This document shows positions 1-64,000 of a stretch of 64,000 nucleotides of DNA, in pieces. This DNA is from Thermococcus sp. 21S9. Its GTDB lineage: Archaea > Methanobacteriota_B > Thermococci > Thermococcales > Thermococcaceae. Numbering within the stretch: position 1 is the stretch's first letter; every line of letters starts with the position of its first letter. The position numbers were made by a program, and so were the translations under genes. The DNA lies in the NCBI RefSeq assembly GCF_012027635.1, contig NZ_SNUS01000001.1, positions 434,001 to 498,000 on the forward strand, read 5' to 3'. The notes below the pieces were generated by a model, which saw only the letters and a program-made list of their open reading frames with translations, did no database searches and was not told the origin of the DNA.

Positions 1-1272
1 CGCGAGCAGTTTCAGCCTCGGGTCGGCCTCGATTCCCTCAAGCTCCCTGAGGCCCTCCCTGAGGGTTTTCGCGCTCCTGACGATTCCGGCGTGATTCCAG
101 AGAAGCTCCCTCAGTGCATCAACGTCCCCCTGCCCGTAGGAGCGATGAGCAGGCTCCTTAACCTCCCTGCACCTCGGCCTTTCCCTCGCTATCGTCCTCG
201 CAACTTCAAGGCCGGAAACAAGGCACTCGAGGAGGGAGTTGCTCGCCAGCCGGTTCGCCCCGTGGAAGCCGTTGCTCATGGCCTCGCCTATCGCGTAGAG
301 GTTCCTCACGGGCGTTCTGTACCAGAGGTCAACCGCTATTCCCCCCATAGTGTAGTGGGCTATCGGAGAGACGGGGATTGGGTCCTTAGAGGGGTCTATC
401 CCGTCCTTCCGCAGGAAGGCGTATATCTGCGGGAAGCGTTTCTTGAAGTTCGCTATTCCCGTCGCGTCGAGGAAAACTTTCTTTCCCTCCTGCATCTGGC
501 GGTAGATTGCCCTCGCCACGATGTCCCTCGTCGCCAATTCGTTCACGAAGCGCTCTCCGTCCTCCGTTACGAGCTTAGCACCTGCTCCCCTAACGGCCTC
601 GCTTATCAGGAAGACGCCGTTCTTTCCGATGTACCCGGTTGGGTGGAACTGGACGAACTCCAAATCGCGGGCGGGAGCGCCTTTCATTATCGCGTCGCCG
701 ATGAGAAGACCTGTGTTCTCGGGGGAGCCGGCAGTGAACTTGAAGAGTCCCGAGAATCCACCGGAAGCGATAACAGTCGCGTCGAAGCGGAGGAACTCGC
801 CGTTAACAAAGACGCCATAGGCCTTCCCCCTCTTTATCGCGAGCTCGTCTGCATTTCCCCTGATGAAGTGAACACCCAGCTCCCTGGCGCGGAGGTAGAG
901 GAGCCTCGTGACGTGCTTGCCGGTCTCGTTCTTGATAGTGAAAACCCTGTGGAACGAGTGCCCGCCTTCGGTCTCGCTCGCCTCGAACTTCAGGCCGAGG
1001 GAGAGCAGGAAGTCGTAGGCCTCGCTCCCCTTTGAGATTACGTTCCAAACGACCTCGCGGTCGTTGATATACTTTCCGGCCTTGATAGTGTCGAGAACGT
1101 GAGCCTCAATCGAATCGCCTTCGAGAACCGGAAACGCTATCCCAGCCTGAGCGAGGTAGGAGTTGCTCTTCCTGATTCCGGGGCCGATGAGCGTAACTTC
1201 AAAACCCCTCTTGGTGAGCGCTATGGCGGAGGTTAAGCCAGCTATTCCATCACCGACGATTCCAATTTTCAT
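1..1272 (-). CDS. nadB: L-aspartate oxidase, 3' end cut by the window
   Basis: FAD-dependent oxidase converting L-aspartate to iminoaspartate, the first step of de novo NAD synthesis (family knowledge). I translated the minus strand from the ATG at 1272. The protein opens with an FAD-binding dinucleotide motif (GIVGDGIAGL, residues 4-13), then carries FHPTG, the HYTMGGIAVD stretch and GANRLASNSLLE, all typical of NadB and of succinate dehydrogenase flavoproteins. 424 codons are present; family length is about 460-540, so the C-terminal helical domain is missing because the sequence stops. A GGTGG ribosome site precedes the ATG. The relative fumarate reductase/SdhA is less likely given the short length and lone gene. 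Confidence 0.9.
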   Translation of the reverse strand, partial: MKIGIVGDGIAGLTSAIALTKRGFEVTLIGPGIRKSNSYLAQAGIAFPVLEGDSIEAHVLDTIKAGKYINDREVVWNVISKGSEAYDFLLSLGLKFEASETEGGHSFHRVFTIKNETGKHVTRLLYLRARELGVHFIRGNADELAIKRGKAYGVFVNGEFLRFDATVIASGGFSGLFKFTAGSPENTGLLIGDAIMKGAPARDLEFVQFHPTGYIGKNGVFLISEAVRGAGAKLVTEDGERFVNELATRDIVARAIYRQMQEGKKVFLDATGIANFKKRFPQIYAFLRKDGIDPSKDPIPVSPIAHYTMGGIAVDLWYRTPVRNLYAIGEAMSNGFHGANRLASNSLLECLVSGLEVARTIARERPRCREVKEPAHRSYGQGDVDALRELLWNHAGIVRSAKTLREGLRELEGIEADPRLKLLA

Positions 1273-1343
1273 CCCACCACCAGGGAAAAGAAGAGAGGGA
1301 GGACTTAAACGGTTTTCTGATTCTCGGGAGGAACGGCCAGGAC

Positions 1344-3014
1344 TCAGCCCATCGAGTAGAACCCAACTTCCCAATAAGTTTCCCCTCTAATCACATAGCT
1401 TTGCCATTGTATCCACTTGCTCATCTCTCTGGTTCCATAGCGGTCGAGGCCCGCAATAATGAGTACGTATTCCTTCGAGTTCCAGGGGTTCCGAATCGTC
1501 TCAACAACTCCAAAGACCCCAGAAGGAACCGGCGAGTTGGGCGGGATTACGCTTATGTTGTTCTCGGTTACCCGAAAGACCGTGAAGTTCTCCACCGCGT
1601 TCGGGTTCCTCTCCAGCACCCAGGAGCCGTTGAGGGCGAAGCGCACGGGTAGGTTTTCGTTGAGCCGGGCGGTTATGGCGTTGGCAACGGGACCGCCGAT
1701 GAGTATAAGGTTGCCCCTCAAATCCTCATCGGTCAAATTCCCGTCCGCCTTGACCACGATTGAAGGGGCTCCACCGTAGAGCCTCATGTAGGTCTCCCTA
1801 AGGCGGTCGGCGAGCAGGTAAGCCGTCTCCCTGTCGTACTCGTTCCCGCTCTCGTCGGGATTCTGCGTCCCGTAAACAATGACAAGCTTTCCCAGGTAAC
1901 TTGCCCTGTTCAGTACGTTGGGCTCCACAACGGGAGCAACCTTCCTGTAAAATACGCTCACGTTCCCGGGAGTTGCCCACTTACCCATGTGCCGGGCCAG
2001 AGTTGGTGCGTACCGGTAGAGGGTCTCATTGAGTTCCTCTGCCTTCCGGTACTCATCAAACAGGTTCCAGAAGGGCAGGAACATGGCCGACATTGCCTTA
2101 GCTCTAAAAAGAACGTAATCCCTTGGCACCCCACACCTCAGGGCAACGTACTCCGCAATGCTCTCGGTGAAGAGCTCGTTGAGGTACGTGTAGAAGGAAC
2201 CGTAATGACCTGTGTCGTAGGTCGTGGTGGTCGGGAGTTCGTTCCTCACTTCCTGGAGGTAGTAGCTCATGTTCTCAAAGGTCCTGAAGTTCCGGTCGAG
2301 AAATTCTCGAACAAACGGATGGGTGAACTCGTGGAGTGTCGTCATGACATACGAAAGCATCGAGACGTTGTTCCTGTAGTACAGCAATCCAACGTAGTAC
2401 ACCGTCCCGTTCTCAAAGACGACGTGAAGATGTATGTGAAGCGAGTACGAGGCCTCAACCCTAAAGGATTCGTAGGTGTGGCCAAAGAGCCTTTCGTATT
2501 CCTCTGGGACACATTCCAGGTATCCCACCAGGGGGCGGGTTATTTTCTCATACTCGCTCCTGTGGGCGCTGTAAAAGGCCATGAAATCGCTTTTCCGGGC
2601 AAAATTAGCCAGCAGTTCCAGTTCACCAAGGTTGGTCTCGTTCGGCAGGTAACCCAGCAGGGCCAGCCTGCTACTGAATCCTATGATTCCATTATCCCTG
2701 ACATAGAGTGGTAAGGAGCTGTTGAAGACTTCGCGGATGTACTTAACGGCCGGATCGTCCCGGTAAGGCGCGAAGTACGTCAAAACATCGCTGATGTAGC
2801 CTTTTGGCGCCGTTATGAAGTAGTCGCTTCCGTTGAAGGCGAGAATGTAAAGGACGGCGAAGAGCTCAAGGTTGGGGTTAACTTCAACTTTAATCCCGCA
2901 CTTGTTTTGGGTCGAATTCTCACTCACCGAGAACACCTGAGGCGAGGTTCCAAGGAGGATAAGAACGACCAGCACTAAGGCCATTCCTCTGAACAGCCTC
3001 ATTTTCCATCCCAT
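1344..3014 (-). CDS. Secreted DUF4932-type zinc metallopeptidase candidate
   Basis: A 556-residue exported protein. Residues 1-30 form a basic start plus hydrophobic signal sequence ending near QVFSVSE, and many N-glycosylation sequons follow. HEFTH (228-232) matches the HEXXH zinc site, and ESIAEY (284-289) can supply the third ligand, as in gluzincins. The C-terminal third (VIVYGTQNP, LILIGGPVAN) resembles the Rossmann-like domains of Thermococcales S-layer proteins. I recall this family as DUF4932; its substrate is unknown to me. A TATA-like box at 3038-3045 sits about 26 bases before the ATG at 3014, suggesting a leaderless message; an alternative ATG is at 3002. Peptidase activity is inferred from motifs only. 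Confidence 0.75.
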   Translation of the reverse strand: MGWKMRLFRGMALVLVVLILLGTSPQVFSVSENSTQNKCGIKVEVNPNLELFAVLYILAFNGSDYFITAPKGYISDVLTYFAPYRDDPAVKYIREVFNSSLPLYVRDNGIIGFSSRLALLGYLPNETNLGELELLANFARKSDFMAFYSAHRSEYEKITRPLVGYLECVPEEYERLFGHTYESFRVEASYSLHIHLHVVFENGTVYYVGLLYYRNNVSMLSYVMTTLHEFTHPFVREFLDRNFRTFENMSYYLQEVRNELPTTTTYDTGHYGSFYTYLNELFTESIAEYVALRCGVPRDYVLFRAKAMSAMFLPFWNLFDEYRKAEELNETLYRYAPTLARHMGKWATPGNVSVFYRKVAPVVEPNVLNRASYLGKLVIVYGTQNPDESGNEYDRETAYLLADRLRETYMRLYGGAPSIVVKADGNLTDEDLRGNLILIGGPVANAITARLNENLPVRFALNGSWVLERNPNAVENFTVFRVTENNISVIPPNSPVPSGVFGVVETIRNPWNSKEYVLIIAGLDRYGTREMSKWIQWQSYVIRGETYWEVGFYSMG

Positions 3015-3152
3015 CCACTATGGTTGCATCCAGATTAATATAAACGCAGATTCATATATAAAATTTCTCAACAGGGAAATAGATTCCAGAACATCAAACA
3101 ATTGTAGAAAAACAAAGGACACCAGCGCGTTGCTGAATCCAGAATCCAAAAA

Positions 3153-4634
<1,482 letters not shown>

Positions 4635-4693
4635 TTAACGTGAACCTGTCAAGGGTTTTTAAGGATTTCGAGGAGGATTGGAGTTGTACATCT

Positions 4694-4719
4694 GTCATAT
4701 TACCCAATGAGAATATGAC
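4694..4719. promoter_or_regulatory. 8-bp inverted repeat in the guaB divergent region
   Basis: GTCATATT at 4694-4701 and AATATGAC at 4712-4719 are exact reverse complements separated by 10 bases, about one helical turn. The repeat lies between guaB (minus strand) and the small plus-strand gene starting at 4826. Operator function is inferred from symmetry and position only; no regulator is known to me for this site. Confidence 0.45.
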
Positions 4720-4825
4720 GTTCCAACAAAGAGGGACGCGTTTTTTCGGGAAAATCCGTCCAATGTCCAAAAACATGCCCGAAAAGCCAATATAGGACAT
4801 CGCAGTCCGGTTTATGGTGATTGCC

Positions 4826-4897
4826 ATGAAGAAGGGTTACGAAATCCAGAGGAGGGCTTCAGAGAAGGTAAGGGGGGAGGGCCAAACCCTCCGCTGA
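4826..4897 (+). pseudogene. Displaced N-terminus of the following gene (G6 frameshift)
   Basis: ATG at 4826 is preceded by GGTGA at 4816-4820 with ideal spacing and by an AATATA box at 4789-4794, but the frame closes after 23 codons at TGA 4895-4897. The frame crosses a run of six G at 4872-4877. Removing one G joins it to the next open frame and gives a continuous protein of 117 residues (MKKGYEIQRRASEK...AELAFGFEEIL). I therefore read this as the true 5' end of the gene whose body is 4899-5180, split by a frameshift or a sequencing error. Confidence 0.6.
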
Positions 4898-4898
4898 G

Positions 4899-5180
4899 TT
4901 GGCGTTTGGTTTTGAGGAGATACTGGAGGAAATCCTGAAGGAAGGTCTCTTCTGGGCCGCCTGGGGACGGCCTTCGGAGGTCATGCCGTTTCTGAGGGGG
5001 AAGCTTCTGGGCAACGGCCTGAACGAGAAATCAAAGAGACAGCTCGAGTGGCTCCTCGACGAGCTCGAGGAATTTTACAAGCGCGTCGCCTGCTGTGGCA
5101 GGGTCGAAGAAAAGCACGTCAGGGCAGTTAAGTCCTTCCACAGGGACATCGTCTCGGTGATAGAGACGGACGGGGCTTAG
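4899..5180 (+). CDS. Small hypothetical helical protein, probably 5'-disrupted
   Basis: I do not recognise the family. The open frame gives about 93 residues if translation begins at TTG 4899, rich in charged helices (FEEILEEILKEG, RQLEWLLDELEEFYKRV) with a CC pair near residue 64 (VACCGRVEEKH). The TTG has no ribosome site at usable distance; the nearest purine run is 18 bases upstream. A well-formed start (ATG 4826, GGTGA) exists in another frame and connects through the G6 run at 4872-4877. The protein is probably cytoplasmic: no signal or membrane segment is visible. If the G run is correct as given, the gene may be inactive or need frameshifting. Confidence 0.6.
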   Translation: MAFGFEEILEEILKEGLFWAAWGRPSEVMPFLRGKLLGNGLNEKSKRQLEWLLDELEEFYKRVACCGRVEEKHVRAVKSFHRDIVSVIETDGA

Positions 5181-5190
5181 CTTTTTAACC
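5181..5190 (+). promoter_or_regulatory. TATA-like box of the C/D box RNA
   Basis: The T/A-rich stretch ctttttaacc lies immediately after the upstream stop codon (5180) and about 25 bases before 5211, where the C/D box RNA should begin. This gives the RNA its own plausible archaeal promoter. Confidence 0.45.
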
Positions 5191-5207
5191 CCTTCTCTCT
5201 ACCCCTT

Positions 5208-5266
5208 CCGGGATGATGAGGGAAGTTTCGTCCGAGCGGTGAGGAAACTCGCATGGGCTGACCACC
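5208..5266 (+). ncRNA. C/D box sRNA, predicted guide for 16S U52 2'-O-methylation
   Basis: Box C ATGATGA (5213-5219), 12-nt guide, degenerate box D' CCGA (5232-5235), box C' GTGAGGA (5239-5245), 12-nt guide AACTCGCATGGG (5246-5257), box D CTGA (5258-5261). Both guides are exactly 12 nt, the archaeal standard. The D guide pairs over 10 consecutive bases with the 16S gene in this window (plus-strand equivalent 44618-44627). By the D-plus-five rule the modified base is U52 of this 16S. From memory, a Sulfolobus guide (sR1) targets the same site. The RNA sits in the 131-base gap before the helicase gene, with its own TATA-like box. Confidence 0.75.
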
Positions 5267-5311
5267 CTCAACCTTTTAAACGGCTCTTCTCTTCGCCCTT
5301 CGGGAAGAAAA

Positions 5312-7294
5312 ATGAGCGAAAACGAGAAGCTTTCGAAGTTCATCGCCAGGCTTAAGGTTCTCATCGAGATGGAGCGGAAGGCCGAGATAGAGGCGATGAG
5401 AGCAGAGATGAGACGGCTCAGCGGTCGCGAGAGGGAGAAAGTTGGGAGGGCCGTTCTTGGCCTCAATGGAAAGGTAATCGGCGAGGAGCTCGGCTACTTT
5501 CTCGTCAAATACGGGCGCGAGAGGGAAATCAAGACGGAGATAAGCGTCGGCGATTTGGTTGTGATTAGCAAGAGGGACCCCCTGAAGAGCGATTTAGTCG
5601 GGACAGTCATCGAGAAGGGGAAGCGGTTCATAACGGTGGCTCTGGAAACAGTCCCGGAGTGGGCGCTGAAGAGCGTTAGGATAGACCTCTACGCCAACGA
5701 CATAACCTTCAAGCGCTGGCTCGAGAACCTTGAAAACCTCCGGGAAAGCGGGAGGAAGGCTTTAGAGTTCTACCTCGGCCTGCGGGAGCCTGAGGAGGGC
5801 GAAGAGGTTAAGTTCACTCCCTTTGACAAGAGTTTGAACGCGAGCCAGAGGAGGGCAATAGCGAAGGCCCTTGGAAGCCCGGACTTCTTCCTGATTCACG
5901 GACCTTTTGGAACTGGAAAGACGAGGACACTCGTCGAGCTGATACGGCAGGAGGTGGCGAGGGGCAACAGGGTTCTGGCAACGGCAGAAAGCAACGTGGC
6001 CGTTGACAACCTCGTTGAGAGGCTTGTAGATTCCGGTCTGAAGGTCGTCCGCGTCGGACACCCGAGTAGGGTCTCAAGAGGCCTGCACGAGACGACTTTA
6101 GCCTACCTCATGACCCAGCACGAGCTTTACGGCGAGCTGAGGGAGCTTCGCGTAATCGGAGAGAACCTGAAGGAGAAGCGCGACACCTTTACCAAACCCG
6201 CTCCGAAGTACAGGCGCGGGCTGACCGACAGGCAGATTCTTCGCCTGGCTGAAAAGGGTATAGGGGCAAGAGGCGTTTCGGCAAGAGTAATCCGTGAGAT
6301 GGCCCAGTGGCTGAAAATTAACCAGCAGGTGCAGAAGACCTTCGACGACGCGAGGAAGTTGGAGGAGAGAATAGCGAGGGAGATAATACGGGAAGCCGAC
6401 GTCGTTCTGACGACGAACTCCTCGGCCGGGCTGGAGGTGGTTGATTACGGCTCCTATGACGTGGCGGTAATAGACGAGGCCACGCAGGCGACGATACCGA
6501 GCGTACTCATTCCGATAAACCGCGCGGGGCGCTTCGTTTTGACAGGTGACCACAAGCAGTTGCCCCCCACGATACTGAGCGAGAAGGCGAAAGAGCTGAG
6601 CAAGACCCTCTTTGAGGGCCTAATCGAGCGCTACCCAGGGAAGAGCGAGATGCTTACAGTTCAGTACAGGATGAACGAAAGGCTCATGGAGTTCCCGAGC
6701 AGGGAATTCTACGACGGTAGAATTAAAGCCGACGAGAGCGTAAGACACATAACGCTGGCAGATTTGGGGGTAAAATCGCCGGAAGATGGAGATTCATGGG
6801 CCGAAGTGCTTAAACCGGAGAACGTGCTCATCTTCATAGATACTGCCAGAAGAGAAGACCGCTTCGAGAGGCAGAGGTATGGAAGCGAGAGCCGTGAGAA
6901 CCCGCTCGAGGCGAGACTCGTGAAGGAAACCGTTGAGGGTCTCTTAAGCCTCGGGGTTAAGCCTGAATGGATTGGTGTCATAACGCCCTACGATGACCAG
7001 CGCGATTTGATAAGCTCGCTTTTGCCTGAGGAAGTGGAGGTCAAGACCGTGGACGGCTATCAGGGAAGGGAGAAGGAGGTAATCATCCTCTCTTTCGTCC
7101 GCTCGAACAGGAAGGGTGAGCTGGGCTTTTTGAAGGATTTGAGGCGTTTAAACGTCTCGCTGACGAGGGCGAAGAGGAAGCTGATTCTGATAGGCGACTC
7201 CTCGACGCTGAGTTCGCACCCGACCTACAAGAGACTGGTGGAGTTTGTGGGTGAGAGGGAGACGGTGGTTGATGCCGAAAAACTGGAGGTGTGA
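5312..7294 (+). CDS. SF1 DNA/RNA helicase, IGHMBP2/UPF1-like
   Basis: A 660-residue superfamily 1 helicase. An N-terminal helical and beta-barrel region (about 1-150) precedes the Q-motif-like LNASQRRAI. Walker A GPFGTGKT is at 197-204, motif II DEAT near residue 390, then GDHKQLPP (motif III), [13 protein letters not shown] (motif IV), [16 protein letters not shown] (motif V) and [16 protein letters not shown] (motif VI). This matches archaeal IGHMBP2-like helicases, which unwind nucleic acid with ATP; the physiological substrate is not known to me. A TATA-like ccttttaaac (5272-5281) precedes the ATG. taw3 follows after three bases, so the two are co-transcribed. Confidence 0.9.
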
Positions 7295-7297
7295 GAG

Positions 7298-7885
7298 ATG
7301 TTCCTCTACACCAAGAACTTCGAAGAGCAGAAGGCGAAGGCGATGGAAGGTCTGAGCAAGGCCTTGGCAGAGGACAAGGTTGACGAGGACATAATAACCC
7401 TGCTCGAGAAAATCAACGCGCTTGAGAACTACTTCACAACGAGCTCGTGCTCGGGCAGGATTTCGGTCATGGAGATGCCCCACTTCGGCGACAAGGTCAA
7501 TTCCGTCTGGCTCGGCAAGTGGCACAGGGAGGTTACCGTCGAGGAAGTTCTTGAGGCGGTTGGAAGGCACTCGATCGGTCAGCTCTGGTTTCTTGTTCGG
7601 AGTCCTATCCTTCACGTCGGAGCGAGAACGCTTGATGATGCCGTTAGGCTGCTCAACCTCGCGATAGGGCTGGGCTTTAAGTATAGCAACATCAAGAGCG
7701 TGAGCCACAGGAAGCTCCTCGTCGAGATTCGCTCCACCGAAAGAATGGACGTCCCACTCGGCGCGGACGGCGAGTTGTGGGTGAGCGAGGACTACATTGA
7801 AAGAATCGTTGCCATAGCGAACGACCAGCTGAGAAGGTTCAAGGGGAAGCTGAAGAGGCTGGAAGAAGAGGTTGGAAAGCTATAA
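7298..7885 (+). CDS. taw3: tRNA wybutosine-synthesizing protein 3 (Taw3/TYW3)
   Basis: SAM-dependent methyltransferase acting on the N4 position of the tricyclic wyosine intermediate at G37 of tRNA-Phe. The conserved TSSCSGRISVME segment (about residues 48-59) and the WLGKWHR motif identify the TYW3 family; 195 residues is normal. The ribosome site GGAGGTG spans the end of the upstream helicase, whose stop lies three bases before this ATG, so translation is probably coupled. trm5, whose product makes the m1G37 used in this pathway, is elsewhere in the window (52.6-53.6 kb). Confidence 0.92.
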   Translation: MFLYTKNFEEQKAKAMEGLSKALAEDKVDEDIITLLEKINALENYFTTSSCSGRISVMEMPHFGDKVNSVWLGKWHREVTVEEVLEAVGRHSIGQLWFLVRSPILHVGARTLDDAVRLLNLAIGLGFKYSNIKSVSHRKLLVEIRSTERMDVPLGADGELWVSEDYIERIVAIANDQLRRFKGKLKRLEEEVGKL

Positions 7886-7898
7886 GGACGCCTTGCTC

Positions 7899-8693
7899 TT
7901 AATGGGAATGCATCCATATAAACGTCTTCAGCAGGGTATAGGCGATGAGGAGAACGATGGGCAGTACGAGAAGAATTCCGAGTTTTCTCTTCTTTGGATA
8001 GATTAGCATTCCCAGAAGGCAGTAAAGCGCCTCTGAACCTGAAAGCAACAGGACGTACCGATACCCGATGGGGTCTTTGCTGTAGAAGTTCAGAATCGGG
8101 CGTATCATATCAACGCGAACATCAGAGTAGTTCGCAACCAAACCCACCGCGACCAGAAATGAAAGCGAGACGAGGGAACCAATGAGAACTTCTCGGGAAC
8201 CCGGGGAGGAGTCTTTTCCAACGAAACGCGCGTAGAGAAAGATTGGGAAGTCTATAAACAGCACTCCAACTGCCAGAAACAGGGGAAGGCAAAGCATAAC
8301 ACACATAACAGCGAGATTGATGACGTAAACAACGCCCTTCTCAAATCCCATATCCATAACGGCCGTGCCGAGGAGACCCCACAGTAGAATTACGAAAGCG
8401 ACATCATTTGTCGAATCCCGTATAACCCTAATGTCCGTCTCGTCAATAACCCGGGGAAGCTCCCAAAATCCAAATTTGGAATCGTGTTCCTTCTCAAGAC
8501 GCCTTTTGAGTATAAAGAGGGCTATCGCAAGCGCGATGAAGAAGGAAACGACCGCCGTTATCAGTCCGGAGATTGTAATAGTCATCTTCTGAGAAGGGAC
8601 ACGCGGACGAAAGTAAAACAGTCCCCACAGGGCCACCCAGATAGCCATCGGGACCAGTACAGCTTCCAGCACCAGCTTCCGTTCGGGCTTCAT
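7899..8693 (-). CDS. Membrane protein of unknown function (first of a related pair)
   Basis: 264 residues with about six hydrophobic segments: two near the N-terminus (around AIWVALWGLFYF and ITAVVSFFIALAIAL), a soluble loop with acidic residues, two in the middle, and two close to the C-terminus. No catalytic motif is recognised. I place the start at ATG 8693 because GGAGGTG lies six bases upstream; an in-frame GTG at 8702 falls inside that site. The gene lies 21 bases downstream of a second membrane protein of similar length and topology, and is convergent with taw3. Inference: an operon of two distant paralogues. Confidence 0.7.
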   Translation of the reverse strand: MKPERKLVLEAVLVPMAIWVALWGLFYFRPRVPSQKMTITISGLITAVVSFFIALAIALFILKRRLEKEHDSKFGFWELPRVIDETDIRVIRDSTNDVAFVILLWGLLGTAVMDMGFEKGVVYVINLAVMCVMLCLPLFLAVGVLFIDFPIFLYARFVGKDSSPGSREVLIGSLVSLSFLVAVGLVANYSDVRVDMIRPILNFYSKDPIGYRYVLLLSGSEALYCLLGMLIYPKKRKLGILLVLPIVLLIAYTLLKTFIWMHSH

Positions 8694-8714
8694 CTTAGAC
8701 ACCTCCGGCAGAAT

Positions 8715-9485
8715 TTAAAGGTTGAAGATGCTCCAGATAACGAAGAGCATGGCCACTGCAAGTGAAAGCAGAACAAATGTGAGGATTCTTCTTCCAACCC
8801 TGCGCGAGAGGTACAACCCAAAAAAGCCGAACATAGTATTCAAAACTGAGAGAACCGATAACTTTTCAGAGTTCACAACCACGGCATTGAACATTCTCAG
8901 AACATCTTCTGGGTAGTTTTTGGTTGAAACGTAAGAGGAAACGGCCCAGATAACAGGAATCGCAAGGGTCGAGGCAAGGGACGTTTTACCGATGAACTCA
9001 AAGGCGTGCTCTGCTCTCATACTCTTGAGAAAGTACAACGGGAGGGCTACAATCCAAACTACCATCGTGGTGAAGACTGGATATATCACCACCATAAGAA
9101 AAGCCAGGCCAACAAACGCCATGATGGCAAGAAAAACATCGTGAAATCCCAGGAGAAACGTGCTGAAAATTCCCCAGAGAATGAGGTGATGGGCTATGCA
9201 TTCCTGAACGTCGTACTTCAGGTACCCTGAATCCCACGGTTCCTTCCAGTGCTCCTCAAGAATCTCGTCAATTCTCTTGATGTCACTTTTCCTGTATCCA
9301 TGCTTCTCTAAAATGCGGGCGAGGAAAAAGACCATTGAAGCTACCATAAGGACAAAAAGAAGGAGTGTACTAAAAATCCATTCGCGGGTTATGACGCCGA
9401 GTTTCACCCAGACAAAGCCAAACAGCATCGAGAAGAGCACTACAGGAAAAACGAAAATCTCAAAAATAATTTTTTTCCTCCTCAT
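8715..9485 (-). CDS. Membrane protein of unknown function (second of a related pair)
   Basis: 256 residues from ATG 9485, chosen because GGTGGT sits four bases upstream; the open frame extends further but without a ribosome site. The segment layout mirrors the downstream gene: two N-terminal transmembrane helices, a charged cytoplasmic loop (KSDIKRIDEILEEHWKEP), a helix with LILWGIFST (compare VILLWGLLGT in the neighbour), further helices, and a hydrophobic tail. No motif suggests a function. The A/T-rich stretch near 9540-9560 is a possible promoter. Confidence 0.7.
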   Translation of the reverse strand: MRRKKIIFEIFVFPVVLFSMLFGFVWVKLGVITREWIFSTLLLFVLMVASMVFFLARILEKHGYRKSDIKRIDEILEEHWKEPWDSGYLKYDVQECIAHHLILWGIFSTFLLGFHDVFLAIMAFVGLAFLMVVIYPVFTTMVVWIVALPLYFLKSMRAEHAFEFIGKTSLASTLAIPVIWAVSSYVSTKNYPEDVLRMFNAVVVNSEKLSVLSVLNTMFGFFGLYLSRRVGRRILTFVLLSLAVAMLFVIWSIFNL

Positions 9486-9611
9486 CGAGACCACCAATGG
9501 AGCCTGATACCGGAACTGTAGTAAGTGCGATTGGATTAAAAACTTTTTCTCATATATTAGTAAGCAAAATCTAAACAAACTCAATTGATGAGAACACCAA
9601 CATACAAGAAG

Positions 9612-9626
9612 AGTTCCCGCGGAACT
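9612..9626 (-). terminator. Hairpin and T-run downstream of the thermosome gene
   Basis: AGTTCC and GGAACT form a 6-bp stem around CGC, about 45 bases beyond the thermosome stop. On the minus strand a five-T run lies just before it. Thermococcales terminate mainly at T-runs, so the T-run may be the active part and the hairpin a stabiliser; this is inference. Confidence 0.4.
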
Positions 9627-9668
9627 AAAAAGGGTTTTGGAAGTTAAAGGGAAGAAGAATCAAAGCCT

Positions 9669-11306
9669 TCAGTCGAGGTCGCTACCGAAGTCGTTGCCTC
9701 CGCCCTCGCCACCCTTGTCCTTCTCGAGCTTGCTGGCAGCGATGACGTCGTCGATTCTGAGTATCATTATGGCGGCTTCGCTGGCGCTCTTGATGGCCTG
9801 CCTAGTGACCCTGAGCGGGGCGATGACGCCCTTCTCGAGCATGTCGGCCGGCTCGCCCTCGAAGACGTCGACACCGATGGTCGGACCCTTCTCCTTGTGG
9901 GCGGCGATGACCTTGACGAGGGTCTCGACCGGGTCGAGTCCGGCGTTCTCGGCGAGGGTCCTCGGGATGACCTTGAGGGCCTCGGCGAAGGCCTCGATGG
10001 CGAGCTGCTCCTTACCGCCGACCTCCTTGGCGTACTCGTCGAGCTTGATGGCGAGCTCAATCTCCGGGGCACCGCCGGCCGGGAGTATCTTGCCGTCCTC
10101 GACGATGTCCTTGACGACCTTGACTGCGTCCTCCAAAGCTCTCTCGACCTCGTCAACGACGTGCTCGGTTCCACCGCGAATGAGTATGGTGACGGCCTTC
10201 GGGTTCTTGCAGCCTTCAACGAATATCATGTTCTCGCCGGCGACCTTCCTCTGCTCGACAAGCTCAGCCTCACCGAGGTCCTCCGGGGTGAGGTCGCGGA
10301 CGTTGGTGACTATCTTGGCACCGGTGGCCTTGGCGAGCTTCTCCATATCGCTCTTCTTGACGCGCCTGACGGCCATTATGCCGTACTTGGCGAGGTAGTG
10401 CTGGGCGAGGTCGTCGATACCCTTCTGGACGAAGACGACGTTAGCGCCGACCTCCTTAATCTTGTCGACCATCTCCTTGAGCATGCGCTCCTCCTGCTCG
10501 AGGAAGGCCTGGAGCTGCTCCGGGCTGGTAATCCTTATCTCGGCGTCGGTCTCGGTTTCCTTGACCTCGAGGGCGTCGTTGATGAGGGCAATCTTGGCGT
10601 TCTCAACTCTCTTCGGCATGCCGGGGTGGACGACCTCCTTGTCGATGACGACACCCTTGATGAGCTGGGTCTCCCTAACGCTCGCTCCCTCCTTCTTCTC
10701 GAACTTGATGTTGTCGAGGTCGACCTTGTACTTGTCGCCGACTTTCTCGGCGACCTGCCTGACGGCCTCAACGGCAATCTCGGCGAGGTACTCGCGCTCC
10801 TCCTCGGCGGCCTTTCCGGTGATTGAGGTCACAGCGGCCTTCTTGAGGGTCTCAACGTCGTCCGGGCTGACCTCCTTGGCGATGCCCTCAAGAATCTCCT
10901 GGGCCTTCTCGGCGGCGAGAGCGTAACCCTTGATGATTATGCTCGGGTGAATGTTCTGATCAAGGAGCTCCTCAGCCTTCTTAAGGAGCTCGCCAGCGAT
11001 GACAACGGCGGTGGTGGTTCCATCACCAGCCTCCTTGTCCTGGGTCTTCGCAACCTCAACCATCATCTTGGCAGCGGGGTGCTGGATGTCCATCTCGTCG
11101 AGTATGGTGGCACCATCGTTGGTGATGACGATGTCACCGAGGCTGTCAACGAGCATCTTGTCCATGCCCTTCGGACCGAGGGTGGTCCTTATGGTCTCAG
11201 CAACGATTCTAGCGGCGAGGATGTTAAGCCTCTGGGCGTCCCTTCCAACGTACCTCTGGGTCCCCTCAGGCAGAATAACGACCGGCTGTCCAGCGAGCTG
11301 GGCCAT
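9669..11306 (-). CDS. thsB: Thermosome (group II chaperonin) subunit
   Basis: ATP-dependent protein folding in a double-ring cage in the cytoplasm. At 545 residues it has full length. Visible hallmarks are [13 protein letters not shown] (about 42-54), ITNDGATIL, the ATPase motif GDGTTT (about 95-100), the apical region, and GGGAPE-like GAPEIELA near the C-terminus. The tail ends in a Gly-rich [14 protein letters not shown], unlike the Met-rich tails of some relatives. By resemblance to Thermococcus CpkA/CpkB I favour the beta (CpkB) type, but I cannot align to confirm. The TATA box tttataaa near 11395-11403 implies a leader of about 65 bases; GGGTGAGG precedes the ATG. Confidence 0.95.
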
Positions 11307-11427
11307 CTCCCCTCACCCCCTCCCTTTTTCTTTTTTTTACGGGATGAGGTTTTTTAGTAACCTTAAGTGCTTCCGCGTTATCATTCCTTTGGCCTATTTA
11401 TAAAGTTTTCGGTTATGTTCGGCAACA

Positions 11428-11435
11428 TTTATAAA
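11428..11435 (+). promoter_or_regulatory. TATA box of the 11458 gene
   Basis: tttataaa at 11428-11435 is centred about 26 bases before the ATG at 11458, so the message should start at or next to the start codon. A second TATA box for the divergent thermosome gene lies about 30 bases to the left. Confidence 0.55.
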
Positions 11436-11457
11436 TCCCCCACTAAAGGGAGTAAAT

Positions 11458-12165
11458 ATGAGGAGGCTCGCCCCGATTCTGGTACTCGTTCTGCTGATGG
11501 CAGGTGTGATGAACGGGGGAGTTCAAACCTGTGACCTGGGAGGATACCTCACAGACCTAAACGGAGGCCTCGATTACGTGGCGGTCGTCACGGCCGACAA
11601 CTCCACGACGTTGGTTCTCAATGAAGGAGACCACTACCTCGTGGTCGAGGAGTCAAATGAGCTAAGGGCGTGGAGTCTGTTCAACGGTACCGGAAAGAGG
11701 GTTGAGTGGAAAACGTGCTGGCAGGGTGGAGGGAACAACGGAACCCAGGAGATTTCGGGGCCCGTTGTCTTTATGGACTACCTACTGCCGGTTCTCAACG
11801 GAAGTCCACTCTACGAGAGGAAGGTTACCTGTGGGAGCCCTATTGAGGTCACGCTCGTCAGAAAACCCGGAGTTCCTCCTTACGAGAACGTCACCGTAAA
11901 CGACACCGAATACGGCCCCCAAACGCTGAGAATTCCAATAAACGACTGGATTAGGGCAAATCTAACGGTCTCAGACGACAGGCTAAGGAAGGCGGTAATA
12001 GTCGCAAGGTACCCGGACTACTTCAACCTCACCGCGGGCACCGTAAGGGTTGATATAAAAATCGTGTATCGGGGAGAAAAAGATTACGAAAAGCTGAAAG
12101 CGCGGGTTCTAAAGCGCTACACGGAACTGCTGATGGCCTGTTCGGGCAAACCCTCCGCGAAGTGA
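11458..12165 (+). CDS. Secreted or membrane-anchored hypothetical protein
   Basis: 235 residues with a clear signal peptide (RRLAPILVLVLLMAGVMNG) and a cysteine shortly after it (VQTCDLGG). Three further cysteines in the body (WKTCWQGG, KVTCGSP, LMACSG) and eight or so N-X-S/T sequons point to an extracytoplasmic glycoprotein. No family is recognised. Its TATA box position predicts a leaderless or very short-leader transcript. The last 49 bases overlap the 3' end of nrdG on the opposite strand, so expression of the pair could interfere. The alternative reading as a lipoprotein is possible but the lipobox is poor. Confidence 0.7.
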   Translation: MRRLAPILVLVLLMAGVMNGGVQTCDLGGYLTDLNGGLDYVAVVTADNSTTLVLNEGDHYLVVEESNELRAWSLFNGTGKRVEWKTCWQGGGNNGTQEISGPVVFMDYLLPVLNGSPLYERKVTCGSPIEVTLVRKPGVPPYENVTVNDTEYGPQTLRIPINDWIRANLTVSDDRLRKAVIVARYPDYFNLTAGTVRVDIKIVYRGEKDYEKLKARVLKRYTELLMACSGKPSAK

Positions 12166-12863
12166 TTGACGTAAACCTCAATTCCGAGCCCCTCAAGCCT
12201 TTCCCTGAGTGCTTCAACCTCACCCTCTGGCCAGCAGTGTTCCGAGCACCAGCTCTCGTCCCGGGGGTTCGTTAAGGGCCTTCCTACGAGCGGGTTCAGG
12301 ACGACGTAGAAGTCCGTTTCAACTCTCTTCAGACCCTCCTCTATGTACGGCCACGCGTCAAAGCCCTTTGCCACGGGAATTCTGAGTTCGAGGGGGATTC
12401 CGTGGTCCGAAACAACTTCAAGGCCCATCAGAAAGAGCCTCCAAAGCTTTTCCACGGGCTTTTCGGGGAGACCGTACAGTGCAGGAGGAGCCTTGAGGTC
12501 GGTCGCTATATGGTCCACCAGGTCAGCCTTCAGGAGCTTCTCAAGGGGTCCGACGAGGGTTAGGTTCGTGTTGAGGCTTATCGGAACACCAAGAAGCTTA
12601 ACCTCCGCGAAGAGGGAGCTTAGCGCTCTCCACTGCATCAGCGGTTCGCCCCCGGTGACGTGGAAGTAGTCAATGAGAAACGCGCTCGCCTCAAGCTCGT
12701 CGAGGAGGGCTTTTCTGTCGAGGGAGAAGCAGTCGAGGCCCTCCGCTATGCGCCAGTTGTGGCAGAAGGGGCACCTCAGGTTACATCCGCAGAGCCAGAG
12801 CGTGAAGGTAACCTTCCCGTGAACGTCGACCATGCTGACGCTCTTCCACCCGCTCGTGAGCAT
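12117..12863 (-). CDS. nrdG: Anaerobic ribonucleotide reductase activating protein
   Basis: Radical SAM enzyme that installs the glycyl radical on NrdD. The CGCNLRCPFCH motif (CxxxCxxC, about residues 25-35) binds the 4Fe-4S cluster and FHVTGGEPLMQW supplies the GGE SAM contact. 248 residues is longer than bacterial NrdG and typical of archaeal forms. GGAGGTG lies five bases before the ATG. The gene is 21 bases downstream of nrdD on the same strand, forming an operon. A Cys/His cluster near the C-terminus (DESWCSEHCWPE) may bind a second metal; that is inference. Confidence 0.92.
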   Translation of the reverse strand: MLTSGWKSVSMVDVHGKVTFTLWLCGCNLRCPFCHNWRIAEGLDCFSLDRKALLDELEASAFLIDYFHVTGGEPLMQWRALSSLFAEVKLLGVPISLNTNLTLVGPLEKLLKADLVDHIATDLKAPPALYGLPEKPVEKLWRLFLMGLEVVSDHGIPLELRIPVAKGFDAWPYIEEGLKRVETDFYVVLNPLVGRPLTNPRDESWCSEHCWPEGEVEALRERLEGLGIEVYVNHFAEGLPEQAISSSV

Positions 12864-12884
12864 GAAAACACCTCCAAGAAGGAA

Positions 12885-14729
12885 TCAGGAGGAGTAGTGC
12901 CTCCTCGTCCAGAACTCCTTCTTCCTGAAGGGGTTCCAGTTCTTGAGGGGCCTGTAATAGCCGATTATTCTGCTCCACACCTCGACGTTCTCGCTTCCGC
13001 AACGCGGACAGTGGGTGTGCAGGCCGGTAGTTGAGTACCCGCAGGCGTTGCAGACGGTTATTGCGGGAGTGTAGCTCCAGTAGACGAGTTCCGTTCTCAT
13101 GAGCCTCTTCGTGAGCTTTGCCAGGGCTTCGGGGTCCGGCTCTTCGCCGAGGAAGATGTGCATCATCACCCCGCCGGTGAAGCTTCTCTGAACCTTCTCC
13201 TCAATCCGTATTCTGTCGGCCAGCTCCAGAGAGCCGTAGTATGGCGCTATGCTCGTCGAGTAAATCGGGTTCTCAGGGTCGCTGAGATACTCTTTAAGCT
13301 CCGGGAACTCGCGGAGGTCCTTTATGGCGAGCTTCGCCGCGGCGCTCTCACCTGGAACTTCCTCCACGTTCCAGGGTGTTCCGGTTTCCTTCATCCACTC
13401 CCTCGCCTTTGCAGTTGCAAATTCCACCATCTCCTTCATCAGCTCGGCCGCTCTCAGCCAGTCCTTCCTCGTTCCCTCCTCCCAGAGCTTCGGCTCGTTG
13501 AGGTAAATCGCGGCCGCTTCCGGAAGACCGAGGATTCCGACGGTGTTGAAGTGACTGCTCGGAAACTCCTCGAGGTAGAGGTGAATCATGCTGTACATGT
13601 GCCGGTAGGCCGTGATAAGCCTCACGTAGCGCTCCCTGAACCAGTCCGTTGTTCTCCTCACGACCTCGAGAACCCTCTCGTATTCCTCCCAGAACCTGTC
13701 GTCGTCTCCTCCGGCCTTAAGGGCGAGCCTCGGGAGGTTTACCGTTGTCACGTTAACCGAGCCGGTGACGTCGGGCATCGCCCATAGCCCGCCGAAGCGC
13801 CCCCTTTCAAGCCTCTCCAGCGCTTCCTCCTCGGCGCTCTTTCCTGAGACTCCGAAGGCAAAGGCCATCTCTGTCTTGTCGATGGCAATCCTGCAGCACA
13901 TTGCGTAGCTCGCGTCCGGGTCAACGACGTTTGTGTTCAGCCAGTAGAAGCTCCCGCGCTTCGACGCCGTTCCAAAGACCGCCTCAAATACCTCGGGGTC
14001 GTCCCAGAGCATTTTGGCAGTGACCATCAGCGTCGGAATCGGAAAGGTGAAGGGCTGGCCGAGCGCGTCCCCCTCGCGGAGAACCTCCGTCAGAGCTATG
14101 AAGAACTCTTTGGCTTCCCTCTCGTACTCGCCGAGCGGTTCGACTTTCTCTCCAGCGTAAACCGCGTGGTCGCCCTCGAGCATCTTTTTGGGAGCGTCGA
14201 GCGTTACGGTGAAGTTGGTGAAGGGAGTCTGCATTCCAACCCTGCTCGGATAGTTGAGGTTGTAAACCAGCCTCTGAATCTGTTGCCTGATTTTACGCCT
14301 GTCCAAGTCCTCTTTCCTTACGAAGGGCCCCGCGTACCACTCGACCGAGCTCAAAGCCTGGGCACCGCTGAAGTAGTGCTGCATCGTTATGAGGTAGTTC
14401 GCTATGTGGTCGACGTAGGTGTCGAAGTGCCTAGCCGGCCGGGAAACAATCGTAGGCGTCTTGAGGCCCTTTTCGAGGAGTCTCGCGGTGCTGTGGCCTG
14501 TGCAGTAGGGGATGTAGAGGCTGTATGGGAGTTTGTGGATGTAAATGTCTCCAGAGAAGTGCGCGTCCCGACCCTCCTTCGGGACGAGCGAGATGCTCTC
14601 TTTCAATGCCTCCTCCATCACGTAGGCGAAGAAACCTGTCGGACCGGGGTAGCGGTTCGCATTCTCAAGAACGTCCAGACTGCTCCAGCCAGCGTACTCC
14701 TGAATGATGTCTCGCTTTACAGTCTCCAT
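12885..14729 (-). CDS. nrdD: Anaerobic (class III) ribonucleoside-triphosphate reductase
   Basis: Reduces ribonucleotides to deoxyribonucleotides without oxygen. From ATG 14729 (ribosome site GGTGGT) the protein has 614 residues. It begins only about 20 residues before the conserved NANRYPGPTG region, so the regulatory ATP-cone domain usual in this family is absent. Substrate-site cysteines are visible (IPYCTGHS, AMCCRIAID). The C-terminus has a four-cysteine zinc site (CNACGY...CPRCGS) and the glycyl radical region RIIGYYRPLKNWN, with the radical Gly about 25 residues from the end. nrdG follows. Absence of the ATP-cone suggests altered dATP control. Confidence 0.93.
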   Translation of the reverse strand: METVKRDIIQEYAGWSSLDVLENANRYPGPTGFFAYVMEEALKESISLVPKEGRDAHFSGDIYIHKLPYSLYIPYCTGHSTARLLEKGLKTPTIVSRPARHFDTYVDHIANYLITMQHYFSGAQALSSVEWYAGPFVRKEDLDRRKIRQQIQRLVYNLNYPSRVGMQTPFTNFTVTLDAPKKMLEGDHAVYAGEKVEPLGEYEREAKEFFIALTEVLREGDALGQPFTFPIPTLMVTAKMLWDDPEVFEAVFGTASKRGSFYWLNTNVVDPDASYAMCCRIAIDKTEMAFAFGVSGKSAEEEALERLERGRFGGLWAMPDVTGSVNVTTVNLPRLALKAGGDDDRFWEEYERVLEVVRRTTDWFRERYVRLITAYRHMYSMIHLYLEEFPSSHFNTVGILGLPEAAAIYLNEPKLWEEGTRKDWLRAAELMKEMVEFATAKAREWMKETGTPWNVEEVPGESAAAKLAIKDLREFPELKEYLSDPENPIYSTSIAPYYGSLELADRIRIEEKVQRSFTGGVMMHIFLGEEPDPEALAKLTKRLMRTELVYWSYTPAITVCNACGYSTTGLHTHCPRCGSENVEVWSRIIGYYRPLKNWNPFRKKEFWTRRHYSS

Positions 14730-14882
14730 ACCGACCACCTGGATAAATTGTCCAAGTCTGTGAGAGCCGTTAAGTCCCTATAACGGTTCCCGTTGGATAC
14801 GTGGACGTATTGACCGATGACTTGCGAAACTTGTGGACAAACGGCAACTGGATAAAAAATCCAGAGAAGAACGACGAACAAG

Positions 14883-14993
14883 ATGACGGAAACAGTTATC
14901 TATCTAAACAAATTCGACGACGAATCGTCGCTTGTTCAAAAGATTATTGACAATTTTAGCGAAATTCCTCCAAGTTCTAGATTCCCGTATTGA
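14883..14993 (+). CDS. Possible leaderless small ORF of 36 codons
   Basis: ATG 14883 to TGA 14993 encodes MTETVIYLNKFDDESSLVQK plus 16 more residues; no family is recognised. A TATA-like gataaaaaat at 14851-14860 lies about 27 bases before the ATG, which would give a leaderless message. There is no ribosome site. The rest of the 315-base gap between nrdD and the TPR gene holds only the nrdD promoter region (14740-14790). It may equally be a chance frame. Confidence 0.25.
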   Translation: MTETVIYLNKFDDESSLVQKIIDNFSEIPPSSRFPY

Positions 14994-15044
14994 GATACCA
15001 TACGTTTTTAACCCGTTCTGCCAACCGGAGGGCGGTGATGTGAA

Positions 15045-16067
15045 ATGAACATCAAGGAAGAGTGGGAAAGGGCTTTGAGCGAGAGGGACTGCGAGAAACT
15101 GCTCGAGCTCTTTGACGATTACATCGACTCGATAGAGACCGAGGAGGAGCTCAGGGAAGAGCTCAAGAGGCTTGGAGAAGTTGCCGTTCAGTGCGACGAC
15201 CCCTACGACCTGCTCCACGAGATTGGGCACGTTTACGCTCACCTTGACGACGTCGAGAGCGCGATAGAGCTCTACAAGCGGGTCGTTGAGAGGAAGAAGG
15301 ACGACCCGGAGGAGTACGCGACGGCGCTCTACTACCTTGCCGATGCCTACGAGCACTTCGGAATGCCAAAGAAGGCGATAGAAACTTACCAGAAACTCCT
15401 CGAGCACGAGGAGAACGTCCTGAAGAACGACAAGGAAATAGCGCTGACATTGGCGAACCTCGCGGTAAACTACGACGAGCTCGGCGAGACCGAGAAGGCC
15501 ATAGAGCTCATGGAGCGTGCGAGAGAGATATTCGAGCGCATAAACGACGAAAAGAACAGGCTCATAAGCCTGCTCGACTTGGCCCATTTCCACTACGAAC
15601 TCGGGGACTACGATACAGCGGAGGCGCTGATTAAGGAAGTCTTAAGGAACCCGCGCGACGACGAGATTGAGATAAACGCCAAGCTTGTCGAGGCCGAGAT
15701 TCACGCGGGTAGAGAAGACTACGATAAGGCCTTCAAGGCCCTCCGCGAGGCCCTGCTCAAGGCAATCAACGTGAGCGATGATATATTCGGCGTCGTCTTC
15801 GACACACTGGTCGACTTCATCGAGGGGCTGTTCAATGAGGGGGAATACGACACGATAGCGAAGAACATGGAAGCCTTTGCCGGGCTCTTCGAGGACGATA
15901 CGGCTTACTTCTTCAGAGCTATTGGAGAGCTGGCGCGCTGGCGCGCCGGGGACGAGGAAGCAAAGAAGCGCTTCGACGAGCTTTACGCGAAGGTGGAAAA
16001 CGAGGAGCTCCGCTCGATACTCGACGAGTGGAAGAGGCCGAAGCTGAGTTTGAGTTTGGGGCTTTGA
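15045..16067 (+). CDS. Tetratricopeptide repeat protein
   Basis: 340 residues of helical repeats. TPR-like units are visible from about residue 60 (HEIGHVYAHLDDVESAIELYKRVVE), with further copies ALYYLADAYEHFGMPKKAIETYQKLLE, LTLANLAVNYDELGETEKAIELMERA and LLDLAHFHYELGDYDTAEALIKEV. The rest is acidic helical repeat to the end. TPRs bind partner proteins; the partner is not evident here. GGTGAT precedes the ATG and the gene stands alone. No signal peptide or membrane segment is seen, so it should be cytoplasmic. Confidence 0.85.
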   Translation: MNIKEEWERALSERDCEKLLELFDDYIDSIETEEELREELKRLGEVAVQCDDPYDLLHEIGHVYAHLDDVESAIELYKRVVERKKDDPEEYATALYYLADAYEHFGMPKKAIETYQKLLEHEENVLKNDKEIALTLANLAVNYDELGETEKAIELMERAREIFERINDEKNRLISLLDLAHFHYELGDYDTAEALIKEVLRNPRDDEIEINAKLVEAEIHAGREDYDKAFKALREALLKAINVSDDIFGVVFDTLVDFIEGLFNEGEYDTIAKNMEAFAGLFEDDTAYFFRAIGELARWRAGDEEAKKRFDELYAKVENEELRSILDEWKRPKLSLSLGL

Positions 16068-16199
16068 GCCCCCTGTTCTTCTCTAAATCTTCCGTTGCAT
16101 ACGAGTTCAGAATCCATAGAATCTGATTTGAGATGTTATGTTTGGTACACCAATAGAAGGGCAAGAATGTTTAAGAAGCAGATGGAGAGGGCAAAGCCC

Positions 16200-16475
16200 T
16201 CAAATCCTCGAAACGGTCTCGACCTCGGCACTCTCGACGTTCTCGACGTTCCTAAAGGCCTCGAGAACCTGGTCGAGGTCATAGCCCTCCTCGTCCTTAG
16301 CGAGGACGTAGAACTTGAGGGCGACGAGACCGAACGCTATGGGCTCGCGCTCGACCTTGGCGAGGCCGAACTTCCCAGGAAGAGCCTCCTTAAGCTTGGC
16401 CTCGAGCTCGTCGAGGTTTACTTCAGGGTCGGTCGGCATGACCTTAACAACCGCAACCATATTGTAGTCGCTCAT
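16200..16475 (-). CDS. ef1b: Elongation factor 1-beta (aEF-1 beta)
   Basis: Guanine nucleotide exchange factor that reloads EF-1 alpha with GTP during translation. 91 residues from ATG 16475, placed by the strong AGGAGGTG site six bases upstream. The sequence VAVVKVMPTDPEVNLDELE and the segment FGLVALKFYVLAKDEEG match the archaeal EF1B ferredoxin-like fold. It follows a zinc-ribbon gene by 17 bases; this gene pair is conserved across archaea as I recall, and implies co-expression. Confidence 0.95.
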   Translation of the reverse strand: MSDYNMVAVVKVMPTDPEVNLDELEAKLKEALPGKFGLAKVEREPIAFGLVALKFYVLAKDEEGYDLDQVLEAFRNVENVESAEVETVSRI

Positions 16476-16492
16476 CTTCTTCACCTCCTAAT

Positions 16493-16672
16493 TCACGGCC
16501 CCTCCCATCCGCACTTGGGGCACTTGTAGGGAACGCTGAGGACCCTGCAGGATTCGCAACGCCAGATTATCGCCTCCCCACAGTTCGGGCAGACGAAATG
16601 AGTGGCGTGCTCCCTTGGGGTTATCTCCTTTCCGCATGAGGTGCATACGGGTATCTCGAACTTCATCTCCAC
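16493..16672 (-). CDS. Small zinc-ribbon protein (HVO_2753-like)
   Basis: 59 residues with four CxxC knuckles (CTSCG, CPNCG, CESC, CPKCG) and the family ending [10 protein letters not shown], matching the small archaeal zinc finger type described as HVO_2753 in haloarchaea. Function is not established here; a role near translation is suggested by its place directly before EF-1 beta. I choose GTG 16672, six bases after GGAGGTG; ATG 16666 is an alternative. A TATA box (cttataaatc, minus strand, 16729-16738) lies upstream. Confidence 0.85.
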
Positions 16673-16897
16673 TGCGAACACCTCCAAGAAAGGTGGTTTT
16701 TAAATCTCTGGTGAGCGTTGCCCGGCCGATTTATAAGCTTTTCCCCCGGGCAAGACTCACAACGGCCTTTGAGAAAGCTTCGCCAAAAGCAACCCTTCTC
16801 ACTTAGGCAAAAAGTCAGTCGTGCACTAACCAAGTACAACTTTGAAGGGGTTTAACACATTAAACAGACATTTTCACACAGTTTCACATTTTTTATC

Positions 16898-16914
16898 GGC
16901 GCCCTTCGGGCGCC
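16898..16914. repeat. Hairpin of repeat unit 1
   Basis: GGCGCCC-TTC-GGGCGCC. Compared with unit 3, the fifth stem pair is C-G here and T-A there, a compensatory change that keeps the stem intact. Confidence 0.8.
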
Positions 16915-17189
16915 TTCTCCAAGTGAAACACTCAAAGATGGAGCAAATCCAGTAGAAACCCCCTTCAAAACTTGCACTCTTAAAAAAGGCACCTCTTTTC
17001 CGTCAGCGCTTGCGAAGGAAGCTTTTGAGAAAGGCTTCACCAAAGAAACTTTGCCAAGCAAAAGTTTCATCAAAGTTTGTGATTCTTTTAGCTGGAGCTC
17101 CGTTGAGAGTGTTTGCGCTTTTAACGGCTTTTGCAGGTTGTGAATTCTCCGGATTTTGATAGCTCTCTCACATGGGTTTACTTTTTCTC

Positions 17190-17206
17190 GCGCTCCAGAG
17201 GAGCGC
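17190..17206. repeat. Hairpin of repeat unit 2
   Basis: GCGCTCC-AGA-GGAGCGC. Stem length (7 bp), loop length (3 nt) and the following TTCT are the same as in units 1 and 3, while the stem sequence differs at paired positions. Confidence 0.75.
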
Positions 17207-17481
17207 TTCTTAGAGAAACCCTCTCTGCTGGCTCCTTTTGGAGAGAATTCCTTTTAGAATGCCACCTTTTGAGGATGCAAACTTCTTAGGATTGCGTTCT
17301 TAGAGAAAAATCACGAACCTTGGTCAAACTTCGCGCAGGCGAACAAGCTTTAAGAAAGCTTGACCAAACAAGTGCCCTTCCCCCCCAAAGAGCAAGAAGT
17401 CAGTCGTGCACTCTCGAATTGGGAAATTCAACACGAGTTTAGCATTAAAGGAGCCTCTTGAACTAGTTTCAACTCATTTTT

Positions 17482-17498
17482 GGCGTCCTTCGGACGCC
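17482..17498. repeat. Hairpin of repeat unit 3
   Basis: GGCGTCC-TTC-GGACGCC, located 292 bases from hairpin 2 and 584 from hairpin 1. Confidence 0.8.
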
Positions 17499-17608
17499 TT
17501 CTCAGAGTGAAACACTCACCAAAGAGCAAATCAAAAGAAACTCCCCACAATTGTTGAATTTCAAAAAGGCACATCCTCTTCCGCCAGCGCTTGCGAAGCA
17601 AGGGCTGA

Positions 17609-17686
17609 TGGCGGGCCGGGCGGGATTTGAACCCGCGACCTTCGGCTCCGGAGGCCGACGCTCTATCCAGGCTAAGCCACCGGCCC
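17609..17686 (-). tRNA. tRNA-Arg (anticodon CCG)
   Basis: On the minus strand the acceptor GGGCCGG pairs with CCGGCCC, followed by discriminator G and an encoded CCA. The anticodon stem TCGGC/GCCGA encloses loop CTCCGGA with anticodon CCG, reading codon CGG. The T arm GCGGGTTCAAATCCCGC is complete. No intron. A TATA-like gatttttaag (minus strand, around 17715-17724) lies upstream. The tandem hairpin repeat lies directly behind its 3' end. Confidence 0.95.
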
Positions 17687-17777
17687 ACCCCGGAGTAAAT
17701 ACCGGCAGGGGCTTAAAAATCTTAACCCGGGATAAAGCTTTTTAGAGTTCATGAGAAGAGTAAAATAGGTGAACGTC

Positions 17778-18143
17778 ATGGAGCCCCACGAATTCAAGCT
17801 CACCGAGGAGGGCATCAAGGCCGTTCTCCCGCCCCTCGAGGCCGAGATAATGGAACACATGTGGAAGGTTCGCGTGGCAACGGCCGGCCAGGTTTACGAG
17901 CACATGAAACAGAAACACCCCGAGATAAGGCGCTCCACGATAAGCATCCTGATGAACCGCCTCTGCGAGAAAGGGCTCCTTCAGAGAAGCGTTGAGAAAG
18001 GCAGGGGTGGTATGAGGTACGTCTACTCAATAACGACAACGAGAGAGGAGTTCGAGCAGAAGGTCGTCCAGAGCATCCTCGACGCTCTGATGACGAATTT
18101 CAGGGAAGCAACCTACGCATACCTGTCAAGGATAAAGAAGTGA
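17778..18143 (+). CDS. BlaI/MecI-family winged-helix regulator
   Basis: 121 residues from ATG 17778, preceded by GGTGA at five bases. The winged-helix domain (about 8-85) shows LEAEIMEHMWKVRVATAGQVYEHM and the recognition region RRSTISILMNRLCEKGLLQR, as in BlaI/MecI/CopY repressors, with a C-terminal helical dimerisation part. In bacteria such repressors are paired with a membrane peptidase sensor that cleaves them. Here the next gene, six bases downstream, is a membrane M48 peptidase, which suggests an analogous unit; this is inference. Ligand and targets are unknown. Confidence 0.85.
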   Translation: MEPHEFKLTEEGIKAVLPPLEAEIMEHMWKVRVATAGQVYEHMKQKHPEIRRSTISILMNRLCEKGLLQRSVEKGRGGMRYVYSITTTREEFEQKVVQSILDALMTNFREATYAYLSRIKK

Positions 18144-18149
18144 TGGGCG

Positions 18150-18929
18150 ATGCTCTACGTTATAATCGCCCTCGAGGTTCTCCTCGTTCTTGAAGCCTTC
18201 GGAGACCTCGGGGTTGCAATGGCCGGCGGAGCAATGGCATTCCTGGGAGCCCTCTACATCTGGGCAACGAGACACAAGTTTGGCGAGAACCTGATTCCCC
18301 TTGAGAGGGAAGAGATGCCCTGGCTCTACGACGGCATAGCCGAACTCGCGAGAAAAGCCAACGTCCCAATGCCCAAGGTCTATCTGCTCGACGACTACAT
18401 ACCCAACGCATACTCCTTCGGCAATACGATAGTCCTCTCTCTGGGTCTCTTTGAAGTCCTCGACGAGGATGAGATAATCGCCGTCGCCGCCCACGAACTC
18501 GGTCACATAAAGAACCGCGACACCAGATGGTTCCCGCTGGTAACCTACGGCAGGTGCCTAATGATAACGACAACCCTCATACTCCTCCTCGCCGGCAGTG
18601 TTCCAGTAAAGGGAGCATCAGTAGTGCTCTACGTCGCATACGAGCTCGCAAGAAGCGACTTCATGAAGAAGAGGGAGTTCCTTGCGGACGAGACCGCGCT
18701 GAGGTTGCTCGCGATACCGATGAGCCTCAAGAAAGCCCTGGAGGAACTCAAATACTACGAGGACCTGAGAATGAACGTCAAGGTCAACGCGGTTCCGAGC
18801 ATCGAGCCGGGCATAGAGAGGGAAAAGCGCTTCGCGTTCTTCACCGAAACCCACCCAAGTTACGAGGAGAGGATATTCAGGATAACCGTTGAGATGAACA
18901 ATCTGATGAGAATGAAGCAGGTGCAGTGA
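18150..18929 (+). CDS. M48-family membrane zinc peptidase (HtpX-like)
   Basis: 259 residues. Two hydrophobic helices at the N-terminus (residues 2-18 and 22-40) precede the peptidase domain. HELGH (115-119) is the HEXXH zinc site and FLADETALRL (about 173-182) carries the third zinc ligand. Another hydrophobic hairpin (TTTLILLLAGSVPVKGASVVLYVAYELA) lies between them. Members are membrane proteases of quality control such as HtpX and Ste24. It is coupled to the BlaI-like regulator six bases upstream, and followed at once by a dCMP deaminase gene (one base gap). Confidence 0.88.
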   Translation: MLYVIIALEVLLVLEAFGDLGVAMAGGAMAFLGALYIWATRHKFGENLIPLEREEMPWLYDGIAELARKANVPMPKVYLLDDYIPNAYSFGNTIVLSLGLFEVLDEDEIIAVAAHELGHIKNRDTRWFPLVTYGRCLMITTTLILLLAGSVPVKGASVVLYVAYELARSDFMKKREFLADETALRLLAIPMSLKKALEELKYYEDLRMNVKVNAVPSIEPGIEREKRFAFFTETHPSYEERIFRITVEMNNLMRMKQVQ

Positions 18930-18930
18930 T

Positions 18931-19464
18931 ATGACAGTCGAGATTTTCCTTGACAGGGAGAAAGCCGAGAGGATACGGGCCATCAGACCCACTAAGGACG
19001 AGTATTTCATGCTGATAGCGAAGCTCGTCTCGCTCAGGGCGACCTGTCCTAGGCTTAGGGTTGGAGCCGTCGCGGTAAAGGACGGCTACATCCTTGCCAC
19101 CGGCTACAACGGCGCGCCGAGGGGAATGGACCACTGCATAGACGTTGGCTGTCTCATAGTTGACGGCCACTGCCACAGGGCGGTTCACGCGGAGCAGAAT
19201 GTCATAGCGATGGCCGCTAGGAAGGGGATAAGCCTCGAAGGGGCAACGCTTTACGTCACGCACTTCCCCTGCGACACCTGCTTCAAGCTCGTCATAAACG
19301 CGGGAATCAAGGAGATAGTCTACGAGGAGATGTACCCCAACGAGGCCACCGAGGTACTGCTAAAGGAGGCGCAGGAGAAGGGGATAGTGAAGATAAGGCA
19401 GTTCAAACTGCCGAAGGAGCGCGTTAGAGCGTTCCTCGAGGAGCTCTTTGGGGAGTTCATTTGA
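18931..19464 (+). CDS. Deoxycytidylate (dCMP) deaminase family protein
   Basis: 177 residues with the zinc-dependent cytidine deaminase signature: HAEQN (His and catalytic Glu) and PCDTCFKLVINAG (two Cys ligands), plus TGYNGAPRGMDHC, typical of dCMP deaminases and ComEB. Expected reaction: dCMP to dUMP, feeding thymidylate synthesis. It starts one base after the M48 peptidase gene and may ride on the same message. Its last eight bases overlap the convergent DUF2304 gene. Specificity between dCMP and related substrates cannot be told from sequence alone. Confidence 0.88.
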   Translation: MTVEIFLDREKAERIRAIRPTKDEYFMLIAKLVSLRATCPRLRVGAVAVKDGYILATGYNGAPRGMDHCIDVGCLIVDGHCHRAVHAEQNVIAMAARKGISLEGATLYVTHFPCDTCFKLVINAGIKEIVYEEMYPNEATEVLLKEAQEKGIVKIRQFKLPKERVRAFLEELFGEFI

Positions 19465-19825
19465 GCTTTTTCTCAATCTCTTCCAGCCTTCTGTTCATTT
19501 CCTCAAGTTCTATGGCCACCTTCCTCGTCAGCTCGGTTATCTCGCGCTCGGTCTTGTCCACCGCGAGGTAGACCTTGAAGATTATCAGGTACGCGACCCC
19601 GATGGCCACGACGAAGAGTGCATCGAGTCCCCTGCCGAGGCCGAGCAGGTTTTTAACCTCGTTCGCAACCTTAATCGGGAATATCGCAACAAGGAGCAGG
19701 CCGATGAGGATAACCTCCCAGAACAGGAAGTCCCCCCACTCCAAATCCCCACGCCTGTACTTGCCGATGACGTAGAGCACGAGGGCAAGCACGATTGCGA
19801 GTGTAATCATCTGAACGACGTACAT
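19457..19825 (-). CDS. DUF2304 membrane protein
   Basis: 122 residues: three hydrophobic helices (YVVQMITLAIVLALVLYVI, FWEVILIGLLLVAIF, ALFVVAIGVAYLIIFKVYLAV) and a C-terminal coiled coil (EITELTRKVAIELEEMNRRLEEIEKKL). The pattern fits DUF2304, commonly encoded next to GT2 glycosyltransferases as here. The start at ATG 19825 uses GAGGTGAT just upstream, which overlaps the stop of the glycosyltransferase gene (19831), so translation is coupled. A role in polyprenol-linked sugar transfer at the membrane is inferred from context. Confidence 0.8.
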   Translation of the reverse strand: MYVVQMITLAIVLALVLYVIGKYRRGDLEWGDFLFWEVILIGLLLVAIFPIKVANEVKNLLGLGRGLDALFVVAIGVAYLIIFKVYLAVDKTEREITELTRKVAIELEEMNRRLEEIEKKLK

Positions 19826-19830
19826 TCCCA

Positions 19831-21153
19831 TCACCTCAGCTTGTCGAAGAGAAGATTGAGCGCTATCTTAACGCCCTCCAAAACGTTGGTTCCTTTCCTC
19901 ATCGAGTACTCGGTGTAGACGGCCTTAATTGGAACCTCTACGATTCTACATCCGTTCTTAGATGCCTCGATTATAATCTCGCTCGACACGGCGTAGCGGT
20001 CGCAGGTTATCCTTATCTTCTTCACGCAGTCTCCACTGAGGCACCTCAGCCCGCTCTGGCTGTCGCTGACGTACTTCCGGGCAAAAACAGCGGTCACCGC
20101 ATCGAGGACGAAGTTGCCGAACTTCTTCACGAAGGGCATCTCGCTCGTGTCTCCCTTAAGCCTCGAGCCGACGGCGAAGTCCGCCCTCCCCTCAGCGACC
20201 GGCTTCATTACGCGGAGCGCGTCACTGAGGAGATGCTGGCCGTCGGCGTCAAAGGTCAGGACGAGCTTCGCGTTCCTCCTGACGGCGTAGGCGAAGCCAG
20301 TTCCGAGGGCACCGCCGAGTCCCCTGTTGACGAGGTGCGTTAAAACGTGAACGCCGTAGGAACGTGCTATCTCCTTCGTTCTATCCCTGGAGCCGTCGTT
20401 CACGACGATTATCTCGTCCCGCCTGAAGTAGCGGAGGAGATCCTCAATGACCGCGCCGATTGTCTTTTCCTCATTGTAGGCCGGAACGACGACGTAGCTC
20501 GAGAACAGCCTTTCGAAGAGCTCCTTAAGGTGAAGGAGGTTCTCAACCTCGAAGTTGGGCTCGGCCTTCACCTGGAAGCTCATCCTGCCCGCGTCGTGGC
20601 CGGTGACGAGGACGCTGAGTGCGCCGAGCTCCCTGGCAGGTATGATGTCGTAGCCGTGGTCTCCAACGACAACCGCTTTCTCCGGCGGGACGTTGAGCTC
20701 CTTAAGGAGTCTCTTAAGCTGGCCGGGGTTGGGCTTCAGTTCCTCCGGAGGAACGTCGTCCCGCGTTGAGATTAGGTCGAAGTAGTCTTTGAGGCCGTGA
20801 AGCTCAAGGGCCTTCATCGTGGCCTTCCGGGAACTTCTCGTCATCAGGGCGAGCTTTATTCCCCTGCTCCTGAGGAAGTCAAGGAGCTCCAGAGCACCAT
20901 CAAAGACGAAGCTCTCGTTCATTCTCTCGGTTTCGAGCTCGACGAGAATCGAGTAGAGCTCCTCGAAGGGCCCCCCCGTCTTTTTGGAGAGCTCGATAAG
21001 GCCCTCGTACATCGGCGTAAGGTCGCCTATGAGCTCCTCTGGGATTCCGAGGGAGATTGGCCCCTCCCTGAGCTCGGACTTTATCTCGCTGAAGGGTTTT
21101 TCCGCACCAACGAGGGTTCCATCGAGGTCGAAAAGGACCGCCCTGATGTCCAT
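19831..21153 (-). CDS. Fusion of HAD phosphatase and GT2 (dolichol-phosphate sugar synthase-like)
   Basis: 440 residues in two domains. Residues 1-215 are a HAD hydrolase: FDLDGTLV with the nucleophile Asp, LMTRSS, KPNP and VVGDHGYDI. Residues 216-440 are a family 2 glycosyltransferase: VVPAYNEEKTIGAVIEDLL, IIVVNDGSRDRT, the DxD-type LTFDADGQH and GSRLKG, resembling DPM1-like enzymes that transfer sugar from a nucleotide to a polyprenyl phosphate. No GtrA-like membrane domain is attached; the coupled DUF2304 protein may supply the anchor. The phosphatase substrate is unknown; the fusion suggests linked steps in sugar-phosphate handling. Confidence 0.88.
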   Translation of the reverse strand: MDIRAVLFDLDGTLVGAEKPFSEIKSELREGPISLGIPEELIGDLTPMYEGLIELSKKTGGPFEELYSILVELETERMNESFVFDGALELLDFLRSRGIKLALMTRSSRKATMKALELHGLKDYFDLISTRDDVPPEELKPNPGQLKRLLKELNVPPEKAVVVGDHGYDIIPARELGALSVLVTGHDAGRMSFQVKAEPNFEVENLLHLKELFERLFSSYVVVPAYNEEKTIGAVIEDLLRYFRRDEIIVVNDGSRDRTKEIARSYGVHVLTHLVNRGLGGALGTGFAYAVRRNAKLVLTFDADGQHLLSDALRVMKPVAEGRADFAVGSRLKGDTSEMPFVKKFGNFVLDAVTAVFARKYVSDSQSGLRCLSGDCVKKIRITCDRYAVSSEIIIEASKNGCRIVEVPIKAVYTEYSMRKGTNVLEGVKIALNLLFDKLR

Positions 21154-21206
21154 GCTACCACCGAAGGGTTTATTTTCGCTCCCGCGTAGGGAAGCCGGTG
21201 TCAGAG

Positions 21207-22103
21207 ATGATAACGTTCCTCGCGCTTATAGCTTTAATCCTTTCGCTCGTCCTCACCGGATACGTCAGGGAGCTCATGGGGAAAGCGGGAATCGTTGGCA
21301 GGGACATACACAAGCCGGAAAGGCCGGAAGTCCCCGAGATGGGGGGAATTGCCATAATCCTGACCGTTGGAATCCTCGGGGCGCTGGTTAAGCCCGAGGT
21401 CCTTCCGGTTTTTCTGCTCTTCGGCCTCGTCGGCGCCGTAGATGACCTAACGGCCCTCAAGCAGTCCCACAAGGTAATCCTCTCACTCCTCGTCTCGATT
21501 CCGGTGGCGTTCCTGGACGTGGGCAGGAGCGTTGACCTGTTCGGCCACATAATAAACCTTGGAATCCTATATCCGGTTTTCGCGGTTCTGTTCATTACCG
21601 GCTCGGCGAACCTCGTGAACATGCTGGCCGGGTTCAACGGACTTGAGGTGGGCACGAGCGCCATCGCGCTCGGCTTCCTCGCGCTGATGACGGACGGAAC
21701 GGCGAGGGAGCTCTCGTTGATAGGTCTCGGAGCTTCCCTCGGCTTCCTCTGGTGGAACAGGTATCCAGCCAGGGTCTTCCCAGGCGACACTGGGACTCTC
21801 AGCCTCGGAGCTTTGATAGGCCTCGTCGGAATCCTCGGCAAGGTCGAGGTCTACACTGCAATTCTGCTTATTCCTCACTTCCTTGACTTCACGATAAAGG
21901 CTCTGAGCGTCCGCTTTGGTGTGAGAAGGCACGGGAGAACGGAGGTAATGCCAGACGGGACGCTGAAGGCCCCACCCTACCCAAGCTTCCTGGGGACAAT
22001 AATGAGAAGGGTCAGGGTGACGGAGCCAAAGCTCGTGGCCATCGTGTGGGGAATCGAGTTCACACTCGGTCTTCTCGCCTGGGCTCTGAGTCAATTACTT
22101 TGA
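21207..22103 (+). CDS. GlcNAc-1-phosphate transferase family (WecA/MraY/Alg7-like) membrane protein
   Basis: 298 residues, about nine transmembrane helices. Family motifs: VPEMGGIAI near the N-terminus, AVDDLTALKQ (Asp pair), NLVNMLAGFNGLEVG and FPGDTGTLSLGALIG. These enzymes transfer HexNAc-1-P from UDP-sugar to dolichyl phosphate, the first step of archaeal N-glycan or lipid-linked glycan assembly. Start ATG 21207 follows GGTG by six bases; the frame opens earlier at a GTG inside that site. It diverges from the HAD-GT2 fusion gene and its 3' end overlaps cas6 by 44 bases. Confidence 0.9.
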   Translation: MITFLALIALILSLVLTGYVRELMGKAGIVGRDIHKPERPEVPEMGGIAIILTVGILGALVKPEVLPVFLLFGLVGAVDDLTALKQSHKVILSLLVSIPVAFLDVGRSVDLFGHIINLGILYPVFAVLFITGSANLVNMLAGFNGLEVGTSAIALGFLALMTDGTARELSLIGLGASLGFLWWNRYPARVFPGDTGTLSLGALIGLVGILGKVEVYTAILLIPHFLDFTIKALSVRFGVRRHGRTEVMPDGTLKAPPYPSFLGTIMRRVRVTEPKLVAIVWGIEFTLGLLAWALSQLL

Positions 22104-22809
22104 CCATTCCAAAGCCATACCTCGTTTTTTCTCCAAAGCCGGTCTCATAGCCGAACTTCGCGAGCTCCCGCGAGCCGGTGTAGCGGAACACCATGAGGGA
22201 GCTCCTGAAGTAGGTGTCCCTCACGAGAATCCTCACGGGCTTGAACTTGAGGACTTCAAGCTTGAACTCCTTATCCTCTGGCATGTGGCCATAGATGGCC
22301 GAGTAGCGCATCAGCATTACCTTGCGGAGCTTGTCAAAGAACATCTCGTCTCCGGGATACAGGTCCCATATCTTCATCCTGCCGTTGACGAACTTGACAG
22401 TCCTGACCATTATCGGGCTGAGTGTGGAGAACAGAACCTCGTCCTTGAGCTCGGGCTCCTTGAGGACCTTAACGTTGTCCGCTATGAACGTCGCGTCCCC
22501 AATCTTAAGGAGAGGGTCGTCGAGGAAGCCCTCGGCGATGGCTTTGATAAGCTCTCCGGAGTGGGACGAGACGTATAGGGAAACATCGTCCGAGAGAACC
22601 TTAATGCCCGCCTCCGGGAGAAGCTCTCTCTTCCGAACCATAATACGTGAAAACGTGAAGTGGTCCGCGTGACTCGTCTCCGCCTCATGGGCCAGCTCTG
22701 GAGAAACGAGGTATATCTTTTCGAGAATCTGGGTGTAGACCTCATAGTTGTAGTTGAAGGGCAGTATCGTTCCTTCCTCCGCGGGTCTCAGTTTGATTTC
22801 GATTCTCAT
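22060..22809 (-). CDS. cas6: CRISPR-associated endoribonuclease Cas6, without array or other cas genes nearby
   Basis: 249 residues from ATG 22809, preceded by GGGGTGG. The Gly-rich loop GYETGFGEKTRYGFGMVKV at the C-terminus and LSPIMVRTVKF in the middle match RAMP-type Cas6 of Thermococcales. Cas6 cuts pre-crRNA within repeats. Compared by eye with the Pyrococcus furiosus enzyme (Tyr31, His46, Lys52 from memory), the catalytic positions are not clearly kept, though a nearby TSHADHF offers histidines. No repeat array or other cas gene lies in this window. The 3' end overlaps the convergent glycosyltransferase gene by 44 bases. Confidence 0.88.
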   Translation of the reverse strand: MRIEIKLRPAEEGTILPFNYNYEVYTQILEKIYLVSPELAHEAETSHADHFTFSRIMVRKRELLPEAGIKVLSDDVSLYVSSHSGELIKAIAEGFLDDPLLKIGDATFIADNVKVLKEPELKDEVLFSTLSPIMVRTVKFVNGRMKIWDLYPGDEMFFDKLRKVMLMRYSAIYGHMPEDKEFKLEVLKFKPVRILVRDTYFRSSLMVFRYTGSRELAKFGYETGFGEKTRYGFGMVKVIDSEPRREDRV

Positions 22810-23011
22810 TCCACCCCACCCCGGTTTCAACCAGCAAGAATTGGAACTCAAGGTTAATAAGAATTTCGCATATCAAACGTCGACATAGTTACAACTCTGA
22901 AGAGTCAGCAATGGATGTTGGATGGGAGGTAACACCACACGAAACGATAGGCGACCCAACAAGGTTAAAAAGGACTCCGGCGATAATGACACAGTGGAGA
23001 GGTGAGAGAGC

Positions 23012-24202
23012 ATGAGCATTGAGGATACGAACATACACGAAGGTTACGATGATTACATCACCTTCTTGAAGAGACGCATAAGGCAACTCGAGCTTCAGGT
23101 GAGGACGCTCGAGGCAGATAAGGAGAGACTTGAGAGGGAACTCTCGAGGCTCAGAATGGAGATGTCAAGGCTTCGCCAGCCCCCGGCCTTCGCGGGCAAC
23201 GTCATCGAGGTTCTCGACGACGAGAGGGCCATAGTCCAGAATTACAACGGACCGCGCTTCGTCGTTAGAATCGCCCCGTGGATAGAGAGGGACAAACTGA
23301 AGCCCGGCTCAAGGGTGGCGTTAGACCAGAGGACTATGGCGATAGTCGAGCTCCTCCCGACGGAGAAAGACCCGAGCGTCCTCGGCTTCGAGGTCATAGA
23401 GAGGCCCAGGGTCACGTACAAGGACATCGGCGGTCTCGACAAGCAGTTGCAGGAGCTCCGCGAGGCCATAGAGCTCCCCCTCAAGCACCCCGAGCTCTTC
23501 GAGAAGGTTGGAATCGAGCCCCCGAAGGGAGTCCTCCTCTACGGCCCGCCGGGCTGTGGAAAAACCCTCATGGCGAAGGCCCTCGCGAGAGAGGTGAACG
23601 CCACCTTCATTCGCGTCGTTGGAAGCGAGCTGGTCAGGAAGTTCATCGGAGAGGGAGCAAGATTGGTCCATGAGCTCTTCGAGCTTGCCAAGGAGAAGGC
23701 CCCAACGATAATCTTCATCGACGAGATTGATGCGATAGGCGCGAAAAGAATGGACGAGACGACCGGTGGTGAGAGGGAAGTCAACAGGACCCTGATGCAA
23801 CTCCTCGCTGAGATGGACGGCTTCGACCCGCGCGGGAACGTCAAGGTCATAGCGGCAACGAACAGGCCCGACATACTCGACCCAGCCCTGCTAAGGCCAG
23901 GGAGATTCGACAGGCTGATTGAAGTCCCGCTCCCCGACTTCCGCGGAAGGCTCGAGATACTCAAGGTCCACACGAGGAAGATGAACCTCAAGGACGTTGA
24001 CCTGCGCATCATAGCGGAACTCACCGAGGGCGCGAGCGGAGCGGACTTGAAGGCCATAGCGACCGAGGCTGGAATGTTCGCCATCAGGGACAGGCGCGAG
24101 TACGTCACTCAGGACGACTTCCTCAGGGCCGTGGAGAAGGTTCTTGGAGCGGAGAAGAGGCTCGCCCAGGCGATAGCGATGCACGAGGTCATGTACGGCT
24201 GA
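23012..24202 (+). CDS. pan: Proteasome-activating nucleotidase (PAN)
   Basis: AAA+ ATPase ring that unfolds substrates and feeds them to the 20S proteasome. 396 residues: N-terminal coiled coil (about 15-57), OB domain (58-120), AAA domain with Walker A GPPGCGKT (178-185), Walker B FIDEID (235-240), sensor ATNRPD and arginine fingers RPGRFDR. The C-terminal MYG fits the HbYX motif that opens the proteasome gate. GAGGTGA precedes the ATG. The beta subunit gene psmB is in the same window but 37 kb away. Confidence 0.97.
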
Positions 24203-25304
24203 CCTTTTCTGCCCCCTTTGTCCCCTTTATTACCGCCCACGCCAGGGCGTAGAGAACCGCTATGGCGAAGAATGCCTCCCTATAACCGAGCCTGTCTATA
24301 AGCCAGCCAGTGAAGTAGGGCCCGACGGTTGCCCCGAAGAAGCCCACCATGTTCACGAAGCCCATAACCGGCCCGAGGTTGTCCTTTCCGGCGGTTTCGG
24401 CGGTGAAAGCCGTAACCATCGGGCCGACCGAATAGAAGGTCAGGCCGAGGGCGAGTGCAGAGAAGAAACCGGGTTTCACGACGAGGAGAACGATTAGGAG
24501 CGCGTTGGAGAGGAAGGCGAGTTCAAGGGCCTTTCTTCCAAGCCGGTCGTAGAGGACCCCTCCAGCGAGGGAACCTGCGATGCCGACCAGCGAGAGGAGG
24601 GAGAAGAGGTAGGAGGCCCTTTCAACACCCATTCCCGTCGAGGTCAGGAAGGCGACGAGAAAGGTTAGAACGCCGAAGAAGGCCATCAGGGCGAGGAAGT
24701 TCGCCACCGCTAAGTTCACCGAGCCGACCTCGATTGAGAGCCTCGCCTTACTTTTTTTCTCCTTAAGAGTTCTGAGGGAGACAACGAGCAGGACTCCAAC
24801 GACCGAGCTCATAACGGCCAGAATCGGGAAGGCATAGCGCCAGCCGAGGTTCAAAGCCACAGGCACGACGAGTAGCGGGACTATCCCGGAACCGACGGGA
24901 GGGCCGAGCATGAAGACGCCGAGGGCGGAGCCCTTCCTCGCCCCGTAGGTTTCCGCTATCAGTGCTGTCGCAGGGGCATAGTAGAGGCCGGAGAAGAAGC
25001 CGTAGAGCGCTCTGAAGGCCAGAACTTCCCAATACTGGGAAGCGAAGAAGAGCATCGCGGAGGAGATGGAGTAGCCGAATATGCTCAACGCGAGGAGCCT
25101 CTTCCTCCCGAAGCGGTCGCCGAGGTAACCTGCTGGAACCTGAATGAGCGCGTAGGGGAGGAGAAGGGCAGTCATGAGAAGTCCCGCCTGAGCGTTGCTC
25201 AGATGGAACTCTGCCTTTATCATCGGAAGGAGCGGGGAAACGGCCATCCTGTGGGCGTAGTTGAATATCCAGCCGAGGGTTATCAGGATAAGCGAAACGA
25301 GCAT
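24189..25304 (-). CDS. Major facilitator superfamily transporter
   Basis: 371 residues, twelve predicted helices. The loop 2-3 signature [15 protein letters not shown] and its counterpart [16 protein letters not shown] in the second half identify MFS. The substrate cannot be told. The TATA-like cgcttaaaag (25325-25334) is centred about 26 bases before the ATG, and there is no ribosome site, so a leaderless message is likely. The 3' end overlaps PAN by 14 bases on the opposite strand. It diverges from the RIO2 gene. Confidence 0.88.
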
Positions 25305-25405
25305 GGATTCGATGAGGAATTGAGCGCTTAAAAGTTTGTTGGACAGAGGTGGCCGACGAAAGTTTATAAGAATCCGGGCGGTAGTAACGGGGGAGGAGAG
25401 AGCGA

Positions 25406-26338
25406 ATGGTCAGCAAGCTGTTGGCGCTCGAAGCTTATCCTTCACTCAGGGACCTGGACTTCAGAATCCTCAGGGGAGTAGAGCTCAACATGAGGCACCA
25501 CAAGTGGGTGCCGTTAGAGGACATAGCGCGCTTCGCCAGGGTGGACGTTGAGACGGCATCGTTCAGGCTCGGCAAGCTCGACGACATGTCCCTCGTCAGG
25601 CGGAGGAGCGACATAGGCTACATCGGCTACCAGCTCACAATACACGGCTACGACGTACTGGCCATAAGGGCCCTCGCGAGGAAGGGAATCGTAGAGGCGA
25701 TAAGCACGACGCAGATTGGCGTTGGAAAGGACGCGGACGTTTACGTCGGAATAACGCCAGCCGGAGAGAAAGTTGCCGTTAAGTTCAACAGGATAGGGGG
25801 CAGAACGGCTTCACGGAGGGCAGGCTATCACTCCCACGTCTTCGCCGATAAACACCACACGAGCTGGCTCTACGTCTCAAGGCTCATCGCAAAGAAGGAA
25901 TACGACGCGCTGGTTCTGCTCAGTCCGATTGCGAGGGTTCCTAAGCCGATAGCCTGGAACAGGCACGTCCTCGTCATGGAGTTCGTTGAGGGAACCGAGC
26001 TGGCGGAGCTAAGGGATGACGAGCTGACGAGAGAGGAAGCAGCGGAAGTCCTCGACAGAATCCTCGAGGAGTACCTCAAGATAGTGCGCTTTGGTATAGT
26101 CCACTCGGATTTAAGCGAGTTCAACGTTGTCCTGACTGAAGATGATATCCTGATAATAGACTGGGCCCAGCACCTGACCACCGCCCACCCGGAGAGCTAC
26201 GAGCTGTTGAAGAGGGATTTAACGGTCATAATCAACGCCTTCAGGCGGAGGTGGCGGGTTGAGAGGAGCTTTGATGAAATCTGGCCGGCCTTCGAGAGGG
26301 CCTGGCACGAGAGCAGGGGGGAGGGGTATGACGATTAA
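25406..26338 (+). CDS. rio2: RIO2-family serine/threonine kinase
   Basis: Atypical kinase/ATPase needed for late maturation of the small ribosomal subunit. 310 residues: N-terminal winged helix (1-90, RHHKWVPLEDIARFARVD), then the RIO kinase fold with the flexible loop, VAVKFNR (ATP-binding Lys), catalytic VHSDLSEFNV and metal-binding LIIDWAQ. TATA box tttataag (25362-25369) and a GGAGGAG site are present. A small TPR-like gene overlaps its last 11 bases. Confidence 0.95.
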   Translation: MVSKLLALEAYPSLRDLDFRILRGVELNMRHHKWVPLEDIARFARVDVETASFRLGKLDDMSLVRRRSDIGYIGYQLTIHGYDVLAIRALARKGIVEAISTTQIGVGKDADVYVGITPAGEKVAVKFNRIGGRTASRRAGYHSHVFADKHHTSWLYVSRLIAKKEYDALVLLSPIARVPKPIAWNRHVLVMEFVEGTELAELRDDELTREEAAEVLDRILEEYLKIVRFGIVHSDLSEFNVVLTEDDILIIDWAQHLTTAHPESYELLKRDLTVIINAFRRRWRVERSFDEIWPAFERAWHESRGEGYDD

Positions 26339-26819
26339 GTACGAGCCCCTTAACAGGCGCGAGAGGATTGTTAAGCTCTTCCGCGAGGCAATCGAGGCCG
26401 AGAACAGGAAGGACCTCGAAACCGCGAAGAAAAAGCTCGATGAGATACTCCACGAGAGCCTCGACGTTGAGCCGGAGTTCTACTTCGAGGCCTGCTTCCG
26501 CCTGGCAGACATCTTCCTCCAGGAGGACAACTACCGGGGAGCGGTCAAGTGCGCCCTGCGGGCCATCCTGAGGGCACCGAGCGAAGACCATTACAGGCTC
26601 GGCGTGAAGAGGCTTGGGGACATACTCGCGATAATCAAGAAGGAGAACCGTCTAAACGAGCTCGCCGAGAACATGGACGCGACGCTCAGGCTCATTGAGG
26701 AGGACGAGGAGCTACACCGCTTCACGCTCGCCCTCGTAAAGCTCGCGAGGGGAGAAAGGGTGAGGGAGAAGTTCATCCTGCCCGAGTTCAACGAGGTCTT
26801 CGAGAGCCTAATCGAGTGA
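26328..26819 (+). CDS. Small TPR-like helical protein, coupled to RIO2
   Basis: 163 residues from ATG 26328, which follows GGGGAGGGG and overlaps the RIO2 stop by 11 bases, so translation is coupled. The sequence is all helical with repeat-like pairs ([53 protein letters not shown]), suggesting TPR or alpha-solenoid folding. I do not recognise a named family. Context suggests an adapter or ribosome-related role with RIO2, which is inference. Its 3' end overlaps the convergent radical SAM gene by 32 bases. Confidence 0.75.
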   Translation: MTIKYEPLNRRERIVKLFREAIEAENRKDLETAKKKLDEILHESLDVEPEFYFEACFRLADIFLQEDNYRGAVKCALRAILRAPSEDHYRLGVKRLGDILAIIKKENRLNELAENMDATLRLIEEDEELHRFTLALVKLARGERVREKFILPEFNEVFESLIE

Positions 26820-27726
26820 GGAACCCCCTTACGTACTCTTTTTCCGGCGGAAACGGGAAGTTGTAGGGCTCTTTCTTTGGTCTCTCGTTGTAGTAGGGTC
26901 TGTTGCAGGCAGGACAGCCGTGCGTTGCGAAAACCGCCGGCGGAACCTCAATGCCCTCCAAATCAAAACTATCAATCGAGTCCCCGTCGAAGATTATCCT
27001 GTTGCCCAGGCCATGCTCGATTAGCCACCTCGCCAGCTGGACCTTCCTGTAACGCTCGATGCTCGGCGGTTCGAGGTTCTCAAGCCCCGTTCCCCTCAGG
27101 GGGGTGAAGGCGAAGAGCGAAACATCAGCCCCAATCGCGTAGGCTCTCTCGAAGACCTCCACAAGCTCCCTGTCCGTTTCGCCGAGGCCGACTATGACGT
27201 GGATTAAAGCTTTTCCCGGGCCGAGGACGTCAACTACCCTCCCTGCAAAGTTCCACATCTCGTCCCACTCAAAGTCGGGTTTTATCTCGCTAAAGAGTCT
27301 CTCGCTCGCAACGTCGAGGCCTACACCGACGTAGTCAACGCCGAGCTCCTTAAACTCCCCAAGCGTTTCCCTCGAAACGGGCGTTATCGAGACCGAGACC
27401 GGCAAGTCGAGGGGCTTGAACGCCCTCAGAAGTGCCAGAACGTCGTCGAGCATTCCGGGGTAGTCTATCGTCTGGAGGCATATCCTCCCGAAACGGCCGT
27501 TGGGAAGGGCTTTGATGACTTTTTCGAGCTCAAAGGCCGGCCAGGTGACGCGGGAGAGCCTGTCGAGGTTTGCCCTGCTGGAGCGCGCCTGGGCGCAGAA
27601 GGCGCAGTCGTTGGCGCACTTGCCGGGCCAGTATGTCATCAGGTATGCAGTAGTAGGCCTGGCCAGGAGCTTCGCCCTGATTAGGCCCATCGCTATCGCC
27701 GTTCCGTAGGAAACCCTAACGAGCAT
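26788..27726 (-). CDS. Radical SAM protein, BioB-like (possible lipoyl synthase component)
   Basis: 312 residues. CANDCAFCAQA (CxxxCxxC) binds the SAM cluster, and ICLQTIDYPGMLDD, VSVSITPVS, GLGETDREL and FTPLRGTG follow the BioB/LipA-like barrel. A second Cys pair at the C-terminus (THGCPACNRPYYNERPKKEP) may hold an auxiliary cluster. From memory, Thermococcus kodakarensis uses two BioB-like proteins (LipS1, LipS2) for lipoate synthesis, and this could be one of them; I cannot confirm by alignment. It overlaps the end of the upstream MFS gene by 11 bases, so it is part of an operon. Confidence 0.8.
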   Translation of the reverse strand: MLVRVSYGTAIAMGLIRAKLLARPTTAYLMTYWPGKCANDCAFCAQARSSRANLDRLSRVTWPAFELEKVIKALPNGRFGRICLQTIDYPGMLDDVLALLRAFKPLDLPVSVSITPVSRETLGEFKELGVDYVGVGLDVASERLFSEIKPDFEWDEMWNFAGRVVDVLGPGKALIHVIVGLGETDRELVEVFERAYAIGADVSLFAFTPLRGTGLENLEPPSIERYRKVQLARWLIEHGLGNRIIFDGDSIDSFDLEGIEVPPAVFATHGCPACNRPYYNERPKKEPYNFPFPPEKEYVRGFLTRLGSRRPR

Positions 27727-28885
27727 TGACCTTCCCCCAGATGACGGGCACGTAGAGGGTTATAAACCCGACCCCCAGGATGAGCGGGAGGAGCGGGAAG
27801 ACGCCGGCGTAACCGTAGAGCTGGGCGACGTAGCCGAGGCTGACCTGACCGGCGAGCGTTCCGAGGTCGAAGAACATCGTGTAGATTCCCGAGCCCATCG
27901 TCCTGATTCTCCTCGGAAGGTTGCCGAGGGCCATCAACTGCATAGCCGGAACCGCTAAGCCAAAGCCGGCCCCGATTAGGGCGGCGCTGACGTAGGAGCG
28001 GGGCGGGAGGGTGTAAAGGTTGAGCAGGACATAGCCGAGTAGGAGCAGGGTGAGGCCGAGGGTTATCACGGGGAGGGGTCCGCGCCTGTCGGCGCTTTTA
28101 CCGCCAACAACGCGCGTCATGAAGGAGAATATTCCGATGACCATCATGTAGTAGCCGAAGAGGCTCTGGGGCAGGGAGAGGGACTTGTAAAGGGCCGGCA
28201 GATACGTTGTAACACCCGCGTAACTAACGGAGAACATGAAGAGCGTTAGCGAGGCGGAAACGAAGGTTACCCTCAACAGCTCCCGGTAGCTGGCCTTCTC
28301 GTGCTCCCTCGGCCTGACGACTTCACCTGCCTCGCGCCACGCGATAAGCGCGAAGAGTGCTCCAACCCCGGAGAAGATTGCCGTTAGAGCGAAGGCTCCG
28401 GCGAAACCTATCACGTCGGAGGCGTAGCCACCGATAGCCGGCCCGATTATGTTGCCGAGGGAGAACATCATGCCACGCCAGCCGAGGGTCTCGCCAACCC
28501 TACCTGGTGGGGCCAAATCAACGGCCGTTGAGAGGCTTGAGGGGAAGAAGAGGCCCATCGAGAAGCCGTGGATTGCCCTTGCGAAAGCGAAGAGGTAAAC
28601 GTTGGCGCTTACCGCCGAGACCACGTAGAGGATTCCAGCGAGGAGGCCTAGTAAATTTCCGCCGACGAGGGCGTGAAAGCGATAACCCCTATCGCCGACG
28701 GCACCTCCTATCGGCTTGGAGACGAGGGCGAGGAAAGAGGTGACGCCAGCGACGAGGCCAACGAGAAAGGGCTCGGCGTGGAGGCTCACGAGGAAGGGGG
28801 AAACTACTGGTGTTACAACGCTTATCCCGAGGAAGAAAAAGAAGGTCGAGATGTTGAGGAGCCAGACGTTCCTCATCGAGGCCAC
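27716..28885 (-). CDS. Major facilitator superfamily transporter
   Basis: 389 residues, twelve helices, with the MFS signature GAVGDRGYRFHALVGG between helices 2 and 3 and GGKSADRRGPLPV in the second half. Resembles drug or metabolite exporters; substrate unknown. Start is GTG 28885 or ATG 28876; both have a G-rich site (GGTG or GTGG) at workable distance. The GTG shares one base with the stop of the asparaginase gene, and the next gene overlaps this one by 11 bases, so asparaginase, MFS and radical SAM genes form one tight operon. Confidence 0.87.
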   Translation of the reverse strand: MASMRNVWLLNISTFFFFLGISVVTPVVSPFLVSLHAEPFLVGLVAGVTSFLALVSKPIGGAVGDRGYRFHALVGGNLLGLLAGILYVVSAVSANVYLFAFARAIHGFSMGLFFPSSLSTAVDLAPPGRVGETLGWRGMMFSLGNIIGPAIGGYASDVIGFAGAFALTAIFSGVGALFALIAWREAGEVVRPREHEKASYRELLRVTFVSASLTLFMFSVSYAGVTTYLPALYKSLSLPQSLFGYYMMVIGIFSFMTRVVGGKSADRRGPLPVITLGLTLLLLGYVLLNLYTLPPRSYVSAALIGAGFGLAVPAMQLMALGNLPRRIRTMGSGIYTMFFDLGTLAGQVSLGYVAQLYGYAGVFPLLPLILGVGFITLYVPVIWGKVNAR

Positions 28886-29805
28886 TAAACACCAGCCTCC
28901 GGTTTCTCCATGCCGTCCTTCATGAAGGCGTAGCTCATGTGCTTGGTGTTCTTGGCGAAGCCCACGTTGCCCCTTGCATCAACCATGATGATGCCCATGG
29001 TGTCTTTGCCAAAGTACTTCGTGGCGAGGCTTATCACGGCGTCGCTCGCCGACTGGGCGTCGAGACCGAGCCTGACGAGGTCGGTGGCACTCTTCGCCAG
29101 AGCGAGCTTTATGGCAACCTCGCCGAGGCCGGTGCAGGAAGCGCCGGCAACCTCGTTGGCGTAGGTCCCGCCACCGATTATCGGTGTGTCACCAACCCTG
29201 CCGAACATCTTGAGGAAGACCCCACCGGTTGAAGTCCCGGCAACGACCTCTTCGCCGTCGAAGGCGACCGCTCCAACGGTGCTCCTTAGAACCTCGGGGT
29301 ACTCCTTGATGAGCTCGTTGAGCTTCTTCCAGTGCCTCGTTTCGCCCTTCTCGATGAGCTTCTTCCTCAGCTCCTCCCACTGCTTGAGTCTCTCCTCGGT
29401 TACCGGGTCGTACTCCTCGAAGCCGAGAAGGCGAGCGAACTTCACGGCACCCTCGCCGATTAAAAGGACGTGGTCGGTCTTCTCCATGACCTTCCTCGCG
29501 ACGCTTATCGGGTTCTTAACGCCCCAGATTCCGGCAACGGCTCCCGCTTCAAGGGTCTTCCCGCGCATTATGGCGGCATCCATCTCGACCCTGCCGTCGA
29601 GGGTTAAAACGCTCCCGGTTCCGGCGTTGAAAATCGGGTTGTCCTCAAGGACTTTGACGGCCTCTTCAACGGCATCGAGAGCGGAACCCCTCTTCAGCTC
29701 GCGCCAGCCGGCTAAAACAGCCTCCCTAACGCCCTCTATGACCTTTGGAATCCTCTCCTCCTTCCGTATCGTGCCCGCTCCCCCGTGAACTATTATCGCC
29801 ACCAT
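28885..29805 (-). CDS. Plant-type (type III) L-asparaginase / isoaspartyl peptidase
   Basis: N-terminal-nucleophile hydrolase that splits itself into alpha and beta subunits and hydrolyses L-asparagine or isoaspartyl dipeptides. 306 residues from ATG 29805 (GGTGG five bases upstream). Family marks: IIVHGGAGT at the N-terminus, NAGTGSVLT, and the autocleavage site STVGAVAFD (nucleophile Thr), followed by TSTGG and GDTPIIGGGTYA. Cytoplasmic. Repair of isoaspartate in heat-damaged proteins or asparagine use are both plausible roles. Confidence 0.93.
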   Translation of the reverse strand: MVAIIVHGGAGTIRKEERIPKVIEGVREAVLAGWRELKRGSALDAVEEAVKVLEDNPIFNAGTGSVLTLDGRVEMDAAIMRGKTLEAGAVAGIWGVKNPISVARKVMEKTDHVLLIGEGAVKFARLLGFEEYDPVTEERLKQWEELRKKLIEKGETRHWKKLNELIKEYPEVLRSTVGAVAFDGEEVVAGTSTGGVFLKMFGRVGDTPIIGGGTYANEVAGASCTGLGEVAIKLALAKSATDLVRLGLDAQSASDAVISLATKYFGKDTMGIIMVDARGNVGFAKNTKHMSYAFMKDGMEKPEAGV

Positions 29806-29864
29806 GAAAACCACCGGAAAAAGTTCCCTCGAAGGGTTAAAAGAGTTGTGGAAACGAAGAGAAA

Positions 29865-30776
29865 TCAGCTGAGGGCCATGTTGATTATCGTCTCGCCGAT
29901 GTTCTCGATGTACTCGAGGATTCTCCGGAAGCTCTCCTTTGCTATGGACTGCCTGTAATCGGTGGCCTTAATCGTGGCGCGGAGTTCGAGCATGAGCTTG
30001 TCTATCGCCTTGAGGTCGCGCTTCTCTATCTGGGCCACCATCGCCTCGAACTTCTCCCGCAGGTAGGGCACGTCAACCTCGCCGGGATTCTCGGCTATCC
30101 TGATGATGTGGTCGCCTATCCTCTCGATTTCCCTCGCTATGAAGAGGATTCCCATGAGGTCAAAGGTCCTCTTGACGATTCCGCTCTCCTCGGTAACCGT
30201 GTGCTTGCTGAGGAGCCTGTTAACGGTCCTGACGATGAGGAAGTAAAAGCGGTCGAGCTCGTTCTCGAGGTCGTTTATGTCGCGCCTTATCTCGCCGTCC
30301 TCGCCCTGGATGAGCAGTTCGAGGTCGCCGAGCATCGAGACCACGAGGGAGCGAATCCGCCTGAGGAGCTCAACGAGGTTCACCTCGTCCTCGTCGAGGA
30401 GGCTCTTCGCCACTATCCTGCTGGGCTCGTCGAGGATTATCTCAACGCCCGGAAGGCTCTGGAGGACCTTCCTTATCTTGACCTTGTAAATCGGCATCTC
30501 CTCAGTGAAGTGAATCTCAAGGACGTCGTAGCCCTGAATGTAGGCGGAAATCACGAGCCTTATGGCCATGTCCGGCGAGAACTCCTTGGAGAGTCGCAGT
30601 ATCTTCTTCTCGCTGACGTCCCTCGGCTCGCTGGGGAAGATGGTTATACTGCCGTCGGGGTTTATAGTCAGCGGTATAGTATCCCCCTGCTTGAGGTTGT
30701 GCTCCGTGACCCACTTCTTTGGGAGGGAAATTATGTATGAGCTTCGCCCGGTAAACTGTATCTTTCTGAACTCCAT
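29865..30776 (-). CDS. PhoU-domain regulator with N-terminal AbrB/SpoVT fold
   Basis: 303 residues from ATG 30776. Residues 1-45 (EFRKIQFTGRSSYIISLPKKWV...LKQGDTIPL) are an AbrB-like swapped-hairpin domain, and the C-terminal half (about 150-303) has two PhoU three-helix repeats, including AREIERIGDHIIRIAE. Such proteins are taken as phosphate-uptake regulators, but no pst transporter is adjacent. Upstream lie two palindromic A/T boxes: TTATAA at 30832-30837 and CTATATAG at 30792-30799. The first may serve both this gene and the divergent MFS gene; the second, next to the start, could be a TATA box or an operator. Confidence 0.88.
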   Translation of the reverse strand: MEFRKIQFTGRSSYIISLPKKWVTEHNLKQGDTIPLTINPDGSITIFPSEPRDVSEKKILRLSKEFSPDMAIRLVISAYIQGYDVLEIHFTEEMPIYKVKIRKVLQSLPGVEIILDEPSRIVAKSLLDEDEVNLVELLRRIRSLVVSMLGDLELLIQGEDGEIRRDINDLENELDRFYFLIVRTVNRLLSKHTVTEESGIVKRTFDLMGILFIAREIERIGDHIIRIAENPGEVDVPYLREKFEAMVAQIEKRDLKAIDKLMLELRATIKATDYRQSIAKESFRRILEYIENIGETIINMALS

Positions 30777-30831
30777 AGCCCGCACCGAACGCTATATAGT
30801 GGTAGGCGTTAAAGGTTTCACTTCGATAGAC

Positions 30832-30837
30832 TTATAA
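30832..30837. promoter_or_regulatory. Palindromic TATA box shared by divergent genes
   Basis: TTATAA is its own reverse complement. It is centred about 25 bases before the MFS ATG (30860, plus strand), predicting a leaderless message, and about 58 bases before the PhoU-like ATG (30776, minus strand), predicting a leader of about 33 bases. Confidence 0.4.
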
Positions 30838-30859
30838 ACGCTATGAGGGACGTTTCATC

Positions 30860-32029
30860 ATGCTCTCGGAGTACGGCAGGGACGCGAAGATACTCATAGG
30901 CGCCAATGCACTGGGCCAGACGTTCCTCTGGTTCTCGTTCTTCATAATGCCCTTCTACCTCAAGGCCCTCGGCTACGACATGAAGGCGATGGGGGCATTT
31001 TTCTCGGCCCAGACGATAGTCGGCGGTCTCTTCTTTCTCTTAGCCGGTCACATCTCACTCCGCCTCGGCTACCGAAAGACCCTGCTCCTGAGCGCGCTCA
31101 TCGGACTCATCGGGAGGCTCCTCCAGGTGCTCGCGTTAAACACAACGGTCCTCTTCCTCGGCTTCGTCCTGGTGGGAATCAACATGGGGCTGAGACAGCC
31201 AAACTACAACGCCTACCTGAGCGAGCTGGTTCCTGACGAGATGAGGCACGAGGCGTTTTCCAAGAGCTTCGGGCTGGGGACGCTCTTCAACTCCCTCGGC
31301 GTTCTCTTGGCGGGCTTTCTGCCGGGCTACCTCATGGGGCTGTCGCTGGCGGAGGAGACCGCCTACAGGATAACATTCTCACTCTCGATACTCCAGTTCG
31401 TCTTCGTCGTTCCGGCTTTGCTCCTCGTGAGGGACGTTGAGGTCAGGGAGAAGAGGATAAAGTGGGAGAGAAGCTTAGTCCTCAAAATCCTCAAGTTCTC
31501 GCTCCCGAGCGCGCTCATAGGCCTCGGCGCGGGGATAACGATACCATTCATGAGCATCTACTTCAAGCTCAAGTTCGGGGAAACGCTCCAGGCGATAAGC
31601 TGGATTTTCTTCTTCCAGCAACTGGCGATGGGCCTCGGCTCCTTTGGCCTGCCGGAACTCGTGAGGAGATGGGGGCCGGTAAAGGTCATAACGTCCTTCC
31701 AGGGGACGGCAACGTTCCTTTTCGCGATATTCCCCTCGATAGAGACGTTTGCACTCGCGGGAGCGGTTTACGTCCTCAGGGCGATACTGATGAACATCAT
31801 CTGGCCGATATACAGCTCATTCATGATGGGCTTCTTCAAAACCGAGGAGAAGGCAACGGCCAACGGGATACAGCAGGCCTTCTCGACCTTCATGCGAGGA
31901 GTGGGCAACTCCATCGGCGGAACCCTCTTCGCGGTTTCATTGGCCTATCCTTTCTACGCCACCGCGCTCCTCTACGCCCTCGCGACCGGTCTGTTCTACG
32001 CCTTCTTCATAAAGCACAACGAAGAATGA
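30860..32029 (+). CDS. Major facilitator superfamily transporter
   Basis: 389 residues with twelve predicted helices. GHISLRLGYRKTLLL is the loop 2-3 motif, and GINMGLRQPNYNAYLSELVPDEMRHEAFSK follows in the first half, as in drug/sugar MFS groups. Its TATA box is about 25 bases before the ATG and no ribosome site is visible, implying a leaderless transcript. The divergent neighbour is a PhoU-like regulator, so a link to phosphate or a phosphate ester is possible but unproven. Confidence 0.87.
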   Translation: MLSEYGRDAKILIGANALGQTFLWFSFFIMPFYLKALGYDMKAMGAFFSAQTIVGGLFFLLAGHISLRLGYRKTLLLSALIGLIGRLLQVLALNTTVLFLGFVLVGINMGLRQPNYNAYLSELVPDEMRHEAFSKSFGLGTLFNSLGVLLAGFLPGYLMGLSLAEETAYRITFSLSILQFVFVVPALLLVRDVEVREKRIKWERSLVLKILKFSLPSALIGLGAGITIPFMSIYFKLKFGETLQAISWIFFFQQLAMGLGSFGLPELVRRWGPVKVITSFQGTATFLFAIFPSIETFALAGAVYVLRAILMNIIWPIYSSFMMGFFKTEEKATANGIQQAFSTFMRGVGNSIGGTLFAVSLAYPFYATALLYALATGLFYAFFIKHNEE

Positions 32030-32053
32030 GAAAACCGGACGAAAAAACAGAGA

Positions 32054-32638
32054 TTAGGCCTTCGCGAGTTCCTCACCGCGCTCAAAGGCCCTGAAGTTCA
32101 TCTCCCAGAGCTTCTCGCGGAGGGTCAGCCTTATTCCCTCAAGAAGGCTCTCGCGCTTGAGCGGTATCAGGCCCTTCCTGTAGGCGTAGCCGAGCATCAG
32201 GACGCCCAAAGTTCTCGGGTTTATCTTATCGGCTTCGCGCTGGAAGTTCATCATGTGGACGGGACAGATTCTTCCGAGGGCTTTTTCGATTTCATCGAGC
32301 TCAGGATAGCGCTCCTTCCCGACGAGGGTCGTCGCCGTGTGGATGGGATAGGCGTTCACTATGGCAACGCTATCCTTTCCGAGAAAGCGCGCGTTCCTTA
32401 ACGCCTCGGCCGGCTCAAGGGCGAGCATGAGGTTGGCTTTGCCCTCCTCGATGAGGGGCGAATAAACTTCCTCCCCAAAGCGGAGGTAGCTGAGAACGCT
32501 ACCGTATCGCTGGCTCATTCCAAGGGTCTCGCCGATGCGGACGTTGTAGCCCTCGACCATAGCAGAGTTTCCAACGATTCTCGAGAGGGTAAGACCGCCC
32601 TGACCGCCGACTCCGGTAATGATGAGGTTGAACTCCAT
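32054..32638 (-). CDS. iorB: Indolepyruvate:ferredoxin oxidoreductase beta subunit
   Basis: 194 residues from ATG 32638 (GGTGGT four bases upstream). The N-terminus NLIITGVGGQGGLTLSRIVGN and the segment TLGMSQRYGSVLSYLRFG are the gamma-type 2-oxoacid:ferredoxin oxidoreductase motifs of IorB. With IorA it oxidatively decarboxylates aryl pyruvates from aromatic amino acids to aryl-acetyl-CoA, reducing ferredoxin. The catalytic alpha subunit gene is not next to it in this window, which is unusual unless it lies elsewhere in the genome. Confidence 0.9.
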   Translation of the reverse strand: MEFNLIITGVGGQGGLTLSRIVGNSAMVEGYNVRIGETLGMSQRYGSVLSYLRFGEEVYSPLIEEGKANLMLALEPAEALRNARFLGKDSVAIVNAYPIHTATTLVGKERYPELDEIEKALGRICPVHMMNFQREADKINPRTLGVLMLGYAYRKGLIPLKRESLLEGIRLTLREKLWEMNFRAFERGEELAKA

Positions 32639-32697
32639 GAGCACCACCTTGGGGAGTTGGAGGGGGAGAATAAAAAGCTAAGCTCAAAAAAATTCGC

Positions 32698-33849
32698 TCA
32701 GAGGATTAGCTCCTCGAAAATTCTGAGCTTTTCACGGCCCTTCAGGTTTACCCAGTCAAAGATTGAGCCACCGCTCTCCCTCAGCCTGAGGCTCTCAACG
32801 AGTTCTTTGTAGATTCCACCGGCTATGCCGTTGGCTATTATCGCGCTTCCCTCGGCCGCCTCCTTGGCCTTCGCCCTGCTCTGGAGCTTGAGAACCTCGA
32901 CCGAGAAGCCGTAGCGCCCAAAGGCATCCTCAAGGGCTTCCTTGACGTCGCTGAAGAACTCCGGAATCCGCGAGAAGCGACCGCTGATGTAGATGCTCTC
33001 GGGCCTGACGGAGGGAAGCAGTGAGAAGACGTCCTTGACGATGGCCTCTATCATCGCACTGTAGCCCTTCGCGACCATCTCGTCCTCCTTCGCGAGCTTT
33101 ACGAACTCCTCGGGCGAAACCGAGAACGGGTCTATCCCGGCAACATAGGACGCGCCACCCTGGAAGAGGACGAGCTTTCCGAAGTCGTCGAGGGCGTTAG
33201 CTAAGGCGTAAGCCAATTCGCCGTCCATGAAGCCCATTCCGAGGTAGCCCGGGAAGCCGGCCGTTCCGGCCATGGCGTCAACGATTTGACCGTTCTTGAC
33301 GGCCATCGCGGAGGTGTAGGCGAAGCCGACCTCAACCGCTATGAGGTTCGTCTCAGAGTAGGGGATTCCCTTTCTCTCGGCTTCCCTCACCATCGCGAGG
33401 GCAACGGTGAAGACCTTGTCGGCCGTTCCGAGGTCTATCCTGTTGGCCTTCCGCCACTCCGGGACGGTCGGGAGGTGTATGACGCCGGGGGTGAAGTAGA
33501 CGTTCAAATCCTCGGCTTCTCTGAGGAGGAGCATGAGCTCCCTCAAACCGACTATCTTGAGCCTTCTCCTCACATCGGCCTCGGTTATGAACGTAGCTAA
33601 AGCTATCTCGGCATCGGTGGCTTCTCTCGCGGGTTTGAGCGGTATCCCATAACCACACGGGCCGACGATGGCGTCAATCTTTCCGTGCTCATCCTGAACC
33701 TCGCGGAGGAGTTCAACGATTACAGCCGGGTTCTCGGTTACCCTGTTCCTGTCCACGGAGACGTCGACTATTACCTCCCCGGTCTCGTCGTCGAAGCCGA
33801 ACAAATCCATGCTCTTCGTCCCGGAGTCTATACCTATCGCCTTAACCAC
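32698..33849 (-). CDS. DUF1464 protein, ASKHA-fold kinase-like
   Basis: 383 residues from GTG 33849, preceded by GGTGGTGGA. KAIGIDSGTKSMDLFGFDD at the N-terminus is the phosphate-1 motif of the actin/Hsp70/sugar-kinase fold; ESIYISGRFSRIPEF and EGSAIIANGIAGG mark the second nucleotide-binding half. I recognise it as DUF1464, sometimes predicted to be a butyrate-kinase-like enzyme; no reaction is proven to my knowledge. The start overlaps the stop of the upstream beta-RFAP synthase gene by eight bases, so the two are translated together and may share a pathway. Confidence 0.8.
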   Translation of the reverse strand: MVKAIGIDSGTKSMDLFGFDDETGEVIVDVSVDRNRVTENPAVIVELLREVQDEHGKIDAIVGPCGYGIPLKPAREATDAEIALATFITEADVRRRLKIVGLRELMLLLREAEDLNVYFTPGVIHLPTVPEWRKANRIDLGTADKVFTVALAMVREAERKGIPYSETNLIAVEVGFAYTSAMAVKNGQIVDAMAGTAGFPGYLGMGFMDGELAYALANALDDFGKLVLFQGGASYVAGIDPFSVSPEEFVKLAKEDEMVAKGYSAMIEAIVKDVFSLLPSVRPESIYISGRFSRIPEFFSDVKEALEDAFGRYGFSVEVLKLQSRAKAKEAAEGSAIIANGIAGGIYKELVESLRLRESGGSIFDWVNLKGREKLRIFEELIL

Positions 33850-34795
33850 GCTCCACCACCATCCCTCGGTTGTCAACGCCCGTAACGAAGACCTCTCCGC
33901 CGTCGCCGTTCTCGCGGAGAAAATCCTCCACGATGGATTTTAGCCTTTCCGCTTGAGCTTGACCCCTAACGAGGCCGTAGAAGGTCGGTCCCCAGCTCGT
34001 CTGGCAGGCGCAGTAGGCCTCGTTCAGCATCAGCCTTATCCCCTCGTTCACGATGTCGCAACAGTAAACGTTCTCCTGGTAGTCGCTCCAGAACTCTCCG
34101 AGGAGGTGGTTGAACTGGTAGAGGCCCTCCCCGAAGGTCTTTATGTCCCGCTCGACGAACGCTGGCAGGATTTTCATGAGCACTATCCTCGACAGCCTGT
34201 CGGCCAGCTCGGGCGGCATCTTCTTGAGGTTTCCGAGTATCTCGTCCTCGCGCTTCCTGATTTCGGCGAGGGCCTTCCTCGGGGTCTCCGGAATTGCCAC
34301 GACAAAGAGCCAGTCACTCGGAAAGTCGCCCCTGAAAATCAGCGGGGGAACGACCTTCTCACGCTTGTCCACAGGGAAGCCACCCTCGTAGATGAAACCG
34401 CCGACCTTAAGGGCGTAGAAGCCGAGGGCCGTTATGAGACCGCGCCTTACAGCCAACGCCACTTCCTCAAGCGAGAGGTTAAGGCCATAGAGCTTGCTCA
34501 CGGCCATTCCTGTGCTCAGGGCGAGGGTGGTGTGGAAGCCGATTCCAACCCACTTCGGGATGTAGCTCCTCACCGTAACCTCAACGGGCGGGAAGTCGTA
34601 GCGCTCGCGGAGTCTCGAAAGGAACTTCAACGCGTCTTCGTCGTTGGAGCGGTCCTTTTCAGCTTCTCTGACCTCTATTTCGAGGCGTGGCTTTTCTATG
34701 GCGAAGCCAACCGTTCCGTAGAGCCTCCCCATGTCCCCGCTCAGGTCGGGGTTTCCAGTGTGCAGATGAGCCGGCGCGCTAATCCTCACCACCAT
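33842..34795 (-). CDS. Beta-ribofuranosylaminobenzene 5'-phosphate synthase (GHMP-like)
   Basis: 317 residues from ATG 34795, preceded by GGTGAT. The sequence begins VRISAPAHLHTGNPDLSGD, as in beta-RFAP synthases, and has the GHMP phosphate loop VGIGFHTTLALSTGMAVSKLYG. It condenses PRPP with an aminobenzoate, releasing CO2 and PPi, the first step to the methanopterin-type C1 carrier. Thermococcales are non-methanogens but have modified folates, so the gene fits. A PRPP synthase (prs) is in the same window. It is coupled to DUF1464 downstream. Confidence 0.88.
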   Translation of the reverse strand: MVVRISAPAHLHTGNPDLSGDMGRLYGTVGFAIEKPRLEIEVREAEKDRSNDEDALKFLSRLRERYDFPPVEVTVRSYIPKWVGIGFHTTLALSTGMAVSKLYGLNLSLEEVALAVRRGLITALGFYALKVGGFIYEGGFPVDKREKVVPPLIFRGDFPSDWLFVVAIPETPRKALAEIRKREDEILGNLKKMPPELADRLSRIVLMKILPAFVERDIKTFGEGLYQFNHLLGEFWSDYQENVYCCDIVNEGIRLMLNEAYCACQTSWGPTFYGLVRGQAQAERLKSIVEDFLRENGDGGEVFVTGVDNRGMVVERG

Positions 34796-34850
34796 GTCCA
34801 TCACCGGAAACTTCGGATACCTATTTAAGGACCCGCGAGGACTCAAAAAC

Positions 34851-35537
34851 ATGACGTTCGAGGAGTACTACTCGGCCTTCAAAGCCTACAGCGACATCTA
34901 TTCCGACGAGTACAGGAAGAGGATTGAGAACCTTGAACCGCTCCTGATGAAGTTCATGAAGGAAAAGGGGAAAGTACTCGACCTCGGCTGTGGGGCGGGT
35001 GGCTTCTCATTCCTGCTCGAGGATTTGGGCTTCACCGTCGTTGGCGTTGACAACAGCGACTACATGCTCTCCCTCGCGAGGGGTTTTGCCAAGGAGAAGG
35101 GCTCGAGGGTGGAGTTTGTAAAGGCAGACGCAAGGGAGTTACCCTTCGAAGACAGCACCTTTGACTACGTTCTCTTCATCGACAACCTCGTTCACTTTGA
35201 ACCCCTCGACCTCGGAAAGGCCTTCCGCGAGATGGCGAGGGTTCTGAATCCGGGAGGAAAGCTAATCCTCCAGTTCACCGACCTGAGGGCGCTCCTTCCT
35301 GTTCTCATGAACGGGCAGGTAATCGGCGCTGAATACTGGATTAGCAAGGTCTTGCCGGATAAGGACGAGAAAACCGTCCTGATAGAGTTCCAGAGCGAGG
35401 AGAAGTCCTTCAGGGTTCGCTTCAACGTCTGGGGAAAGACGGCAGTGGAACTACTCGCGAAGCTATACTTCCGGAAGGTCGGGGAAGAAAAGATAAACGA
35501 GCACACATACCTTCAGGTTTACACACCGAAAAAATGA
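34851..35537 (+). CDS. Class I SAM-dependent methyltransferase
   Basis: 228 residues. The Rossmann motif VLDLGCGAGGFSFLLEDLG (motif I), VVGVDNSDYMLSLA, FVKADARELPFEDSTFDYVLFID (motifs II-III) and LNPGGKLILQF define the class; substrate unknown. I place the start at ATG 34851: the TATA-like ctatttaagg (34821-34830) lies about 26 bases upstream and no ribosome site is seen, so the message should be leaderless. An upstream in-frame ATG at 34794 would overlap the divergent gene. It converges on lysS with one base between the stop codons. Confidence 0.85.
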   Translation: MTFEEYYSAFKAYSDIYSDEYRKRIENLEPLLMKFMKEKGKVLDLGCGAGGFSFLLEDLGFTVVGVDNSDYMLSLARGFAKEKGSRVEFVKADARELPFEDSTFDYVLFIDNLVHFEPLDLGKAFREMARVLNPGGKLILQFTDLRALLPVLMNGQVIGAEYWISKVLPDKDEKTVLIEFQSEEKSFRVRFNVWGKTAVELLAKLYFRKVGEEKINEHTYLQVYTPKK

Positions 35538-35538
35538 A

Positions 35539-37116
35539 TCAGGCCTCTAAGCGAAGCCTTTTGACCACGAACTCCTTGTCGAGGGAAGCCAAGAACGGTG
35601 CAAGCCTCGGCCCACGGTCCTTTCCTATGAATAGGTTGTAGAGTGCCTTAAACCACTCCCTGCTCGGGATTCCGTGCTTCTTGGCAACGTCGAAGATTGC
35701 GTTGTTGAGCTCATCCACCGTGAATGCGTTGCTCTCAATCCAGTCCGCCAGCTCTCTCATCGCCTCCCTGATTTCTGGCCTGAGTTCGAGCCCGGGGAGC
35801 TCTTCGAGGAGGCTGAACTTGACGTTCTCAGGAGCGTACTTCTCGACCCAGTTCCTGGCGAGCCTGATGCGGAGTCTTATCCTCTCGAGGTCCTCTTCGC
35901 TCAGGTTCTCGGGAACGTGACCCTGCTCCTGGAGAACCCTGATTATTCCCTCCTCGTCAAGGTGGGGCATCTGGACGAGCGTGACCAAAAACCTGAAGGG
36001 TGCCTGGGCGATGAGCCTCTCTGGAACCTTCGGCATCGAGAGCTCGTAGGTTCTCTTCAGTTCCTCTTCTTCCTCAGGGTTCTTTGCGTGCTCAAGGCCG
36101 AAGTAAATCCTCTCAACCTTGTCGAACTCGTCGTAGAGGTTGAGCAGACCGAGGCCGAGGTCTATCTTGAGTTCCTTGTTCGGTCTGGCTTTGGCGTAGA
36201 TGAAGCGGATTATTCCCGGCTCGAGCACCTCGTAGAGGTCTGAAAGCAGGATAACGTTGCCCTTTGAGCCACTCATCTTGCCCTTCTGTCCCTTGATTCC
36301 GACGAACTCGTACATGAGCGTCATCGGCGCCTTCCAGCCGAAGACCTTCTCGGAAATCTCCTTCCCTGTGTCGTAGGAGCTTCCGGCGGCGAGGTGGTCT
36401 TTGCCTGCAGGCTCGAAGTCCACCCTGAAGTGAGCCCAGCGCATCGGCCAGTCGACGCGCCAGCGGAGCTTCACGTTGCCCTCCCTTATGTCGGTTTCAC
36501 CCTCGCTTCCGCAGTGCTCACAGAGGTATTTAACCTTCCACCCGCCGTCCCACGAGACGAACTTTGCCTCACGCCTGCACTTCGGACAGTAGACCATAAC
36601 CGGTTGCCAGTCGTCCTCAAGGGGCGGTTGCTTGGCCCTCTCGCGGTACTTGTCGAGAATCGCTTTGATTTCGTCGCGCTTTTCGAGGGCGAGTCTTATC
36701 TCGTCGGCGTACTCGCCGGACTTGTAGAGCTTGCTCGCGTAGAGGAAGTCGGCCTCGATGCCGAGCTTTCTCACTTCCTCCTCGAACTTCTCCATAAAGT
36801 GCTCCGCGTAGCTGTTGTGACAGCCCCACGGGTCGGGAACTTCCCTGACCGGCTTCGTGAGGTGCTCCCTCCACTCCTGCGGGACGTTCTTGGGGACCTT
36901 CCTAAACCTGTCGTAGTCGTCCCACATGTGGATGTGCCTGACCTTCTTTCCCCTGTCCCTCAGGGCGTGGCCCACTATGTAGGCCGTAAAGAACTCCCTA
37001 AAGTTGCCTATGTGAACGTAACCGCTCGGCGTGATTCCGCTCTCGACCACGTACTCTTCCTTGTCACCCCTTTCACGGATTATCTTTTCGGCCATGTAGT
37101 CAGCCCAGTGAACCAT
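35539..37116 (-). CDS. lysS: Lysyl-tRNA synthetase, class I
   Basis: 525 residues from ATG 37116 (GGTGGT upstream). Class I signatures: [13 protein letters not shown] (HIGH-like) and KMSGSKGN (KMSKS-like). A zinc-knuckle-like region [11 protein letters not shown]...[10 protein letters not shown] lies between them. It charges tRNA-Lys with lysine; the class I form replaces the class II enzyme in most euryarchaea. Length and motifs are complete. Confidence 0.96.
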
Positions 37117-37242
37117 TCTTACCACCGCGCTTAGCTCCTCGAAAGGGCTTTTAAGGTTAGCCTCCAGTTGAACAACTTTCAGAAAGAAACATTTATAAGT
37201 ACAAAAAGTAAAAACTACCGAACAATGTAAAAGGTGAACGCC

Positions 37243-38112
37243 ATGGAGTTTGAACTAATGAGAATGAACGTATTCTTCCCGGCGTCGCTGGAGATTCAGG
37301 AGGAGCTTCTCAAGGCAGGCTTTAAGGTGCCCTACGACAAGGAAACAGGGAAGAAAACTCCGGTTCCGGTGGTTTCAAGCTCAATGGAAGGACGAAAGCT
37401 GAGACGGGGAAGACTGCTGAAGGCCAAGGATGTTGAAATGAAAGATAAGTTCGCGGTGATTCCCGAGGAGAGGGCCCTCATCGAGTTCGAGGTTACAGAG
37501 AAGGGCTTCCTAGTGATAAGACCGAAACCCATCGAATACCACCTGGAGGAGCTTGGCTTTCTCTCGGTTCCGCCGAGACTCTGGAGAACGTGGGCGAGCT
37601 TCTCACTGCCGTTCTCAGCTTACGATACGCTACTCTCAGAGCTGGAAGAGTTTAGAGGAGAGAACCGGGGCTTTTATACCGCTTCAAAGGGTTCAAGAGG
37701 CAGAATTGAGGTCTATGCCTACAAGGGGAGGACGAGGAAGGACCTCGGAATTCCTGTTTTCGGCTACTCCATTGGACTCCACGGCCTAACCCTGGCGGAG
37801 GGGTATCTGGAGGAAAAGGCCGAAGAAAACGGCGTCCCTGAGGGGAGGCTCCGCTACCTCAAGCTTGGTCTGAGGAAGAGGAAGGAAACCAAGGCCGGCC
37901 TCAGGGTCGGAATAGTCTGGGAGAACGGAAAGCCGGTCGAGGTTACCCTCAAGCTCTCGACGACTGAACCGAGGGTCAGAATTCAGGGCCTCTACGGCGA
38001 GCTGGTTGGGAAGTCGAGGGGAGAACTGACGAGAACGGACGACTGGTACATCGTGGTTCACGCTTCCGACTTCATCACTGCCCTTGAAACCGTTGGAAGG
38101 ACGTTCGGATAA
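37243..38112 (+). CDS. Hypothetical protein, 289 residues
   Basis: Not recognised. Start ATG 37243 follows GGTGA by five bases; the TATA box atttataag (37191-37199) gives a leader of about 25 bases. The protein is soluble, basic and beta-rich by eye, without signal or membrane segments. Notable stretches are [24 protein letters not shown], a central [20 protein letters not shown], and [27 protein letters not shown]. Many basic residues hint at nucleic acid binding, which is only a guess. It is followed by a dolichol-kinase-like gene on the same strand with about 40 bases between. Confidence 0.65.
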
Positions 38113-38152
38113 AGTTATTAGCCCCAACCCCCTTTCATTTTTGGTGGAATGG

Positions 38153-38761
38153 ATGTTCGAGTGGTTGCCCTACGCGGGTTTAGCGGCCCTGCTCATACTG
38201 CTTGCAATCGGCTTCACGAGGAAGTTAGGCGAGGAATGGGCGTGGATAAACAGAAAGATAATTCACTTCAGCATCGTTCCAGCGGTTCTGATGTTCTACC
38301 ACGGAAAAATTCCCGCGGATGTTTTCAGTGCTTCTGCTTTCGCCTTTGCCCTGTTCCAGCTGTGGCCACACATCAAAAAGCGGGAGTTCTCGTGGTACCA
38401 GATAGAGCACAACTACGGGGAGGTCTTCTTCGCGTTTTCAGCATCGGTAATACCTATTGTTTTGCCGAGGGAATACGCGACTGCCCTTTTGCTCGCGATG
38501 GCAATCAGCGATGGGGTAACCGGAGTGGTAAGGCACTACTACTTCAGACGGCACGGCTTCAACGTGAAGCTCAAGAAGCACTGGACTGGGAGCGTGGCAT
38601 ACTTAGCAACGGCCGTTGTAATAGCACTCATTTACCTCGACGCGGATACAATAAGAAAAGTGATGTGGGCAGTGATACTGGCCTTAGCGGAGTACCAGCC
38701 CTGGCTTGACGATAACTTGGCCGTTCCGCTGGTGGGAAGTTTGCTGTTCCTTCTCTACTGA
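38153..38761 (+). CDS. Dolichol-kinase-like (CTP-dependent polyprenol kinase family) membrane protein
   Basis: 202 residues from ATG 38153 (GGTGG six bases upstream), with about six hydrophobic helices. NRKIIHFSIVPAVLMFYHG near the N-terminus and AISDGVTGVVRHYYFRRHG...KKHWTGSVAYL in the second half match the dolichol kinase/phosphatidate cytidylyltransferase group, whose Asp and Lys-x-x-x-Gly-Ser residues contact CTP. A role in making dolichyl phosphate for glycosylation would connect with the genes at 19.8-22.1 kb. The substrate is inferred from the family. It overlaps the DUF366 gene by seven bases (convergent). Confidence 0.75.
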   Translation: MFEWLPYAGLAALLILLAIGFTRKLGEEWAWINRKIIHFSIVPAVLMFYHGKIPADVFSASAFAFALFQLWPHIKKREFSWYQIEHNYGEVFFAFSASVIPIVLPREYATALLLAMAISDGVTGVVRHYYFRRHGFNVKLKKHWTGSVAYLATAVVIALIYLDADTIRKVMWAVILALAEYQPWLDDNLAVPLVGSLLFLLY

Positions 38762-39321
38762 GCCCACCTGACCTTCAGGCTGTCCTTCTTCACCTTTTTG
38801 AACTCCTCAACGAGGGCCCTTCCGGTTCTCTCCATGAACTCCTCAACGTCGGTGATGCCAACTTCCTTGAGGCCTATTGCATTCACACCCTCAGGAATCC
38901 CTTTCGCCTCGACATTTATCCCGATGTGGATTTTGACGCTAACAGGCGAAACTGTTGCTATCGAGATGCTTAGTTTCTTTCCGTCAACGTAGATGTCGTC
39001 GCCCTTTCTCTCGGTCTTCACGCCGTATTCAGCCAAAACCTCACAGAGCTTGGCTATGAAGAGCTTCTGGAGCGTCGAGGCGAAGAGAGTGTTGACCAAA
39101 TCAAAGACCTCGATGATGTAGTGCACCATGTCATCACTCTTGATTTCCTTGCTCGCGCGAAGGTCCTCTATGTCAATCATCTCTTCGACCTTGACGTCGC
39201 ACTTTCCGCGAAAGACGACGAGCGAGTTTCCGAGGATTCCGAAGTTCCTATAGGCCCAGTGGCTTCCTATCGCGGAACCGTCGTAGTCTATGCGTTTGTC
39301 TTTAATGACGAGCAACTCCAT
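38755..39321 (-). CDS. DUF366 family protein
   Basis: 188 residues from ATG 39321, preceded by GGTGAT. The sequence MELLVIKDKRIDYDGSAIGSHWAYRNFGI and the segment VSPVSVKIHIGINVEAKGIP fit the DUF366 family of archaea, whose function is unknown to me. No catalytic signature is visible. It lies four bases downstream of a HAD phosphatase gene on the same strand and is likely co-translated. Confidence 0.8.
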   Translation of the reverse strand: MELLVIKDKRIDYDGSAIGSHWAYRNFGILGNSLVVFRGKCDVKVEEMIDIEDLRASKEIKSDDMVHYIIEVFDLVNTLFASTLQKLFIAKLCEVLAEYGVKTERKGDDIYVDGKKLSISIATVSPVSVKIHIGINVEAKGIPEGVNAIGLKEVGITDVEEFMERTGRALVEEFKKVKKDSLKVRWAQ

Positions 39322-39325
39322 CCTA

Positions 39326-39802
39326 TCACCCCAACTTTTGAAGGAGTTGTTTAAGCTCCTCAAAACTCTTTACGTCCACCCACATGTGGATGAAATCCAC
39401 ACCTGGAACGGCCATTTTGACACCATCGATGTGAATCACTCGGTCGTCAACGTAGATAACGTCATCGATGTCGTAGCCGATGGAGCGGAGCTCCTCGATG
39501 GTTCTCCGAATCATATCACCCTTGTCAGGATGGCCCTCGATTTTCGGAAAGATAACGTAGTCCCATAGACCAAAGCCCTCGAGAATCGGCCTTACCCTCT
39601 CCTCAATGTTCCAGCTCGCAATGCTTAGAATGAACCTTTCGCTCGCCCATTCGATGAACTCACGAACGCCTGGAAAGAGGCAGAGTTTCTGGCCGAGGGA
39701 ATCTGTTAAACAATCGCCGTTGAACTCGTAAGGCGGAACCAAAGCAGAAGCGTCCTCATGGTCCCAGAGGGTGCCGTCCAAATCAAGAACGAGCAGTCTC
39801 AT
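39326..39802 (-). CDS. HAD-superfamily phosphatase (MDP-1-like)
   Basis: 158 residues from ATG 39802 (GGTGAT upstream). LLVLDLDGTLWDHEDAS carries the nucleophile Asp of motif I, IASWNI follows the motif II position, and VIYVDDRVIHIDGV gives motif IV acids. The shape matches magnesium-dependent phosphatase 1, small enzymes that dephosphorylate tyrosine or sugar phosphates, some acting on glycation products. Substrate is uncertain. It leads an operon with DUF366. Confidence 0.83.
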   Translation of the reverse strand: MRLLVLDLDGTLWDHEDASALVPPYEFNGDCLTDSLGQKLCLFPGVREFIEWASERFILSIASWNIEERVRPILEGFGLWDYVIFPKIEGHPDKGDMIRRTIEELRSIGYDIDDVIYVDDRVIHIDGVKMAVPGVDFIHMWVDVKSFEELKQLLQKLG

Positions 39803-39879
39803 CGGAATCACCGGGAGAAGGTATCACAGAGAATTTTAATTTTTGCGGATAGGATCTCACAGAAGAGTTGAGTTAAGTC

Positions 39880-39919
39880 ATGATGAGGGCCGTGCATAGG
39901 CGAGCTGGTCTCTCAGACG

Positions 39920-39930
<11 letters not shown>
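39880..39930. repeat. 23S processing stem, 3' arm
   Basis: About 50 bases here (atgatgagggccgtgcatag... cgccccgcccgg) are the reverse complement, with a few interruptions, of 42948-42999. In the transcript the two arms close a long stem around 23S with internal bulges expected for splicing-endonuclease (EndA) cleavage; endA itself is at 58.3 kb. Confidence 0.8.
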
Positions 39931-42947
<3,017 letters not shown>

Positions 42948-42960
<13 letters not shown>

Positions 42961-42999
42961 TCTGGACCAGCTCGCCTATGCACGGCCCTCATCGTGACC
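42948..42999. repeat. 23S processing stem, 5' arm
   Basis: Reverse complement of 39880-39930; see that entry. It lies between mature 23S and tRNA-Ala in the precursor. Confidence 0.8.
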
Positions 43000-43058
43000 C
43001 CTGTTCGGGGTCTCAGGCCCTTCCACCCCGAGCCGAGCTCGGGATGTGCACCTCTTCG

Positions 43059-43135
43059 TGGTGGACCGGCCGGGATTCGAACCCGGGGCCTCCGGCTTGC
43101 AAAGCCGGCGCTCTCCCAGGCTGAGCTACCGGCCC
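43059..43135 (-). tRNA. tRNA-Ala (anticodon UGC) in the rRNA spacer
   Basis: Acceptor GGGCCGG pairs with CCGGTCC (one G-U pair), then A plus an encoded CCA. The anticodon stem CCGGC/GCCGG holds loop TTTGCAA with anticodon TGC. The T arm CCGGGTTCGAATCCCGG is complete. It lies in the 16S-23S spacer, the standard euryarchaeal arrangement. Confidence 0.97.
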
Positions 43136-43140
43136 ACGTT

Positions 43141-43179
43141 GGCAGGCCCGGCACCCCTTAAACCCCCCCGGACGGGTTT
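43141..43179. repeat. 16S processing stem, 3' arm
   Basis: ggcaggcccggcacccc at its start is an exact reverse complement of ggggtgccgggcctgcc at 44747-44763; pairing continues through aaacccccccggacggg with 44730-44744. Confidence 0.8.
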
Positions 43180-43187
43180 CCGGCGAT

Positions 43188-44675
<1,488 letters not shown>

Positions 44676-44726
44676 TGAGCAAGGAGTACGGCCGGTGGAA
44701 CTCCCCTCAAATGGGGGAGTACCGAT

Positions 44727-44763
44727 TCCCGTCCGGGGGTTTGGTCGGGGTGCCGGGCCTGCC
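44727..44763. repeat. 16S processing stem, 5' arm
   Basis: Pairs with 43141-43179 in the precursor transcript. It lies 52 bases upstream of the 16S 5' end. The rest of the 44676-45057 leader is GC-rich with several short hairpins and no gene. Confidence 0.8.
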
Positions 44764-44944
44764 TTACCCCCGAGGGGTCCGCCTTTCGGCGTTTCCTCGG
44801 GAGCGCACCTGGTGTGACCCGGACTGGAGGGCGGGGTTCATCGTTGGGTGCTTTGCACCCGTTCCCCCCGACGCCGCCGTCTTGGCGTCCGGGTCTTCGT
44901 CGCCCCCTGTTCGGGGGCTCCACCCAATAGGGACGAACCCCCAC

Positions 44945-45058
44945 AGTGAAAAATTTTTGCAAAACCCACCAGCGGTGAGATTTTTGAAAAAGAACCCGTC
45001 AAAAAGGAGAACAAAAATGCACAAAAATAGACATGAAAATGTTAAAAATTTTTGCAAT
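44945..45058 (-). promoter_or_regulatory. rRNA operon promoter region with two AAAAATTTTT elements
   Basis: The only strongly A/T-rich stretch of the rRNA upstream region. aaaaatttttgca occurs twice, at 44949 and 45043, 94 bases apart, each a possible TATA element or binding site for transcription toward 16S. The distal copy directly abuts the stop codon of prs (45058), so the rRNA promoter lies immediately behind a co-oriented gene. Which copy drives initiation cannot be told. Confidence 0.55.
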
Positions 45059-45897
45059 CAAAGGCGGAGTATTTCCGGCACAATGCTTATCTTCGAGACG
45101 GGAGTGGGTATCGTGTTCGTGACGGCGAGCTCATCAACAGCCTTACTAACCCTCTCGATGGCACCCTCCGCAAAGACGCCGTGGGTGACCCCAACGAATA
45201 TTTTCCCCGCACCGAGCTTCCTCAGAATCTCGGACGCCTTGACCATGGTCCCCCCGGTGCTTATGATGTCATCAACTATCAGAACGTTCTTGCCCCTGAC
45301 ATCTATATCAACCGGCCTCATCTCAACCTCAGTTGGGGAAACCCGCTTCTTCTCGAAGTGGCTGTATTCAAGACCAAGCTCTTGGGCGACTGCCCTAGCT
45401 CTCTCATGGGCGCCTTTATCGGGGGCGAGAACTATACCGTCGCCGAGCTTCTCGCGGAAGTAGTCCGCTATGACCCTCGCAGGGGAGACATTGACGCCTT
45501 TACCCGGGAAGTACTTCAGCGTCTCGGGGTTGTGGAGGTCGAAGATGTAGAGTTCATCGTAGTAGATGCCAAGGGCTTTCATTATCGCTCTCACGCTTAC
45601 CGGCTCACCCTCCTTCGTGACCCTGTCCTGCCTGCTGTAGGCGAAGTAGGGAACTACAGCGCGGAGTTTCTTGAAGCCCCTCTCCCTGAGCGCGTCCCCG
45701 ATGAGAAGCAACTCAACGATTTTCTCGTCCTGAGGTGCGAAGGTAGAGCTGACGACCGTTGCCTCGTTGCCGGAACCGAGAACCCGAACGTACTTCTCCC
45801 CATCGGGGAACTTCCTCAGCTCGACCTCGATGATTTCTCCCCCGAGTTCCCTGAGCTCCCCCTCAAGGTGCTTCCCACCGCTCCCGATAACGAACAT
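45058..45897 (-). CDS. prs: Ribose-phosphate pyrophosphokinase (PRPP synthase)
   Basis: Makes PRPP from ribose 5-phosphate and ATP, feeding purine, pyrimidine, NAD and C1-carrier synthesis. 279 residues from ATG 45897 (GGAGGTG upstream), the short archaeal form. Visible marks: [27 protein letters not shown] (ATP loop), [12 protein letters not shown], the PRPP-binding loop [14 protein letters not shown]. The rRNA promoter lies immediately downstream. Confidence 0.95.
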
Positions 45898-45952
45898 GAG
45901 CGCCACCTCCTTTGACGGTTTCCTGTTGAATTACCGCCTTATAAACCCACCG

Positions 45953-46660
45953 TCATACCAAGAGAACGGCAATAACCCCCGCGAGGAAGATTCCATCGAA
46001 GGTTCCGGCGCCACCTATGCTGACCATCGGCGCCCCGAGGCGCTTGATTTTCTCCCAGTTCATGAGGTCGGCCCCTATGAGAACCCCAAGCGTTCCGCTG
46101 ACGTAGGCAACCAGCGTCGGGTTCCCGTCCCCGAGGAGCCAGCCAAGGAGAACCGCTATGAGCGGGGGAAAGAGTGTCGGCATCGCGATTCCAAGACCAC
46201 GAACCGGTCTCGCAACGGCGTTGCTGAGGAGCGAGGCGATGAAAACCGCGAGGAGGGTGTTGAGAAGGAGGCCGTACTCACCGAGGTGGACGAGGCGGAA
46301 GAGCTCGTAGAGAACTATGCTCAGAGGGACCAGGGCACCGCCGACGTTGACCGCTATGACAGTCTTCCGCTCCTCCCAGTCGAAGTAGGGCATCGGGTAG
46401 AGAATCCCGAAGAAGCCGACTTCCCTAACCCTAATCACGGGCTCGTAGGTTACCTCCTCCGCTATGGGTATGTTTATGAAGCTCCCGACGAGCGCGAAGA
46501 CGAAGAGTGTAACGGCCACACCAGGAGGAAGGCCGAGCCTGTCGAAGGCCATGAGAACCGCACCGGAGAAGAAAACGAAGACGAGGACGAAGGCAACCGC
46601 TATGAGAATCAGAAACGGCCAGTTGAGGGGAGGAAACAGGAAACGCCGGACCTTATTCAT
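45953..46660 (-). CDS. DUF1614 membrane protein
   Basis: 235 residues and about seven hydrophobic segments. The ending SIGGAGTFDGIFLAGVIAVLL and NIPIAEE in the second helix region are the features I associate with DUF1614, of unknown function. GGTGGT precedes the ATG. The gene overlaps the ASCH-domain gene upstream by eight bases and lies about 55 bases before prs, so the three may form one transcript. Confidence 0.8.
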   Translation of the reverse strand: MNKVRRFLFPPLNWPFLILIAVAFVLVFVFFSGAVLMAFDRLGLPPGVAVTLFVFALVGSFINIPIAEEVTYEPVIRVREVGFFGILYPMPYFDWEERKTVIAVNVGGALVPLSIVLYELFRLVHLGEYGLLLNTLLAVFIASLLSNAVARPVRGLGIAMPTLFPPLIAVLLGWLLGDGNPTLVAYVSGTLGVLIGADLMNWEKIKRLGAPMVSIGGAGTFDGIFLAGVIAVLLV

Positions 46661-47015
46661 CTTTAACCACCACGTTGGCCCATATCTGGACCCCTTTGGC
46701 CATCTCCACCTCCTTGGGGCGGTCGAACTTCTCGGCGTTCCTGAGCACCCACGCGTAGAGTGGCTTCCCGTTGGAGTACTCGCGCAGGAAAGAAACGCTC
46801 GCGCGGTGCTTGTCCTCGTGCTCGGCTAACTCCTCCGGCGTGAACGGCCCGAGAACGTCGACGAGCTCCGCCTTCCCGATGGCCTTCCCGTTGCTGATTA
46901 TCAGAATCTCCCCTCTGATTTTCGTTCTCGTCTTCCGAATCTCCCACACCTTCTTGCCCTCGACGATTAGGCTCGCGTAGGGTTCCCTCACGATGAGGCC
47001 CTTTTTCTTCTCCAT
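46653..47015 (-). CDS. ASCH-domain protein
   Basis: 120 residues (ATG 47015; an alternative ATG at 47021 adds two). IVREPYASLIVEGKKVWEIRKTRTKIRGEILI is the beta-barrel start of the ASCH fold (PUA-like), with the GxKxxE signature, and PLYAWVLRNAEKFDRP lies near the end. ASCH proteins bind RNA or hydrolyse modified nucleosides such as acetylcytidine; which applies here cannot be said. Its stop overlaps the DUF1614 start. Confidence 0.85.
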   Translation of the reverse strand: MEKKKGLIVREPYASLIVEGKKVWEIRKTRTKIRGEILIISNGKAIGKAELVDVLGPFTPEELAEHEDKHRASVSFLREYSNGKPLYAWVLRNAEKFDRPKEVEMAKGVQIWANVVVKDE

Positions 47016-47109
47016 CGCCATCGCCCTTAGTAGGTTTCGAGCTTAATAAAACCAACGCTGGGAAAACTTTAAGTCCGCTTTATCGAAGGCACTTGAGGAG
47101 GTCGAACCG

Positions 47110-47745
47110 ATGAAGGTCATCTGGTACGGTCACGCATGCTTCTGGATTGAGACGAACGGGGTGAAGATACTGATAGACCCCTACCCGGAGGTTGACGACG
47201 ACCGAATTGGCGAGGTTGACTACATCCTGATAACCCACGAGCACACGGACCACTACGGAAAGGTCGAGCTCCTCTCGAGGCTCCGCGACGCCACGGTAAT
47301 AGGCCCCAAGCAGGTCTACCTGATGGCGGTGGCAGATGGCGTTACGAAGGTCAGGGAAATCGAGGCGGGACAGACGATAGAACTCGAAAACGGCGTGAAG
47401 GTTACGGCCATCTACGTCGAGCACCCGTCGAGCCAGTACCCGCTCGGCTACCTGATAGAGGGCGACAAGAGGCTCCTCCATCCCGGAGACACCTACGCCG
47501 GTCCAGTGTTCCAGAGGCTTCGCGGTAAGGTGGACATCCTGCTCGTCCCGATAAGCGGTCGCTCAACCGCGAACGCGAGGGAAGCAACTCAGATAGTCGA
47601 GGACGTGAGACCGAGGGTTGTAATCCCGATGCACTACGGCGTTTACAACGACGCCGACCCGTCGAAGCTGGCCGAGGAGCTCAGGAAGAGACGTATCTGG
47701 ACGCTCGTCAAAGAACCCCAGCTCTACGAGGAGATGTCCTTCTGA
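47110..47745 (+). CDS. Metallo-beta-lactamase-fold hydrolase (UPF0173 type)
   Basis: 211 residues. THEHTDHYG is the metal site HxHxDH, with GHACF at the N-terminus, LLHPGDT and IPMHYGVYN giving the remaining ligands. This is the compact UPF0173/YtkL group of zinc-dependent hydrolases without a firm substrate. GAGGT lies upstream of the ATG. radB follows nine bases after the stop, on the same strand. Confidence 0.9.
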
Positions 47746-47754
47746 GGGAAAGGC

Positions 47755-48420
47755 ATGCTCTCAACAGGCTCGCGGAAGCTCGACGAACTGCTCGGGGGAG
47801 GCTTCGCCCCGGGCGTGCTCACCCAGATTTACGGCCCCTACGCGACCGGGAAGACGACATTAGCGGTCCAAACCGGAATTCTGAGCGGTAAGAAGGTCGC
47901 CTACGTGGACACGGAGGGGGGTTTTTCTCCCGAACGACTGAAGCAGATGGCAGAGGCGAGGAACCTCGACCCAGAGGAAGCTTTGTCGCGCTTCATCCTC
48001 TTCACTCCCGCTGATTTCAAGGAGCAGAGGAGGATTATAGGCTCGCTCAAGAAGGTCGTTGATGACTCGTTCTCGCTCGTAGTGGTGGATTCCATAACCG
48101 CCCATTACAGGGCCGAGGAGAACAGGATGGGCCTCCTAACTGACCTTAGCAGACAACTGCAGGTCCTCCTCTGGATTGCAAGGAAGCAGAACATTCCGGT
48201 TCTTGTCATCAACCAGGTGCACTACGACAGCAGGCTCGAAAGGACGAGGCCGGTGGCGGAACAAACCCTCGGCTACCGCTGTAAGGACATACTCCGGCTC
48301 GACAAGCTTCCGAAGCCGGGCTTAAGGCTGGCCATTCTCGAAAGGCACCGCTTCCGCCCCGAGGGGACGATGGTCTACTTTAGGATTACAGAGAAGGGAA
48401 TAGAGGACGTGGGCGAGTGA
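47755..48420 (+). CDS. radB: DNA repair and recombination protein RadB
   Basis: RecA-family ATPase paralogue of RadA that assists homologous recombination. 221 residues, lacking the N-terminal DNA-binding domain of RadA, as is usual. Walker A GPYATGKTT (27-35), Walker B SLVVVDSITA, and VLVINQVHYD. The gene is directly downstream of the beta-lactamase-fold hydrolase and convergent with FAU-1. A hairpin at 48438-48458 lies between the two 3' ends. Confidence 0.95.
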   Translation: MLSTGSRKLDELLGGGFAPGVLTQIYGPYATGKTTLAVQTGILSGKKVAYVDTEGGFSPERLKQMAEARNLDPEEALSRFILFTPADFKEQRRIIGSLKKVVDDSFSLVVVDSITAHYRAEENRMGLLTDLSRQLQVLLWIARKQNIPVLVINQVHYDSRLERTRPVAEQTLGYRCKDILRLDKLPKPGLRLAILERHRFRPEGTMVYFRITEKGIEDVGE

Positions 48421-48437
48421 GATATTACCGATTTGGT

Positions 48438-48458
48438 ATATTACTGAAGCCGTAATAT
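48438..48458. terminator. Hairpin between convergent radB and FAU-1 genes
   Basis: ATATTAC and GTAATAT form a 7-bp stem around TGAAGCC. A further copy of ATATTAC starts at 48422, so the right arm could pair with either. The stem is A/T-rich and there is no T-run, so it is not a classic terminator; 3' end protection is as likely. Confidence 0.35.
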
Positions 48459-48498
48459 CAATAAAAGCACATAGGATAAACAAGAAAGAAAGCGCGCT

Positions 48499-49923
48499 TC
48501 AAATCCTCTCGTAGACCTCCTGCGTAATCCTCAGCACGGCCTTGTAGAGCTTCTCGCTTATTACCCCTTCCTCGTAGTGCTCAGCCAGCTTTTCCTTGTC
48601 GATTATCTCCTTCGTTCCGTCGGGCCACCTGACGATGTCAACCTCAAGGTCAACGTAGCGCGCTCCATCGGGGTAAATCTCCACCGGCGTGTTGATGTTG
48701 TAGTACTCGCCCTTCAGGTTGCCGTTCTTGTCGTAATACCTGTGCACGAACCACCACTTGCCGGCCTCGATTTCAGTTATCGCGTAGTCGCCGAACTCTA
48801 TCGGAAGGTCGAGGCCGTCGTAGAACTTGCCTGGCTTGAGGTGCCTCTTTATCGTGACCTTGAGCGGGTTGTGGCTGACCTCCAGAACTTCACCGGGCCC
48901 AATCCTTATCCTCTGGCCGTCGGGCTTGACGTGGTCGAGGCTGAAGAGCCAGCCCCTCCTCGGCCCCTTGTTCTCTATCAGAGCCTCCCAGAAGCCCTGG
49001 TTCACCTTCATCCTCTGGCCGGGAACCTTGGCGAGGATTCCCTCCGCTATCTCAACCGCGAAGCCGAGCTCCGGGTCCTTTGCCTTGAGCTGGTGGTGGC
49101 CCTCAACCGTCGGGACGACCTTGTTCCTTATCTCGTCGAGCTTCTTCTTTGCCCCTCCACCGAACTCGACCTCGTAGATGTTCCTGCCCTCGATGATGAG
49201 AGACGGCGCGAAGTAGGTGTCAGCCTTGGCTAACCTGTCAGCGAGCTTTGAAAGCCTGACTATCTCGTCCCTCAGGGTGTTCCAGTCCTTGTAGGCCGCA
49301 GCAGTTCTCCAGAGGATTCCCCACTCGCCGAGGTCTATGCTCAGGCCGAGGATTCTGAGCCTCTCGCGCTCCTGGTTGTCCCGTATCTTCCTTGAAATCT
49401 TCACGTGCCTCTGCGCTCCTATCGGCTTGGGAATCAAGACGGCGTAGTCGCCGGGAATCGTGAGGGTAGTGCTGAGGTGTGGCAGGAGGTTGTGCTTCTT
49501 CACCTGAACGAGAACTTCATCCCCTTCGTTCGCCCCCGGGAGCTCGTTCTTGGGAAGTGTTCCTATCGCGCTCCCGAGGTCAACGTAAACGTACCTGTCA
49601 TCAACCTTAACAACGAGACCCTTGTAGATGCCGTAAAGCTGGTAGGAGAGCCTCCTGAAGAACACGTCGATGAGCTCGTCTTCGAGAACGGCTTTGGCCT
49701 CTTCAACGGCGTTTCCAACGAGAACGACGCCGTGCCTGTCCTTCTTGTCGTAGATGTCAACGTCGAACTCGTCGTAGGTCTTCTCAAGGCCGAAGCGCTC
49801 GACTATTTTGTTGCTCGGCTGGCTTATGCCGAAGCCCCTGTCGAGGAAGAGCTTCGTTAGGGCCGTTGAGTAGATGCCCCGAATCCTAACCGTAAGCCCT
49901 GTGTCTGTAGACACCTTCACCAC
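48499..49923 (-). CDS. fau-1: RNA-binding ribonuclease FAU-1 (RNase E/G-like, DUF402)
   Basis: 474 residues. The N-terminal half has an S1-like region ([30 protein letters not shown]) as in RNase E/G, and the C-terminal third (about 300-440) is the DUF402 domain ([27 protein letters not shown]). The Pyrococcus homologue binds AU-rich RNA and is reported to process 5S rRNA precursors. The start is GTG; candidates at 49923, 49920 and 49914 all follow GGTG-type sequence. It overlaps the upstream coiled-coil gene by up to 38 bases on the same strand. Confidence 0.88.
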
Positions 49924-50617
49924 CCCTCATCTTCTTCTCCACCACTCCAATGAGCGCCAATCCTTCAAGGATTTCCTCAGCGTCTCTCACTCCGCTGAGC
50001 TTCTCCACGTTTCTCGCCTCAACCCAGAGCAGGCCCTTGGAGTGCCACTCGAGCAGGGCCCTCTCGACGCGGTGAACGTCGGAAGGATGAGCGTAGAGCC
50101 TGTAGACGAAGCGAACGAGTGAGTCAAGCCTTTCCTCAAGATACCTCGTTCTGTGGATTTCCTCCAGTATGCCAACGGGAACCTTTTTGTGGTTTTCGCC
50201 CAGGAAGGCCAGCCCCTCAACCTCGGCCGAGAGCTCGCCTATAGCCTTCCTGACGGCGTAGTCGTAGAGCCTGTGGAACTGAACCAGCCTGTCGAAGGAA
50301 GCCTTCAGCCTCGCCCTGGAGTTGAAGTCGTCACCGCGGAGGAGCGAGAGGACCTCCTCAATGCGGAACTTCATCTGGTGCTCGTTCTTGTAGAGCTCCT
50401 TCGAGAGCTCCTCCAGCCTTCCACCGAACTTCGCCAGCTCACGGTAGAGCGACGAGGCCCTCTCAAGCTTCTCGGCCGAGAGCTCGTGCAGTGACCTGAG
50501 AACCGCCTCAAGTTCCTCAACGCTCTTCTCACCGTAGAGCTCGGAGAACCTTGATTCAAAACGGGAGTGAAGCTTCTCAAGCTCCCCGAGAAGTGACCTG
50601 AGCTCGTCAACGTCCAT
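49886..50617 (-). CDS. Coiled-coil protein of unknown function upstream of FAU-1
   Basis: 243 residues. The first two thirds are predicted coiled coil ([31 protein letters not shown] and [23 protein letters not shown]). The last third ([37 protein letters not shown]) reads like a winged-helix-type segment. No known family. Its 3' end overlaps the FAU-1 start, so the two proteins are translated from one message and might act together; that is inference. Confidence 0.7.
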
Positions 50618-50743
50618 ACCCGAAACCCCCTAAGGTAGGACTTGGCCGTAGGCCTACTTTTACTTTTCGATTGGCGGAGTTAAACGAAACCGCTTACCCG
50701 AAAGCCTTTTTTAAAAGCTCGTGTATCGGGTTAAGGTGTTGCC

Positions 50744-51670
50744 ATGACCCTCTACGACCGCTTCGGAAGACCAGTGACGAACCTCAGGATTTCGCTCACG
50801 CAGGAGTGCAACTTCCGCTGTTTCTTCTGCCACCGCGAGGGCCAGCGGTTTTTGGCCAAAAACGAGATGACGCCGGAGGAGATAGAAAGGCTCGTTAGAA
50901 TAGCATCGCGCCTCGGAATAAGGAAGGTCAAGCTCACGGGCGGTGAGCCAACCGTTCGGGAGGACATTATTGAAATCGTCCGGAGGATTAAGCCCTACGT
51001 TAGAGACCTGAGCATGACGACCAACGGGAGCAGGCTTAAGGAGCTCGCAGAACCGCTCGCGAAGGCCGGCCTTGATAGGGTGAACGTCTCGCTCCACAGC
51101 CTCAAGCCGGAGGTCTACAAAAAAATCACGGGCGTTGACATGCTCGAAACCGTTCTTGAAGGCATCGAGGAGGCGGTAAAGTATCTCTCCCCGGTCAAGC
51201 TCAACATGACGGTAATGAAGGGCCTCAACGATGGTGAAATCTGGGACATGATAGACTTCTCGGCAAAGACTGGCGCGATACTCCAGCTCATAGAGCTCGA
51301 AGCGCCGAGGGAGATGACGGAGACGGCCTTTTTCAGGAAGTACTTCTACCCCCTCAGGCCGGTGGAGAGGGAGCTCGAAAAGAGAGCCGTCGAAATCCGC
51401 GAGAGGAGGATGCACAGAAGGAAGAAGTACTTCATCCCGACGGACTACGGAATAGCCGAGGTTGAAGTGGTACGGGCGATGCACAACACGGTTTTCTGCG
51501 CCAACTGCACTCGGCTGAGGGTCACCTCGAACGGGAAGTTCAAGACCTGCCTGCTGAGGAACGACGATTTGATAGACTTTTTGACGGCCATGAGAAACGG
51601 CGCGAGCGACGCGGAACTCGTCGATATTTTCAGGAAAGCCGTGTTAAAACGCGAGCCCTACTGGCGGTAG
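50744..51670 (+). CDS. moaA: GTP 3',8-cyclase MoaA (molybdenum cofactor synthesis)
   Basis: Radical SAM enzyme starting molybdopterin (here tungstopterin) synthesis from GTP. 308 residues. CNFRCFFCH (Cys 22, 26, 29) binds the SAM cluster; [10 protein letters not shown] supplies the GGE motif; the C-terminal cluster is [26 protein letters not shown] precedes the ATG. Tungsten enzymes of Thermococcales depend on this cofactor. No other moa gene is adjacent. Confidence 0.94.
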
Positions 51671-51713
51671 AAAGGTTTTTGTGGATTAGCGCGCAGTTTT
51701 GAACGGTGGGACT

Positions 51714-53580
<1,867 letters not shown>

Positions 53581-53585
53581 CACAT

Positions 53586-55100
53586 TCACTTCTTCAGGAA
53601 ATCAAACAGCGTCGCCTGCTTGCCCTTCTTCTTTTCGGGCTTCTTCTCCTTCTTACCGACCGCTTCTATCTCCCTCTCTGCCTCCTCAAGCTCCTCCTCT
53701 GTGAGCTCCTCTTCTTCCTCGGGCTTTTCTTCGGGGGTTCCTTCCCCTTCAGGCTCTTCAGTTTCTTCAAATTCTTCGGTTTCCCCAGCCTCTTCCTTCT
53801 CCTTAGCCTTCCTGAGACCCTCGCGGACACTTGTCTCCAGCCTGCCCCGCTCCTTGAGCTTCTTCTCGATGTTCATGGCCTTGCCCCAGATGGTCTTGGC
53901 CTTCTCCGAATCTCCAGCGAGGAATTCAACCTCCTTCTCGCTGAGGTCGAGGAAAACCGTGAAGTGTGCCGCTAAATCCTGGTTGTTCTCAAAGATGACG
54001 CGGAGGTAGTGGAGGGTCTCCAGGGCTTCAAGCTTGGCCATGTGCATCTCCTTCATGACCTTCTTGACTATCGAGTCCCTGAGCGTTCTCTCGGTCTTGC
54101 TCTCGGTGAGGAGCTTGATGGTCTTCGGCGGGTAAATCCTCACGAAGCCCTTCTTCTTGACTCCTGCAACGGCCACTCCAGCGGTCATCATGTCCGTTGC
54201 ATATTTCCAGAGCGAGTAGTTGCCCGTCCTCTGGGCCCTGGCGAGGTATATGTCGGCCCGGCTGAGGGCTTCGTATGCCCGCGCTATGTCCTCGGGCCTG
54301 TAGTAGACGTAGGGCACGTTCTCGTCAATCCAGAGGAGGAGCTCGTTCGGAAACATGTCCACTCCGAGCGTCGCCAGCTTGGCCTTCTTGGCGTTGTCGG
54401 TCGCGAAAACCTGAGCTAAAGCCTGGAAGACGCTCTTCTCAACGTCGCGGTAAGCGAGAACCTCCTTAGCGTCCTCAACGCCACCGGTAACCACCGTCTG
54501 GAGGTCGTTTATCGCCGCTCTCAAATCGCCGTTCGCGCGCTTGGCTATCTCGTAGAGTATCTCCTTCGGAACGGTCTTTCCTTCACGCTTGAGAATCCTC
54601 ACGAGGGCCTTTATGATGTCCCTCTGCGTTAACCGCTTGTACTGAACGATAAGGGCCCTGTTGCGAATCTCCTTGGGAACCTCCCAGTAGTGGTTAGCGC
54701 TCATGATTATCGGGTTCTTGGCCCTATCGATGAGCTTCGCTATCTCGCGGGCACCGCTCGGTTCTATGTTGTCCGCCTCGTCGAGGAAGATTAGCTTCCG
54801 CCTCTTTCCCAAAATGTCCATCGTATAAGCGGCCTGAACGTAGCGCTCTATCTTCTCGTAGGTCCTCTCGTCGCTCGCGTTCAGCTCGATGACCTCGAAG
54901 CCGTACTCGTTGGCCAAAGCGTAGACGGTCGTCGTCTTGCCGACGCCCGGCGGTCCGGCGAGTATTAGCGCCTTCTTCTTCGGTGGGTTGCCGTGAAGCC
55001 AAGCCTCGACCCAGGCCCTCACCTGCTCTATTGCCTTCTCCTGGTTCACTATCTCGCTCAGTTTCCTCGGCCGGTACTTCTCAACCCACGGCACGGTCAT
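53586..55100 (-). CDS. rfcL: Replication factor C large subunit
   Basis: Clamp loader subunit that with RfcS places the PCNA ring on DNA. 504 residues from ATG 55100. AAA+ module with Walker A GPPGVGKT (49-56), Walker B IFLDEAD, and sensor 1. The C-terminus has a long Glu/Lys-rich linker (about 430-490) and ends with the PCNA-interacting peptide [10 protein letters not shown]. The start overlaps the rfcS stop region, so the pair is translated together. No intein. Confidence 0.97.
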
Positions 55101-55105
55101 AGCAA

Positions 55106-56098
55106 TCACTTGCCCTTCTTGTCGCCCATAATCGTGAACTGAGCGAGCAACGCCTCGAGCTGTATCATCTCGTTGGCCCCTTCAACGAGCCTGAAGTTGT
55201 ACTCGCCTATTTTGTCCGCCAGAGCGACCTTCTTGTCCTCGGGAATCGGTAGGTTGAAGACCTCCTTGTGCATCTGAATCAGCACGTCCTCACCGCTGAG
55301 GCCCTGCTTGAGGAGAACCTCCCTCAGCTTCTCCCTCGCCTTCAGGAAGTTGCCCTCCAGAGCCAGGGTCATCATCTCGCGAACGTCCTCGGGGCGGGCC
55401 CTGCTGGCAACGAGGAAGACGTTCTCGTCGGTTATCTTCTTGTCGAGAGCCGCTGCCGCCTGGAGGACGTTAATTGCCCTCCTCAAATCGCCTTCCGCAA
55501 CGTAGAGAATCGCCTGCAGGCCCTCCTCAGTGAGCTCAAGCCCCTCCTGCTCGGCAATGTATTTTATGCGCTTCGCTATGTCCTCGTCGTTGAGGGGCCT
55601 GAAGCGGAAGATTGCACACCTCGACTGTATCGGCTCGATTATCTTTGAGGAGTAGTTACAGCTGAGGATAAAGCGAACGTTGTTGGAGAACATCTCCATC
55701 GTTCTCCTCAAAGCCTGCTGGGCGTCCTGCGTTAGAGCGTCTGCCTCATCAAGGAAGATTATCTTGAAGCTCGCCCCGCCTATCGGCTTCGTCCTTGCAA
55801 ACTCCTTAACCTTCTCCCTAATTACGTTTATTCCGCGCTCGTCGCTCGCGTTGAGCTCGAGAAAGTTGTGCCTCCAGTTCTCGCCGAACAGCTCGCGGGC
55901 AAGGGCTAAAGCGGCGGTCGTCTTTCCAACGCCGGGCGGTCCAGCGAAGAGCAGGTGGGGCATCGAACCGGTTTTAGCGTAGTGTTTGAGCCTCTTGACT
56001 ATGTGCTCCTGACCAACGATGTCATCGAGCCTCTGAGGGCGGTACTTTTCAACCCAGGGCTTCTCGAGAACCTTAACCTCTCTAATCTCCTCGGTCAT
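55106..56098 (-). CDS. rfcS: Replication factor C small subunit
   Basis: 330 residues from ATG 56098 (GGTGG five bases upstream). AAA+ ATPase with Walker A GPPGVGKT (53-60), Walker [11 protein letters not shown], sensor SCNYSS and the SRC motif (QSRCAIFRF) for neighbouring ATP sites. It forms the main part of the RFC heteropentamer. Some Pyrococcus relatives carry inteins at this locus; none is present here. rfcL follows in the same operon. Confidence 0.97.
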
Positions 56099-56146
56099 GT
56101 ATTCCACCTAAACCTTTATGAGAGCCAAGAGTTTAAGGGCTTTGCC

Positions 56147-56605
56147 ATGGACCCGCTTGAGCACGCCTCGATTCCGAGCCTCGTCTATCTCGCACTCTCC
56201 GGCGAGCCGACGATAGCTGGACTCACCGCCCTCGTCCTCGGCGCGGTCTTCCCCGACCTCGATGCTTTGGCTGAGGAGCACCGCTCATACCTCCACTCCC
56301 TCCTGCCCTTTCTCCCGGCCCTTCTCCTCGGCCTGAACCTCGGCGGTCCGTTCCTGCTCTTCGCCCTCGGCTGGGGGAGCCATCTCTTTCTCGACTTCTT
56401 CACCGGCGTCGTGCCCGTTGCTTACCCGCTCTCGCGGAGGGGCTGGGGGTTGTCAATCATAGTAACTGGGCCGAGAAATTTTGGAGTTGAGCTCAGACTA
56501 ATCGAAAGGTATCCGGACAGAAAGCACGATTACAGGCTGGAAATCGGCGGAAGCTTCGCACTCGCCCTTTTGGCAATCCTCACGGCAATAATTAGACTGC
56601 ACTAA
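56147..56605 (+). CDS. DUF457-type membrane-bound metal-dependent hydrolase
   Basis: 152 residues. MDPLEHASIPSLVYLAL, GAVFPDLDAL, HRSYLHSLLPFLP and GWGSHLFLDFFT carry the spaced His and Asp residues of the YdjM/DUF457 family, embedded in four hydrophobic helices. Enzymatic function is not established. The TATA-like acctttatga (56111-56120) is about 27 bases before the ATG, implying a very short leader. It is divergent from rfcS. Confidence 0.8.
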   Translation: MDPLEHASIPSLVYLALSGEPTIAGLTALVLGAVFPDLDALAEEHRSYLHSLLPFLPALLLGLNLGGPFLLFALGWGSHLFLDFFTGVVPVAYPLSRRGWGLSIIVTGPRNFGVELRLIERYPDRKHDYRLEIGGSFALALLAILTAIIRLH

Positions 56606-56660
56606 CCGGTTCAGTGCAAAACTTTTATACCTCGATGTTCAACTAGGACCGGTGGTTCTC

Positions 56661-57848
56661 ATGGGGAAGCTTGACTGGATTAGGGAAGAGCTCCAGGAGC
56701 TCAAGGATAAGGGCCTCTACGTGACCATAAGGAAGCTTGAGAGCGCCCAGGGCCCGTGGGTCGTCGTCGACGGCAAGAAGGTTCTCAACATGTGCTCCAA
56801 CAACTACCTCGGTCTCGCCGCGCACCCGGAAATTAGATACGCAGCGATTAGGGCCATTCTCGACTACGGTGTTGGTGCCGGAGCCGTGAGAACGATAGCT
56901 GGAACGATGGAGCTTCACGTTGAGCTCGAGGAGAAGCTGGCGAAGTTCAAGAAGCGCGAAGCGGCCATACTCTTCCAGAGCGGTTACAACGCGAACCTCG
57001 GAGCGATAAGCGCCCTCCTCAAGAAAGGGGAAGACGGAGTCTTCATCAGCGAGGAGCTCAACCACGCGAGCATAATAGACGGAATGCGCCTCAGCGGTGC
57101 GCCGAAGGTTATCTACAAGCACATCGACATGGAGGACCTTGAGAGGAGGCTCAAGGAGAACAAGGACAAGAAGAAGAAAATCATCGTCAGCGACGGTGTC
57201 TTCTCGATGGACGGCGACCTCGCCCCGCTCCCGGAGATGGCCGAGCTTGCGGAGCAGTACGATGCCATACTCTACATAGATGACGCCCACGGTGAAGGAG
57301 TTTTAGGAGACAGCGGAAGGGGTATCGTTGACCACTTCAAGCTCCACGACAGGGTTGACTTCGAGATGGGAACCCTGAGCAAGGCCTTCGGTGTCATCGG
57401 CGGTTACGTCGCCGGTCCCGAGGAGGCCATCGAGTACCTCCGCCAGAGGGCGAGGCCGTTCCTCTTCTCCAGCGCGCCGAACCCACCGGACGTCGCGGCG
57501 GCCATAGCGTCCGTCGAGATTCTCCAGAGGAGCGACGAGCTGGTTAGAAAGCTCTGGGACAACACCCACTTCCTCCAGAACGGGCTGAGAGACCTCGGCT
57601 ACGACCTCGGAAACACCAAGCACCCGATTACTCCAGTTATGCTCTACGACGAGAAGCTCGCCCAGGAGTTCAGCAGACGCTTATACGACGAGTACAACAT
57701 CTTCGCCCAGGCCATCGTCTACCCGACCGTCCCGCTTGGAACTGCGAGGATAAGGCTCGAACCCTCAGCGGCCCACAGCAAGGAGGACCTCCAGTACGTC
57801 ATAGATGCGTTCGAGGACCTTGGAAAGAAGACAGGGTTCTTGAAGTGA
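56661..57848 (+). CDS. kbl: Glycine C-acetyltransferase (2-amino-3-ketobutyrate CoA ligase)
   Basis: PLP enzyme cleaving 2-amino-3-ketobutyrate with CoA to glycine and acetyl-CoA in threonine breakdown. 395 residues from ATG 56661 (GGTGG five bases upstream). Features: CSNNYLGLAAHPE, ELNHASIIDGMRLS, YIDDAHGEGVLG and the PLP lysine motif TLSKAFGVIGGY. Other alpha-oxoamine synthases (BioF) are the alternative; length and N-terminus favour Kbl. Threonine dehydrogenase is not adjacent. Confidence 0.88.
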   Translation: MGKLDWIREELQELKDKGLYVTIRKLESAQGPWVVVDGKKVLNMCSNNYLGLAAHPEIRYAAIRAILDYGVGAGAVRTIAGTMELHVELEEKLAKFKKREAAILFQSGYNANLGAISALLKKGEDGVFISEELNHASIIDGMRLSGAPKVIYKHIDMEDLERRLKENKDKKKKIIVSDGVFSMDGDLAPLPEMAELAEQYDAILYIDDAHGEGVLGDSGRGIVDHFKLHDRVDFEMGTLSKAFGVIGGYVAGPEEAIEYLRQRARPFLFSSAPNPPDVAAAIASVEILQRSDELVRKLWDNTHFLQNGLRDLGYDLGNTKHPITPVMLYDEKLAQEFSRRLYDEYNIFAQAIVYPTVPLGTARIRLEPSAAHSKEDLQYVIDAFEDLGKKTGFLK

Positions 57849-57864
57849 ACCCCCTCTTCTCTCT

Positions 57865-58263
57865 TTATACTCCTGCAAAAAACAATCCTGAAATCAAAAA
57901 CCCCAAGAAGTAGGAGATAAAGAGCGTAAGCAGTCCAACTCCCGCGAGCTCCTCGAATTTTCCGGAGGATACCTCTTCATCATAAAAGCCCATTTTAATC
58001 ATGCGTCTGTTATCCCATTTCGGCACAATCCAGCCAATTGTAACCGCCCAGAGCACCAGCGAGATTAATGCAATGGACAAAACACCGCTGAAGAGTGTTA
58101 AAAAGTGGATAGTGCCAAGGACTGCGGAGAGTAATGACACCAAAAGGAACCGCGCGATTAGCTCCTTACCCGGCCAAGAACTCAAGAACAAGCGGGGATA
58201 CATGAGACGGATAATGAGCCAGAGAAAGGGCCACAGAAGAAGTACAAGCGCCAATGTTCTCAT
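57865..58263 (-). CDS. Hypothetical membrane protein
   Basis: 132 residues with four predicted transmembrane helices (ALVLLLWPFLWLIIRLM, FLLVSLLSAVLGTIHFLTLF, VLSIALISLVLWAVTIGWIV, VGLLTLFISYFLGFLISGLFF) and a short charged loop (PKWDNRRMIKMGFYDEEVSSGKFEE). No family recognised. GGTG precedes the ATG. It lies 12 bases downstream of endA and is probably the last gene of the rimI-endA operon. Confidence 0.65.
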   Translation of the reverse strand: MRTLALVLLLWPFLWLIIRLMYPRLFLSSWPGKELIARFLLVSLLSAVLGTIHFLTLFSGVLSIALISLVLWAVTIGWIVPKWDNRRMIKMGFYDEEVSSGKFEELAGVGLLTLFISYFLGFLISGLFFAGV

Positions 58264-58275
58264 GGCGATACACCA

Positions 58276-58782
58276 TCAGAACTTCGTCCACTCGACCTTG
58301 TAATATGTAACGTCCGCGTCCTCATCAACTATCGCCATCACCATGTTCTTCCTGACGCCGTGGGCGACCCTAACGCGCGCTGTTATGTCGTTCGGGCTCA
58401 GGCGGGAGTTCTCGGGCAGGACCCACACGAGCCACTGGGAGTGCTCGTCCATTCCACGCCTGTAAACCCGGAAGTGCGAGCCGAACTTGAGGCCGGACTT
58501 GACGGTGTAGCCCCTGTCGCGCAGGTCCTTGTAGACGAGGTACTTGGCGTCGAACAGCTCGTCCCTCTTCCTCCCGAGGTTCATGAGTTCCTCGACGGTT
58601 AGTTTTCTCTTCCCGTCCCTGACCTCTATCTTGCCCCTCTCGACGAGATATGTAGCTTCAAGTAGCGAGAGGAAGAGCTTGCCCTCCACCAGCTTTCCGA
58701 AGTGGCGCTTGTTGTAAAGGCCGTTTATCGCGTTCTGGTCTGTCGAGAATACTCTATCCCCGCTCAGGTAAAAGACTATCAT
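58276..58782 (-). CDS. endA: tRNA-splicing endonuclease
   Basis: Cuts bulge-helix-bulge structures in archaeal tRNA introns and rRNA precursors. 168 residues from ATG 58782; GGAGGGG lies six bases upstream, and this ATG shares its A with the stop of rimI (TGATG), so translation is coupled. An earlier in-frame ATG at 58797 falls before that site. The homotetramer-type catalytic residues are visible: Tyr in DLRDRGYTV, His in FGSHFRVY, Lys in VRKNMVMA. The long inverted repeats around 16S and 23S in this window are its likely substrates. Confidence 0.95.
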   Translation of the reverse strand: MIVFYLSGDRVFSTDQNAINGLYNKRHFGKLVEGKLFLSLLEATYLVERGKIEVRDGKRKLTVEELMNLGRKRDELFDAKYLVYKDLRDRGYTVKSGLKFGSHFRVYRRGMDEHSQWLVWVLPENSRLSPNDITARVRVAHGVRKNMVMAIVDEDADVTYYKVEWTKF

Positions 58783-59282
58783 CAGCTTCCCCTCCATTCC
58801 TCTGCAGGCAGGAGCATGTAGTATGCATCTTCGCCGTCCGAGTAGTAGCCGATAATCCGCTTCACCTTCCGGAAGCCGAAGCGCTCGTAGAGCTTTATGG
58901 CCTTTTCGTTGCTCACGCGAACTTCGAGGCCGATGTAACGAGCTCCCCGCGCAATGAGCCTGTCTATCGCCTCTGTGAGCAGGGCCGAGCCTATGCCGTT
59001 TCCACGGTAGCGCTCCTCAACGGCTATGCTCATTATGTGCCCCTCAAGGTCCGGGCGGAGGTAGGCCATGACATAGCCGATTACCCTGCCGTTGTACTCG
59101 GCAACGAGAAAAGTGTCCGGGTTGTTCTCAAGGAAGACGAGGAAGATTCCCCTCGGGTAGGCCTCGCGGAAGGACTCCCTCTCGATTCTCATCACGTCGC
59201 TTATGTCGAAGAGCTTCGCCGGCCGTATCGTGACGAGTGCCAGCGGTATTCTGGCCCTCACTTCCCTCGCTGAGACGCTCAT
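58782..59282 (-). CDS. rimI: RimI/Ard1-type N-terminal protein acetyltransferase
   Basis: 166 residues of GNAT fold. VTIRPAKLFDISDVMRIERESF (motif C), IMSIAVEERYRGNGIGSALLTEAI (acetyl-CoA site, R/QxxGxG/A) and LEVRVSNEKAIKLYERFGFRKVKRIIGYYSDGEDAYYM. Archaeal members acetylate protein N-termini with broad specificity. A shared TATA element at 59304-59311 lies upstream. The stop overlaps the endA start. Confidence 0.92.
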   Translation of the reverse strand: MSVSAREVRARIPLALVTIRPAKLFDISDVMRIERESFREAYPRGIFLVFLENNPDTFLVAEYNGRVIGYVMAYLRPDLEGHIMSIAVEERYRGNGIGSALLTEAIDRLIARGARYIGLEVRVSNEKAIKLYERFGFRKVKRIIGYYSDGEDAYYMLLPAEEWRGS

Positions 59283-59303
59283 GGTAGTAACTATCCCCCA
59301 AGG

Positions 59304-59311
59304 CTTTTAAG
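59304..59311. promoter_or_regulatory. Palindrome-like TATA element between rimI and the C/D box RNA
   Basis: cttttaag can be read on both strands. On the minus strand it lies about 25 bases from the rimI start (59282); on the plus strand about 25 bases from 59333, just ahead of the C/D box RNA. Confidence 0.35.
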
Positions 59312-59343
59312 GCTTGAGGGGACTCTCTATGGGGTGGCCACCC

Positions 59344-59404
59344 CGACGTGATGAGCACTCTCGAACCTGACCCCGGGATGATGACCGGATTCCTGGCTGA
59401 TGCA
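59344..59404 (+). ncRNA. C/D box sRNA, predicted guide for a 23S 2'-O-methylation
   Basis: Box C GTGATGA (59348-59354), 12-nt guide GCACTCTCGAAC, box D' CTGA (59367-59370), 7-nt spacer, box C' ATGATGA (59378-59384), 12-nt guide CCGGATTCCTGG (59385-59396), box D CTGA (59397-59400). All four boxes are consensus. The D guide pairs with 23S over 10 consecutive bases plus one G-U pair (plus-strand equivalent 40543-40553), placing the methyl group on the G opposite 40549. A target for the D' guide was not found. The RNA sits between rimI and the ABC permease gene. Confidence 0.82.
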
Positions 59405-59438
59405 TCAACTTTAAAAGGCTGGACAAAAACTCCAGCAC

Positions 59439-60452
59439 ATGCGAAAGTGGCTCCCCGCCCTGCTCCTCCTTTCAGCCCTCTCGATTTTCCTCGGTGTTTA
59501 CTTCGGCCCGGTTAGCTTGAGCGTTTCAGATGTCACTCAAAGCTTATCCTATGGAATAAAGCTCACCCTCTCGCACTTCACGGAGGTAAACCCCGGAAAG
59601 GCGCCGGACTACTTCGTCATCGTATGGCAACTCCGCTTACCTGAGGTCCTTCTCGCTTACTTCGTCGGCCTCGCGCTGGCGAGTGCCGGAGTCGCGAGCC
59701 AGGCCCTCTTTCGAAACCCCCTCGCCGACCCATACATAATAGGGATAAGCTCCGGCGCCGCGCTCGGCTCAGCCATCGGAACGCTGATTAACCCGGCCTA
59801 CATGGCCCCCCTCGCGCTCCTCTTTTCCTTCCTCTCGGTCTTCATCGTCTACACGATAGCGAGAACGAACGGTGCGGTTCCCGTTGACACCCTCCTCCTG
59901 GCGGGAATAGCCTACGGCTTCCTTGCAAACGCGATAACGTGGTATATCTACGTTACCCACCCCCAGGAGAGCCATCTGAGCTGGATGTGGCTTCTCGGGA
60001 GCTTCAACGGGAGCACCTGGCGGGACGTCGGGATAATGCTCATCGTTTCGCTTCTCGGCGTTGGCTTCCTCAGCTGGCGCTGGCGCGAGCTGAACCTAAT
60101 ACTCCTCGGCGAGGAGAGCATAGCCCTCGGCCTCGACCTTCACCTGTACAGAAAAATCTTCCTCGGCGTCATAGCGACGCTTACTGCTTTCGCCGTTTAC
60201 ACCGCCGGAATAATCGGCTTCATCGGACTGGTAAGTCCCCACATAATGCGCCTCCTCCTCGGGCCGAACCACAGGGAGTTAACGCCAGCAACGGCCCTCT
60301 TCGGCGGTGTTCTGCTCGTCGTTGCGGATTTGCTCGCGAGAACAGTGGCGAAGCCCACCGTAATCCCGGTCGGCATAGTAACGGCCCTCATGGGCGCGCC
60401 CTTCTTCCTCTACCTCCTGATGAGGCACAAGAGGGGTGAGCTCGTTGCTTGA
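59439..60452 (+). CDS. ABC transporter permease, FecCD/BtuC family
   Basis: 337 residues, about nine to ten helices. Family marks: FFRNPLADP-like LFRNPLADPYIIGISSGAALG, GTLINPAYMAPLA, WLLGSFNGSTW and the coupling region GFIGLVSPHIMRLLLGPNHRELTPATALFGG. It imports iron chelates, cobalamin or similar with the ATPase encoded next. A TATA-like tttaaaag (59410-59417) lies 26 bases before the ATG and there is no ribosome site, so the message should be leaderless. No substrate-binding protein gene adjoins. Confidence 0.92.
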   Translation: MRKWLPALLLLSALSIFLGVYFGPVSLSVSDVTQSLSYGIKLTLSHFTEVNPGKAPDYFVIVWQLRLPEVLLAYFVGLALASAGVASQALFRNPLADPYIIGISSGAALGSAIGTLINPAYMAPLALLFSFLSVFIVYTIARTNGAVPVDTLLLAGIAYGFLANAITWYIYVTHPQESHLSWMWLLGSFNGSTWRDVGIMLIVSLLGVGFLSWRWRELNLILLGEESIALGLDLHLYRKIFLGVIATLTAFAVYTAGIIGFIGLVSPHIMRLLLGPNHRELTPATALFGGVLLVVADLLARTVAKPTVIPVGIVTALMGAPFFLYLLMRHKRGELVA

Positions 60453-61167
60453 GGCGAGAATCTCTTTCGCATACGGCGAGAGGGAGGTTTTGAAAAACGT
60501 AGAGCTCAAAGCCGAGAGGGGCGAACTTCTCGCGGTAATCGGGCCCAACGGGGCCGGGAAGAGCACGCTCCTCAAGTGCCTCGTCGGAATTCTAAAGCCG
60601 ATGGGAACGGCCAGGCTCGATGGCGTTGAGCTGACATCGCTCAGGCCGGCTGAAAGGGCGAAGTTCATAACCTACGTTCCCCAGAGTTCCCTTCCCCAGT
60701 TCGCTTTCACAGTTGAGGAGTTCGTCGAGATGGGCGCCTACATAACGCGGGGAAGCGTCAGGGAAGCGCTCGAGAGGGTCGGCCTCTGGGAGAGGAGAAA
60801 GGAAAGAGTAACGAGCCTCAGCGGTGGGGAATTCCAGCTCGCGCTCATAGCGAGGGCTTTGGCACAGGGGAGTAAATCAATCCTCCTCGACGAGCCCACG
60901 AGCCACCTCGACGTGAACCACGCACTCATGGTGATGGAGTTGCTTAACAAGCTCAAAGGGGAGAAGATTATCGTTGCGGTCCTCCACGACCTCAACCTCG
61001 CGTTAAGCTACGCAGACAGGGTTCTCGTCCTGAAGGACGGCGAAAAGGTCTGGGAAGGGCCTTCGAGGAAGCTGGAGCCAGCGGTGATAGAGACCACCTA
61101 CGGGATAAAGGCGAAGATAATCGAGGCCGAGGGGAAGCGCCTTCTCGTGCCGGGGCTGAAGGGCTAA
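60436..61167 (+). CDS. ABC transporter ATP-binding protein (FecE/BtuD family)
   Basis: 243 residues (GTG 60436) or 240 (TTG 60445, which has GGGGTG at six bases). Walker A GPNGAGKST, Q-loop YVPQSS, signature LSGGEFQ, Walker B SILLDEPTSHLD and the H-loop AVLHDLN are all intact. It overlaps the permease gene by 17 bases and powers that transporter. The signature has F after GGE, a mild variant. Confidence 0.93.
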   Translation: MSSLLEARISFAYGEREVLKNVELKAERGELLAVIGPNGAGKSTLLKCLVGILKPMGTARLDGVELTSLRPAERAKFITYVPQSSLPQFAFTVEEFVEMGAYITRGSVREALERVGLWERRKERVTSLSGGEFQLALIARALAQGSKSILLDEPTSHLDVNHALMVMELLNKLKGEKIIVAVLHDLNLALSYADRVLVLKDGEKVWEGPSRKLEPAVIETTYGIKAKIIEAEGKRLLVPGLKG

Positions 61168-61209
61168 GGTTTAAAACTTCGGCGCGTTTCTTACTTCAGG
61201 TGAGAGAAG

Positions 61210-61803
61210 GTGGAGAAGAAGACCGGAACAACAACGGTGGGAATAAAGGCCAAGGACGGGGTGGTTCTCGCGGCTGACACTCAGGCCTCGCTCGACCACA
61301 TGGTTGAGACCCTGAACATCAGGAAGATAATCCCGATAACCGAGAGGATAGCCATAACCACCGCGGGAAGCGTCGGCGACGTCCAGGCTCTGGCGAGAAT
61401 GCTGGAGGCAGAGGCGCGCTACTACCAGTTCACTTGGGGAAGGCCGATGACGGCCAAGGCGATGGCCCATCTGCTCAGCAACATCCTCAACGAGAACAAG
61501 TGGTTTCCGTATATGGTGCAGATTATCATAGGTGGCTACGTCAAGGAGCCCACCTTAGCCAACCTCGACCCGCTCGGAGGTCTCATCTTCGACGACTACA
61601 CGGCCACCGGCTCGGGAAGTCCGTTCGCGATAGCCGTCCTCGAAGAGGGCTTCCGGAAGGACATGAGCGTCGAAGAAGCCAAGGAGCTCGCGGTTAGGGC
61701 CGTCAGAACCGCCGGAAAGCGCGACGTATACACCGGGGACAGGAAGGTTCAGGTCGTCGTCATCACGAAGGACGGCATGAAGGAGGAGTTCGTCGAGTTT
61801 TAG
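61210..61803 (+). CDS. psmB: 20S proteasome beta subunit
   Basis: Catalytic subunit of the proteasome. 197 residues from GTG 61210 (AGGTGA upstream). A 6-residue propeptide (MEKKTG) precedes the nucleophile Thr7 in [21 protein letters not shown]; autocleavage at Gly-Thr activates it. Lys-33-equivalent lies in [21 protein letters not shown] and [15 protein letters not shown] are typical. Thermococcales usually have two beta subunits; one is seen here. It works with PAN, encoded at 23-24.2 kb. Confidence 0.96.
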
Positions 61804-61847
61804 ATTTGCACCAAATCCCTTTTTAACTCCCCTTCCAACCTTCTCCG

Positions 61848-62948
61848 ATGGGAATGAAGGAGAAAGCGCTCGCGGTTCTTCTCGTCGCGACGGTCGTTCT
61901 GTCGCTCTACTCGGCGGTTGACCTAGCATACTCCACCGACGCGATTCTCAACCAGATTAACGATATCATCGAGCAGGTTCAGGAAATCAGGGGATTACAC
62001 TTCAAGGAGAAGCCGAAGGTAATCGTCATCAGCAGGGCCGAGGCGATAAGGCTCTTCGGGCCCGAAAGCCAGAACGAGGAGGAGCTGAAGGTTCAGGAGC
62101 TCACATACAAGATGACCCTCCTTCTGCCGGGGAACTACTCTTTCATCAAGGCGAAGGAGGAGCAAAGCGCCGGCTGGATTGCCCTCACGGTTGGAAACAC
62201 AATCTACGTCATCGAGGAGAACTTCGAGGGAAACCCAGCGATGGCGAAGAGGGCTTTGGCGCATGAGCTTACGCACGTGTTGCAAAAGCAGTGGTTCGAC
62301 GCAAAGTACGGTGCCAGCACCTTCGACGGGACTCTCGCGGTGAGGGCACTGGTTGAAGGCGATGCAGATTTGGTTGCGGACCTTTACTGCGAGCGGAACG
62401 GGATTCCCATATACAAGATACGCTCCCTCAGCGGGAACCCGCTAACGGACATCGGCATCTTCCCCTACGTCTTCGGCGACCCATTCGTCCGCTACCTCTA
62501 CGAAAAAGGTGGCTGGGAACTTGTAAACGAGGCCTACAGGCACTATCCCGTCTCAACGGCCCAGATAATGCACCCCGAGCTCTATCTGGAGAACGTGACT
62601 CCGGTAAACGTTTCGCTGAGCGTTCCGGCCAACTGGAGCGTCATGAGGGACGACAGGATGGGTGAGTTCTACGTCTATGTCCTCCTCAGGGACGTTGCCA
62701 AGCTCGACAACGGGACCGCGTGGAACGTTTCGAGCGCGTGGCTCGGCGACCACCTAATCCTCGCGACCAACGGAACCGACTACGTCCTCCTCTGGAAGGT
62801 TGAGTTCTCCAGCGCAAAATCCGCGAAAACCTTCGCCGAAACCCTCAAGAGCCTCGCCGAAAAGGACACCTACGCGAAGGTCACAATCACCCTCGACGGA
62901 AAGACCGTCACCCTAAAAGCCGTGAGGAGGGTCAGAGTTGAAGCTTAG
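61848..62948 (+). CDS. Exported zincin-type metallopeptidase candidate
   Basis: 366 residues. An N-terminal signal or anchor helix (ALAVLLVATVVLSLYSAVDLA), then HELTH (139-143), a HEXXH zinc site, with EGDAD near residue 170 as candidate third ligand. Many N-X-S/T sequons in the C-terminal half suggest an extracytoplasmic place. I do not know the substrate. A TATA-like ctttttaact (61820-61829) is about 25 bases before the ATG, predicting little or no leader. The last 11 bases overlap the threonine synthase gene. Confidence 0.75.
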   Translation: MGMKEKALAVLLVATVVLSLYSAVDLAYSTDAILNQINDIIEQVQEIRGLHFKEKPKVIVISRAEAIRLFGPESQNEEELKVQELTYKMTLLLPGNYSFIKAKEEQSAGWIALTVGNTIYVIEENFEGNPAMAKRALAHELTHVLQKQWFDAKYGASTFDGTLAVRALVEGDADLVADLYCERNGIPIYKIRSLSGNPLTDIGIFPYVFGDPFVRYLYEKGGWELVNEAYRHYPVSTAQIMHPELYLENVTPVNVSLSVPANWSVMRDDRMGEFYVYVLLRDVAKLDNGTAWNVSSAWLGDHLILATNGTDYVLLWKVEFSSAKSAKTFAETLKSLAEKDTYAKVTITLDGKTVTLKAVRRVRVEA

Positions 62949-64000
62949 GTGTCCAATCTGCGGTAAGACCTATGAGAAGCCCGTCCAGAGGTGCGAGTGC
63001 GGTGAACCTGTCGAGTTCGAGCTCTTTGAGGGAGAACCCTACATCGGAAAGAGCGTCTGGGAACGCTTTTGGGACTTCTGGCCGGTTGAGCCGGTCCTTG
63101 AGCTTTCGCTCGGCGAGGGCGACACCCCGCTTGTGAAGTCGAAGCTCGGCGAGGAGTTCGGCGTTAAGCTATACCTCAAGAACGAGACCGTCAACCCGAC
63201 CTGGAGCTTCAAGGACAGGGGCACCTTCCTCGCGATGAGCTACGCCCTCAAAGCAGGCTACGAGACCGTTGGGACTGTCTCGACCGGAAACATGGCGGCG
63301 AGCGTCTCGGCTTACGCTTCACGCTTCGGGTTGAAAGCTAAAATTCTCGTCTCCGAGAGCGCAAGCGACGAGAAACTAAAGGCCGTCTCGGTCTACGGCG
63401 GGGAAGTGATAAGGGTCCTCGGGGACTACGGGAGGCTCTACTTTGAAAGCCTAGAACTCGGCGAACGGCTCGGGGTCTACTTCATGAACTCCGACAACCC
63501 CTTCAGAATCGAGGGTTACAAGAGTATCGCGTTTGAGATAGCCGAGGAGCTGACCCCTGACTACGTGCTAATTCCAACCAGCTCGGGCGGTCTTTTCAGG
63601 GGAATAGCCAAAGGCTTCATCGAGCTTTACGAGAATGGGCTTATTGAAAAACTCCCAAAGCTGATAGCGGTTCAGGCCGAGGGCTGTTCTCCGATATGCC
63701 GGGCCTTCCGCGAGGGGAAGGAAAAGGTGGAGCGCTTCGAGAACCCGAGAACGATAGCGAAGGCAATAGCGAACCCCTACCCGCCGAGCGGGAATGCGGT
63801 TCTGAAACTCCTGAGGGAGTTCGGCTGGGGTTGCGTTTCAGTTTCGGACGATGAAATCAGAAAAGCCCAGGAAAGGCTCGCCCTCGAAGGCCTCTTCGTC
63901 CAGCCGGCGAGCGCGACGGGAATAGCAACTCTGGAAAAGCTCGACCTTCCAGAAGGAGCCAAGGTCGTCTCGATTCTCACCGGTTCTGGATTGAGAACGC
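62938..64000 (+). CDS. thrC: Threonine synthase, 3' end cut by the window
   Basis: PLP enzyme converting O-phosphohomoserine to threonine. I translated from TTG 62938, preceded by GAGGAGG at seven bases and overlapping the upstream stop by 11. A four-cysteine N-terminal zinc knuckle (CPICGK...CECG) is followed by GEGDTPLVKS, the PLP lysine in SFKDRGTF, TGNMAASVSAYA and TSSGGLFRGIAKG. 354 codons are present up to LTGSG; a few dozen are probably missing. Other fold type II PLP enzymes (cysteate synthase) are possible but less likely. Confidence 0.88.
   Translation, partial: MKLRCPICGKTYEKPVQRCECGEPVEFELFEGEPYIGKSVWERFWDFWPVEPVLELSLGEGDTPLVKSKLGEEFGVKLYLKNETVNPTWSFKDRGTFLAMSYALKAGYETVGTVSTGNMAASVSAYASRFGLKAKILVSESASDEKLKAVSVYGGEVIRVLGDYGRLYFESLELGERLGVYFMNSDNPFRIEGYKSIAFEIAEELTPDYVLIPTSSGGLFRGIAKGFIELYENGLIEKLPKLIAVQAEGCSPICRAFREGKEKVERFENPRTIAKAIANPYPPSGNAVLKLLREFGWGCVSVSDDEIRKAQERLALEGLFVQPASATGIATLEKLDLPEGAKVVSILTGSGLRT

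Follow-up and report, generated by a model that had tools for sequence, protein, structure and literature searches.

Palindromic repeats stacked behind tRNA 3' ends in Thermococcaceae: a probable family of non-autonomous mobile elements

Several described systems resemble in part the repeats analyzed here. MITEs and foldback elements are short, non-coding, multi-copy sequences with terminal inverted repeats and presumed mobilization in trans, and the Rickettsia palindromic elements (RPE) are short, dispersed, hairpin-forming, multi-copy sequences that lie in genes, in frame. Among retroelements, TRE of Dictyostelium and Ty1 and Ty3 of yeast insert next to tRNA genes at a set distance, a behavior associated with the idea of a safe haven. 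Thermococcales have SSV-type and pT26-2-type integrative elements, which are large, code for an integrase and carry their att site within the tRNA gene. According to two reports, SSV-type and pTN3-type elements integrate in tRNA genes of Thermococcales (PMC8371274; PMC5495485), and large inversions in these archaea have tRNA genes as breakpoints (PMC5495485). The family presented here shares its short, non-coding, multi-copy constitution and its terminal inverted repeats with MITEs and foldback elements; it differs from them in that no parent transposon was found, in its extreme target preference, and in that no target-site duplication was detected at 88 tRNA arrays, direct repeats being found only around a sister element. 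As in RPE, the elements are short, dispersed, hairpin-forming and numerous, and the sister element lies in operons, sometimes in frame; unlike RPE, the main family is archaeal, tied to tRNA 3' ends, capped at both ends and stacked in arrays, and its members in the window are intergenic, with 1-nt indels between copies. The likeness to TRE, Ty1 and Ty3, insertion beside tRNA genes, may be taken as an analogy only, as the elements here lie directly behind the CCA, are non-coding and palindromic, and nothing about them suggests a retroelement; with the integrative elements of Thermococcales they have the use of tRNA genes as sites in common. The family is filed here with the palindromic or foldback repeats and is proven neither as a MITE nor as an RPE.

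The window, a stretch of 64,000 nucleotides from Thermococcus sp. 21S9, contains an array of three palindromic repeats of about 285 bp that abuts the 3' end of a tRNA-Arg(CCG) gene (17609-17686, minus strand; ARAGORN and Rfam tRNA), whose genomic CCA is 1 nt from the nearest cap hairpin. The repeats follow each other in the order type A (tRNA-distal), type B and type A' (tRNA-proximal), and all three combine capping hairpins and paired ends with a 7-bp hairpin in the middle. A first-pass annotation of the window had singled out the three central hairpins, which start at 16898, 17190 and 17482 at a spacing of exactly 292, have a 7-bp stem and a 3-nt loop and are directly followed by TTCT or CTTCT, and it had placed the end of the block beside a tRNA; the sequence bears out all of this. 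Its view of three tandem copies of one 292-bp unit has to be given up, as sequence comparison and blastn assign units 1 and 3 to the same type (A; about 70% identical, period about 584) and unit 2 to another (B), and a shared element length of about 285-295 bp accounts for the even spacing. The distal motifs it reported as common to units 1 and 3 are present, GTCAGTCGTGCACT at 16814 and 17399 and CAGCGCTTGCGAAG at 17004 and 17585.

Copy 1 (type A; 16762-17021, plus strand), recognized by its match to positions 31-291 of the A profile and by blastn to other A copies, lacks the left tip of the family model and has GGCGCCC TTC GGGCGCC as its central hairpin (16898-16914). The junction of copies 1 and 2 is occupied by a hairpin, GAAGCTTTTGAGAAAGGCTTC (17018-17038), and the junction region at 17007-17087 is the best-conserved part between genomes, at about 88-91%. 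Copy 2 (type B; 17045-17345, plus strand), delimited by a match of B profile positions 1-303 to 17045-17351 and by an alignment of 30 copies (A1), opens with the left cap hairpin GAAACTTTGCCAAGCAAAAGTTTC (17045-17068) and the left terminal inverted repeat ATCAAAGTTTGTGATTC (17069-17085, plus strand), which pairs with 17309-17328 in a terminal helix that is 97% paired over the 30 copies; the central hairpin GCGCTCC AGA GGAGCGC (17190-17206) and the right terminal inverted repeat AATCACGAACCTTGGTCAAAC (17309-17329, plus strand), assigned from sequence and terminal-helix pairing, follow. Two junction hairpins, TTCGCGCAGGCGAA and CAAGCTTTAAGAAAGCTTG (17330-17362), connect B to A'. Copy 3 (type A'; 17330-17607, plus strand), supported by a match of A profile positions 1-295 to 17313-17606 and by pairwise identity, carries the central hairpin GGCGTCC TTC GGACGCC (17482-17498) and ends in the tRNA-proximal cap hairpin CAGCGCTTGCGAAGCAAGGGCTG (17585-17607); like caps begin a few nt past the CCA at many tRNAs. 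Small ORFs at 16852-17073 and at 17551-17745, which cross the repeat and run into the tRNA, are likely spurious; annotations of relatives may list them as hypothetical proteins.

Profile models for four types, A, B, C and D, were applied to 40 stretches from relatives, to about 30 orthologous tRNA-Arg(CCG) regions and to the window's genome. The element ends are cap hairpins of the form GAAACTTT..AAAGTTTC, CAAACTTCG..CGAAGTTTG or CAGCGCTT..AAGGGCTG; inside them lie paired terminal repeats and then less conserved arms, and the center is a GGGTTT..hairpin..AAACCC stem enclosing the hairpin with the 7-bp stem and 3-nt loop. All four types stack as arrays that extend away from the tRNA. Folding is better than that of shuffled sequences (z -2.7 to -4.4), and 92-93% of cells in the pair counts are paired, a value that falls to 35-51% once the partners are slid. 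The stems covary, as the first-pass annotation had proposed from three hairpins, and dozens of copies retain the pairing of the central hairpin. In type C the terminal helix switches en bloc (AU14/GC10, GC13/AU10, CG14/UA10), as does the central hairpin, and in type A one pair of the central hairpin is UA15/CG15; type B shows less variation and little covariation. The first-pass reading of the block as non-coding also holds, and the 1-2 nt indels that separate element copies argue against a conserved reading frame.

Selection on an RNA as such finds no support in the mismatches; that annotation had named an RNA element as one possibility among others. In the central hairpins of 157 element copies, mismatched pairs on the tRNA strand are 37 G.T and 41 A.C, and this absence of a strand bias gives no sign that one transcribed strand is preserved, since an RNA would favor G.U on one strand. 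A second count, 121 G.T to 66 A.C, was not relied on, because its stems were chosen by RNAalifold under RNA rules that permit G.U and one arm was off by one. The palindrome thus seems to matter as DNA, or a palindrome-correcting mutation process may keep it complementary, and DNA-level palindromes would explain the covariation at least as well as RNA.

Searched with 16730-17608 as the query, the window's own genome gave 29 matches, the query itself included, at about 20 places, some of them spanning 500-600 bp at 75-76% identity; two further types as queries gave 26 matches. In the census built from these searches and the stretches examined, 19 of 20 arrays have their start 0-7 nt past the 3' end of a tRNA, and the twentieth (L038) follows a conserved 67-nt putative RNA gene. 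The chance that a given array falls within 10 nt of any of the 45 tRNA ends is near 2 in 10,000. About 22 of the 45 tRNA genes have an element directly 3' of the genomic CCA, at a distance of 0-5 nt, and where two tRNA genes stand in tandem (Glu-Ile, Asn-Met and Ala-Val) the element lies only behind the last tRNA. The search for copies elsewhere, one of the checks proposed with the first description of the block, returned matches in 75 of 94 Thermococcaceae genomes, and elements adjoin 87 distinct tRNA 3' ends of many isoacceptors, the cap starting a few nt past the CCA. With genome-wide matches and pairing kept over dozens of copies, the pattern in the window is far beyond chance.

Elements strongly prefer one orientation relative to the tRNA (A 45:7, B 34:9, C 23:3, and D 2:12, the strand of the D model having been picked arbitrarily). 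A strict pattern of tRNA plus cap, counted on forward strands only because overlapping matches inflate reverse-strand counts, occurs at 368 of 1352 tRNAs in the window's genus, at 27 of 147, 7 of 238 and 5 of 57 in three other genera, at none of 16 in a fifth, and at none of 221 in genus g3, which is probably Pyrococcus, a guess on our part. An independent sample of 34 exact cap matches in GTDB contigs comes entirely from Thermococcaceae; 24 are at tRNA ends (21 by ARAGORN and three clear tRNA ends) and one is at the 67-nt putative RNA gene. Searches of plasmid and phage collections gave no match, and carriage on the plasmids and phages known from those collections was rejected.

Nine arrays lack a tRNA, and they were rejected as counter-examples because seven of them end at the same conserved 67-nt sequence, GCCCGACGAGTACGGGGTTGCGATGACGTCGGG...GCCCCCC (L038:2566-2632, minus strand; also L132 and other loci). 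This sequence is single-copy and highly conserved in 75 of 94 Thermococcaceae genomes, among them 8 of 9 g3 genomes, which have no or almost no repeats; a TATA-like motif lies upstream, Rfam contains no family for it, and it is probably an undescribed small RNA gene. Across 25 of its loci, filled sites mostly read CCCCCC-TTAC-element and unfilled sites continue differently. The remaining two arrays end at a tRNA fragment (L120) and at neither kind of gene (L124). At L120:470-515 the element's neighbor is a fragment from the 3' side of a tRNA-Val gene: either the 3' half of a tRNA is enough as a target, or an integrated element brought the array along. A second GC-rich repeat, GGGGGTTTGAGAGTACAGAGAGATAAGGGGGCGGAGCCCCCTTGTCTTTCGTT, adjoins tRNA ends or these elements at L012, L070, L074, L075, L084, L085, L087 and L124.

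The position almost only behind tRNA 3' ends points to a small mobile element with tRNA genes as its target. We interpret the block in the window as an array of a non-autonomous, palindromic (foldback, MITE-like) mobile repeat that targets the 3' ends of stable RNA genes, mostly tRNA genes, and from the genomic comparisons we put the probability of this reading at roughly 0.6. It is rather unlikely that the repeats are instead a functional part of the host's tRNA loci, with caps acting as 3' trailer, terminator or chromatin boundary and gene conversion homogenizing the copies: the hairpin right behind the CCA, the orientation bias, the maintained pairing and a tRNA-Arg(CCG) site that is filled in most species would suit such a role, but about half of the tRNAs in the window's genome and all those counted in g3 do without an element, element type and number vary freely, and the wobble bias expected of an RNA from the tRNA strand is absent.

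The arrays turn over. At orthologous tRNA-Arg(CCG) genes the proximal element is A, B, C, D or none, depending on the species. Copies 99.3% identical are found at Arg-CCG and Lys-TTT of one genome, copies 98.2% identical at two Leu tRNAs of the window's genome, and A' of the window shares 96.9% identity with a tRNA-Pro(CGG) copy of a related species; such 97-99% identity at different tRNAs, together with the species-dependent type, indicates that elements disperse, and ectopic gene conversion could be an alternative origin of the identical copies. In one clean orthologous pair (L116 and L119) the outer flank is nearly identical and B is 96.8% identical, the body of A has been exchanged, and in L116, not in L119, a further complete C element separates A from the RNA gene; in the closely related G025, whose outer flank is the same, flank and first tip are conserved and the array contents differ. 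Both comparisons show that elements are gained and replaced within arrays. Recombination between arrays also happens, as shown by a shared block of 463 bp (97.6%; G018) with one edge inside an A element.

A shorter sister element of about 110-190 bp has the same cap and, in most cases, a central hairpin. Seven of the 34 cap matches belong to it; within operons, these seven sit at a start codon or a short way upstream of one (L169, L187, L181, L165, L172, L178 and L189; L165 is at the same gene pair as L181). Direct repeats surround it in at least two independent cases, 17/17 bp at L187 and about 51 bp with few changes at L181; they are weaker at L169 and L172, and none was found at L178 and L189. 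Several sister elements are open in frame and end at or near the repeated ATGA, and their small in-frame ORF ends ...FPPALAQARAV.... The direct repeats support genuine transposition by elements with this cap, although the tRNA arrays lack repeats of this kind.

We consider it unlikely that the repeats form an ancient palindromic family at tRNAs whose only present means of movement is ectopic homologous recombination among arrays, the large tRNA-bounded inversions of Thermococcales included. The additional complete C beside the RNA gene in one of two matching arrays, the targeting of an unlinked 67-nt RNA gene in both filled and empty states, and the direct repeats flanking the sister element all go against this, while shared blocks that have an edge within an element, the exchanged body of A in otherwise identical arrays and the role of tRNA genes as inversion breakpoints (PMC5495485) fit it.

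A family of structured small RNA genes is a very unlikely source of the pattern. The RNA folding z-scores (-2.9 to -4.4) and the covariation in type C, to which this explanation would appeal, stand opposite a balance of G.T and A.C on both strands, variable loops and the lack of any Rfam family above cut-off for the window elements, and the inverted repeats by themselves produce the folding signal. Mobilization of a hairpin-ended IS200/IS605 derivative by Y1 TnpA, in the manner of PATE, is improbable to a still higher degree: it would account for the terminal hairpins, for the absence of target duplication at tRNAs and for the TTAC or NAC that often, not constantly, precedes the cap, yet PF01797 occurs in only 25 of 94 genomes and has no match in the window's host (G000) or in most element-rich genomes, G022 and G025 included, which largely rules out Y1 TnpA as the general mover. 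Remnants of att sites of SSV-type or pTN3-type tyrosine-integrase elements, suggested by the reported integration of these elements in Thermococcales tRNA genes (PMC8371274; PMC5495485), are hardly credible, since such att sites lie within the tRNA sequence and leave tRNA copies, whereas the elements here start past the CCA and 88 arrays showed no duplicated tRNA 3' sequence at the end away from the tRNA (mean score 6.3 vs 5.8 for shuffles; only three above all shuffles). The first-pass annotation was right that a tRNA 3' end as integration site is relevant, in that a mobile element and not a host gene is probably involved; its remnant of a single integrated element gives way to a family dispersed over this genome and its relatives, at the 3' ends of tRNAs.

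Returning to the mobile repeat, the observed location, orientation, anatomy, dispersal and turnover could be produced by a trans-acting DNA nuclease or recombinase. The enzyme would recognize the hairpins of the caps, probably in cruciform or single-stranded form, and link the element to a nick or break in the DNA immediately 3' of the RNA gene. Such an insertion would leave the tRNA and its internal sequence intact, and repeated insertion together with recombination between arrays would then swap and stack elements. Neither a transposase nor an integrase was found in association with the family, and no ends common to an autonomous transposon were seen in the loci examined. More tentatively, and at somewhat less than even odds, we propose an archaeal transposition system in which a putative enzyme inserts hairpin-capped palindromic DNA right behind stable-RNA 3' ends in a fixed orientation, sensing the end or the transcription of the RNA gene and not a DNA consensus.

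No description of the family was found in Rfam or in the open literature searched, including papers on tRNA integration, transcriptomes and inversions in Thermococcales, so that it appears undescribed there. If the proposal is true, it would be a prokaryotic counterpart of the targeting of tRNA genes by eukaryotic retroelements. Arrays lie at roughly a quarter (strict pattern, genus-wide) to half (window's genome) of the tRNA genes, and they would represent a tRNA-gene-specific repeat family in Archaea. The arrays may account for small spurious ORFs annotated beside tRNA genes; they would supply homology exactly where Thermococcales chromosomes rearrange, and the family would give a handle on a putative recombinase working on hairpins at hyperthermophilic temperatures.
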